From Tenrec ecaudatus (taxonomy: Eukaryota > Chordata > Mammalia > Afrosoricida > Tenrecidae): a stretch of DNA of 64,000 nucleotides. The notes under the pieces are model-generated. The model was not told where the DNA came from. It ran no database searches and saw only the letters and a list, made by a program, of their open reading frames with translations. Positions 1 to 64,000 of this stretch are shown here, in pieces (the stretch's first letter is position 1; every line of letters starts with the position of its first letter). The translations under genes were made by a program, and so were the position numbers. Where the stretch lies: the NCBI RefSeq assembly GCF_050624435.1, contig NC_134545.1:85154063-85218062 (forward strand). The letters are read 5' to 3'.

Positions 1-130
1 ACAGCAGCAGGGCTCCCTGGGGGACTGCCTGGCCCGCAGAAACTGGAGCCCTCAGAGACCCTGTGTGCTGCGCGCCGAATCCAGAGGCTGCCAGTCTACC
101 CAGAGGTGTCTGGGAAGAAACATGTGATTT

Positions 131-316
131 CTAAAACAAACTCACTGCCATCAAGCTCGTCGCGATCCTGCGGGGCCGAGGGGAACTGCTCCTGCGGGTT
201 CGGTGAAGATTGTCCATCTTTATGGGGGTGGAAAACCTCATCTTTCTCCCACCGAGGGGCTGGTGGCTTCGAACGGCTGACCTTCCAGTTAGCAGCCCAG
301 CACGTGCCACCGACGA
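131..316 (-). mobile_element. AfroSINE
   Basis: AACAAACTCACTGCCATCAA on the plus strand is the antisense 3' part; CGAACGGCTGACC and GTTAGCAGCCCAGCACGTGC are the antisense tRNA-derived head (box B and box A region). Confidence 0.75.
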
Positions 317-796
317 TCCTGTGGCACACACAAGGGGGAGTCACCAGGAGGGGGAGTCAACTTTGTAGCCACTCAACCTAACAACCTCCCAGATGGGATG
401 AGCCAGAATCTGAATTGCAATAAAGCGTAGACTGGAGTTTGAGAAGCGAGGCTCGGGGGAGAGGAAAATGAGCGAGCACGCATGTGCTTTAGTACCGGGT
501 CTCAGAGTGAGCGAGGAGTGGATGTGCGCGTGTGTCTTTCATCCAGGTGGTACGTACCACTGTAGGACTGTGAAACTGGGGGTCCCAGAAATGAGGTTCA
601 TCTGCCTAGGACCAAAGAAGGGTCCTGTGGAGGGGGTGGGTGGAAGGGGGCCTTGAACGGCTGCAGCAGGCTTCAATGGGCACCGGAGAGGACGCGGAGG
701 GAAGGGCCCAGGCAGAGGCAGGAGGGCGAGGGATGACTCATGAAGACAGGGGAGTCATGTGGAGCACTACGAGCGCATGGGAAAGAAGTGGTGACC

Positions 797-1293
797 TGTG
801 TTGGACAGGGTTCTCTAGAGAGACAAACCAGATTGCTAGTAATTATACACAAATATATTTATAAAGATAGATATATAATACAAGAAATGAACCGTTAAAT
901 TATATACAGATAGATAATACAAGAAATTAACAGTTAAATTATAAAGCAGTGTGACACTAGCAGTCCTTTAAGGCTTGAGAGCCGCCAGTGTCAGTCCCCT
1001 ACTGTAGAGAGAGCTGGGCTATATATCCCCAGGCAGCAAACAGCAAGGCAAGTCACCAACTGTCACCAACTGTCAGTCCCCAGCTCCAGAGATGAACATT
1101 CCAATCACGTGGGCTTGAAGGGACCTCACCTTACAGCGACACAGTCCACAGGCTAGGCATCCCACAGGTAGTGTACCCCTTTAAACTGAGGCACAGAACA
1201 AGCAAGGCGAGGCTCACCGAGCCATTTATTCCTCCGCCCTTCAATTAATCCTACTCGTATTTATCGGCCAGGCTGGCACAATAAACTATAGCA
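797..1293 (-). mobile_element. LTR-like element, family 1, with 5-bp TSD
   Basis: Starts TGTGTTGGACAGGGTTCTC and ends ACTATAGCA; flanked by perfect TGACC duplications (792-796 and 1294-1298). Same family as the copies at 21943, 28576, 38574 and 43335. TG..CA ends plus 5-bp TSD fit a solo LTR (ERV-L/MaLR type likely). No coding sequence. Confidence 0.8.
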
Positions 1294-1644
1294 TGACCCA
1301 AAAGAGACAACGAAGTGGGACACTGAGCGAGCGAGCTCAGGTCTAAGGCCGTGGGGACCCGAGAGTGTGACTGGGGGAGGGACCGTGAGGGAGTCTGCAT
1401 TTCTTCTTTCCTGCTCTGCTCCCTCACTCCCAGGCAGGTAAAGGTTTCAGGAAGGTGAGGAGAATCCCGGGCTGTTCTCCAGGACCACGAGGGCTACTGA
1501 TACAGCAAGCAGAGTGCAGGACGGATGGAGGAGGAGAGAGGAGGCAAGAGTAAGTACTTCTCAATTGAGACAGGAGGACTCCCTGGAGAACTTTGCTGCA
1601 TGCTGAGCACATGTGGGCTTCACAAGTGCTCATCCACCACCCCG

Positions 1645-1686
<42 letters not shown>
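1645..1686. repeat. (CA)n microsatellite
   Basis: About 20 uninterrupted CA units, directly adjoining the 3' edge of the SEC31B exon at 1686-1830. Confidence 0.95.
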
Positions 1687-1687
<1 letters not shown>

Positions 1688-1830
1688 CACTTAGAGTGAA
1701 TGAAACTCCTGCTGGCCTTCCAATCCATTTGGGGGGCTTTCTTCAGGGAAGGCATCACTGTCCATTGGGCCACCTGCTCTGGCCCCTGCAGCGGTGGGAG
1801 AGGCTGACTTTTGCTGAAGGAAGCGGAGAT
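1686..1830 (-). pseudogene. SEC31B: SEC31B exon with +1 frameshift, ending in a (GT)n tract
   Basis: Acceptor gccctcag, then ISASFSKSQPLPPLQGPEQV and AQWTVMPSLKK in frame. A run of six C (plus-strand G, 1731-1736) shifts the frame; the continuation PKWIGRPAGVSFTLSG is found in the next frame. The 3' end runs straight into a (GT)n repeat on the minus strand (plus strand CA, 1645-1686), so the original donor context is gone. Confidence 0.8.
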
Positions 1831-2369
1831 CTGAGGGCAAAAGGACACCTCTGTCACCAGCTGGAGCCAAGAATCGGCTGCAAACTCTGCCTGTGAATTC
1901 CTTTTCAGGGGAACCCTTGAGATACCGTGGCCTGGGAGAGCCAGACTCCCATATTCGGGCAGATAGGGCTGGGCCTGGGAATGAGAACGGCACTCCTATG
2001 CTGCGGGGAAGCTCCGCAGAGCCTCCTGCGACCAAGGTCAACAGCAGAGTGTGATACTGAAAAGGCCCAGGGGAGAGAGGGAGGCAAAACAATCCATCCT
2101 CCCGAAATCAGGGTCCAGCATGGAGGTCTGGGGCCCTTGAAAGCCTACACTACGGGGAACATCCAAGAACCCAAGTCAAGGTGGAGGCCTCCTCTGTAGT
2201 GGCATGGACCGACACACTCCAGGACAGCAGGCCCTGGAGCAAAGTGCAGGCCTCCTAAGCTCAGTCTGGTCTCCCAGTCCCCAACAACCTTCCTCTCTTC
2301 CCAGGTCGCATGTCCCTCTTTCTCCTGACAACAGAGTCCCTTCCAGCATTCCCATCAAGCCCTTCAAAC

Positions 2370-2519
2370 CTTGTCAGTGAGTCTCATCTGCTGGACTTCC
2401 CAGCTTCTACCCATCACAGAGTACAAACTGATCCAGCCATCAAAGGAGGCGGCTGAGGACACCGGAGGGACCCGAGGGCACCCCTGCACATCAAAGCACC
2501 AACTGCTCTGGCTTGGTAG
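2370..2519 (-). pseudogene. SEC31B: SEC31B WD-repeat exon, intact frame
   Basis: Fifty codons: [50 protein letters not shown]. Acceptor tatttaag, donor AAG|gtttga. The WD-repeat Trp of FDVQW is Gly here. Otherwise it is close to the human exon and has no stop. Confidence 0.85.
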
Positions 2520-2604
2520 CTTAAATACAACCCAATATGGAGGAATGGAACCACGCAGTCCCAGAAATCCCAAAGACCCAGCTGCAGCAAAGAAACCAGA
2601 TGTC

Positions 2605-2905
2605 TCCCTTCACCCACTTGTCTGCTGTCAATCTCCCACGGAGGAGCTTATATGTAGATCCTTGTAATTGGTTCCCCCTTTCTACCCCATCAGGGTGCAG
2701 GGCAGCAACAATGAAACATATAACTTTCCTCTAGTTCCTAAATGTTTCCTCCCCCGCCCCACTATCATGATCCCAATTCTACCTTACAAATCTGGATAGA
2801 CCAGAGGATGTACACTGGTGCAGATAGGAAGTGGAAACACAGGGAATCCAGGGCGGATGATCCCTTCAGGACCAGTGGCAAGAGTGGCAATACCGGGAGG
2901 ATGAA
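2605..2905. mobile_element. Family A fragment with internal inversion, SEC31B intron
   Basis: 2605-2690 reads as the minus strand of family A (TCTCCCTTCACCCACTTGTC, ATATGTAGATCCTTGTAA). From about 2690 it switches to the plus-strand form (CAGGGTGCAGGGCAGCAACA, AACTTTCCTCTAGTTCCTAA) up to about 2905. This resembles the 5' inversion produced by twin priming in L1 retrotransposition. Confidence 0.65.
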
Positions 2906-3365
2906 GGGAAGTTTCTCTTCATAAGGGGGAGATTCGGAGGAAGACACCTCATCACTCAAGGAAATGAGCATTATCCTTGTGCTAAGAAATTTGATAAGGA
3001 ATATGAGGAGGCTGTGATGAGGAATGTGATGATGTGCAAGGTGATAAAGAAGTTGGAATTGTTCTGGGTGAAATTGTTCTCAGTTTTCAATAAGAACAGA
3101 AGAAAACAGGGTGACCCCAAGCTTGTGTCAAGGTCAGCTTAACTGCGAAAATAAAATGCTCCGCTTCTGTGCCCTACAGCTTTTCAGAAAAAACCACATG
3201 CTGGTACAAGCGAAAAGATAGTGCAAAGTACCGCATTCTTTCTGTGTGATCCAAGATAAAAAAAGCTTGTCCCCAGCCTCAGCTTGGAGTCCACACCTGG
3301 CACTCAACAGAGTCTCCTGTGGTCTCTCAGCACTGAGTCTGGGGAGGGCCTTGAAAAGGGGTGGG

Positions 3366-3496
3366 GCTGTGGCTCTCCAGCTCTGTCAGGGGTGAGGCGG
3401 CAAAATCCCACAGTGGATCACTGGAAGACGATCATCCTCTAGCACAGCACCAGCTGGGTGGCTGTCTGGGTGCCAGGCCAGGCCTGAGCAGTGCAT
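3366..3496 (-). pseudogene. SEC31B: SEC31B exon with several indels
   Basis: Starts after acceptor ttgttcccag with ATGCACTGCTCAGGCCTG (MHCSGLAWHPD), as in human. It then loses bases within the ATQLVLC block and before EDDRLPVI (these two roughly compensate), then loses more around IQLWDLRF. The block ends ELESHS at about 3366, where no GT donor is seen. Confidence 0.75.
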
Positions 3497-3759
3497 CTGG
3501 GAACAAAACAGACCCCAACAGGTGATGTCACCGACTTCCTTGGTGCTGCACCTCTCCTGCCCTGGGAGATGGGACCTTCTGTGTGACTGAGCACAGCACA
3601 GCCCTCAGGGCACAGCGACAATGGCTCTGTTAACAATGGGATGGCTGGAGCCTTACATCACCTTTGTTCACTTCCACTCTCCACAGGACACCTGGGGCAG
3701 GGAAAAGTCGCTCCCTCGGCGAGGCCTGGGCAGCCTGTGTTCTGGCCTCTGCTACACAC

Positions 3760-3921
3760 CCTGTTGTTGTGATCACTGACTGTGATGATCAGTTCCTTCT
3801 TCCTGAGGTCCCACACAACTGCCTTGCCACTGGGATGAGCAGAAGACAGAATGTGCTGGACTCGCCGGTTCCAAGAGAGTGCCCAGATGTCTTCTGGGGG
3901 CTGCGGAGGCAGCATGGGAGC
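3760..3921 (-). pseudogene. SEC31B: SEC31B WD-repeat exon, intact frame
   Basis: Fifty-four codons in frame, including [40 protein letters not shown] and TVSDHNNR, nearly identical to human SEC31B. Flanked by acceptor ttctcccag and donor AGG|gtgtgt. It is the best-preserved exon of the locus and anchors the identification. Confidence 0.88.
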
Positions 3922-4790
3922 CTGGGAGAACAACTTGTCACCCTCTGGGCCGTGGGGCATCCCTGTCCCACTGCTCCCAACCAAGCACAGAAAACCCAAG
4001 GGCAGAGGTGGGCTACCCAAATGAGCAGAGTCTCAGGGAGTGCGGGCACCAGGCTTCAGGGAGGATCCGGTAGACTACTGAGGTCGAGGCTGAGGGAGTC
4101 AAAGCATTTGGGGTTTTACCCTGACCCTACCCCAGCTGCTGCTGAGAGGATACAGTTAAGATGAGAAAACAGCCCTCCTGTTTTCTCTGACCAAGAGGGG
4201 GTTGAAAATAAGAAAGATGGGCATATGTGTGGTAGGGGCAGAGACACCCAAGAAGCTCCTGAGAGAGTGAGGTGGAAAGAGGAACCTGCTACATTCAGGG
4301 CACACGGGCTATCAAACGCAGAGTCAGCTTCCCTCCCGACTCTGTCGCTAGAAGACTGGGAATGTCAGAGAGCATAGAGATGGACCCAGGCGGGCTGACA
4401 GGCACACGCAGAGACAGAACGCACACCTGACCCCCAATCCGCTGGCTAGCTCCTACAGAAAAGGAACTATCTGGGTGTCCCACTCTTGTTCCGCCTCTGC
4501 TGAGTCTAGGGCCCTCCCCAACCCTACTCTGACACAGCGCATGCCCACTCTTCCCTAACATCTTGGACTTTTTCCATTTTCCTCCCAGAAGCCCCAGGAG
4601 AGTTACTGAGGGCACACCAAGCCCCCTTCCCACCCTCTTCCCCAAGCCTGCCACTGCTCTGGCCAGTGGAGCTCTATTGCCCTCCAGTGGTGCCGCCTGG
4701 TACTGCCTGCGCTCGGCCTGGGCCCCCGAACCAGAGACTAATCCAGGAAATGAGCTTGCACGCTGTCCGCAGCAGCTCAGGGAGGCTCAC

Positions 4791-4886
4791 CTGTGACTTG
4801 GATCCTGCGGTCATTGGCACACTCGGGTTATTCAAATCTCAAATGAAGATTTCAGAATCACTGGCCCCTGAGGCCAGGAAGGTGAC
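4791..4886 (-). pseudogene. SEC31B: SEC31B WD-repeat exon with TGA for Trp
   Basis: Acceptor cttcatacag and donor CAG|gtgagc are both good. The frame reads [15 protein letters not shown], stop, DLNNPSVPMTAGSKSQ. Human has ...[23 protein letters not shown]..., so the stop (TGA, minus strand 4841-4839) replaces the TGG of the WD-repeat tryptophan. Everything after the stop stays in frame, so a single base change is enough. Confidence 0.85.
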
Positions 4887-5087
4887 CTGTATGAAGAACA
4901 GGCGTATGGAGACAACCCCGCCAAGAAGAGACAAAAGCAGGGAAGAAAGAAAGAGGCCCACTTTGGAGGCGTTCCAAGCGGGCCTTGTGACCTCCCAGGG
5001 CAGGTGCACAGTGGCAGAGCAGCGAATGCTTCCATCCACACCTGTCACTCGCGGTGTGGCCAAGCCCGACCCACAGGAATGCAATAC

Positions 5088-5286
5088 CTGGAAACGGTTA
5101 AAGTCGAGGGCTGGGACAGCGCCACTGTGTCCTGCCTCTGCACAATCGCAGGCTCCTTCCCCGAGAGCGCGTGGGCCACACGGTACATAGTGAGCAGCCG
5201 TCCTCCCCGCCGCCTTCCTTCCCTAGGTCCCGCCGCCAGGACCTTCCCCAGGTCTACTGCCAGAGGTCCCCCAGAGGAGCTTGCGG
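5088..5286 (-). pseudogene. SEC31B: SEC31B exon with multiple frameshifts
   Basis: Pieces of the human block FHKLIWGSFGSG...LTLYNVTHILSSGKEP...ALDFNPFQ are found in different frames. KLLWG-SGS near 5250-5285 runs into an in-frame TAG. LTMYRVAHALSGKEP at about 5140-5200 is in another frame, and ALDFNRFQ just before the donor (CAG|gtattg at 5088) is in a third register, about one base short. At least two independent small indels plus a stop are needed to explain it. This is the most decayed of the recognised exons. Confidence 0.75.
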
Positions 5287-5504
5287 AGCAGACAAAGAGA
5301 AGGAACTGGCACCGTGCCTCCTCAGGTTCCCCCTCCCCCATCAGTAAGCAGTGGGAGTGGGGCATCTCGGCCAGTTTATTCAGGCATCCCCACCCCTAGC
5401 AAGGGGCTACCTGTCTCCCTGGTGTCCCGCCCTTTCTCTGGAATACTCTTCCAGTTCTACAGCACAGGCAGCCTCAAGGCCCGTGCCTCAGTTGTATGGG
5501 TGTG

Positions 5505-5532
5505 GCAGGGCAGGGCAGGGCAGGGCAGGGAG
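5505..5532. repeat. GCAGG pentanucleotide repeat
   Basis: About five units of GGCAG/GCAGG in a SEC31B intron. Confidence 0.9.
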
Positions 5533-5639
5533 AGGGGCTGCTTTGGGAGTTAGCATTGTTGGGTTTACAGGGGCCAGGCTCTGTGGTCAAGACTTCAAGA
5601 ATATTACTCCACTTACTAATCCTCCCAACTCAAATGCAA

Positions 5640-5870
5640 GGCAGGTTAGGATAGGTTTGTGTCAACTTGGCCGGACTAGGATTCCCTGTGGTTTGGCCAT
5701 CGCCTAGTCATCTCCCCTTGGGGGGACCTCCCGATGTCACCGCTCCTGAGGGCTCTGCTGGGAGCAGTCAACAGCTGTAAGAAGATTAGTGCAGATGGGG
5801 CCAACCCTCTGGCTCAGGTCGCAGTCCTGATGCAGCTGAAAGCATTCAGAGGGGCTGTCCAAACAGGCAC
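5640..5870 (+). mobile_element. Old LTR-like fragment
   Basis: GGTTTGTGTCAACTTGGCC ... resembles the 5' part of the LTR-like family (GTGCCAACCTGGC in younger copies), strongly diverged and incomplete. No TSD assigned. Confidence 0.4.
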
Positions 5871-8034
5871 CGCCAGTCTCTGACACGAAAGAAAATCCCT
5901 AACTTGGGCCCCTGCAGACAAGTTGGGGTGGTCTGCGTAGGGCCGAGCCCTGAAGCCTCACAGGTGGTAGCTAAGCCGTCCCAATGCTAAGCACAGCTGC
6001 TAGCCCAGGGCATTGCCCCAGCAACCCAGAGAGGCCTGACTCACATCACCTGAGGGCACGGAGCCCTACTGAAGGCTGCATCACAGTGTGCCCATGCCTG
6101 GGATCAGTGGGCAAAGTTACCGAGCAGACTGGGTGACAGGACCGGGCCCCGGCTGCCCAGTGGTTAGACCAGAGCCAGCCCGTTAGAAGTGAAGAGCTGA
6201 GCACTCCTTCCAACCAGGTCAGTAGAGTGGACACAAGGACGGCTGGAGCTGCTGCCAGATCGGCCATGTTGTCAGAAGCATGTGCTCCGCCCTGGCTCCA
6301 GAGGCTGCCACGCCACCCAGGGACTAGAGCGTGCATGGGCAGAGGGCAGGTCAACAGTCACGGGAGAAGCCCACATTGCTCACGCAGGATACAGAGAGAG
6401 GGAGGTCGTCGATGAGAAAGTCACACAGAATGGCAGTAGGGGCACGGTGGCACACTGTGGGCAGAGTATATGGCATCCAGCCTGGGGGCCTGACCATCAA
6501 GGCCAGCTAACATCACAGGGCTTGCCAAGGAGAAGCAGTTCCCACTAACTCACTTTAGGGGTGAGGTGTGGGATCGGCACGGCCCACGAATGATGCCGTC
6601 AATCTCCAAATGGCCCCTGGCGGAGAAGAGGTTCCCCACCCCTGCTCTGCAGCAGCAAGTCTTGGGAGTGAGAAAATGTTTCTGCTTGGTGGCATCCCTT
6701 CCACAGACACCCGGAGGACGGTGGAAACGCTCCCTCGGGAGCTAGAGGTGAGATAAAGACACAGGAAGGCAGATCACTGACAGGCCTGTCCCTAGGATGG
6801 GTCAGACAGGTGTTATGGAAAGCCACGCAAGAGATCCAGAATCCCAATGGAGACAGGAGGTAGAGGGCACCAAATTGCAGGTTGACCTCTGACCCTTGGG
6901 TTCTAAGAAGCCCAGAAGCTCTGGCCCAAAAGACCAATGACATTAGCAAGGCAGCATTTCCTGACGACCTTTCCTCCAGTGATGCTCATCTGACAAACCA
7001 AACATCACTTGCTTCACGAATCCCTATGGAGTCTGACTGCGCCCAGTGTCCCTTAAATGTGCACCTCCTTCGGTTATGTTCTATGCCCAGTTGGGCTCAC
7101 AATTTTGCGCATCGAGTCGGCTATTTCGTGACTGATGCTATTTCCCTGAAGCATCGTGGAGCGAGGGCAAAGGGAACTTTAGGGTCCAAATTTGGTTAAG
7201 GCATGAGTCTGCTGAAAAGGCAGGAAGAGGAAGGGAGACGGCTTTGAAAAGCATAGGTGAAGTTAGTAATGCAAAGGCAAAGGGAAGAGGGAAAGGATAC
7301 AAGAAGGACGGAGGAACAGCTGAAAAGAGAAAGAGGAGGCTGAACAGAAGGGCGCCGAAGGGCCTTTCGAGTCACCTTGCACAACCCCGTCTTTGTGCAG
7401 AAAAGAGAAAGCCCCAGACCACTGACAAATGCAAGTTAGCTCAGCCACACATCTTAGGCGTGTTCTGGACCCGCACCTGTGCTTTCTAGTGTGCCATGGC
7501 GAAGACCAAACAGATAAAGGAGAGAGAGGGGAGTAGCTTTGAAGACCCGGTTAGTTTCCATCAATTGGTTGTGTTACTAACTTTCAAGTCAACTATTTAA
7601 CCCAAGTGGGAATAGACAGTGAGAAAAATAGGAAGAGAGAAAAGTGAGTTCATTCGACCCTGGCTGTGTCTAGATGACTTCTTCCAAAAGCCCCCGCGGA
7701 AGCACTGGCAAAGGGGATTCCTTAGCTCTTTGGAAATTAACACAAATTGGTTGGAGAAAGAAAAGTAGAGAAGAAACAGTGAGCTCTGTGTGTTTTATTT
7801 TGTCTCCAGCCCCAGGTACCTGCAGTTTAGAACCAGAGTGCGAGGGGAAGAGTTGATGACTTCCACATTCAGTACCAACATTTCAAAAGGTCCCTTTGAC
7901 TTTGTTGACTCCAAAGCAGACAGTCTCCCTTCAAAGGCTCTGAAGACATTAAGACTGACTTGACCGTAGCTAACTGAAGTGTTGACTATGAACACCTGCT
8001 CTTTGGTTTAGGAAGCCAGAAGTGTTTACTCTCA
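5870..8034. other. SEC31B intron, no gene recognised
   Basis: About 2.2 kb of intronic sequence with only short chance ORFs. I recognise no young repeat and no additional exon here. Confidence 0.5.
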
Positions 8035-8160
8035 CTTACCCATTCAGCAAATATCTGCTTAGCACTCACCATAAACCAGGCACTCAAATAGGTATTGGCG
8101 ATACAGCATTGAAGGGGCACAAAGAAGCAAAATGCTGTCCATGCGGATCGCAGAATTCCG
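8035..8160 (+). repeat. L2-like ancient repeat
   Basis: TTCAGCAAATATCTGCTTAG, CAGGCACTCAAATAGGTATT and GATACAGCATTGAAGGGGC match the conserved L2 3' region of mammals. In a SEC31B intron. Confidence 0.55.
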
Positions 8161-8848
8161 TTCCAAGAAATAGGCTGTCCGTTTCTTAAGAAGCCTTAGT
8201 GCCGTGTTGTTCACTACTGTGCTGGAGCTGGGGCTTAGCTGGTTGTGGATGAGAGCCTGGGCCCACTGTCCCCTTTCCAAGGAGGAGAATCATTGCTGAA
8301 TCGGCCCGTCCCTTTCAGAGACCCATTCGCAATGCACACTTGGGGGCTGGGAAGATTTGTCATTGTTGTGGTTGGTAAATCCTTGAGGGTCTGCTCTTTA
8401 GAGAGCACGAGTCTTGGAAACACAAAGAGATATAACAAGCTGAAAAATATGAGATACTTTCATAAATTGATAAATGCTGGCCAGAAAGGGGAGGGTGATG
8501 GGTCTTAAGGTTATTTCAAGTGAAGGGCTCAAGAAAGGGAGAAGAATCATCCTTGGGTTAAATTGTGAAAAAGGGGCACTTCAGTCTAAAGAATCTCAGA
8601 TAGACCAAGAAGTGCACCGGGGGCTCATCAATCATCAAGATAGGGAGCTGCGATCTAGACTGGCGATTTCTGGAGTGTGTGGAGAAGCCCATTCACCACT
8701 CCGTGAGAGAGGGAGAGCTACCTCATTCTATTTTTCTAAAAAAGATAGAAATTGTACTTTATGACTAAGATGATGTGGTAACACGTGTACATTCTTTACA
8801 TAGAATAGGTAACCTAAGTAAAGTGAATTTCACCTTTTCCCCAATGAC

Positions 8849-9061
8849 TAAGGTGACCAGATGTCCCGCTTTTGGCGGGACAGTCCCGATTTTTAACAAT
8901 TTTTCACGTGTCCCGCGGCACGTTTTAAAAGTCCCGATTTTTGGAAAGAATGCACGACAAGCCAGGGTATATGGTTTGGGGCTGCCGTGTGGCTATTTCA
9001 CCAGGATATTAGTTTTATCAGTGGTGTCCCGCTTTACCAATGTTAAAATCTGGTCACCTTA
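8849..9061. mobile_element. Short hAT-type MITE with perfect TIR and TSD
   Basis: 213 bp with 14-bp perfect terminal inverted repeats (TAAGGTGACCAGAT / ATCTGGTCACCTTA) and perfect 8-bp TSDs CCAATGAC at 8841-8848 and 9062-9069. The interior repeats the motif GTCCCG several times. The 8-bp TSD places it in the hAT superfamily; it is not SPIN (different termini). No coding capacity. Confidence 0.9.
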
Positions 9062-9460
9062 CCAATGACACAAAAATGTGGAGACAACTGGAAATTTATG
9101 AGTATTCGATCGGTGTGTGGCATCAGTGAGGGGGGATCATTGGCGAAAAGGGGAGTATTGTGCCAGGTTGTGATCCTCACCAGAGCCAGGGGAGAACAGT
9201 GCCAACACCTCTGGGTTCAAGGTGGTCAGGTCCACATGGTTCTGGACTTGCGTGATATCTATCCTGTGCTTTCTGCTAGACACCGCAGTCGCTGGTGGTC
9301 AGAACGGCGAAGGTGGCTGTGTTTTAAATTATTTTTCAAGTTAAACCCAGAGTTCACGACTCTACAACTTAGCCAGTTCCCTTCTCCTCTCCTCCCTCCG
9401 AGCCCTGAGTGGACACAGTCACTCCAAGAGCCACACCTCCGTGTGGTTCAGACACAGTGC

Positions 9461-9579
9461 CTACTGGAGGCAGAAAGGACTCCCCTGCATTTCAGGTCCA
9501 GAGAGGGGCCCCTGAAATCGACCTCAAAGATTTCCAATGTGCTGGCTGTGATACAGGAGGCATCTGGCTGCTGCGCAGA
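9461..9579 (-). pseudogene. SEC31B: SEC31B exon, first WD-repeat strand
   Basis: Reads [20 protein letters not shown] then [20 protein letters not shown], matching the human block [40 protein letters not shown]. The frame is open. I see no AG immediately before the expected start: a pyrimidine-rich stretch is followed by cccgggaaat. The expected donor reads AG|gc, not AG|gt. Both splice sites are therefore doubtful. Confidence 0.75.
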
Positions 9580-9652
9580 ATTTCCCGGGCATGAGAGAAG
9601 TCCAGAAGAGGCAGCATATGACCAACAGTCGGCTGGTGAATTTGGAGCGGAA

Positions 9653-9848
9653 CCGTGGTTCTGGACCTTCCTCATGCCGCGACCCTTGAATCCAGTTCCT
9701 CATGTGTCAGTGACCCCTCAACCATAACATTATTTTCGTTGCTCCTCCATCACTGTCATTTTGCTACTGTGATGAATCGGGCAACCCCCATGGTGAAAGG
9801 GTCCTTCGATCTCTAAAGGGGTCGTGACCCACAGGTTGAGAACCTCTG
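9653..9848. mobile_element. SPIN (hAT) copy in SEC31B intron
   Basis: CCGTGGTTCT ... GGTTGAGAACCTCTG with the same interior as the other two SPIN copies. The TSD is not recognisable, so it is older or its ends are damaged. It sits about 70 bp upstream (in minus-strand sense) of the 9461-9579 SEC31B exon, where it may contribute to the missing acceptor context. Confidence 0.88.
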
Positions 9849-10132
9849 GGTTAGGAGCTAGAGAGGAGGGCAAATGAGAAAAGGCCTAGCATATACCCTT
9901 TCTCAAATGGTAACTCCAGAGAAACCAAGAAAGCACGAGGCGACTGGCCTTGATCCATATTCCAAGGCCACCCCCGGGTGCCCAAAATACCTAACGCAAC
10001 CCTGCTTATGCCACCAGCCATCTCCCACACTCCTCTGAGCCTACAGCTTTCTCCAATGCTCCCCAGACACTTCTAGCTATGACGTTTCACCTCACCTAGG
10101 TACTTCCAGAGGATCCTGCTCCCCGTTCTCAC

Positions 10133-10216
10133 CGTCCCTGTGGCCAGATACACAGGGTACTGGTTAGCCGGACTCCACACTTGGATGGCAGGCCGCACAA
10201 CTCCCTGCAGCTTCAT
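10133..10216 (-). pseudogene. SEC31B: SEC31B start-codon exon
   Basis: Twenty-eight codons reading [20 protein letters not shown] then PVYLATGT, close to the human SEC31B N-terminus ([20 protein letters not shown]...). The exon ends in ACG followed by a good donor (gtgaga). By itself it looks intact. The acceptor upstream of the ATG (about 10232) has a poor pyrimidine tract. Confidence 0.8.
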
Positions 10217-10852
10217 GATCTTTCCCGAGTGCTATGCGGCAGACACCTGACATGGCCCTCAACCCACTGAAAAGAGGAGCCGCGAGCTCAGCGGCTGGAA
10301 GTGAGGAGCATCAGGGGACACCGGGTCACGATTGTCCTTCTCCCTCTCCACCACGGGATGGGGCGCTCCAGATGGACACTGGGTGGCAGCACTGTGAGGA
10401 CAGCCCATCTAGCCAGCTACTAAAATAGACTGCTTTACACTCAAAGGCTACTCAACCCCACTGGTTGCCAAAGGTCCGTGGTGATCACTATGAATCCAAT
10501 CAAGTATCAGCAATCACACCCATTCCCATGGCTTTAAGTATCTATCACCCACATACTGGTGACTCAAATGCCCATATCGCCAACACAAATCCTTCTGAGC
10601 TCCAAGCTCTTGGATACAATCATGAACCAAGCATTCCCCATGGCACATAGCAATGATGCCTAAAAATCAGTCTGTATCTGCCACCTCTTCCCACAAATCT
10701 CTTCTTCCTGCACTTTATTTCATCCCACTCAACGTCTCCAACCAGACACTTCAATCTCCTCTGGGCTCAGCTACTGACTTCTTCAGGGAGGCCTCCCTGA
10801 GCACCCAATCCAAGGAGTCTCGATTTTTTTCTACCTGAAACCTATTGTCCTC

Positions 10853-11005
10853 CAGTCAATTCACACTCAGAGTGACCCCAGGGGACAGAATGAAACTGCC
10901 TTGTAAGCCTTCCAAACCTGTGATTTTTACCGAAGTTGACTGCCACATCTTTCTGCTGGGTTTGCGCCACCGAAGGAGCCCTTAACCGCCGTGCTACTGG
11001 GTCTC
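10853..11005 (-). mobile_element. AfroSINE, truncated
   Basis: GACTGCCACATCTTTCTGCT and AACCGCCGTGCTACTGGGTC match the antisense AfroSINE body and head. Directly followed by another copy. Confidence 0.6.
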
Positions 11006-11026
11006 TCTTATGCCGCCTCCCAAAAA

Positions 11027-11190
11027 ACCAAACTCTCTTCCATCAAGTCGATGCTCACTCATATCAACCTCAAGCCTATAACGCTCTACAGGAGTAGAAA
11101 GTCCCATGTTTCTCCCAGAGTGGCTGGTGGTTTCGAACCGCTGACCTAGCAGCCCAACGTGTAACCAGTTCACCATCAGGTATCCTCTTA
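11027..11190 (-). mobile_element. AfroSINE
   Basis: CTTCCATCAAGTCGATGCTC, CCCAGAGTGGCTGGTGGTTT and CGAACCGCTGACC are diagnostic antisense AfroSINE blocks. Confidence 0.75.
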
Positions 11191-11249
11191 GCTTGCTAAC
11201 CACTCATAATTATGTACAAGTACCTTGCAGGTTTTCTCCACTAGTCCAT

Positions 11250-11360
11250 AACCCCCTTGACAGCTAGCACAGTGTCTGCTCAGTGTGTGTTATAAATAGT
11301 ACTTAGAACAATGCCCACCACATAGTAGGTGCCTAACACATATTTGTTGAATGAATGCGA
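11250..11360 (+). repeat. MIR-like ancient SINE
   Basis: CTAGCACAGTGTCTGCTCAG and CACATAGTAGGTGCCTAACA then TTTGTTGAATGAATG are typical of the MIR/L2 3' region. Confidence 0.6.
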
Positions 11361-11780
11361 ACATCCATTTCCAATCTCATCTAACATATAGTTGAGGATC
11401 TAGTCCAACAAGCTAGCAAAGTAGCTGATAGATTTTGTTTTGAAGTAACTGAATTTGAGGAAGGAACCAGGGACCCTCCATGACTTGCTTGAGCAAACCT
11501 GAGCCAGGTCACCCTCACCCACAAAAACAGAAGTAGCTACAGTGTCCTCTGCCGAGGGCTATTAGACTGCCGCTTCCTGGGGGACAGTGCCCGCAGCCCT
11601 CCGGAGGGAGCTGTTAACTAACTGGGATGGGGGTGCACCACAGATGAAGGTTTTTACAGACTGTTGAATGAGGTGATGTTCCCTGGAGGTATGATTTTGC
11701 AAAACTTTATCTATTTTGGTTTTTTGTTGGGAAATAAAGGCTTGTCAGTACATTTCCAGGTCCCTCTCTGTTATGTAAGT

Positions 11781-12390
11781 AGCCCTGCTGGGGTAGTGGG
11801 TGATAATTTAGCTGCTAACCACGAAGTCAGCAGTTTGAAACGCCCAGCCACCACTCCACGGGAGAAAAATGAGGCTTTCCACTCCGGTAAATATTCACGG
11901 TCTCAGAAGCCTAAAGGGGCAAGTCTCCTTTGTCCTCCAAGGTCACTACGAGCTGGGATGGACTCACTCGTGGTGGGCTTGGTTTGGGCTCTGGTGGGTT
12001 GTACTGTCTGGTCCGTGTGGGAGCGCTGACTGCAAGATCAGCTGTCCAACATACCAGCTTCTCCACAGGAGAAAAATGAGTGTCGGCGCTCATCAAAATT
12101 TACCGCCTTGGAAATCCCAGAGAGCGTCATTCTGCGTCAGACTGTATGGAGGTGATGATGGTACTCAAGGGGTGCTGTGAGTTAAGCATTGGGCTGCTAA
12201 TTGCAAGGCCTGTGGCTCACACCCACAAGTCACTTGGGGGGGAGCAAGAGGTGGCTGTTTGTGCCTCTAACCAACAGTTCCACTCTGTCTTACAGGGGCT
12301 CCATGGTAGCGGGTTTGCTTTGGGTTTGGCCCATTTGGGGGAAGTTACCTGGTTGCCTAAATTGTAGGCACCTGGCAAGAGATCTAGATG
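11781..12390 (+). mobile_element. Cluster of AfroSINE copies, sense
   Basis: A first copy (11781-11992) starts AGCCCTGCTGGGGTAGTGGG with the tRNA-like head and body CACTCCACGGGAGAAAAATG. Two further partial, diverged copies follow at about 12015-12160 and 12150-12390. Head-to-tail SINE insertion in SEC31B intron 1. Confidence 0.6.
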
Positions 12391-12949
12391 GTAGTGCAGC
12401 GAGCAGAGGAACAGGTGTGTTCCATTAATCCTGCCCCCTTAAGCCCCATATTGTATGGTTCAAATCCTACATTTCATAATAAAACGTCCGAAATGTTCTT
12501 TGCTTCTGCATGCTCCCAGGAACGAAAACAAAAATAAAGCAAAGCAGAAAATAATTGGGTCACGAAAGAGCTCATCCGTAAGGTGGTTTCCAACCTGAAG
12601 AACAGGACGCTAAGGCTCATAATTGAGCCCAGCCTCTGAAAATAGTGCTGGGGGCGGAGTGGGTACATCAGGTGTTCGCTGACGGGCCTCACCGCCAACT
12701 CTGCAGTCACCAGTGCCACCTGCTGGTCACAGCCATTTTGACGGGGGGGGGGGGGGAGTGGGGCAGCGGGGTAGGAGACCAAACCAAAATAAAGGTTCCG
12801 GTTCGCAGGCACGCACTTTAACCACTGCGTCACCAGAGTGCTTTCAGAACCCCTCATCGCGAAAGCAGGAGCTGCGGTCTGCACCGCGCATCTGCCTTGT
12901 TTCACGTCTCTAAGGGGTCAGTGTTACTGTTTGTTTCCATTGTGGGGAC

Positions 12950-13650
12950 AAGAAATGGACCCGGCGGGGTTGCGAAGCCCCAGCAGCTTCCAGGGCCGGT
13001 ACCTGCAACCCTGCCGCCAGCCCACGCGGAATCCCATCAAGGGCCCAACTCGCTAGCGGTCCCGGGACTGGGAGGGCCAGCCCTTGATTCCGAGGCATTT
13101 GCGGTCACTAGAAGGACCCCCGCGGGGGCCCGGAAATCAAGGAGTGGCCAAAGGTGGGGGCGCGGGCGCGAGCAGAGCTGAACACACGGGCGCCCTGGGC
13201 GGCTTTTCTCGGGCCACCGCACCGCAGAGCTCGGCTCCAGGGGCAGTCCTGAGAAGCCAGGACGCGGGTGGCCCCGGGGACGGGGCGCACTCGGGCAGCG
13301 CCGAAGAGGAGCCCTCCTCGGGCAGGGAAAGGGAAATGGAGCCGGGTTCAAGGCCAGGCGGGCCAAGTAGGCCCTCGCCCCACCCCACCTAGGACCCACT
13401 GTGCCCTCGGGCAGGAACCACGCTACAGCTGCCCGGTGGCGCAGCACCGTCTCGGCCCAGGCCTGGGCTTCCGTTCTTGTTGGGGGGGGGGGGCTCAAGA
13501 CCCCCAAACAGGCGGGGACAACCAACCTCGGGGGTCAGGTGCGGTGAGCTGGGGATAGTCAAACCTGGCCCCAGCCTGCTGACCTCCGCCACCCATCTGC
13601 GCACCCCGTGGCGCGCGCGCGCACAAGGAGAGCTGGGACTGCGTCCTAGA
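12950..13650. promoter_or_regulatory. CpG island, former SEC31B promoter
   Basis: A GC-rich, CpG-dense stretch (many CGCG/GCGC runs, e.g. around 13190-13300 and 13605-13625) lies about 2.7 kb upstream of the SEC31B start-codon exon on its minus strand, where the untranslated first exon and promoter are expected. Short G runs at 12738-12753 and 13481-13492 flank or interrupt it. No confident ORF and no first-exon donor could be assigned. It might also serve some other transcript. Confidence 0.55.
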
Positions 13651-15078
13651 GGACACGTCCTCCTTGGAATGGGAATGTTCACTGAGTTGCTAACTTGTGG
13701 CGCAACGTGACAGATCCTGCGACCCGTAAATCCCGCTCCAGCCAATTTCAGCCTGGCCAGGGTGGGGATGGGTGACAGGCTCTGAAAGGGGAACGCACTA
13801 ATTCAATTATTTACTTATTGAAGCGGGAGATGACCCGGTGCAAGCCCCTGAAGCGCTCACTGGAACCCACTTAGTTGAAAAGGCAAGAAGCAAACGAAGC
13901 CGTAAGTTGCAGTGAGTGACTTTCTGGAAGGCTGCAGGAAGGGGAGGCAGGTGGCACTCCTGGGCGCTGCAAAGACAAGGCTGTGTTCCAGAGAGGGAGC
14001 CCCAGCCAGCTATCAGGTACCCTGGCAAGTGCCACACCATGAAACAGAGACTGCACCTGGGAGAATGGCTGAACATGACTGTGTTACTGAAACGCCTGCA
14101 GGGATGCGGACGCAGTGAGATAGTGACTGGGGGCCTGCAGCGTGAATCGCTCAGAGAGGGCAGAGCTGGAGACAGCGACTACAGAACTAGGAGCCAAATA
14201 GAACAACTCGGGTACCAAGCCATGAAAGCCTGCATTACTATAGCGGAGGTAAAAGTAGCAAGTTTGAGACTATTTCAACCTTGGACCTGAGAAGACTATG
14301 AAAACGGCTCTTATTAATAGAACTAGACAACTTGAAGAGATGGGGAGGTCATGTAAATTTACTTATTGTGTTGAGGGAATTGTAGCAGTCCTAAATAAAA
14401 ATCCCCGGTAGGCAGCTGAAGATCTTAGACCTATTTTAAACCTCCATTTAAGGCGTGAATTCTCTATCCCTACTTGGTAAGGTGCGTGTGTGTAGGGGTG
14501 AATCGGGACACAGGACAATTTGTTACTACTACCTGTGCCTGGCTCACCCTTCTTGTTCTTAGTAAGCGCTCAACAGCTTGTTTCTTGAACTTGCCGATAC
14601 CAAAACCTAAAGAACAGTGAAAACTAATTAGCCAACACCTAGAATTATCTAGACTGAGACTGACTGTGATGGAGTCCTCCAAGAAAAATTTGAACCGAAG
14701 GTGTGAAAGTCAACTTCAAGGAGGACATTCTCAAGTCACATCCTGTCACCTGGGTTTATAGCTGCGGGTCTAGGGAACTGCTGGAAGGCAATCACGGTGC
14801 CTTATTCAACCTTCCATCCCTAGGGCCTATCAGGGTCTGATATATACTAGGCACAGATGCTTGTAAATGCTTATCAAATGCTGCAGGACAGTGGTGACCT
14901 TCAGAGGGACAATACTCCGATTCCTCTGTGGTCTCTGTCACTGCTGGGACAACCATCAACGGGCCCACCATCAACTTGAACGGACTTGCTTCAAAGGCCA
15001 CATTGAGTGCACGTGGCGTTTTTCGTTAGTGGGACAGGTTTTCTAGCAGTATAAACTTTTAAGATGTTCCCCCCAAAG
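13650..15078. other. Intergenic SEC31B-NDUFB8, no gene recognised
   Basis: Unique-looking sequence between the SEC31B CpG island and the SPIN copy. A weak MIR-like piece may lie near 14815-14885. No coding signal seen. Confidence 0.5.
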
Positions 15079-15263
15079 CAGTGGTTCTCCACCTTCCTAA
15101 TGCCGGGACCCTTTAATACAGTTCATGTGGTGGTGACCCCCCAACTATAACATTATTTTCGTTGCTACTTCACCAGTCATTTTGCTGTCATGAATCACAC
15201 GACCCCTGTGAAAGGGTGATTCGACCCCCAAAGGGGTGGCAACCCACAGGTTGAGAACTGCTG
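15079..15263. mobile_element. SPIN (hAT) non-autonomous transposon
   Basis: Begins CAGTGGTTCT, ends AGAACTGCTG, with the SPIN interior (ACCCTTTAATACAGTTC, ATTTTCGTTGCTACTTCA, GAAAGGGT). Flanked by a near-perfect 8-bp target duplication, CCCCAAAG (15071-15078) and CCCGAAAG (15264-15271), as expected for hAT. Lies between SEC31B and NDUFB8. Confidence 0.92.
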
Positions 15264-15320
15264 CCCGAAAGGGTGAGAACAGTATGGGCTAGGTCACTTA
15301 GAAAACATGCTATGAGGTTA

Positions 15321-15512
15321 GCCCTGGAGTGGTGGCTAGGCGCCTGCCTGCTAATCTCAAAGTAGGTGGTTTGGACCGACCAGCCACTTCACAGAGACAG
15401 ATGTGTCAACCCCTGTAAAGTTACAGCCTTCGAAGTTCTGTAAGGCAGTTCTACCTTGTCCTGTAGGATCACTGTTGAGTTGGAATCAACTGAACAGCAA
15501 TGAGTTTCCAGC
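15321..15512 (+). mobile_element. AfroSINE
   Basis: GCCCTGGAGTGGTGGCTAGG (head), TTACAGCCTTCGAAGTTCTG (body) and GTTGGAATCAACTGAACAGC (tail). Lies 57 bp after the SPIN copy. Confidence 0.7.
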
Positions 15513-16062
15513 TGGGTTCAAAGACTATTGTGAGTTTGAATCAAGGGTAACAAAAACGATGCAAGGATTCGGTAACTCAATAGACTGCCCTCTAATTCCT
15601 GAATACAGCTATGCCAAATTACTAAAATGATTCAGAAATGGCCTTAAAAATACTTATTCTCATAACAGAGCTAGGATCAGATGCAGTTACAGCCCCAGTC
15701 CAGTCCAAACCCTCTACTCACCCTATTATGTTCTTGGGAATAGTTGAGTACTGTATACAAAGAGGTTTTTAATGGGAAGTAAATCTTGTAACTAGGGAAG
15801 TCGGGAGCATTTCCCGGACCCTGCTGCACAACTGGAACCTTCAGCTGCCTTCGGAGCCCCAGCAAATTAACAATTTCACATCAGCTTGTGCTCCCTCCCC
15901 ACCCCCACCCCCTGCTCTTCCTATCCTCTTCCGACCCCAGAGCAGGGGCGAGGGGAGGTGATCCAGACAGTAAGCCACAGAAAAAGGAGGAGAAAGGATG
16001 AGGTTCCTCAGCAGTAGCTATTTTGGGGAAATGAGGCACCAGACAGAACAGGAGCACTCAGT

Positions 16063-16068
16063 TTTATT
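16063..16068 (-). terminator. NDUFB8 polyadenylation signal AATAAA
   Basis: TTTATT on the plus strand reads AATAAA on the minus strand, 73 bases beyond the NDUFB8 stop codon. This fits the short 3'UTR of NDUFB8; cleavage is expected about 10-30 bases further on, near 16035-16055. Confidence 0.8.
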
Positions 16069-16140
16069 AGGGATTTCATTAAGGTTAATCTCAAAGACTG
16101 AGCGTCCTAGTTAGGGGGCACAAAAGCCCAGGAAGCCACC

Positions 16141-16233
16141 TCATATCTCATAGTGAACCACTGGCTCGGGCTCTTTGGTGGGATCGCCGCCTCGTTCCAG
16201 GTACAGATCATTGTAAGGATACTGCTTTGGCCC
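16141..16233 (-). CDS. NDUFB8: NDUFB8 coding exon 5 with stop
   Basis: Acceptor tttcctcag. Encodes [20 protein letters not shown] and [10 protein letters not shown], then TGA at 16143-16141. The last residues match the conserved NDUFB8 C-terminus. Confidence 0.95.
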
Positions 16234-16418
16234 CTGAGGAAAAAAACACAGGTCAGCAAGAACGAAAGGCACCAGGTTAATACCTGGCTTCGCCCCACTC
16301 CAACAATCACACGTGGGAAATGGGTAGTGGTGCAGCAGCTTCGGGCTAGCCCCAGCTGGGCTGGAGTGGTAGCGGCAGCTTCCCTCTTCCCCACTCTGCC
16401 CAAGGGGGGGGGGGAGAG

Positions 16419-16477
<59 letters not shown>

Positions 16478-19418
16478 ACTCTCTCTCGCTTGTGAGAGAA
16501 GCGGTGCCTGTACGCCGGCCCTGCTCGTGAGAGAGTCAAAGCTTTCTAAATGAGAGGATGCATCCATCCATCCCACTCTCTCGGGGTCGAGACAGACTCA
16601 ATCTCCTTTAAGTCACTCAGCCTCTAATGGCACCAGCACTAAAGTGGCCTAGCAAATGAGGCGTGCAGGAGCGGCGGTGGGGGAAGCACAGAGGAGACAT
16701 GGCTGGGACGTGCTTTAGGGGCTGCTGACTTTACCAACAAACAGCTGTCAGAGAACACAGCTCAAGGGGAGGAGAAAGGGTGATGTGCTTACAGAACTGA
16801 AAAATGGAAGAGCCACACTGTGCTGCTTGCTCTCCTGAAGTGAAGTTAGTGCTCACACCACCCTGCGTGCCCTCTCCAGCCTGGAGCCCCTGGGGCTTGG
16901 TGGAAGGCTCGTGTCAGTGCACACAGGCGGACCAGCTACCATCAGGACATTGATTATCTCTGCAGAGGTAGCACTGGGCAACCAGCTGCAAACACAGCAG
17001 CGCCCTGCTTCAGTTCCTCTCCGTCCAATCCATCCTGTAGACTACTCCCAGATTAATCTTCCTAAAAACCCACCCTTCATGATGTCACTCTGTGGCTCAA
17101 ATACCCACAATAGCTCCCTGCTGCGCAGAGGAAAACCAACGCACCCCGTGTCGCTGGCCCCGTTAGCAGCCTGCGCCTGGTACATGGTAGGACCCCACAA
17201 ATACTTGCTGAGTTAGTGGGTACCACACCGTCCAGTCCAAAACCCTCAGCAGGTGATAAAAGCCACCGACGGAGCTGATCAGCTCACTGCCGATTTTTTT
17301 AAAACAGTGATTTCCAAACCCGCAAGGTGGCTTAAAAATATCCATTCTAAAACCCCACCAGAGTGACAGAATTAGAACCTCTATGGAATGGAGCCTAGGA
17401 ATCTGGATTTTTAACAGCTGGCTATCAAGGAAATATTTTATATACCTATTTCCACTCCATTGCGCTGTGGCAGCACGGCTCCTTATGCACTGAGCTGCTG
17501 ACCCCAAGGTCAGGAATTTGAAGCCATCAGTCACTCCACAGGGGAAAGATGAGGCTTTCCACTCGCCCAGAGTAACAGTCTGAGGGGCGGGTGGGCTGGT
17601 GCCGAGCAGTGGGCAGTGGGGGAGGGGAGTGTCTCGAAAACCCACAGGGCAGTTCTCCTCTGCCCTGTAGGGATGCTACACGTCCAAACAGACTCCATGG
17701 CAGGGAGCAGAGTTCTCCAACTCTGATTCATCACTCCCCTCCTTCCTTCTGTTCTCTCTTCCCCCACATGCTCTGTCTTCCTACATCCAAATTAAAAACA
17801 ACAAAAAAGGGAGGGGGGCCCTCAAAAAGTTTGGGGGAAATTCCATGATCTTTTCATCTCTTTTTTCCATGAACACTCTGAACCTCTTACGTAAGTGTGT
17901 GTCTATTGATAACACAACCCTTTAATAGCATTTCAATTCGCTTAGTACATACATATTCTCACACACATTATGCTACTCTGATACCTGTTCAAATATCGCT
18001 CATCATGTCATTTGATCTAAATTTTCTTAACCAAATTAAACTTCTTTAAGACCAGAGGATGTCCCTTACAGTCTCTAAAATTCTCTTGTCTGTTTAGAGT
18101 AGACAATTGCTTCCAGTCCCTAAAGGGACCTCAGAGGAGTCCTAGTCCACTAGGGACCGGAAGCAATTAAGTGCCCTTCACACCTGCAGCACAGGGTAAG
18201 GTTCAGTTCTCGATCCCTCAACCATGCGTAGAAAGATCACTTGCTGACACGTGTGTGAAGAGCACAGTGCCCAGATGGGAACACCTGAGACAAGCTGGCC
18301 CCCTCATTCTCCTTCTGTGTCTTCTCACGCAGCCAAATCCAAAGTGCAGGGGTGGAGCTGTACTCCACCAAAGGGGCACAGCCCTCCTATCTTGGTATTG
18401 GCTGGATTCCAGAGACTCCAGTCTTTTGGGAAATGGGGTGAAGCAAACATGCCTAAGGGGACCCTTCCCAGATACTCACCACTGGCTGGTAGCTGGGGTA
18501 CTTGTCTCCGACCCAGAACATGAACAGCATGAAGGCCACAAAACCGAAGAGATGCTTACACATGGTATCCCAAGAAACAGGCGTGGGGGATGTGTCCACA
18601 CGGTTCCGTATATACATGTCTAGGTCCCAGTGGAGCTAAGGCAAAATGGCAGAAAGCTATCAATACTACCCTTCCTGTAAAAGGTAGGCAGTCCAGAGTT
18701 ACCTACCAGAGGCTTGTACAACACTTGAGAGAGGCCTTCTACTGCCCTTGGATGTTATCCTGTGAGTCTTGACTCAGATATTGCAGCCCACAGAACTGGG
18801 GGCAAGCCTGTCTAGTCTCTGCTGATCAGAGAGCACTTAACCATGGAAACTCACAATACAAATTCCATTACTCCCAGAAGTCCTATTCTACATGCCACAC
18901 ACGAAACCTCAGGTGTCTGATCACTGCATCTTGAATGCTTGGGCAGAAAAGCTAAGTGTTACTTGGGCAACAGTTGTGGTCTGAACCAAAGAAAGTTGAC
19001 TCAGGAAGGCATTCTAGAGAAGTAAGGGCTGTTAAAGGGGCTATCATTCTCTCACCGGTTCACCCCAGTTCAACCTCAGGTCCGGGTGGTCCCAGGAGTA
19101 CCAAGGATCTCTCTCATGCTGTGAGCGGTCTGGAAGTTTCGGGTAGTCGCCATACCTAAGAGACAGCAAGCACGACTAGAAAGGGGCCCTTGGCAGCTTC
19201 AGACAATTCAGGCTCCTGTCAGAGATGAGAAACCAGGTGACAGAGGTAACTGTCTCACCTCAGGGCGATGGAAGTGGCTTCCTTCCAAATCCCAATCTCA
19301 AAAGTCCTAGTGACTCTATGCATGTGTCTGTCTACCCACAGAAACCAAATTATAATGAAAAGTTCAAGTCAAACTGAAACCCTAACATACATTTCCTTAC
19401 CTATTTGCAACAAAGCAG

Positions 19419-19450
<32 letters not shown>

Positions 19451-20927
19451 CGAGAATGTTAAGAGCTGAAAGTCATCCATCACTGATTATGGTCTTTAGT
19501 GAGAAAAAGAAAGTAAAGTTTAGGGTTTGCATTAGAAAAAAGTCAAATGATTTGGATTAGTAATCTAGACGATTAGAAAAGTCTTCTTTTTTCATTGTAC
19601 TCATGTTCCTCAACCACCAAGGCGCTCGCATAAATCCCTCTAATTTAAAGATCTAGTGGGATTGCTGCTAAGCAGGGTTTCCCCCCAGGATGCTCCTGTC
19701 CCCGACACAATTTTTTAAAAAAATGCAAACAGCAAACTAGGAAATGGTAACTAGACATGTGTCACCGAAAATGATTAGAAAACAAAACAAGAAAAATAGG
19801 AGCTGCTAAAAGCAAGATTAAGAGGGATGCTAGGACAGGAAATCAAGGCAATCGTTTCCGAAAATTAACCGAAGGGGTGTTCTGTGGAGATGGGTCGGGG
19901 AGGAAGGGGGAGGCATAACATCAGCTAGAGTAAGGGGCCGCCAGTTTAATCTAACAAATGTCATGATTTCCACAGCCCTAGAAAAACGTAGGTGGGGACG
20001 AGCAAATACATGTATACATACATCTACATATACGGTACATATACATATATCTTCTAAAAGGGCATACACACACGGAGACAGAGTACTCGATCTACAAATT
20101 AAGGTTCTCATGACAGGAGTCCAGCTCCGGGCTGGTCACGTGCCTGGATGACAGCACCTGAGCCCAGCAGATGCTCGATCTAAATGAAACTCGGCGCTCT
20201 CGATGGAGCCAAGGCAGGTTCCTGCTATCCCGGGGTCCCCCAGGGAGCCATTAAAACCTCGGTTTCCTCATTTGAGGAAACAGCCTGAGCCAAGGAGAAA
20301 ATTGAAGTCCTCGCAGCTGCAGCTGCTCACCCGCCCCCCTCCCACTGGGCCCCTCTGAGAAAAGCAGCCACATCATTGGGTCTGTGGGGTCCCAACAAGG
20401 ACCGCGGGGGGTGCAGGGGGGTCAGTCAATGCGCCCAGCCGCCTTCCTCCCACCACTACCCCGGGGCGTGCGGACCCTGTCTCACCCCGAGCCGTCCGGG
20501 TACGGTTCGTAATCCTCTACCCGCATGTTATACTTCTTAGCGGCGGCGGCCCGTTCTTCTGGCGTCTTGGGGTAGGCCCCCGGGAGCATGTCCTTGGTAA
20601 TGTGTGAGGCTGGAGCGCAGAACAGGGCAGGTCAGAAGCGCCTCGCTCCCGACGCCCAGGAGGCTTCCGCGGCAGGGAAGGCAGAGGCTAGACCGCCCTC
20701 CCTGCCCCGCCGGGCTTGCGGGAGCCGCGGGGGCCCTCCACCCCCTGCCCGGACACCAGCGTCGCCGTACCGCCCCCGCTCCCGGCATAGCAAACCTCAG
20801 GCACCCCTTTCCCACACTGAGAGCTCGCCAGTTCTCGCCGACCTGTCCGTGCGCCCAACGGCACCACGTTCCGGGCTGCCCTTTGCAGCCATCGCACTCC
20901 CAGGACCCCCGCCCTGGCCGCCGCCAT
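16141..20927 (-). CDS. NDUFB8: NDUFB8, complex I accessory subunit (5 coding exons)
   Basis: NADH dehydrogenase (ubiquinone) 1 beta subcomplex subunit 8, an accessory subunit of respiratory complex I in the inner mitochondrial membrane. Coding exons on the minus strand: 20843-20927, 20486-20609, 19056-19155, 18480-18635 and 16141-16233, total 558 bp, 185 aa plus stop. All introns have GT..AG and phases match. The protein starts [20 protein letters not shown] (basic, presequence-like), has the conserved [20 protein letters not shown] block, one membrane helix (about [14 protein letters not shown]) and ends EPVVHYEI. It is one residue shorter than the human protein (PYPDGSG against PYPDDGMG). 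Everything seen indicates a functional gene. Confidence 0.97.
16413..16473. repeat. (GA)n microsatellite, NDUFB8 intron 4
   Basis: A G run then about 30 GA units; (TC)n in the NDUFB8 transcript, about 180 bp upstream of exon 5, lengthening the pyrimidine-rich sequence there. Confidence 0.95.
17465..17715 (+). mobile_element. AfroSINE in NDUFB8 intron 4 (antisense to gene)
   Basis: Diverged head, then CTGCTGACCCCAAGGTCAGG, CACTCCACAGGGGAAAGATG and CCCACAGGGCAGTTCTCC. Contains a short insertion relative to other copies. Confidence 0.6.
18480..18635 (-). CDS. NDUFB8: NDUFB8 coding exon 4 (membrane helix)
   Basis: Acceptor gccttag, donor GTG|gtgagt; 52 codons. Contains the [17 protein letters not shown] segment and the single predicted transmembrane helix around [17 protein letters not shown]. 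The first residue is Leu where human has Met. Confidence 0.95.
19056..19155 (-). CDS. NDUFB8: NDUFB8 coding exon 3
   Basis: Acceptor ctcttag, donor CCG|gtgaga. Encodes [20 protein letters not shown] and [13 protein letters not shown], the most conserved block of the protein. Confidence 0.95.
19419..19447. repeat. (CA)n microsatellite, NDUFB8 intron 2
   Basis: About 14 CA units. Confidence 0.95.
20486..20609 (-). CDS. NDUFB8: NDUFB8 coding exon 2
   Basis: Acceptor gctccag, donor GG|gtgaga. Encodes [40 protein letters not shown] and S: the first part of the mature protein. One codon is missing relative to human near the 3' end. Confidence 0.95.
20843..20927 (-). CDS. NDUFB8: NDUFB8 coding exon 1
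   Basis: Encodes the first 28 codons plus one base, i.e. essentially the mitochondrial targeting presequence ([20 protein letters not shown] then VVPLGART). The ATG lies in context AAGATGG. Donor ACAG|gtcggc. Confidence 0.95.
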
Positions 20928-20951
20928 CTTCACCTTCTCCCCGGGTCGCCC

Positions 20952-20963
20952 CGCGCATGCGCG
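20952..20963. promoter_or_regulatory. Palindromic NRF-1-type site
   Basis: CGCGCATGCGCG contains the full NRF-1 consensus (YGCGCAYGCGCR) as a perfect palindrome, 25 bases upstream of the NDUFB8 ATG. NRF-1 is the known activator of many nuclear genes for respiratory-chain subunits. Binding is inferred from the motif only. Confidence 0.7.
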
Positions 20964-21169
20964 CACGCGGGCACGCAAGCACGCAAGCACGGCGGCCGAG
21001 CGGGGCCAAACCTCGGCGGGCAGCGCGGGGCCGAAAAGTGCTGGGACGTCCCGCCAGGGCGGGGCTTCGCGGCGCTGGAAGGCGGTGGGGCTGAGAGGGC
21101 GTGGGAGGGATGACACTTCAGGTTGTTGTGTCCCCACCTTTTTTTACACAGACCCCCCCCCTCAGCTGA

Positions 21170-21365
21170 TTTACACCCACCCAAGGAGGATCTGTCTCTA
21201 CCGTCCAGTCGGCCGGCCGTCGGGGCAGGGTGGCACGGCAGGGTTTGCGACTCTGCAAATCTTCCCTGGAGGAGAAAGTCCCATCTGCGTCCCGCCGAGC
21301 GGCTGGTGGTCTTGAACTGCCGGCCCTGCGGTGAGCAACCCAGCGCATCACCACCGCGCCATCGA
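21170..21365 (-). mobile_element. AfroSINE upstream of NDUFB8
   Basis: CGAGCGGCTGGTGGTCTTGA, CCCTGCGGTGAGCAACCCAG and CATCACCACCGCGCCATC are the antisense head. It abuts the upstream edge of the NDUFB8 CpG island and is itself CpG-rich. Confidence 0.65.
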
Positions 21366-21732
21366 CATCTGGGAGGCTCCGAACCTGAACAGGCCAGGAG
21401 CCCGACAAGCGAAACGAATCTTACTCTCTTCTCTGGCGGCGCCCTTTCCTCCGCGGCTCTGCCTCCTTCCTTTCCCAAGCGGGGTCATTGCTCACGGTCT
21501 GCTTTTGGTCTTGTGTGAGCTTCAGATCCGTTATATTCTTCGCTTTGATGCACGGCGCGACACAAAAATGAACTCCCAGCTGAGTCCGTGTTTCTATCGG
21601 AACGTCCTGGTCACCTCACCCCAACCCGTCACTAGAGGCAGCTCTCGTAGACTGACTAAAGCCTCGATTTGACTACAACCTGGATCGATTTCGAGCTGAA
21701 TGACCGTCAACGGACTCTCACTGAAAAGCCCT

Positions 21733-21900
21733 GGTGTTAGAGTGTGGGCTACTAACCATGAGGTCAGCGGTTTGAGTCTACCAGTCGCTCCATGGTAGGC
21801 GATGAGGCTTTTGGTTCCTGTAAAACTGTGCAACCCCAGAAACCCACAGGGGCTGTTCTATTCCACCCTCTTGCAGGTCGGATGGAATGACTCCTGACAA
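21733..21900 (+). mobile_element. AfroSINE, partial
   Basis: GGCTACTAACCATGAGGTCA, GTCGCTCCATGGTAGGCGAT and GAAACCCACAGGGGCTG are sense AfroSINE blocks. Confidence 0.6.
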
Positions 21901-21942
21901 TTGGTTGGTGATTAGTTTGTTTCATTTAACTTAAGAACAGGG

Positions 21943-22461
21943 TGAGTTAGTTCATTGTGCCAACCTGGCTGATAAACACATGTGGGGTTAATTGAAGGGT
22001 GGAGAGAGAAATGGCTCGGTGAGCCTTGCCTTTGGAGTTCTCAGGTTTCTTGCTTTCTGATGGTTGGACAAGGGTACAGCTGCCTTAGCCAGTTCCCTGC
22101 TTTAGCTGGCAATGTTCACTTCATGTGACATCCCTGAGGTGAAGCCACGTGGAACTACCCTGATGCAGCCCTGGGTGCTGGAGCACCCGTGTGGTGACCC
22201 CTGCCAGCGCTGAGATGCTTACACATTCACTGACTCGGCTTTCCTCCTGCAGTCAGCATCATTGCGTCTGTTTTGTGAGATAGAGGAGGACTTTGTGGAT
22301 TGGTGTCAGACATATGGGTTAATGGATTAATGTTGGGTTTGTGGGCTTGGGCAGCACTGCGTTGGGATGTTTTCTTGATGCACACTTAACCTATATATAA
22401 AACTCTCTCTTATACATAAGATTCTGTGGATTTGTTCCTCTAAAGTACCCAGACTAACACA
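21943..22461 (+). mobile_element. LTR-like element, family 1, with perfect 5-bp TSD
   Basis: Begins TGAGTTAGTTCATTGTGCCA, ends ACCCAGACTAACACA; CAGGG duplicated at 21938-21942 and 22462-22466. No internal retroviral genes, so a solo LTR. Confidence 0.85.
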
Positions 22462-22524
22462 CAGGGGGAAACTATTACATGATTCTGTTTTCGCTTCGTT
22501 TATACAAGTGACCAACAAGATGTT

Positions 22525-22760
22525 GTCAGGTGCCATGGGGTCAGTACCAATTCATAGCCACAGTGTGTGCAAGGGCACAGAACACTGCCCTGGCCTGGGC
22601 CATCCTCACAATTGTGTTTGAGGCCATCGCTGCAGCCGCTGTGTCAGTCCATTTGTCGAGGGTCTGCCTCCTTGTCACTGCCCCTCCACTTTCCCAGCAT
22701 GAGGTCCTTCCCCAGGGACTAGCTCCTCCAGAGTCCACACAGTATAAATACCCACATTAG
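22525..22760 (-). mobile_element. SINE / RTE 3' tail fragment
   Basis: GGTGCCATGGGGTCAGTACC, CCATCCTCACAATTGTGTTT and CCATTTGTCGAGGGTCTGCC match the 3' end of the minus-strand RTE at 43170-43330. Either a short 5'-truncated RTE or a SINE carrying the RTE tail. Confidence 0.65.
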
Positions 22761-22939
22761 TATTGTAGACATGCACACATATACAACAGAGTGAGGCATC
22801 GGGCGACTACTTCACACAGCTTGCTCTCTTCTACATAAACATCACCAGGTGATGTCCAGAATAATTGGACAGCGTGCGCGTTCAAACACTTTGAACTCCT
22901 GGTTTTGATCAAGAAACATAATTGATCTGTTATTTGTAT

Positions 22940-23975
22940 TCATTTATTTATTTAAAATCATTTTATTAGGGGCTTGTACAACTCTTACCACAATCCATAC
23001 ATACATCAATTATGCAAAGCACATTTGTACACTCATTGCCCTCATCATTCTCAAAGCATTTGCTCTCCACCTAAGCCCCTGGCATCAGCTCCTTATTTTT
23101 TCCCCTCCCTCTCCACTCCCCACTCCCTCATAAACCCTTGATAATTTATAAATTATTATTTTGTCATATCTTGCACTGTCCAAGGTATCCCTTCACCTAC
23201 TTTTCTGTTCATACCACCCCCCAGGGAGGAGGTCACATGTAGATCCTTGTAATCAGTTCCCACTTTCCAACCCATCTTCCCTCCACCTTCCCAGTATCGC
23301 CACTCACACCACTGGTTCTGAAGGGATCATCCATCCTGGATTCTCTGCATTTCCAGTTCCTATCTGTACCAGTGTACATCCTCTGGTCTAGCCAGATTTG
23401 TAAGATAGATAGAATTGGGATCATGATAGTGGGGGAGGAGGAAGCATTTAGAAATTAGAGGAAACTTGTATGTTTCATCGTTGCTACACTGCACCCTGAC
23501 TGGCTCGGTTCCTTCCCAAGACTCTTCTGTAAGGGAATGTCCAGTGGCCTACAAATGGACTTTGGCTCTCCACACTGCACTCCCCTCCCTCATTCACAAT
23601 GATATGATTTTTTTTGGTCTGATGATGCCTGATAACTGATCCCTTCAACACGTTGTGATCACACAGGCTGGTGTGCTTCTTCCATGTGGCCTTTGTTGCT
23701 TCTGGGCTAGATGGCCGTTTGTTTACCTTCAAGCCTTTAAGACCCCAGACGTTATATCTTTTAATAGCCGGGCACCATCATTTTTCTTCGCCACATTTGC
23801 TTATGCACCCATTTGTCTTCAGCAATCGTATCATGGAGGTGAGGACACGACGATATGATTTTTTGTTCTTTGATGCCTGATAACTGATCCCTTCGGCACC
23901 TTGTGATCACGCAAGCTGGTGTGTTTCTTCCATGTGGGGTTTGTTGCTTCTGAGCTAGATGGCTGTTTGTTTACC
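22940..23975 (-). mobile_element. Lineage-specific LINE 3'-end element (family A)
   Basis: Read on the minus strand it ends ..AATAAAATGATTTTAAA plus an A/T-rich tail, i.e. a retroposon 3' end with a polyadenylation signal. The same about 1-kb sequence recurs at 2605, 29740, 35140, 35491, 39325, 39943, 42150, 45704 and 52755. Here the block starting at TGATGCCTGATAACTGATCC (about 23620 and 23873) occurs twice, so part of a tandem unit of about 250 bp is retained. Probably the 3'UTR of an afrotherian L1; the family name is not certain. Confidence 0.7.
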
Positions 23976-24004
23976 AGTTATTTGTATTTATTAAGATATC
24001 ATTT

Positions 24005-24982
24005 TCATGCCATAAAATCCCCCCCCCATTTTGAAATATACATGTAATTGAGTGATTTTTCGTATAGTCACAAAGCTGAGCATCTGTCACCACGATGGAA
24101 TTCTGGAATATTTTCATGATCTCAAAAAGAATCTCAGACCCATTAGCAATTAATCTTTACCCTAATTCTTCCTTCCCCCTTGCTCTTGGCAGCTGCCAAT
24201 CTTTCTTTCTCTATGGAGTTGCCTATTCTCGACAGTTTATATAGATATCGAGTCATATATGTGGCCTTTTGTGTCTGAATTCTTTCACTTAGCATAGTAT
24301 TTTTGAGATTTATCACTGTCCTAACATGTAATTGAACTTCATTCATTTTTATGGACAAGTAATATTCCATTGTATGTATTCACCAAATTTTATTTACCAA
24401 TTTCTGAGTTGATGAGTATTTGGGTTGTTTCTCCTTCGGGGCTCTTATGCATAATGCAGCTATGAACCTTCTTGTACGAGTTCGTGTGTGGAATGTTTTC
24501 CGTTCCATTGGGTATATACTTTGGAGTGGAATTTGTGGGTCACGTTGTAACAATCTATTTAACTTTTTGAGGTATTGCCAAAGGCTTTTCAAAGATGCGG
24601 CACCATTTTACATTCCCACTAGGAATGAGTAAGTGTTCCAATTTCTCCACACTCTTATTCATCTATTATTATTGTTGTTGTTGTCACCATCCTGGCAACC
24701 CCATCACAGTGGGTTTGGTTTTGGCTTAGGTGACCATGAAGAGGTAGTTCAGTGTGATTTTTATTTACGTTGCTCTGGTGACTGATGTTTTAAAATATAT
24801 TTTTGTGAGCTTATTAACCTTTGTACATCTGTATATTGGGGGAAATGTCTATTCAAATCTCTTGCCCATTTTAAAATTTGCTTATTTGTCTTTTTGTTGT
24901 TGAATTTTAAGCTCTCTGTGTAATCTGGATATGAGTTCCTTTTCAGACATATGATTTACAAGTATTTTCTCCCATCCCATAG
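24005..24982 (-). mobile_element. L1 3'-region fragment, antisense
   Basis: Plus strand shows the familiar antisense L1 3' sequence: ATAATGCAGCTATGAACCTT, GGTATATACTTTGGAGTGGA, CTTTTTGAGGTATTGCCAAA, and TTTGTCTTTTTGTTGTTGA near 24885. Mammalian L1M-like, about 1 kb, ended by the LTR at 24983. Confidence 0.8.
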
Positions 24983-25391
24983 TGTTATGGATTGAATGAT
25001 ATCCCTCAGAAATATGTGTTGTTAATCCTGACTGCTATGCCCATCATTTAGGAATGGGTTATCCTTGTTAAGTTAACAAGGCAGGATTAATATAGCGTGT
25101 ATCTTTAGTCAATCCCTTCTGAGATATAAAAGAGGGTCTAACAAGACAGCAGAAGCAGAACCAGGCAAGAAAGATTCTGGGTTCTCTGCAGGTTGCCCCA
25201 GAGCAGAAGCTCAGCAGAGACAGGCCTTTCCTTCAGCACCTATGCAGAAAGAAAGCCTTCCTTTACAGCTGCTACCTTGAATTCACTTTAAAAAAAATTC
25301 ATTCTTAACATAAGAACGTGTAAACTTGTTTGTTAACTCCACCCACTTGTATTATTTTTGTTATAACCAAACTAGATAGCTAAGATGTGTT
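24983..25391 (+). mobile_element. MaLR-like LTR, right end uncertain
   Basis: Begins TGTTATGGATTGAATGATAT, the typical start of mammalian MaLR/ERV-L LTRs, and interrupts antisense L1 sequence (..TTTTCTCCCATCCCATAG). The end near ..ACTAGATAGCTAAGA is approximate and no TSD is assigned. Confidence 0.6.
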
Positions 25392-25589
25392 TGTCCATAT
25401 TTAAAAAGGTTATTTTGTTGCTGAAAATATACACTGCAAAACATAGAGCAAATCTAACCATTTCTACATGTACAATCAGTGACATTGATTATATGATCTA
25501 GTTCTGCAAGCGTTCTCACCTACCTTTTCGGAGTGACTCCAACTAGGCTCATAAACTCGTCACCTGCTAAGATCTGTACCTAACCTTTC

Positions 25590-28500
25590 AAGATGCTGTT
25601 GTCTATTTGATCCCATGTAGAAGAAAGAGCTGTAAACACCGATTAATAATGTGAACATGGCATGTACGAAGTATGATTCTAGGGAAATTGGAAGTTGTCA
25701 GAAACGAAATGGAACGCATAAAGATTGATAATCAAGGCATTTGTGAGTTGAAAGGGGCTGGTATTAGCCCTTTGTAATTGGACAGTCCGATGGTTTACTA
25801 TGCCGGGAATGACAAATTGAAGAAGAATTGTGTCCCATTCATCTTTAGAAAGAACATTTCAAGATCTATCCTGAAATACAGGAAGTCCAGTTAATATGAC
25901 TGTTATTCAAATTTACCAACCAACCACTAAAGCTAGCGATGAAGAAATTAAACAATTCCACCAAAGTCTGAAATTGATTGAGCATGCAAAAGAAGATGCA
26001 TTGATAATTACAGGCTCTTGGAATGGCAAAATTGGAAACAAAGAGAATGGATCAGTAGTGGAAAATATGGCTTTGGTGATAGAAATATACTGTACATCAC
26101 ATGATACATTTTCAAGACCAAAGATTTATTCATTGCAAATACCCTTTTTCAACAATGTAAAGGGCAATACCAGAGATGATGAGCGGATAATCAATTGCTC
26201 CTATTCAACTTCAAAGTAAGGCAAGTCCACGAGACTCAAAATACAACTCTGAATTTAGAGACCATCTCAAGAACAGATATGACTCATTGAACACTAATGA
26301 TCAAAGACCAAATGACTTCTAGAGTGACATCAATAACGTCATACACAAAGAAAGCTAAAAAGAAAAAGACCCCTTCGGACTCCTCGTCCTTCAGATCTAA
26401 ATATTGGTCTGAGTGGCTGACAAAGAAGGAAAAGTAAAACTGAAGTGGTCTTGGAGTCTTTAATAACTTAAAGTTCATTTCAAACATAGGGGAAAAAAGA
26501 GGAGGAGGAGGAAGCTGGAGGTCATCAAAATGGCACAAAAGAAAGAAAAGACAAAAATAGATCTCAGAAGAGACGCTAAAACTTGTTCTTGGATGTAGAG
26601 AAAAGGCCTGGAAGAAATTTTTAAGTAAAAGAACTGAATAGAAACATCAAAGGCCCCTGGTCTAGACAAAGTGAAGATTACAGTGAAATGCGTAAAGACC
26701 TGGAGTTAGAGAAACAAAAGAGGAGACCATGCTTGGTATCTCTCCAGCTGAAAGAACTGAAGAAAATACTCAAGCCCCGAGTGACAGTAGTAGAGGATTT
26801 TAAGGGCAAAATTGACCATAGAAGGAAGCATCAAAAGTAGATGAAGGAGTACACAGAGTCGCTGTACCAAGAAGAAGAACGGGTCAGCAAGGAGAACAAC
26901 TTTAGAGGTTCCCAAGGGAGAGAGGGCAAGTCTGGGAAGTGGAAGCAGCAGACTAGAAGATGGACAGGTATTGGGTGAAAAGGACAGAGGCCCATACGAG
27001 GGAAAAGAGAAATCAGGTGGGGGTGGGATAGATTATGAAGTGGGGAGACGCAGTGATGAATGGTTTGAACTTTTGAATGTAAACCCCCACCTAATCCACG
27101 ATTTAAAAAAATTCATCAAGAAATAAATTTAAAAGCAGAACTGATCAGCATTCAGCCAGGAGGTAGCATATGATCGAGAACATACCATTTATTGAAGGAG
27201 AAGTCCACGCGGCACTGAAGGCACTGGCAAAAAGCAAGGCTCCAGGCATGGACAGAATGCAAATGGAAATGTTTCAATAAACGGATGTAGCACTGGAGGG
27301 TCTCGCTCGTCTAGGACAAGATTTGGGGACCTGACTAGCCAACTGGAGGAGTTCCTCATTTGTACCTGTCCAAAGGAAGGTGGCCCACCAGAATGTGGAA
27401 GTTATCAAACAATATCACCAATATCATAAGCAAGTAAAATGTGGGAAATGATTGTGGCGGTACAGAAATTCAAGCCAGATGAGGACATGCAATGAAGGAT
27501 ATCACTGCTGATAGCAGATGAACTGTGACAAAAAGCAAAAAAAAAAAAACAGAAAGATGCTTACCTGTGTTTTATTGACTAGGCAAGGAATTCAGCTGTG
27601 TGAGTCATAACAAACTTGGGATATCACTGGGAAGAATGGGAATTCCAGAACCCTTCACTCTGTACTGGTGGAGGACCTGAACAGAACAAGGGCAATACTG
27701 AGTGCTTCAAAATCAGGGGAAACGTTGGTCAGGCTTTAACCTTTCACCATACTTACTTAATCTGCATGCTGAACAAACCATTCAAGAAGCTGGATTATAT
27801 GAAGAAGAATGCAGCATCAGGATGGGAGGAACAACCTGATACGTAGATGCCAGCCTCGCTTGCTGAATGTCAAGAGGCTTCACTTGCTCATGAAGATCAA
27901 AGACTACCATCTTCAGAAGGAACCACATCGCAACATAAAGGAAAACAAAAATCCTCACAACTGGGCCTAATAGACAACATCATGATAAACAGAGAAAAGA
28001 TTGAATTTGTCAAGAATTTCATTTGACTTGTTTCCACAATCAAGGGTCATGGAAACAGCAGTCAAGAAATCAAACAATGTTGCAAACCAAAAAAACAAAC
28101 TCACTGCCATCAAGTCGATGCCGACTCATGCACTCTCGAAGACAGGGGAGAACGGCCCCTGTAAGTTCCCAAGACTTTAATTCTTTCCGGGAGTAGAAAG
28201 TGTCACTAGGACAATTAAGGAAGAGTGGAGAAGAATTGATGCATGTGAAAGAAGGTGTTGTTGAACAGTGACATTACCATGAACTTCCAGAAAAGTCTGA
28301 CCTGTACTAGAATGCTCCTTAGAAGGAAGGAGAGCAAGACTTTGTCTTATGTACTTTGGACATGTCATCAGGAGGGGCCAGTTGCTGGAGAAGAGTATTA
28401 TATTTGGTAAAGCAGAGAGGCAGCAAAAAGAGCAAGGCCCTCCGTGGGATGGATGCACACAGCGGCTGAAACAATGGGCTAGAACATACATAGACTGTGA

Positions 28501-29235
28501 GGATGTCACAGGACAGGACGGTGTTTCCTCCTGTTAGACATAGGGTTATCATAAGCTGGAACTGAGTAGGCAGTGTGTGTTAGGCAGGGTTCCCTGGAGA
28601 AACAAAACCAGGACCCTTGTGATTATATATATATAAGTTTACTCATCAAGGAGTATAACAGCTAATTAATTAGTCCATACAACAGTACAGAGGACTCAGT
28701 TCAACTCACTTTCATGGAACAGTTAATATACTGAGAGTCCTTCAACTCACAAGGGCTGCTGGTCCAAGGTCAAGGAAGCAGACAGTGGAGTCCTCCCTCA
28801 GGCAGCAGACAGCAGGGTGGGTCAGCTACAGTCAGTAGCTCAGGAGCTTAGCGAAGCAGGCCCCAATGGGATCACAAACTCAAGGGATGCATGGTGACAG
28901 GATCCACTAGCCTTTAAGCTCAAGCTATGTATGAGCCAGCAGCATGGCGAAGCAGGTCTCCAAGGAACTGCAAGCTCTAGCCATAAGGTGCAGGGGTTGG
29001 GTTGGCCCACAGATAGTGCGGCCCAGTTGAGGCAAAGAACTTGCTCAAGCAGCAGCATGCTGGTCTGATCAACAGGGAGCAAAAGAGAAAGGGGCAGGCC
29101 TTGGAAAACCATTTATCTCATTGCCCGCCAATCAAGCTGTGATCTGATTAAACTCCGCCCACATGCTCCTAATGGCCTAGTTGGCACAATGAACCTAACT
29201 ATCACACAGTGCCTAAAAAAAACCCAAACAACAAA
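25590..29235 (+). mobile_element. RTE (BovB-like, RTE1_LA type) LINE, sense, degenerate
   Basis: Reads in order the endonuclease domain (25896-26219: MTVIQIYQPTTKASDEEIKQ, then ITGSWNGKIGNKENGS), the start of the reverse transcriptase (about 27205-27280: HAALKALAKSKAPGMDRMQM), a later RT/thumb region near 27590-27840 and the C-terminal block (28340-28500: YFGHVIRRGQLLEKSIIFGK). Many stops and frameshifts; inactive. Interrupted by an AfroSINE (about 28085-28200) and an LTR (28576-29206). Confidence 0.85.
28576..29206 (-). mobile_element. LTR-like element inserted in the 3' tail of an RTE LINE
   Basis: Plus strand begins TGTGTTAGGCAGGGTTCCC and ends CCTAACTATCACA; perfect TSD CAGTG at 28571-28575 and 29207-29211. 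It splits the RTE 3' end: ...GAGTAGGCAGTG before and CCTAAAAAAAACCC after. Confidence 0.88.
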
Positions 29236-29339
29236 GATAATTCTTCAAAAAGCATAATGCGCATGACAGACATTTTTTCCTAGTTAAGTTAAACTACTGT
29301 TCAGTTTTCCCCTAATGACTATATAGGACCATAGAATGA

Positions 29340-29510
29340 CTATGCCATGACTGTAAGGGCCCATAGAAGAATGGTCCCTTTGGGTTTCCAAGACTTTTAA
29401 ATCTTTTCAGAAGCAGAACGTTTCGTCTTTCTCCTGGTCAGTGAATTGCTGCTTGTGAACTGCTGACCTTGCAGTTAGCTCAGTGCAAAGCCCTCTAGGG
29501 ATAGCAGTGA
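29340..29510 (-). mobile_element. AfroSINE
   Basis: GGGTTTCCAAGACTTTTAAA, CTTTCTCCTGGTCAGTGAAT and ACTGCTGACCTTGCAGTTAG are antisense AfroSINE blocks. Confidence 0.6.
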
Positions 29511-29739
29511 CCTTTGTTTTGTGTTTTTGAGTTGTTGTTTAGTGTAAAGGGAGTTATCTTTGATTTATGACTTAAAGATTATTTCAGGGCAATAGTTTCA
29601 AGACTCATCCAGCCTCAATGGATCCCTAAAGTTTGGATTCTGGAAGAATTTAAAATTTTGTTCTGTGTTCTCATGCCCCCCCCACACACACAACTTTTTA
29701 AAAATTAGAATTCTAGTATAGAATCTTTGTTCAGACACA

Positions 29740-30272
29740 ACAGCTGGAGCCAAAGTGGGTGAACAAGTAAATGTGGTGAAGAAAGCTGATGGTGCCCGGC
29801 TGTCAAAAGAGATAGCGTCTGGGATCTTAAAGGCTTGAAGATAAACAAGCGGCCATCTAGCTCAGAAGCAACAAAGCCCACATGGAAGAACACACCAGCC
29901 TGTGTGATCAAGTGATCCCGAAGGGATCAGTTATCAGGCGTCAAAGAACAAAAAAATCATATCATTGACTGCACACCTCCATGATAGGATCGCTGAAGAC
30001 AAATGGGTGCATAAGCAAATGTGGTGAAGAAAGCTGATGGTGCCAGGCTATCAAAAGAGATAGTGTCTGGGGTCTTAAAGGCTTGAAGGTGAACAAGCGG
30101 CCATCTAGCTCAGAAGCAAAAAAGCCCACATGGAAGAAGCACACTGGCCAGTGCGATCATGAGGTGCCAAAGGGACCAGGTATAAGGCATCATGTAAAAA
30201 AAAAAAGATATATGTGTGTATATGTATATATATGTGTGTATGTATATGTATATATGTGTGTATGTATATGTA

Positions 30273-30316
<44 letters not shown>

Positions 30317-30687
30317 ATATTGGATGAAGGGGGAAGTGCAGAGTAGCGACCCAAGGCCCAAGTGTCGGCCAATGGAGATCCCCTCACAGAGGGGTTCAGG
30401 AGAGGAGATGGGTCAATTAGGTGCGAGGTAGTACCGATGAAGAACACAGATTTCCCCCAGATCCTGGATGCTTCCTCCCCCCAACTACCATTATCCGAAT
30501 TCTACCTTGCAGGGCTGGATAGGGCAGAGGTTGTACACTGGTACATATGAGGGCTGGAGGCACAGGGAATCTAGGGTGGATGATACCTTCAGGACCAAGG
30601 GTGTGAGGGGCAATGCTGGGAGAGTGGAGGGCGAGTGGGTTGGAAAGGGGGAACTGATTACAAGGACCCACATGTGACCTCCTTCCC
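29740..30687 (+). mobile_element. Family A LINE 3'-end element with tandem units
   Basis: Two copies of a unit beginning AAATGTGGTGAAGAAAGCTG (about 29767 and 30017; spacing about 250 bp) are followed by a long TG/TA microsatellite (about 30198-30315) and the downstream part of family A (30320-30687). The element stops at ..CACATGTGACCTCC and lacks its usual A-tailed end. Confidence 0.7.
30198..30315. repeat. Compound TATG/TG/TA microsatellite
   Basis: Alternating TATATATGTGTGTATG-like units followed by about 18 TA units, within a family A LINE copy. Confidence 0.92.
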
Positions 30688-30774
30688 ACTTGGGGACTCG
30701 GCACATGGGCTTGGGGCTCTCACTGTCATCCACAGCCTTCTGCAAACTGTGTTAGCATTAGAATCTAAGCTCTA

Positions 30775-31020
30775 ATCCAATTCCTTCCTCTGATAGTGGA
30801 TTTTATTCTTTGCAATCCTTGGATCACACAGGCCAGTGTGCTCCTTCCGTGTGGACTTAGCTTGTACCTCTCTTAGGTGGCTGCTTGTTTTAAGGTGATC
30901 CTTTAGGACCCCAGGTGCTCTTCGTCCCGGCAGCTGGGCACCATCTGGTTTCTTCCCCACATTTGCTATCGTACCCACATCTTCAGGGATCTCTTCGTGA
31001 GGGCAGGGAACACGTACGGC
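30775..31020 (-). mobile_element. Family A unit, inverted
   Basis: Reads TGGATCACACAGGCCAGTGT ... CACATTTGCTATCGTACCC, the minus-strand form of the about 250-bp family A unit. It lies only about 90 bp from the plus-strand copy ending at 30687. Confidence 0.55.
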
Positions 31021-31179
31021 CCAGCATGAGAACTAATTGTCTTAGATTAAGACTTACAATTAAGTGCAACCTCAAAATATAGAATTAGTACCCATGGTTC
31101 ATATGGTAATTTTATTCATAGTATGATAAGTTAGCCAATGGTCTGGAATTAAAGATAATTAGTCTCGACTTCAGGCCCT

Positions 31180-31480
31180 GCTTTCAAGTCTTTTGATTAT
31201 ATACTTAGGAATGGAATTATGGGCCATAGGGTAGTTCCATTTTTAGGTGTTTTTTTTTTAAGAACGACTACATTTTTCCGACAATGATGGTACTCTTTTG
31301 CATTTCCAGTAGCAATGGATAAGGGTTCCAGTTTCCTCATTTCCTTGCCAACTTTGTTGTTTTCTTTTTATTTCTTTCCTTTAAAGAAAACGAACTTAAC
31401 TATCCTTGTGAAAGTGTAATAAGATCGCATTGTGGTTTCGATTTCCCACCATCGGTCTCTCTGAAGTTTAGTGCAATGTG
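31180..31480 (-). mobile_element. L1 3'-region fragment, antisense
   Basis: GGAATGGAATTATGGGCCAT, CTTTTGCATTTCCAGTAGCA, CATTTCCTTGCCAAC and TTGTGGTTTCGATTTCC are diverged versions of the L1 antisense 3' region. Confidence 0.65.
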
Positions 31481-31749
31481 AATTATTTAAATATGGCTCT
31501 CCACGCCATAGCCTTTGTTACCCCCACCAAATGGGCCTCGTTTTCCTGATGGGTCTGATTATAGTCTGTAATTCAGTTGTGAGTGATTGCTGGGTATAAA
31601 GTAAGTCACTTCAGAAACCTGAGAGGAGGCATCTCCATGTGCGGGAGACCCAGCTTGGCCTGGTGCCTGCGACAGCACAACACCTGTTGCCCACCACAAG
31701 AGGACTCCCCTGTCAGGGGGAATCAGGGACCCGGAAGCCAGGCGCAATC

Positions 31750-31788
31750 TTGGGGTGGGGGTAGGGTGGGGGTGGGGTGGGGGCGAGG
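31750..31788. repeat. G-rich GGGGGT repeat
   Basis: Repeated GGGGTGGG/GGGGGTAGGG units; a G-quadruplex could form on this strand. Upstream of the zinc-finger pseudogene. Confidence 0.8.
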
Positions 31789-32099
31789 GGAGCCGAAACG
31801 GTTAGGCACGGAGACTCACGCAAGCAGCCTGGGCGAGAGAGGACTCGAGAGAGCCACTGAACGTCCACCTGGAGCCACAAGGCTACAAGGATATCAGGGA
31901 AGGCCACTCAGGAGCAGGCATGGTGGAAGCAAAAAAGCTCTGCCCTAACCTGAGGCCGTTCCCAGGTTGGCAGTGCCAGCCCCAGCCCTATTGAGGACCC
32001 CTGCCTTGTCACTGTTCGGTGGAAACTGCCCTCCAAGCCTGGAATTTTCTTCCCAAGCCTGGCTACCTCCCTGACTCATGAAATCTCTCCCCAGAAGCA

Positions 32100-32950
<851 letters not shown>

Positions 32951-32999
32951 AGGCCATCCGAAAGGCCAGTTCTTCAGACTAACTTGTGCTTTCTACAGC

Positions 33000-34080
33000 G
33001 CCCTCGGGTTTTTAGGGAAATCTATAAGCCGTTTGACGGCTGGATCTTAAGAATTATGTCCTGGAATCACAACTACAGTAAGTATGCCGCACTTCCTTCT
33101 TAGCTCCGCCCCATGGCTCCAGAACGCTCACTCTAGACTTTGCTTTGAAGGAGAAGTTATAGGATCCAGAAGTCCCATTAGGAAGCCCAGGTGTCCCTGT
33201 TTCCAGCATTGAAAATGGGTGGCCAGTGGTCTGAGAAGTGTTTTGGGGCCAGGTCAGAGCCTGGCTCTCACACTGAGGGTCGAGAAATAGTTTTTCCTCG
33301 TGGAAAGCACATGTAAAAGCCAATAATTGACCTCTTAGCCCCTACCATTCTGTACTTCTGTTCCTGTCAGATCAGGCCACTATTTTTTCCCACCTAGCTC
33401 CCACCCAAATGGATAAAGGCTGGGCTAAACCACTGTCCACTTTATAAACATTATTGTTTCTAATGAAAATCAGGGTATTTTTTGTCTCAAAAAAAATAGA
33501 AAGAAAAGAAAGAGGAGGACTCTGATGGCCAACAATAGCCAAGCATGGAGCGCATCCTCTGGACTCCCAAGATGCTTACATCGTGAGCCTTCTTGTTCCG
33601 ACTGGCGCTCCGCCATCACAGCCGCGACAGAGGAACGGCAGCAGCAGAAAGAGCAGGCAGAGCATGAAGCAGAATGGTGATCTTCCCAGGCCGCAGAGCA
33701 AGTAAAGCTGAGTGCCTGTGAGTCGAGGCTTACTGAGCACAGTGTTTCTGGGCACTTAATGTGGGTCGCCGGGTCCACTGACACATGGAGCTAAAGCTGA
33801 GGGCCTTGGTTTGAGGCTCATAGCGGAGTGGCATGCCCTGTGGGCATTTACTGTTAACCCTAAAAGAACCTTGTCATAGATCCTGACTGAACAACTGCAG
33901 CCTGAATTCTAACTTCCATACTAAATCCCATTATCGTGAGCATTGTCTATGAGCCCTCTGCGGCCATGGCAATGAAGTGTAGAAACTAACAGAAAAGTAG
34001 AGAGGGTTATGTGAGACAGAGCAGCCAATAATATTGTGTGTCTTGTTCAGGGGGTTGATGGCCATGTGGAGTGTCATTTT
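33000..34080. other. Intergenic, unassigned
   Basis: Sequence between the zinc-finger pseudogene and the L1. A short A-rich stretch at about 33489-33515 could be an old poly(A) tail. About 46 codons near 33567-33705 form a coherent open stretch ending in TAA, but I cannot identify it. Confidence 0.4.
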
Positions 34081-34351
34081 GGATGAAACAGTCAAGCCCT
34101 TTGCTCGCGTTGTGATTACATTATTTGTCTTTTTGTTGTCAAAACTTTGTATGTATTTTTGGTTTTAGATTCTTATCAGATACATGGTTTCCATTCACAT
34201 TCTTACTGGTGTTGTTTGATGCACACGCAATAGAAGGTTTAAATTTGGATTAGTGTAATTTGTTTTTTTTATGTGTATTATTGGTGCTTTTGAGGTCATG
34301 CCCAAGAAATCATTGCCTAACTCCACACCACAAAGATTCACTTCTACTATC

Positions 34352-37300
34352 AGGCAGAGGTGGTTGTAAACTTGATGATGGTGGATCGAACCATGGTAGA
34401 ATATGATACTTGGTCAGTTGACCTCCCTCCTGACCCAACCTGAATTTGCTCTAGGCTCAAATGGTTCTCGCTTGTTCCAAGACAGAAATCTCTTTTCTGC
34501 CTTTTAAAATATTGATAGTGGCCTTTTCTTTCTCACTCTTTCTTTGTTTTTTTTTTCATCTTTATATTATTTTTTCTTGGCATTCTGTTTTTCTTGTTTC
34601 TGTTGGGTTTTCCAGTTTGTGAAGCGCAGAGGAGTGGATGCACAGAGACAATAACTGAGGCAGTGCTTTATCAGAGATGCGGAGGCGGCAGTGGGATTTG
34701 GGAAGCAAACAATGACGGGGTGGGGGGCGGGGAGGAAGCACTAGAACTGATTGTGATGAGTTCTATACAACTCTTGTAAAAAGCGGTTTAATCATGGAAG
34801 CGTATAACATGCGAATACTATATTTCTTAAAAACTACTAAAAAAAGAACCCAAACTTGACCAGGGGTTACCATGAGTGAAGGAGAAGGAGTTTCTGCTTG
34901 GGGGCTCTGAGTTCATGGTGACGGTGGTGGATAATTTGGAAAAGGATGGGGATAATGGCCGTTCAACAGGAAGAATAGAGCCAGTGGCGCTGCATCATAC
35001 ATGTCGCCGTTGTCGAATTGGAGAATATTTTGTTGCGTATATTTTTGCCACAATTAGAAAAAAATTACACGAATAACAATGAATATAAGGAAGAAGAAAG
35101 TGTCCTACAATTAAATGCAGTGATAACTGTATAACTCTTTTTTTAAATCATTTTATTGGGAGCTCATATAGCTCTGATCACGTCCAGCTCTTATCACACT
35201 CCATTGTGTCAAGCACATTTCCTTCATCATTTTCAAAATATTTTCTTTCTATTTTAGCTCTTAGTATCAGCTCATTCCCCTCCCCTCCCCTCTCTCCCTC
35301 ATAAACCCTTGATAATTTATAATATTTTTTTCATGTCTTACACAAACTGCTGTCTCCCTTCACCCACTTTTCTATTATCCGTCCCCCTGGGAGCAGGCTG
35401 TATGTCAATCATTGTTATCGGTTCCCTCTCTCTCCCCCCACCTTCCCCTTCCCATCCTGGTATAACTACTCTCATTATTGGTTCTGAGGGTATTTTTAAA
35501 AATCATTTTACTGAGGGTTCTTACAGCTCTTATCACAATCTATACATCCATCCATTGTGTGTCAAGTACATTTGTACATTTGTTGCCGTCATCATTCTCA
35601 AAGCATTTGCTTTCTATTTGAGAACTTGGTATCAGCTCTTTATTTTTCCCCTCGGTGCTCCCTTCTCCCTCACGCACCCTTGATAATTTATAAATTATTA
35701 TTATTTTGTCCTATCTTACACTGTTCGTCATCTCCCTTCACCCACTTTTCTATTGTCCATCCCCCAGGGAGGAGGTTATATGTAGATCCTTGTAATGGGT
35801 TTCCCCTTTCCTCCATGCTCTCCCGGTTCACCACTCTTACCACTGGCCCTGAAGAGATCATCTGTCCTGGATTCCCTGAGGGGTTTATCTGTTCTGGATT
35901 CCCTGTGTTTCCAGCTCTTATCTGTACCTGTGTACATGCTCTGGTCTAACTGGATTTGTAAGGTGGAATTGGGGTCATGATAGTTGAGGGAAGGAAGCAT
36001 TAAAGAACTAGAGGAACATTGTATGTTTCATCAGTGCTATACTGCACCCTGACTGGCTCGTCTCCTCCTCATGACCCTTCGGTAAGGGGATGTCCAATTG
36101 CTTACAGATGGGCTTTGGGTCTCCATTCCATAACTGCCCCTCATTCACAATGGTATGATATTTTCTCTTGGTCTTTGATGCCTGATACCTGATCCTATTG
36201 ACGCCTGTCACAGGCTTTGTTGCTTCTCAGCTAGATGGTCACTTGTTTCTCTTCAAGCCTTTATGACCCCAGACACTATATCTGTTGATAGCCGGAAACC
36301 ATCCACTTTCATCACCACATTTGCTTATGTCTTCAGCGATCAGATCGTGTCAGGAAGGTAAGCATCATGGAATGCCAGGTTAAAAGAACAAAGTGTTCTT
36401 GCATTGAGGGACTACTTGAGTGGAGGCCCGATGTCCATCTGCTACCTTAATACTAAACCTATAAGTATATGTACATCTATCTATTTCCTCATCGTCATAT
36501 ATTTACATATATGCATGCCTTTATTTAGACCTCTATCAATGCCCTTTGCCTCCTAGTTCTTTACTCTGTTTCCTTTTACTTTCCTCCTGTCCCACTATCA
36601 TATTCTGCCTTCATTTGGGTTTCAGTAATTCCTCTCGGTTACATTGCCCTTGATCAAGCCCTTCCAGGCCTCCTACACCCTCCTTGCCATCGATTTCGGA
36701 ACACTTGTTGTTCCCTTGTCCCTGGGTTTGTTAACACCCACTTCCTTCCACTACCACCCCACTTCCCCCTCTCTCATGTCCCCCTGGAACCATCGGTCTT
36801 GTTGTTTTCTCCTTGATATTGTTTATCCCGCCTATCTTATCTAGATAGACCTGCAGAGATAATAATAAGCACAAAAACAAGACAGAACAAAACAACGACA
36901 AAAAAAATAAAATTCTATAAATATTTCAAGGTATGTATGTTGACCTTTTGGAGTGTTTCTGGTTGAGTATGATGCGTGCCACGCCCTGGCCCCCAGTCTA
37001 TTTTGGTATTCCCTGGGGACTTCATTGCTCTGCTCCCCTTGCTGTTCTGTTGCATTTCCTTAGTGTTTCGCCTCTGTGTGATGGGGTCAGATCAGGCACA
37101 ATTCCCTCACTGTTTCTCCAGTGTTGTCCCCCATTGCCCTATGGGTCAGTAAGGGACAGATGTTGTGTCTCATCATGGTAGTGGTCCTATGGACCTCCCT
37201 GTGCATTGGCTGCTCTGAGCAGGAATATCGTCTTCAGGGCTTGGTGGGCCAGGATGTGCTCCACTCTCTCTTCCTCTCCCTTCATTTGCTCCTTTATGCT

Positions 37301-37497
37301 CTCGTCAGACCTGTCCCTCTCCCTAAGCTGTAGCTTCAGTGCTGTCCTCTGAAGTGAGTTCTTCTGGGGGGTAGGGGACTGTCCACCTAGTTGGGATTGG
37401 GGCTGGCCCCTCAGACCTCTCTATTGTGTACAACTCTTCTTGATACGGTTTATTGAGTTGTATAACATGGATGAAGCGCTCATAAAATTGTTTTTAA
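34352..37497. mobile_element. 3.1-kb composite insertion into L1
   Basis: The L1 target is duplicated imperfectly: AAAGATTCACTTCTACTATC at 34332-34351 and AAAGATTTGCTTCTATC at 37498-37514. The insert ends in a short A run on the plus strand (TTTTTAAAAA at 37491-37500). Inside are two minus-strand LINE 3' ends (35140-35490 and 35491-36365) and about 1.1 kb (36365-37490) of unassigned repeat-like sequence with an internal A-rich tract near 36845-36915. I could not find an ORF. Confidence 0.6.
35140..36365 (-). mobile_element. Two adjacent family A LINE 3' ends
   Basis: The first copy (35140-35490) starts with TTTTTTTAAATCATTTTATT and is cut off at ..TTGGTTCTGAGGG. A second, longer copy starts at once (TTTTTAAAAATCATTTTACT, 35491) and runs to about 36365. 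Head-to-tail arrangement on the minus strand. Confidence 0.7.
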
Positions 37498-38093
37498 AAA
37501 GATTTGCTTCTATCTTTTCTTCTACAAGTTTGTAGTTTTAACCCATATATTTAGGTCTTTGATCCATTTTTGAGTTAATTGTTGTATGTGGTATGAGGTA
37601 AGAGCAAATTTACTCTTTTATGTGAACACTCAATTGTCTTAGGATTGTTTGTTGAAAAGACTCTCCATTGCATGGTCTTGACAATCTTTTCAAGCATCAA
37701 CTGGTCGTAAATGTACAGGTTTATTTCTGGACTCTCCATCGTATTTTTCAATTATGTCCATTTGTATATCTACCCCAATACCAGCCCCGCAGTACCTTTA
37801 TTACGAAAGCTTTGAAGTATGTTTTGAAGTTGGGACATGTGATCCCTCCAACTTCACTCTTCGTTTTCAAGATTCTGGGTCCCTTGTGTTTCCAGATGAG
37901 TTTGAGGATCAAGTCACCAAATTCTGCAGGAACAGCAATAGTCATTTTGCCCGACCTGTAAAGTCATTTTCAGGTGTCTTGCCACCTTGGCAATATTAAG
38001 TCTTCCAACTACTAAGCGAGCTCCTTCCAAACAGTTAGGTCTTCCTTAACTTCTCTCAATAAGCTCTTAATTTTCAGTGTTTAAGATTGCACT

Positions 38094-38260
38094 CCACCCA
38101 CGGTCATGAAGTCAATTTCAAGCCACAGCGTTTCCAAGGCTGTAAAGCGTTATGGGAGCAGATAGCCTCATCTTTCTCCAGGGAAATGGCTGGTGGGCTT
38201 GAACCACAGACCTTGAGGTTAACAGTATAATGCTTAACCCAACAGCACCACCAGGGCTCC
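38094..38260 (-). mobile_element. AfroSINE inside L1 with perfect 12-bp TSD
   Basis: TAAGATTGCACT at 38082-38093 and 38261-38272 brackets the SINE (GTTTCCAAGGCTGTAAAGCG, GGCTGGTGGGCTTGAACC, CACCACCAGGGCTCC). Confidence 0.85.
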
Positions 38261-38573
38261 TAAGATTGCACTATTTTTGTTAATATTTTCTCTAAATATT
38301 TTACTGTTTTGATGTTATTGTTAGTAGAATTGTTTTCTTAATTTTATTCTCAGAGTATTCATTGCTAATATGTAGAAATACAAATATTTTTTGTATCTTG
38401 ATCATGCATTACATATCATTGCTTATTTATTAACTTTATTTGTATGCATTCTCCAGGGGCTTTTATATACAGGATCATATCATGGGCATATATACTTTTA
38501 CTTATTTTCAGTATAATCTAAAGGAAATAAATGTCTTTACTTTTTTCTTGTCTCATTTCCTTGGTTATAACCT

Positions 38574-39116
38574 TGTGATAGGTAGGTTTATTGTGCCTAC
38601 CTGGCCAATAGGAACATGTGGGATTAATAATGTCACCGTTTGACTGGAGAGCGAAGAGATAAAGGGCTTGGCAAACCCCGCCTCTCTCTCTCTTGCTCTC
38701 TGGTGATCAGGCCAGTGTGCGGCTGCTAGTTTTATGCCTCTACTTGTGACCTGCACTACCTGTGGATCTGTAGATCGTGTCACTAGATCTTGAGGTTCCT
38801 TCAAGACCTGCTTCGCCACACTGCTGGTGTGTACATCGCTTGAGTTTGGCACTGTCAGATCCTGCTGTTTGCTGCCCGTGGCTGGACTGCCTGCATTGCC
38901 TAAAGAAGACTCAGCTGTCTGCTTCCTTGACCTTGGACCCAGCATCTGAGTTGAAGAATTTCTTGTATATTAATTGTTCCACAGACATGAGTTGAACTGA
39001 GCCCTCTGTACTGCTAGTGGACTAATTAGCTGTTATATTCCTTTGTGCTGTGTCTGCTATATACAAGCATAAGTGTCCTGCTTTTGTTTCCCTAGAGAAG
39101 AACCCTGTCTAACACA
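38574..39116 (+). mobile_element. LTR-like element inside L1
   Basis: TGTGATAGGTAGGTTTATTG ... CCCTGTCTAACACA, with AACCT (38569-38573) and ACCCT (39117-39121) as a 5-bp TSD with one mismatch. L1 antisense sequence resumes directly afterwards. Confidence 0.82.
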
Positions 39117-39324
39117 ACCCTACAGAAAATGTTGAAGAGAAGTGGTGAGACGTGAGCATCCTTGTCTTATTTCTGATCTTAAGGAGAAAGCTTTCCGTCT
39201 TTCACCATTAAGCATGATGTTTGCTGTGGAGTTTTGTAGATGCCCTTTAACAGATTGAGGAAGTTATTTTCTATTCCTAATTTGTCCAGTGCTTTTTTTG
39301 GTCATAAAAGCCAGTAAGATTTTT

Positions 39325-39799
39325 AAAAATCATTTTATTAGGGGCTCATACAACTCTTATCACAATCCATACATCATAACATTTGCTCTCCACTTAAGCC
39401 CCTGGCATCAGCTCCTCATTTTACCCACTCTGTACCTCCTACCCCCTCCCTCATGAACCCTTGATAATTTATAGATTATTATTTTGTCATATCTTGCCCT
39501 GTCCGATGTCTCTCTTCACCCACTTTCCTGTTGTCCATCCCCCAGGGACAAGGTCACATGTAGATCCTTGTAATCAGTTCCCCCTTTCTTCCACCCTCCC
39601 ACTATCGCCACTCTCACCACTGATCCTGAAGGGATCATCCACCCTGGATTCCCTGTGTTTCCAGTTTCTGTCTGGACCAGTGTCCATCCTCTGGTCTAGC
39701 CAGACTTGCAAGGTAGAATTGGGAGCATGATAATGGTGTGTGTGTGTGTGGTGTGTGTGAAGCATTTAGGAACTGGAGGAAAGCTGTATGTTTCATCGT
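39325..39799 (-). mobile_element. Family A LINE 3' end with perfect 15-bp TSD
   Basis: 475-bp 5'-truncated copy inserted in L1, bounded by GCCAGTAAGATTTTT at 39310-39324 and 39800-39814. The long, perfect TSD and A-tailed end show LINE-type target-primed insertion. Confidence 0.85.
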
Positions 39800-39942
39800 G
39801 CCAGTAAGATTTTTTCAAGGGCTCGGTATCTCTTGAGTTCCTTGCATCGTCTTTGTGTTTTTAATTCTATTAACATATCGTATTACATTGATTGACTCTA
39901 GTTGTTGGACCAACCTTCATTTGTGGAATAAATCCTACTTGG

Positions 39943-40753
39943 CCAGGAGACGAGCCCGACAGGGTGCGATGTAGCAATGGTGAAAAATACAACTTTCCTC
40001 TAGTTCCTAAATGCTTCCTACCCGCACCCCTCCACTATCACAGAAGGGTCACAAGGAAGGAACAAGTCAGCCAGGGTGCAGCAAAGCACCAACAAAACGC
40101 ACACCATTTCTCGAGTTCTTTAATATTTCCTCCCCCTCACTTTCAAGACTCTAGTTCTACCTTACAAATCTGCTGGACCAGAGCATATACACTGGAACAG
40201 ATAAGAGCTCTTGACACACAGAATCCAGGACAGATAAACCCCTCAAGAACAGTAATGGGAGTAGTGATACCATGAGGGGGTAGGGGGAAGGTAGAGGGAG
40301 AATGGGGAGAAATGGGGAACCGGTCGTAATGATTGACATATAACCTCCACCCTAGGGGAACAAACAACAGAAACATGGCTGAATGGAGACAGCAGATGGT
40401 GTAAGACATGAAAATAATAATAATTTATTATTTATCAGGGATTCATGAGGTTGGGAGAGTGGGGGAGGGAGGAAAAAAAGAGGAGCTGATACCAAGGGCT
40501 CAACTAGAAAGAAAATGTTTTGAGAATGGTGATAGCAACTAATGTACAAATGTGCTTGACACAATGAATGTATGTGTGCATAGTGATAAGAGTTGTACCA
40601 GTCCCCAGTAAAATAATAATAAAAAAAGAAAATGCTTAGAAAATGATGATGGCAACATATGTATAACTGTCTTTGATACAATTGATGTATGGGTTGTTAT
40701 AAGAGCTGTAAGATCCCCCAAGAAAGTGATTTTTTTTAATTGTTAAAAAAAAC
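39943..40753 (+). mobile_element. Family A element(s), two successive 3' ends
   Basis: Inserted in L1 with CCTACTTGG at 39934-39942 and 40754-40762. Contains a family A 3' end finishing near 40628 (..AGTAAAATAATAATAAAAAAAG) and a second 3' end finishing near 40745 (..TTTTTTTAATTGTTAAAAAA). Either a tandem insertion or an alternative polyadenylation read-through copy. Confidence 0.65.
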
Positions 40754-40949
40754 CCTACTTGGTCAGAGACATCATCTTTTGTGGCTTTCAAAGCATCATC
40801 CGCGCATTCTGTGGGACTCGGCTCCCATCCATGCTATGTGCCATGGAGTCCGCCCCGACTCCTGAGCCCGTGTGTCTCACAGAGGTTGAATGTGTGTGCT
40901 CCTCCGGGTTTTTGATGGCTGGTTTTGGGGTGGTTTTTTTTTTAAACGT

Positions 40950-41575
40950 TATTTTAATTAATCATTTTATTGGGAGCTCTTACAGATATCATAACATTCC
41001 ATAGTTCGATCACATCAAGCAGTCTTGTACAATTGCTACCACCGTTTCAAACATTTTCTTTCCTCGTGAACTCCTTGATGTCAGCTCCCCTACCGTGTGA
41101 CCAGTTTTTCCAAGTAGCTCACCAGGCTTTCCTCCTGAGACTTCTCTAGGTGAACTCAAACTGCCAGACTTGTGGTTAGCAGGTAAGCAAATGAAATAAT
41201 TGCATCATCTAGGAATGCTAATGTTATTCTCTTGATTCCCTCCTGGGTCCTGTTTAAGTATTTTCTTCTTCTTTTTCCCCAAAAACCTTTTTATTGGAAG
41301 GTAATTCAGATATGATATTATTCCATAGTTCAATCACATCAAGCAGTATTATACAAGTGCTACTACAGCTTCAAAACATTCTCTTTCTTCTTGATCTTGT
41401 TACCATCACCCCTTTACTCCCACCCACCCCCACGGTACCCCCTAGGAACCCAAATTCAGCTTCTTGTCTCTCTAGGTTCATCCATCCTAGGTTTCACATA
41501 CCGAAAAACATACAGCAAAAATCCAACACAGCTATCCCCGGTGACAACGCCCATCAGAGCTAACCCCCCTTTAAG
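40950..41575 (-). mobile_element. Diverged LINE 3' ends (related family)
   Basis: Two minus-strand pieces, about 40950-41100 and 41277-41575, share TTCCATAGTTC(A/G)ATCACATC and AAGCAGT(C/A)TT. Both end in ATTTTATTGG / TTTTTATTGG, i.e. an A-tailed 3' end read in antisense. Older than family A. Confidence 0.5.
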
Positions 41576-41605
41576 TATTTTCTCGAAGACTTTCGTAAGG
41601 GATCA

Positions 41606-41812
41606 AACTCTAAAACTCACTGCCACCAAGTTAAATCGTACGCAGCGACTCTATGGGACAGACTAGAACTGCTCCTGCTGGCTTTCGAGATTGTAAATCT
41701 GTACAGGAATAGAAAGCTGCCTCTTTTTCTCATGGAGCTGCTGGTTTCAAACTGCTGACCTTGCAGTTAGCAGCTCCAGGTGCCACTCACTACCTTGGCA
41801 GGGCTCCTTCCA
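41606..41812 (-). mobile_element. AfroSINE
   Basis: AACTCACTGCCACCAAGTTA, GACTCTATGGGACAGACTAG, TTTCAAACTGCTGACCTTGC and GGCAGGGCTCC; full-length antisense copy. Confidence 0.75.
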
Positions 41813-42149
41813 TAAGGGATATTGGTATGTGATTTCCTTTTGGAAGGATTTGTGAAGGATTGATATTCATTCTTTTTTAAGTGTGGGTAGAATTCATCAG
41901 CGAATCCATACGGTCGTGGGAGTGTCTTTGGGCCTATTTAGGAATTTGTTTATCTGGGTTGTCTAATTTGGGGGCATACAATTGTTGATCGTATTCTGGC
42001 AGTACAGTTCTATTTTAAAAATTTTTTTATAGTTTTATTTTTGTAAGGTCAGTAGAACCTTTTGTAAGACTTCTCTCACTCCTGGTTTTAGTCATTTGAA
42101 CTGTTTTTGGTGTATTGTTAATTACTAAAGTACAATAAGATATTAATAT

Positions 42150-42413
42150 ATTTTTTATTTAAATCATTTTAATGGAGCTCATACAACTCTTATCACAATC
42201 CATACATACATCAATCGTGTAAAGCACACTTATACATTCATTGACCTTCTGCTTGGGTTCCTGGAATCAGCTCATTTTCCTTTTTTCCCCTTCCCCTCCC
42301 TCCCCGCTCCCCCTCACTCATGAACCCTTAATAATTTATAAATTAGTATTTCATCTTATCTTACACTGCCCGGCGTCTCCCTTCACCCACTTTCCTGGTG
42401 CCCATCCCCCAAG
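42150..42413 (-). mobile_element. Family A LINE 3' end with 11-bp TSD
   Basis: GATATTAATAT at 42139-42149 and 42414-42424 brackets a 5'-truncated copy (TTTATTTAAATCATTTTAAT ...). Confidence 0.8.
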
Positions 42414-42439
42414 GATATTAATATCTTATTGTAAAAGTC

Positions 42440-43165
42440 ACTAGTTTCAAAGAAGACAAAGTCTGGATTGCCACTTCTAGCCCTAACTTCCTCCAGAGAT
42501 AAGCTTGTTGTCAGCTTGACTGGGCATGGCTACTTACAAATACACCAATGTATTAATTTTCTTTTATTACACACATTATCACACATTTACCAGCCTAAAA
42601 CAACACCAATTCTTTATCATTTCACACTTTCCATGGACGAGTCTAGGCATAGGCTAGTTAGTCCTCTGCTCAGGGTCTTACCATGTTAAAATCAATTTGT
42701 TAGCTAGCAGCCGAAGCGTCTTGGGAAGCAAAGCAGGAGGGTCTCTTTGGCGAAGAAGGGTCTTAAAAGTGGTAGGGTCTCTTCTGAGAAGGGTCTTTAA
42801 AAGACATGGAGGGGTTTTGCAACAGACAATGAAATGGGGGCTGGGCTGGTACTAGGGGGAAAAATCAAATTTCATCTGAGACTGTCTTTTTACAAGCTCA
42901 GTTGGTTGGATTCCATTTCTTTGGATTATAGAACTGAAGTCCTGCTTCTTTGCTGTGGCCTTTTCAGTTTCTGGGGCACACTCTTTTTTTTTTATTTAAC
43001 CACTTGGCAGTTTGCTTCAGTACTATAACTTCTATTGTATCTTCAAATGTCTCTGGCTTCTGTCTCTGACCTCTAAACCCTGATTTGATTAGACCCTAAT
43101 CAAATGATTAAGTCAGGCCCATCCATTCATCATGTTTCCTAGATATTTTAAAGTCATCTATTTGA
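42440..43165. other. Intergenic, diverged repeat-like sequence
   Basis: Contains GTATTAATTTTCTTTTATTA and CCTAAAACAACACCAATTC, which resemble an old mammalian interspersed repeat (..GGCTTAAAACAACACAAATT..). The rest (42690-43165) is unassigned. Confidence 0.4.
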
Positions 43166-43334
43166 TTAACTCAAAGACTGTTGTTGTTAGGTCCCATCAT
43201 GTCAGTTCCGACTAATAGTGACCAACCCAATGTACAACAAAACAAAGCACCCCCAGTCCTGTGTCATCCTCACAATTGTTCTTGTGTTTGAGCCCGTTGT
43301 TGCAGCCACTGTGTGAATCTATGTTATTGAGGGT

Positions 43335-43878
43335 TGTGGTAGTTCCATCATCTGATGTCAACTTGGGACTTGTGAGGATTAAGAGTGAAGGGGTGGACTC
43401 TAGTCTGTCAATCAGGTCATAGCCAATGAGGCCTCTGTGGGCATGACCTTCCCCTGAGGATTCTGGAAACTCCTGTATTTCCTTTCTGGAGGCCGGAAGC
43501 ACTCTCTCTCTTTGCTCACTCCCTGAGAGACACTCTACTGACAAGACACATGGCACTGATAGACCCCATGCCCTGGGAACTGGAGGAGCCATGTGGAGAC
43601 CCCTGATGGAGCTGAGGTACTTTTACTACCACTGGATCCACAAGAGTTTACACCCACTGGCCTGTGATCTTCTTGCATTCAGCATCATTGCAGGTGTTTC
43701 TTGAGTCTGAAGAGAGCTTTGTAGATTGGTATTGGACATATGGGATAATATCATGGTTGTGAACTTGATCTGGACTGGGCTGGGATGTTTCTCAATGGTC
43801 AGCTGCTCTTGTATTTAAAGCTCTTGACATATGAGCATGACTATGGATTTGTTTCTCTGGTCCACCCAGACTAACACA
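43335..43878 (+). mobile_element. LTR-like element inside the 3' end of the minus-strand RTE
   Basis: TGTGGTAGTTCCATCATCTG ... CCCAGACTAACACA. Inserted in the RTE/SINE tail sequence (..TTATTGAGGGT | ..CCTTCCTCTTTTTCACTG). The duplicated bases are degenerate. Confidence 0.75.
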
Positions 43879-45703
43879 GGGCCTTCCTCTTTTTCACTGT
43901 CCTTCTACTTTACCAAGCATGTTGTCCTTTTTCAGGACCTGGTCTTTCTTCATATGTCCAAAGAACATGAGACAAAGTCTCACCATCCTTCCCTCTAAGG
44001 AAAATTTTGGCTGTACTTCTCCCAAGACAGATTTGTTTATTCTCTTGGCAGTCCAAGGTACTTTCAATGTTCTTTGCCAGCACCGTAATTCAAATGTATC
44101 AATTCTTTTTCAGTCTTCCTTATTCAATCGCCAACTTTCACATACATGTGAGGTGATTGAAAATACCATGGCTTGGGATGTGATTGAACTGTTGTATGGC
44201 ATGTGAATTATATGCCAATAAAGCTGTTGAAAAAAGAAGAAGAAGAAAACACCATAGCTTGGATCAGGTACACCTTAGTGCTCAAAGTAGCATCCTTGCT
44301 TTTCATCACTTTGAAGGGGTCTGGTGCAGCAGATTTACCCAATGCACTGCATCCTTTGATCTCTTAACTGCTGCTTCCGTGAGCCTTCATTGTGTATCCA
44401 AGCAAGATGAAATCCTTGACAACTTCAATCTTTTCTCTGTTTATCATGGTCATACCTATTGGTCCAGTTGCGAGGATTCAGGTGTTCTGTACATTGATGG
44501 TGATGTATACTAAAGGCTTCAATCTGATCTTCATCAGCAAGTGCTTCAAGTCTTCCTCACTTTTAGCAAGCAAGGTTGTGTTATCTGCACATTTCATTGT
44601 CTTAATACGCCTTCCCTATAATCCTGATGCCACATTCTTCTTCATACAATACAACTTATATGATTATTTGCTGTGTTGTTTTTCTGATTATTTGTTTAGC
44701 ATACAGATTGAGTAAGTATGGTGAGAGGATTAACCCTGTCACACACTTTTCCTGATTTTCAACCATGTTGTATTCCCTTGTTCTGTTCGTACAACTTCCT
44801 CTTGATCTGTGTACAAGTTCCTCGGGAACACAATGAAGTTCTGGAATTCCCATTCATTTCAAGGTTATCCATAGTTTGTTAAACACACAGTTGAATGTCT
44901 TGGCATAGTCAATAAAACACAAACATCTTTCTGATGTTCTCTGCTTTCATTAAAGACCCACCTGATGTCAACAATGATATTCTTTGTTCCGAGTCCTCTT
45001 CAGAATCTGGCCTGAATTTGGGGTAGCTCCCTGCCACTGTACTACAACCATTGTTGCATGATCGATAGCACAATTTTACTTGCAAGTGAGAACAGTGATA
45101 TTGTTCTGTAATTTGTGTATTCGGTTGGTTCACCTTTCTTTGGAATGTGTTCAGATAAGGATCTCTTCCAGTCAATTGGCCCCTTAGCCGTCTTCCACAT
45201 TTCTTGGCATAGACAAGTACTTCATCATCGTGTTGAAATATTTCAAGTGGTATTCCATCAATTCCTGGAGCTCTGTTTTTGGCTAATGTCTTCAGTGCAG
45301 CCTGGACGTCGTCATTCAGTGCCATTAGTTCCTGGTCACATGCTACCTCTTGAAATGGGCGGATGTTGACGCGTTCTTTTTCGGTTCCGTGCTTCAGTGC
45401 GCCATTTATTCCATCTTTAAAAAGTTATCCCTACATCATGCAACATGCTGACCATATACTCGTTCAACTATGCAGCTCAAGGCTCGTTAGCTCCTTCAGC
45501 TTAAGCTACGCTATGTTCTTCCTTTTTGGTTTTCTAACTCTAGATCTTTGTACATTTCATTATAAACTTTGTCTTTTTAAGCTGCCCTTTGAAATCATCT
45601 GTTCAATACTTTGACTTCGTCATTCCTTCAATTTGCCGTGGCTACTTTGTGATAAAGAGCAAGTTTCGGAGTCGCTTCTGACATCCATTTTGGTATTTCC
45701 TTT

Positions 45704-46440
45704 CTTTTTATTTAATAATTTTATTGGAGTTTCTTGCAGCTCTCATCACAAGCCACCCATCCATCCATTATGTCAAGCACATTTGTACATATGCTGCCAT
45801 AATCATTTAAAAACCATTTTCTTTCTACTTGAGCCCTTGATATCAGCTCATTTTCCCCTCCCCCTTCCCTCCCTCATGAATCTTTGATACTACCTTCTCC
45901 CTTCACCCACTACCATCTCCCTTCACCCACTACCGTCTCCCTTCACCCACTTTTCTGTTGTCTGTCCCCTGGGAGCAGGTTGTATGTCGATCATTTTGAT
46001 CAGTTCCCCTTTTCTCCCCCCACCTTCCCTTACCCCTCCTGGTGTCACTACTCTCATTATTGGTCCTGAGGGGTTTATCTGTCTTGGATTCCCTGTGTTT
46101 CCAGCTCTTGTCTGTACCTGTGCACATGCTCTGGTCTTGCCTAATTTGTAAGGTAGAATTGGGGTCATGACAGTGGGGAGACGGGGAGAGGAAGCATTAA
46201 TGAACTAGAGGAAAGTTGTATGTTTCATCGATGCTATGCTGCTGACTGGCGCATCTCCTGCTAGTAACCTGCCTGTAAGGGGATTTCCAGTTGCCTACAG
46301 ATGGGCTTTGGCCGGTCTCCACTCTATTACTCCCCTTTATTCACAATGATATGATTTTTTGTTCTGGGTCTTTGAAGCCTGATACCTGATCCCATTGACA
46401 CCTCATGATCACACGGGCTGGTGTGCTTCTTTACTGTTTC
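45704..46440 (-). mobile_element. Family A LINE 3' end inside RTE
   Basis: TTTATTTAATAATTTTATTG ... CACACGGGCTGGTGTGCTTC. RTE antisense sequence is interrupted exactly here and resumes after it. An internal triplication of CTCCCTTCACCCACTACC-like text is visible at about 45896-45950. The TSD is only a short T-rich match. Confidence 0.75.
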
Positions 46441-47039
46441 TTTTCTAACGACCTTTTGATTTTTTCATGCAGGATGTTTCTGGTGTCATCCACAGCTCAT
46501 GAAGTCTTCTGTCATCAGTGTTCAATGTATCAAATTTATTCTTGAGTTGTTTTTGAAATTCAGGTGGGGTAGACCCAAGGTTGTATTTTGGTTCTTGTGG
46601 ACTTGTTTTAGTTTTCTTCAGCTTCAACTTGAACTCAAAGATTGAGGGTTACTTACAAAGATTAGGAATCTTAGTCACATATTTGCCATATAACGTACCC
46701 TGATCACAGGACTGTTATCCCATCATATTCATTAGCCCAGTTTTTATTCAAGGAGAGGGAATTACGCTGGACAGGCGTACATCACAGGATGCGAATTTTG
46801 AAACACATTTCATAGAATCCCGCCACCTACAGCCATCCAAAAGATCTAAGTAAACCGTCTCGGTAGATGCCAGGGCCTTTGATAACTAAGACGGAGATGG
46901 ACAAGGTGGGAGGATGGACAGCTACGGTGGTCGGCCACTAATTCAGGTGCAGAGCTGTACGTCACCACTAGATGGCGCTGCCCTAAGTCTCAGCCCTGCA
47001 TCCTAAGAGGCGCTGGGTGATTGTCTTGCACAGTCTATC

Positions 47040-56574
<9,535 letters not shown>

Positions 56575-58047
56575 CCTGCCAGGGCTTCCCGGCCTCCTGC
56601 AGGTGACCGCTGCCCTGTCTGCTGCGCCGCCTTGACGAGGACGGGCGCTTCAAGCGCTAGGAATGCACGCTGCACTTACAGACTGGACTCTTGCCATGGC
56701 CCTGGAGGCAGGTGTTTGGGGCCAGGCAGGAAGGTTGGCACTCCACTTCCATTTGGAGGGACTTCCTGCCCTTGCCTCTTGTGCCCCAGTACTTTCCTCT
56801 CTGCCCCCCTAAAGTCCTGCACTTAGTATGTGGAGTCCCAACGTCTGGTTGTTGTCATGTCTGTGTGTGTCAGTCTGTCAACCTCGGAGCATGTGTGTGT
56901 GTGCGTGTGTGTGCGTTCCTTGCAGCCTCAGTGCCTCAGCCTAAAAGGAGATGCTTCTTGGGCCTCCCGCTGCCCCTGAGCTGCAGGGCCGGGACTGTCC
57001 TGACTGTTAGGTCCGTCTGCTGACTCTGACCTCTGCCGGCTGGCCTGAGTAATGACTGCGACTTTAGCGGAGGAGACTGGCCTTGAAGAGCCCGGTAGTC
57101 ATTCTGCGAGAGGGTCCAGTTTAAACCTTTGAGCCCAGGCCGCACAAGGAAAGGAGCCTTGTGACATAAGAACCAGGAGTTTCATATGTTCCAAGTTGTA
57201 GGCAGTATGCGTCTCTCATTTTGTACCAGCTCTTGCTCCCTGTGCTGGGCACCAAGGAAGTTCTCCTGCTGGTGGCTTCTCAGGGTGCAAGTGTGTGTTT
57301 GTGCGTGTGTGTCCACATTGGCCAGTGTCTTCATCTGAGCAGGGTTCTCCACTGCTTGCCCATGTCCAATGGGACAGCGCAGTGGGAGTCCCAGGCAAGT
57401 TCAGCCTGACCTTGCCTAAACCTTGTAAACTCAGATTACAGCCATAATTAGTCAGGTCTCTCTACAACCTGCCTGAGGCCGACTGGCCAGCACCTCCAGG
57501 CCCTCTGGCCCTCCCTGCCCAGGCCACATCCTCAACTCCTGCTGAGCTTCCTGCCCGAGTAGGTGAAATGGGTCAAACTTAGGCAGCTAGCTCGCCATTC
57601 ATCCACCTCAAGGAAAGGCCAAAAGTGAAGCCTTGCCTCATAAAGCCAGCGCCTCTGCCAGGCCCAGTGGCCCAAAAACACCCGAGGGAGCAGAGGAGGG
57701 AGGAGGATTTCCCGTGCCGTTCAGAGCTCCTCACGGGAACCCCTCAGGACTGCAGCTCACAGCTGGCACTGCACAACGCGAAGAGCCATGCTCCTGACCT
57801 GGGCGTCAAGAGTCGACCCCGGGTGAGTGTGTCGGCCTGTGTCACCTCACCTCCAATCTCGTCTCCAACCCCCTTCTAACTGCGACGAAAGAGGAGTCGA
57901 AAGTCTCTGGTGTTTTGTTTTGTTTTTCTTGCCAAAGGTTTACTTCCAGTGTCTGAGCTGTGGCTCTTAGCCCAAAGCTCAGTTTACAGTGCACTGATGG
58001 ACGTGGAGGGTGTGTGCACAGTGCATTTGCAGAGAGAGCACGAGGGT

Positions 58048-58076
58048 GTGTGTGCGTGTGTGTGTGTGTGTGTGTT
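58048..58076. repeat. (GT)n microsatellite
   Basis: About 13 GT units in the region downstream of HIF1AN. Confidence 0.9.
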
Positions 58077-61000
58077 TAGGGAGATGGGTGTTCATGGCTT
58101 TTTTAGTACCTCCTGGGGTTTTCCGATCGTGTGGGTGTGCAGGCACGGTACCTTTTCAAGTGGAGTTCTTTCAAATATAGCCAATGCTGTACCACGTGCC
58201 TGCGGTGCTCTCCCTCCCGCCTCCAACTCTGGGGAAGGAGGCGTGCAGCAACGCCAGGCCAAGGCGGATCAGCGTGCTCAGGATCACACTCCGAAAGGTC
58301 GGAGATGTCACTCCTCCTCTGCAGGCAGGCCTGCTGCATTCCTGGCTTGGACTTTGGGAGGTGGGTGAGGAGCCACTGGGCTGACACAGACCTGACTGAA
58401 GCGGGTTGCCCCCCAAGGAGAGAAGGGAGTTCACTGGGAATCCAGAGGGCTGGTCCTGTCCCTGGGACGATGGTATCCAAGAAGCTCTCCCTTGATGAGA
58501 TCCCTGGTACCCACCCGCCTGGTCCTTTGCTCTTGGTTCCGTGCCCTCTGAAAGGTAACTGGCCTCATCTTCCAGACGAAGAAGGGAGCTCGGTGGCCAG
58601 GTGATACATAGCCATGTAGTACTGGCTGACTACAGACGCGGCTCCTTCCTTTCCGAAAAATCCTCTAGGTTCTACTGCTGGATGGCTCTCCCTTGGACTG
58701 CGGCCCACAAAGCACCAGCCAACCTGCCAAGAGGATACAGAGCTAGCAGCCTGGGGAGAGCGCGCTTCTCGGTTTCAGCCAAAAGTGTCTTGGGAAAATC
58801 TCCCGTAGCTGGAGTTTGGCTTAAGAGTGCTAGAAGGAACCCGAGTTCCAGATCCGATTGTGTTATTTGAGTGACCTTCGACTGGGCCCCGTAACTCCCA
58901 TGAGGCCCTGGATAGAACTGACTCGCCCCTTCTAACTGGTGCGAAGAGGCTGGATTCTCATTCTGATCAGTGCTCTTCACTCACCTAGCTTAGGGCTCTT
59001 TGGTTTCCGGTTCTGACTGCGAGGGAAACTACCAGCTCTCCAGCTGGTTACCATCCATCCTGGCCTGGCAGGCAGCTCGGGAGACAGACGTACACCCTAA
59101 GGGAGACAGGAACACGTCCCTGGCTAGAGGTCAACCAGACTGCAGGCTCCTGGTGCACACCAACCCAGGACCGAATGGTTTGTGAAGTCAAATATTTGTT
59201 GGGGGGTTGGAGTTGGCTGTGGGGGAGGGGCTGTTCAGGGCATCAGTTGAGCAGATGCCCAGGATGCCTGGGGGAGACCAGCTTCCCCTACAAATCAGAG
59301 CTCTAAATTACAAGGTTTTTACCAACGTGAACAGTTGGGGGAAGTCGTCTGCTCTCATTTGCGTAATGGTTTCTGTCACTGGTGATTAGACACAGGATGA
59401 AGGAAAAGAAATTTGACAATTAGGAATGAGCGATCATTAATCTGAATCTGTTAGGAGACAGAGAGGGGAAGGATCCTTATCAATGGACCAGCCCAGTGTG
59501 GGCATTACACCCTCCTCCTGCCCCCACCCTCCCCCGGAGACCTCTAGGTTACACCCTTTCAGTATTTCCACAAGTCTCTGAAAAGAATCATGAGTCGGCC
59601 GGTCCTTCTCCTGAGGTGGTTACAGGAGCAGAAACGGATGGGCTTGGGCCACCGGGACTAAAGACAGATGAGTGTCAGATACAAGCTACTGGGAAGACTA
59701 ACGGATAGTTTTGACATGTTTGCTGTTCACGGGAAACGGCTTTGCAATCGCTACCCTGATAACCCCCACCTGTGACAAGGGTCGGTGGGCTACTAGCCCG
59801 GCAGGGAGTGGAGAAAACCTGGTTTTCCTTTTCGGGAGCCTGGGCAACAACCAGAGCTTAGTCCCGTGGTGGTGCTGCCTGTGGGTCCCGGTTAGGGGCT
59901 GTTGAAGGAGGACTTCAGGAGTGGAGAGTTCTGTGTACGTGGTTCCAGCCCCTCCCAATGCCCGGGCTCACCTTCACGGTGGGCCCCTGGCGAGGCAGAG
60001 AGCTCTGCTTTTCCAAATCCTTGCAGCTGGGCTTCTGTGGGGAGCAGTGGGCCCCAGCCCCTGGTGTGTGCGCCTGACCGGCTGAGTCTTGCACAGTGAA
60101 GAGCTCCAGTGTGGGTCTTCAGGGCCCTGAGTTACCCTCCTCCCCCGCCCCTTCAAACTAAGGGCATAAGGTAGTTTCCACGTTGGCCCCTCAGTTTTGT
60201 AACAATGTAGTCGGTGGTTTCCTTAGATCAGAGGCCCACCCCCAAATGTGTGTGTGGGGTAGAGACAGGAAGGAGGTCTCAATCCTGTCAAATCCCCCCC
60301 CCCCCCCCGAGTTCCCTACATCTGATACCCCCACCCTTTAAAATCGTCTGCAGTTTATCAGCAGACCTATGAGCACCGGGGCTGCACCTGCCGGGTGGAA
60401 GGTGGGGGAGGGAATGTCACCTGGGAGTGGCCGTGGGGTTTCAGAGGCACTGACTTTTCAGCCATGTTGTCCACCCTTTGCCCTGGACTCTTGTGTAGTT
60501 ACTTGTCCTCAAGCCCCTTGCCCAGTTTTCGGGTGTCCTAAACTGTCACCTCTAAAAGATTGCTCCAGCCTCCCTCCAGAAGCCCTTCAATTGCTCCCAC
60601 CCAACTGTCCTCTGCCCGGTCCAGTGTTCCCTTCAGCGAGGCTGCAACCAGTTGCCCTTCCTACAGGATCTCCTTGGCTTGAAGTGTTGGATAAACAGAT
60701 CTCTGAGGGACCTCCCCTGCACCTGTTTGCGTGCGGTGTCAGCGCTGTCCCCTGCCTCTCTTCACTTCTGCACTTCCTGGTTTAGTTCTCAGCACTTTGG
60801 GGGCATTTCTGAACATCTTTGAGGCTTGGTGGCCTCCAGACCCAGGTGCCAACAGCCAGTAAGGCCACTGGACAAGTTTAAAGGAGAGGAACGTGGTGGG
60901 TGATGCAGGCCCTGCGAGCAGGGCGGAAGGAGGAGAGGCACGGTCTGGCCAGCCAGGGTGAACAAGGTGGAGTTTGATTCCCTCCAAATGCAGCTTCTGT

Positions 61001-61329
61001 ACATTCAGGTCCCAGTTCAGAATTGACCGTTTGATCAAATTTCTCCCCTGTGCTGGCAGTGCTCTGAGTCACCAGCCAGTGGTTGCTGGGAGGAAAAGTG
61101 TATTGTGTTCAGGTTTGGGGCCAGGAGGTCTTAGAGGACGAGAGAGGCCCTGGAAGCTGGCCAGCAGGAGAGGGACGGGACAGGCAGTCTTCCCTCCTGA
61201 ACCCTGGCCCCAGTGCCACATTTTGGGAAAGAGAAAGTACCCATTAAGTCCAGTGGGAAACAGCCTAGCATAGCATTTAAAAGCAAGGTTTTCAGCATCA
61301 GTTGCCTTTGGGTTAGTTTTTCAGCTTGA

Positions 61330-61500
61330 TTTACTTACCCTTTCTGAGCCTCAGTTTCCTCAACTGTAATGATAAGTGGGGTGGGGCCATTGAAAACATC
61401 TAGCTCAGGCTTACTGGATGTACTGAAACAATGAAAAGCTTTAGCACAGTGCCTGGCAAGCACTTAATAAATGGTTGTGATGGCTACCGTTAGTATGTGA
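61330..61500 (+). repeat. MIR SINE
   Basis: CTTTCTGAGCCTCAGTTTCC, CAACTGTAATGATAAG and TTAGCACAGTGCCTGGCAAG then TTAATAAATGGT form an almost complete MIR core and tail. Its AATAAA is repeat-derived. Confidence 0.75.
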
Positions 61501-63784
61501 TGGAATCCACAGCTTGCCTTCAGCGGTCTGGCAACAAGTTCCTAGCAGCCCCTCAAGACAAGCGCAGCGAAGAAGAAAGCGACCCTGCAGAAGCCCACGT
61601 TCAGTCAGGACGAGCCCAAGAGTCGTGCCTCCTGAATTCGTCCTGGAGAAAGGGGCACAGGCGCCTGATGCCTCTCCCTGGGGGCCAGGCCTGCAGCTGT
61701 CCGCAGCAGCCTGGGTCCCAGGTGAGAAGTAGCCCAGTGGGACCATCTTTGACTGCAAGGGGCTCTGGTGGCCTGAACTATCTCCCATTACACCTGGGGA
61801 AGCTATTGCCACTTCACAGTAGGAGACCCCAGGCCAGTCAAGCCAGGCCCCATTGGTCCCGTGCCATCCCACTGCCTTTAAAGTCTGTTAAGGCACAGGC
61901 ATTCAGAGAAACTCTTTTAACAGTTCCTGTTTGTCGACCCATTTGGTTCCAGGCACTATGCTAGTCCCTGCCCAGTGGAAGTCTGCTTCCACTGCGGAGA
62001 CACGAATGTAGGCAATAAGACTAATGGGTGCAGAGAAGCAGCTGGTCAAGGTCACGTATTCAGGGTGGGCTGCCCGCGGGAAGTGACAGGAGTGTAAGCA
62101 GCTATGGAAGGTGAGCCAACCAGGGGGTGGGGAATGGTAAAAGGCATGATTTTTATCTCTGGCTTCTACCTCCCAGTCCCAAAACAAACATTCCTCTAAT
62201 AGTTTGGTTGCAAGTCATTCTGGGGAAAGAGCAGGGCAGCAGACCCCCAAAAGAAAACCCCGTAGGTTAGTCACAGAAGTCTTTACAGATCATTTTCGTT
62301 GCTGATGCCGATCTGTACTTGGAGTTCCCCTGGGGTGGACATTTGTAGCTCATGAGCTCAGGCCACAGAGGGGATTTCATTTGAAGGCAGCCTAACATGA
62401 TTGAGAGGGACAGCATTGAGTCCTGGATCCAACATCCCGGCTCACCGTGAGAAAGGGACCGAGGTGCTGCCGCTTGCATCTGCAGCGGGCTTGTCCACAG
62501 CCAGCCAGGGCACTGGCATTGTTCACTCCCAGTGGTCCCGGAACGTGTCTTCCAAAGCCCCTCTCCCCGTCTACCTTCTGACTCCAGCCCTGTGACTAGT
62601 TTGGAAGACGTCTAACTCGTGCACAGAAGTTGAGCACAAGCTTTACGTCTCTAATGGATTTTGTCAGCACCTCGCCAGCTGGGAAGAATCTTCAAAATTC
62701 CTGCAATAGAAATATTGAAACCGTTAGTAGAATGACCTGTGGCCTCCCTCAGGGGCTTCCAGGGTGGCTCCTTGCCAGAGACACTGAGGGTGTGCGAGCC
62801 AGCAGCACAGTCGGACGACAGGGTGACGTTGGCCTGTGTGAAGGTTGCACAGCCCAGGGCCACAAGGCAATAGGGGGTTTGAGGCTGCTGCGTTAGACCG
62901 GAGACAGGATTCTGGCTTGATGCTCGAGGTTTTTGAGTTAGCATCTTTGGGCCATGTTATTTGAGCAATCAGTACCCCTCATACTACATTTGGCATGACT
63001 TCCACCCCCCCACCCCCTCCCCACACGAAATCCTGGGTGATAAGAACAGGCTGTAAAAGTGACTCCTAGTTTTGAATGCCCATTTGTCCCGTTCTGCCAC
63101 CTTGGGTAAATTAGTTAATGCCCTCCGCACATGGCTTGCAGTGTTGGAAGAGGTTTGATCATGTTTTTAAGAGTCCCCGCTCCGTGGGGACTCTCGGTAT
63201 AGTTGTGTTATGAAGAATGAGTGTCAGCAAACTTCGTACCGGGGAGAGAGAACAACGCCACAGCTCTTCGTGACCTCAGCCTCTCAGGACACATTGCTCC
63301 CCAGTGGAATCGGAAGACAAGTTGGGATGGAGGAAGCAAATGGAAGCACGCAGAAGGTACCGCCAAAACCCAGGAAGGACAATTACCTAAGTGAATTTCT
63401 CGTCATGACGGACTGGGGGAAGGGGCATGCCAATCTTCTCACACGAGTTCCTCCTCGGTGGGACACGAGCAGGTACAGCGACAGCACTAAGCTTGCTGTG
63501 GAGAGTCGGGGTTTGGTTCCTCAGAGTGGCTCTGGAGCCCTGACAGAGCCGTCAGCTTTTCTAGCAAGAAGTCGTCAAAGCGTCAAAAAACTGTTCTCTG
63601 CCAGAAGGCCAGCAAGGTCACAAAGCATGTAAAGTTTTACATGGTCTCGTTTTAAATTACGATTTCAGAATTTTTTAACAGCAAAATGAGTAAACTTGCC
63701 GAGTTCTGATTTTTTAACAGGCATCTTCCATGGGGCAATAAGGGCATAAATAGAGACATTTGGAAGAAACCATTCAGTGCCTAA

Positions 63785-63964
63785 AACTGCCACGGAGTTG
63801 ATTGCCACTCAGGCCCTGCAGATGGGCTAGAACCGCGCCGTGGGGTTTCCAAGACGGCGAGTAATGGGAGCCGACAGCCACTTCTTTCTCCCGAGGAGCA
63901 GCTTTTGGATTTGAATTCCCAACCATGCAGTAAAACCCAACCACTGTGCCACCAACGCTCCTTA
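63785..63964 (-). mobile_element. AfroSINE with perfect 13-bp TSD
   Basis: ATTCAGTGCCTAA occurs at 63772-63784 and 63965-63977. The copy between reads GCCACGGAGTTGATTGCC ... CCACTGTGCCACCAACGCTC. Confidence 0.85.
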
Positions 63965-63977
63965 ATTCAGTGCCTAA

Positions 63978-64000
63978 GTTCATGCCATCGAGTTGATTCA
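63978..64000 (-). mobile_element. Second AfroSINE, cut by window end
   Basis: Directly after the second TSD copy another antisense AfroSINE begins (CATGCCATCGAGTTGATTCA). Its remainder lies outside the window. Confidence 0.6.

Follow-up and report, generated by a model that had tools for sequence, protein, structure and literature searches.

The locus examined here is that of SEC31B, a gene for a transport-vesicle coat protein that comes in two versions. In the initial annotation of the window, by which we mean the whole 64,000-nucleotide stretch of DNA that was analyzed, SEC31B was read as a unitary pseudogene beside two intact genes, NDUFB8 and HIF1AN. With the aardvark orthologue (Sec31B, P0112) as the reference, we re-found the eight ordered N-terminal blocks that had been reported, with their introns kept, on the minus strand at 10216..1683. 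The blocks span 8.5 kb, give 1086 aligned coding bases, and cover aardvark residues 1-261 and 295-397 (Table 1). The exon boundaries were inferred and set by hand, with no annotation behind them. A processed pseudogene is ruled out by the kept introns.

Lesions in the SEC31B exons

The lesions fall into several classes. The nonsense codon claimed at first is present, in frame, in exon D, where the codon for a conserved tryptophan, Trp149, has changed from TGG to TGA (4841..4839). Frameshifts had been claimed in at least three exons, and by our own count exons C, F, and I together carry seven indels whose lengths are not divisible by three, with their placement in exon C being uncertain. The indels of exon C include a one-base loss at Lys119, and those of exon F comprise one two-base deletion, two one-base deletions, and a six-base deletion that keeps the frame. 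A one-base shift placed by the aligner at the start of exon D was left out of this count: reading from the AG acceptor gives an open frame even if the shift is ignored. Exon H has the replacements W311G and F319S, both at invariant sites, and a (GT)n repeat takes over the 3′ end of exon I.

The splice sites, which had been described as doubtful or missing, lack GT or AG at five of the 14 positions that could be checked, namely both sites of exon B, the acceptors of exons C and H, and the donor of exon F. The annotation had also proposed a missing exon, and this part holds for one exon, encoding aa 262-294 (exon G). In the expected interval, 3362..2532, its best score is 28; the shuffles average 26.3, and 29 of 100 of them reach that score. 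In the same test, exon A scores 122 (reached by 0/100 shuffles), exon C 132 (0/40), and exon F 154 (0/40). Exon C (aa 69-133), the part hardest to read, is by contrast present at 5288..5088, although scrambled, and we rejected it as the missing exon. Overall, within the N-terminal third of the gene, several lesions have destroyed both the reading frame and the splicing of SEC31B.

Table 1. Features of the window, with positions and strand
Feature	Position	Strand	Observation
SEC31B coding exon A	10133..10216	-	aa 1-28, ATG to ...LATGT; frame open; donor GT
DNA-transposon-like insertion, intron A-B	9654..9847	-	about 75 bp upstream of exon B
SEC31B exon B	9460..9579	-	aa 29-68; frame open; acceptor AT not AG, donor CA (at best GC) not GT
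SEC31B exon C	5088..5288	-	aa 69-133; acceptor TG; several indels, first-frame TAG; donor GT kept
SEC31B exon D	4791..4886	-	aa 134-165; AG/GT kept; TGG to TGA at W149
SEC31B exon E	3760..3900	-	aa 167-213; open, AG/GT kept; Q166 codon lost at exon start
SEC31B exon F	3363..3496	-	aa 214-261; acceptor kept, donor AC
Expected place of SEC31B exon G	2532..3362	-	aa 262-294; nothing above chance
SEC31B exon H	2370..2531	-	aa 295-348; open; acceptor GG, donor GT kept
SEC31B exon I	1683..1830	-	aa 349-397; acceptor kept; one-base insertion near K379
Stretch downstream of SEC31B exon I	1..1645	-	no SEC31B aa 398-837 above chance
CpG-rich stretch	12751..13750	.	GC 0.64-0.70, CpG o/e 0.66-0.73; between SEC31B exon A and NDUFB8 3′ end
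NDUFB8	16141..20927	-	5 exons, 185 aa, intact
HIF1AN	47116..56574	+	8 exons, 349 aa, intact

Intact neighbors and loss of constraint

A poor assembly could yield indel lesions by itself, and part of a published analysis (PMC11014510) attributes some tenrec-only losses to assembly errors and treats losses unique to one tenrec assembly as possible errors of this kind. The two neighboring genes provide a control from the same DNA. As had been claimed, their 13 exons are free of defects: the NDUFB8 and HIF1AN translations have no stop and no frameshift and align from end to end with solved proteins that bear the same names, the NDUFB8 product being one codon shorter than 186-aa chains. All 22 of their splice dinucleotides are canonical, so that the comparison of lost sites is 5/14 in SEC31B versus 0/22 in the neighbors (Fisher p 0.005).

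The remnant also differs from other mammals at residues that are invariant among them. It changes 23 of 171 invariant residues, as opposed to 45 of 8064 pooled over 47 ordinary SEC31B orthologue models, none of which changes more than four. Thirteen of the 23 fall no more than five residues from an exon end, the region of least certain alignment. When five residues were removed at every exon end, the excess became smaller yet persisted, at 10/124 for the remnant and 35/5853 for the pooled models (p 2e-8), with no ordinary model above three. In a maximum-likelihood tree, the remnant has the longest terminal branch (0.22, the next being 0.10). By these invariant-residue counts, purifying selection on SEC31B has been lost. 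Such replacements, whether all are taken or only those away from exon ends, go beyond what indel errors do, and a whole exon is gone from 831 bp free of N. Sequencing error as a general cause, which had been thought unlikely from the start, is ruled out by the clean neighbors together with the replacements at invariant sites, and we consider it highly improbable that the animal has an intact SEC31B whose apparent lesions arose in sequencing or assembly.

Could the gene still work, evolving fast under relaxed constraint and skipping its bad exons by unusual splicing? Exons A, B, E, and H do keep open frames, and among nine exon joinings that we read from the ATG, three (A-I, A-E-I, and A-E-H-I, with 77, 124, and 178 aa) run without a stop to the end of exon I. 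In the other six, translation ends at a stop after 43-111 aa (89 for the full series). The three stop-free joinings, however, omit exons B-D and F-G, pass out of frame beyond the exon I insertion, and contain little of the propeller. Only exons D and E among the internal exons keep both splice sites, and D contains the stop. Since exons A, E, and I retain usable splice sites, they might conceivably be joined into an RNA with 124 open codons, but a working gene of this kind is the least credible of the readings we weighed. The decay is not old, since four of the exons (A, B, E, and H) retain an open frame and resemble their aardvark counterparts.

Identity and place of the remnant

The homology of the remnant is to SEC31B rather than SEC31A. 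The proteins closest to its read-through, among the matches listed, are SEC31B orthologues at 67-72% identity; two of these, from Prolemur (P0041) and pig (P0056), carry the UniRef label 'Sec31A', but human SEC31B as the query matches them at 92% and 90% identity. No tenrec or golden-mole Sec31B is named among the best 120 matches of each of three protein queries; these name only cluster representatives, which may hide such a member. In the maximum-likelihood tree, the remnant groups with aardvark, elephant, manatee, and sengi at ultrafast bootstrap values of 32-38, which weakly suggests a place in Afrotheria. The insertion in intron A-B resembles what we take to be the hAT family SPIN, and SPIN-like repeats are presumably compatible with a tenrec. 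Its 18-base end has three matches in the window at three or fewer mismatches, where 0.07 are expected. The remnant is probably an afrotherian SEC31B, from a tenrec or a near relative.

The gene order WNT8B, SEC31B, NDUFB8, HIF1AN upstream of PAX2 is described in part of an earlier report (PMC2745767), and the remnant, with its introns, lies at the orthologous position beside NDUFB8 and HIF1AN. This place and these introns speak against a dead duplicate accompanied by a working SEC31B elsewhere in the genome, as does the lack of any match more than 72% identical to the read-through among the best 120 listed, in a database from which tenrec is perhaps absent. We regard such a duplicate as very unlikely.

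A further reading is that the N-terminal propeller alone has been lost and a shorter SEC31B (aa 398-1175) is made from another start. The C-terminal exons lie beyond the window, and odd splice forms of human SEC31B, one of them C-terminally truncated, are mentioned in a section of a 2023 review (PMC9797344). The short human form, however, lacks the C-terminal part and hence retains the end that is broken here. Downstream of exon I, a shuffle test of aa 398-837 found no match above chance in positions 1..1645, so this part leaves no remnant in 1.6 kb. The next exons are either lost or beyond the window. We consider a shorter protein of this kind very improbable.

In this sequence, the N-terminal part of SEC31B (aa 1-397) combines a nonsense codon with seven frameshifts, has lost five splice sites and an exon, and is no longer constrained. 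Because lesions of several classes coincide with an excess of changed invariant residues and with intact controls, the best reading is the one first proposed, which synteny with NDUFB8 and HIF1AN also supports: SEC31B here is very probably a unitary pseudogene at its orthologous place, inactivated and then decayed. Inactivation may have occurred some 9-31 million years ago, a range that is wide because the trimmed count of the remnant (10/124) is no higher than that of the manatee (10/123). A functional WD40 propeller, which the COPII cage requires, could presumably no longer be made. The CpG-rich stretch upstream of exon A is plausibly a remnant of the SEC31B promoter island; some transcription might still start from this 5′ region, with truncated products. 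SEC31B was presumably dispensable because SEC31A, the paralogue with strong and wide expression, supplies the Sec13-Sec31 outer coat.

Possible repeated loss of SEC31B in Afrotheria

Losses of PCSK9 are reportedly an example of lineage-specific gene loss in mammals. As in such unitary pseudogenes, a single gene that most mammals have is broken in place here, with introns kept and neighbors intact; the gene itself is a different one. In searches of the main texts of one open library, we found no paper on SEC31B loss in tenrec or Afrotheria besides one on the woolly mammoth (PMC9382235). The portion of that study bearing on SEC31B names it within a set of 87 affected genes, defined by an exon with a fixed large deletion or by an indel causing a frameshift or the loss of a stop or start. 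SEC31B is thus reported as affected in another afrotherian, there by inference from ancient DNA, in contrast to the many lesions read here.

Other afrotherian models vary in strength. Because none of the 187 proteins in our collection contains an X (0/187), stop codons in the manatee and sengi models are putative, deduced from missing residues; the candidate positions in manatee are Q228, W338, and E545 (aardvark numbering). The Amazonian manatee model, which is marked LOW QUALITY, has a trimmed signal as strong as that of the remnant. Sengi changes 8/170 invariant residues, 4/123 after trimming, and 3/150 (p 0.05) without aa 345-397, where its changes cluster in what would be a local frame or model fault. 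Trimming leaves the manatee case firmer and the sengi case weaker, with the support for repeated loss unchanged. Repeated loss in Afrotheria, following early relaxed constraint, is a serious possibility that falls somewhat short of probable: SEC31B would be dead in the tenrec-like animal and probably also in the Amazonian manatee, with a hit in the mammoth and perhaps ongoing erosion in a sengi.

Sections of the 2023 review (PMC9797344) describe pairs of Sec31 paralogues in Arabidopsis as in vertebrates, with one copy lowly expressed, and report that the fertility of an Arabidopsis SEC31B null is restored by SEC31A under the SEC31B promoter. In Arabidopsis, however, it is the highly expressed copy that is named SEC31B, and the plant and animal pairs presumably arose separately. 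The same sections state that no published data assess the overlap of vertebrate SEC31A and SEC31B and that mouse models are unreported. The decay seen here is gene loss of an ordinary kind, yet nature has in effect knocked out a gene that is little understood. A wild mammal lineage lacking SEC31B would demonstrate that neither viability nor fertility depends on the gene. If the loss is repeated, Afrotheria would form a natural SEC31B knock-out series, revealing which functions do not need the second COPII cage subunit.

SEC31B in the window and its two neighbours

A part of human SEC31B was used as a query solely to retrieve real orthologues, and its matches were solved Sec31A or SEC31 chains and named mammalian Sec31B records. 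With aardvark Sec31B (P0112, Orycteropus afer, 1175 aa) as reference and source of residue numbering, and by a combination of tblastn, three-frame reading and frameshift-aware alignment, we recovered the eight blocks with retained introns described in the initial annotation, all on the minus strand in the first 10 kb of the window and comprising 1086 bases altogether; their ends were assigned manually, guided by frame, homology and GT/AG. The exon described as missing, G (aa 262-294), was not found in its 831-bp interval, where the top score of 28 was equalled by 29 of 100 shuffles; exons A, C and F scored 122, 132 and 154 (equalled by 0/100, 0/40 and 0/40). Nothing above chance was found for aa 398-837 in the 1645 bp past exon I, each of the 11 pieces of 40 aa being equalled by at least 3 of 30 shuffles.

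Features located in the window, with SEC31B residues numbered as in aardvark
Feature	Residues	Position	Strand	Remark
SEC31B exon A	1-28	10216..10133	-	
SEC31B exon B	29-68	9579..9460	-	acceptor AT; donor CA, or GC if codon split
SEC31B exon C	69-133	5288..5088	-	acceptor TG
SEC31B exon D	134-165	4886..4791	-	
SEC31B exon E	167-213	3900..3760	-	
SEC31B exon F	214-261	3496..3363	-	donor AC
SEC31B exon H	295-348	2531..2370	-	acceptor GG
SEC31B exon I	349-397	1830..1683	-	
DNA-transposon-like insertion		9847..9654		intron between exons A and B
Further matches to its 18-base end		15241-15258, 54809-54826		
Inverted-end element, ~213 bp		8849-9061		intron between exons B and C
CpG-rich stretch		12751-13750		between SEC31B exon A and NDUFB8
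NDUFB8 island		20501-21250		
SNORA73 match		51050-51248	+	second intron of HIF1AN

The claimed nonsense codon is a TGA at 4841..4839 in exon D, replacing the conserved Trp 149. Frameshifts, previously placed in at least three exons, are present in C, F and I. Exon C carries several indels whose positions are uncertain, a one-base loss at K119 among them, and a TAG is met in its first frame; in exon F we find a 2-base deletion, two 1-base deletions and the loss of two codons; exon I contains a one-base insertion, and its end passes into a GT repeat. Across the eight blocks the frameshift-aware alignment gives seven frameshifting and five in-frame indels. This count leaves out a one-base shift that the aligner set where exon D begins, since exon D reads openly from its acceptor if no such shift is assumed. 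The splice sites noted as doubtful or missing amount to five of the 14 checkable sites without a canonical dinucleotide; both sites survive in just two internal exons, D and E, the first of which carries the stop. Of nine exon joinings translated from the ATG, six run for 43-111 aa before a stop (89 aa for the full series), and three are stop-free to the end of exon I, namely A-I (77 aa), A-E-I (124) and A-E-H-I (178). These three omit exons B-D and F-G, are out of frame past the exon I insertion and presumably could not fold into a Sec31 propeller.

The neighbouring genes are, as had been reported, free of such defects. HIF1AN (8 exons, 349 aa) and NDUFB8 (5 exons, 185 aa, one codon shorter than the 186-aa solved chains) are open without stop or frameshift through all 13 exons, match their namesakes among solved proteins over the whole length and have AG/GT at 22 of 22 splice dinucleotides, none lost against 5/14 in SEC31B (Fisher p 0.005). 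By far the best reading of the sequence is that SEC31B, read here over aa 1-397, is a unitary pseudogene beside two intact genes.

Within HIF1AN there is also a full-length match to SNORA73, an H/ACA snoRNA family (143 bits vs a gathering score of 74), with no poly-A tail visible just after it.

Loss of constraint and age

Our comparison set holds 49 Sec31B records, one per genus, hand-chosen from 187 retrieved: two marked LOW QUALITY and 47 ordinary models, which are annotated but in some cases imperfect (elephant lacks 15 residues, aa 349-363). Counting sites alignable to the window, outside the scrambled aa 80-96 and invariant in the other ordinary models, we find 23/171 residues changed in the window, compared with 45/8064 pooled over the ordinary models, which were tested one at a time against the rest (at most 4 in any one). 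Including aa 80-96 gives 24/175. When the five residues nearest each exon end, the least reliably aligned ones, are removed, the counts are 10/124 for the window and 35/5853 for the ordinary models (at most 3 each; p 2e-8, a guide only, as are all p values of these tests, because the species are related). Among the replacements located clear of exon ends are W311G, F319S, D52G, R125P and R385G. It is highly improbable that the lesions are sequencing errors, since replacements at invariant residues are not a product of indel-type error.

If replacements accumulated neutrally, at rates of 2.2-4 x 10^-9 per site per year, 23/171 corresponds to 0.060-0.066 changes per site and 15-30 million years, 24/175 to 15-31 million years, and the trimmed count, by hand arithmetic, to ~0.035 changes per site and 9-16 million years. 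The decay would thus span roughly 9-31 million years.

Inserted elements and a CpG-rich stretch

The insertion between exons A and B resembles SPIN, of the hAT family; within Afrotheria, SPIN is reported from tenrec. Three matches to its 18-base end were counted across the window, against 0.07 expected. The insertion lies ~75 bp upstream of exon B, and could have disturbed the splicing of that exon. The element in the following intron has perfect 14-bp inverted ends (TAAGGTGACCAGAT / ATCTGGTCACCTTA) and looks like a non-autonomous DNA transposon.

The CpG-rich stretch (o/e 0.66-0.73, against 0.87-0.91 in the NDUFB8 island) is perhaps the ageing SEC31B promoter island, at the place expected of the promoter. 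Its persistence makes some transcription of the dead gene possible.

SEC31B across Afrotheria

When the remnant is added to the 49 models, a maximum-likelihood tree groups it with aardvark, elephant, manatee and sengi at an ultrafast bootstrap of only 32-38, and a galago adjoins the afrotherian group, a sign of poor resolution; a constrained afrotherian clade has no likelihood cost (log likelihood -4250.8 vs -4251.9). The remnant has the longest terminal branch (0.22), double the second longest. At ten sites where afrotheres differ from other models, the window has a common afrotherian residue at 11, 59, 76 and 376, agrees with aardvark at 254 and 372, and at 40, 172, 359 and 384 is without the residue most frequent in the afrotheres. 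An afrotherian origin of the sequence is likely on these grounds, and a tenrec origin plausible.

Four named afrotherian entries are among the best 120 hits to aardvark Sec31B: aardvark itself, elephant (P0121, labelled Sec31A in UniRef yet 84% identical to aardvark Sec31B), Amazonian manatee (P0123, Trichechus inunguis) and sengi (P0132, Rhynchocyon petersi). No tenrec, golden-mole or hyrax name is among the cluster representatives listed as the best 120 matches in each of three protein searches, which is weak evidence.

Only manatee and sengi carry the LOW QUALITY PROTEIN mark among those 120 hits. Manatee is changed at 12/170 invariant residues, at 10/123 after trimming, equal to the window (p 2e-8), and at 21/350 over its full length, where no ordinary model exceeds 10/350. 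Three single residues, Q228, W338 and E545, are missing from its model, as is the pair Y685-V686; because one base change can turn codons for Q, W and E into a stop, and the retrieved collection contains no X residues, the three single gaps may be masked stops. The sengi signal (8/170; 16/352 at full length) is weaker, and weak after trimming (4/123); its changes cluster in aa 345-397, probably a model fault, and 3/150 remain without that segment (p 0.05). A woolly mammoth study lists SEC31B among 87 genes with a hit exon, the criterion being a fixed large deletion, frameshift or stop/start-loss indel (PMC9382235). "SEC31" is absent from the main text of PMC11014510, which cautions that losses unique to one tenrec assembly can be assembly errors. 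By the count of changed invariant residues, elephant (5/353) and aardvark (9/362, third highest of the ordinary models) are not broken, which argues against a single loss in the afrotherian ancestor. Repeated loss in Afrotheria is a lead, with manatee as the next candidate.

The decay of SEC31B adds one more case to a well-known class of events. A zebrafish study proposed, but did not prove, that in some tissues Sec31b compensates for the loss of Sec31a (PMC11463966), and in yeast the native disordered region could be replaced by that of human Sec31A, and those of human Sec31B and Arabidopsis Sec31A failed to replace it (PMC7594496). These results would agree with dispensability of SEC31B, without demonstrating it.
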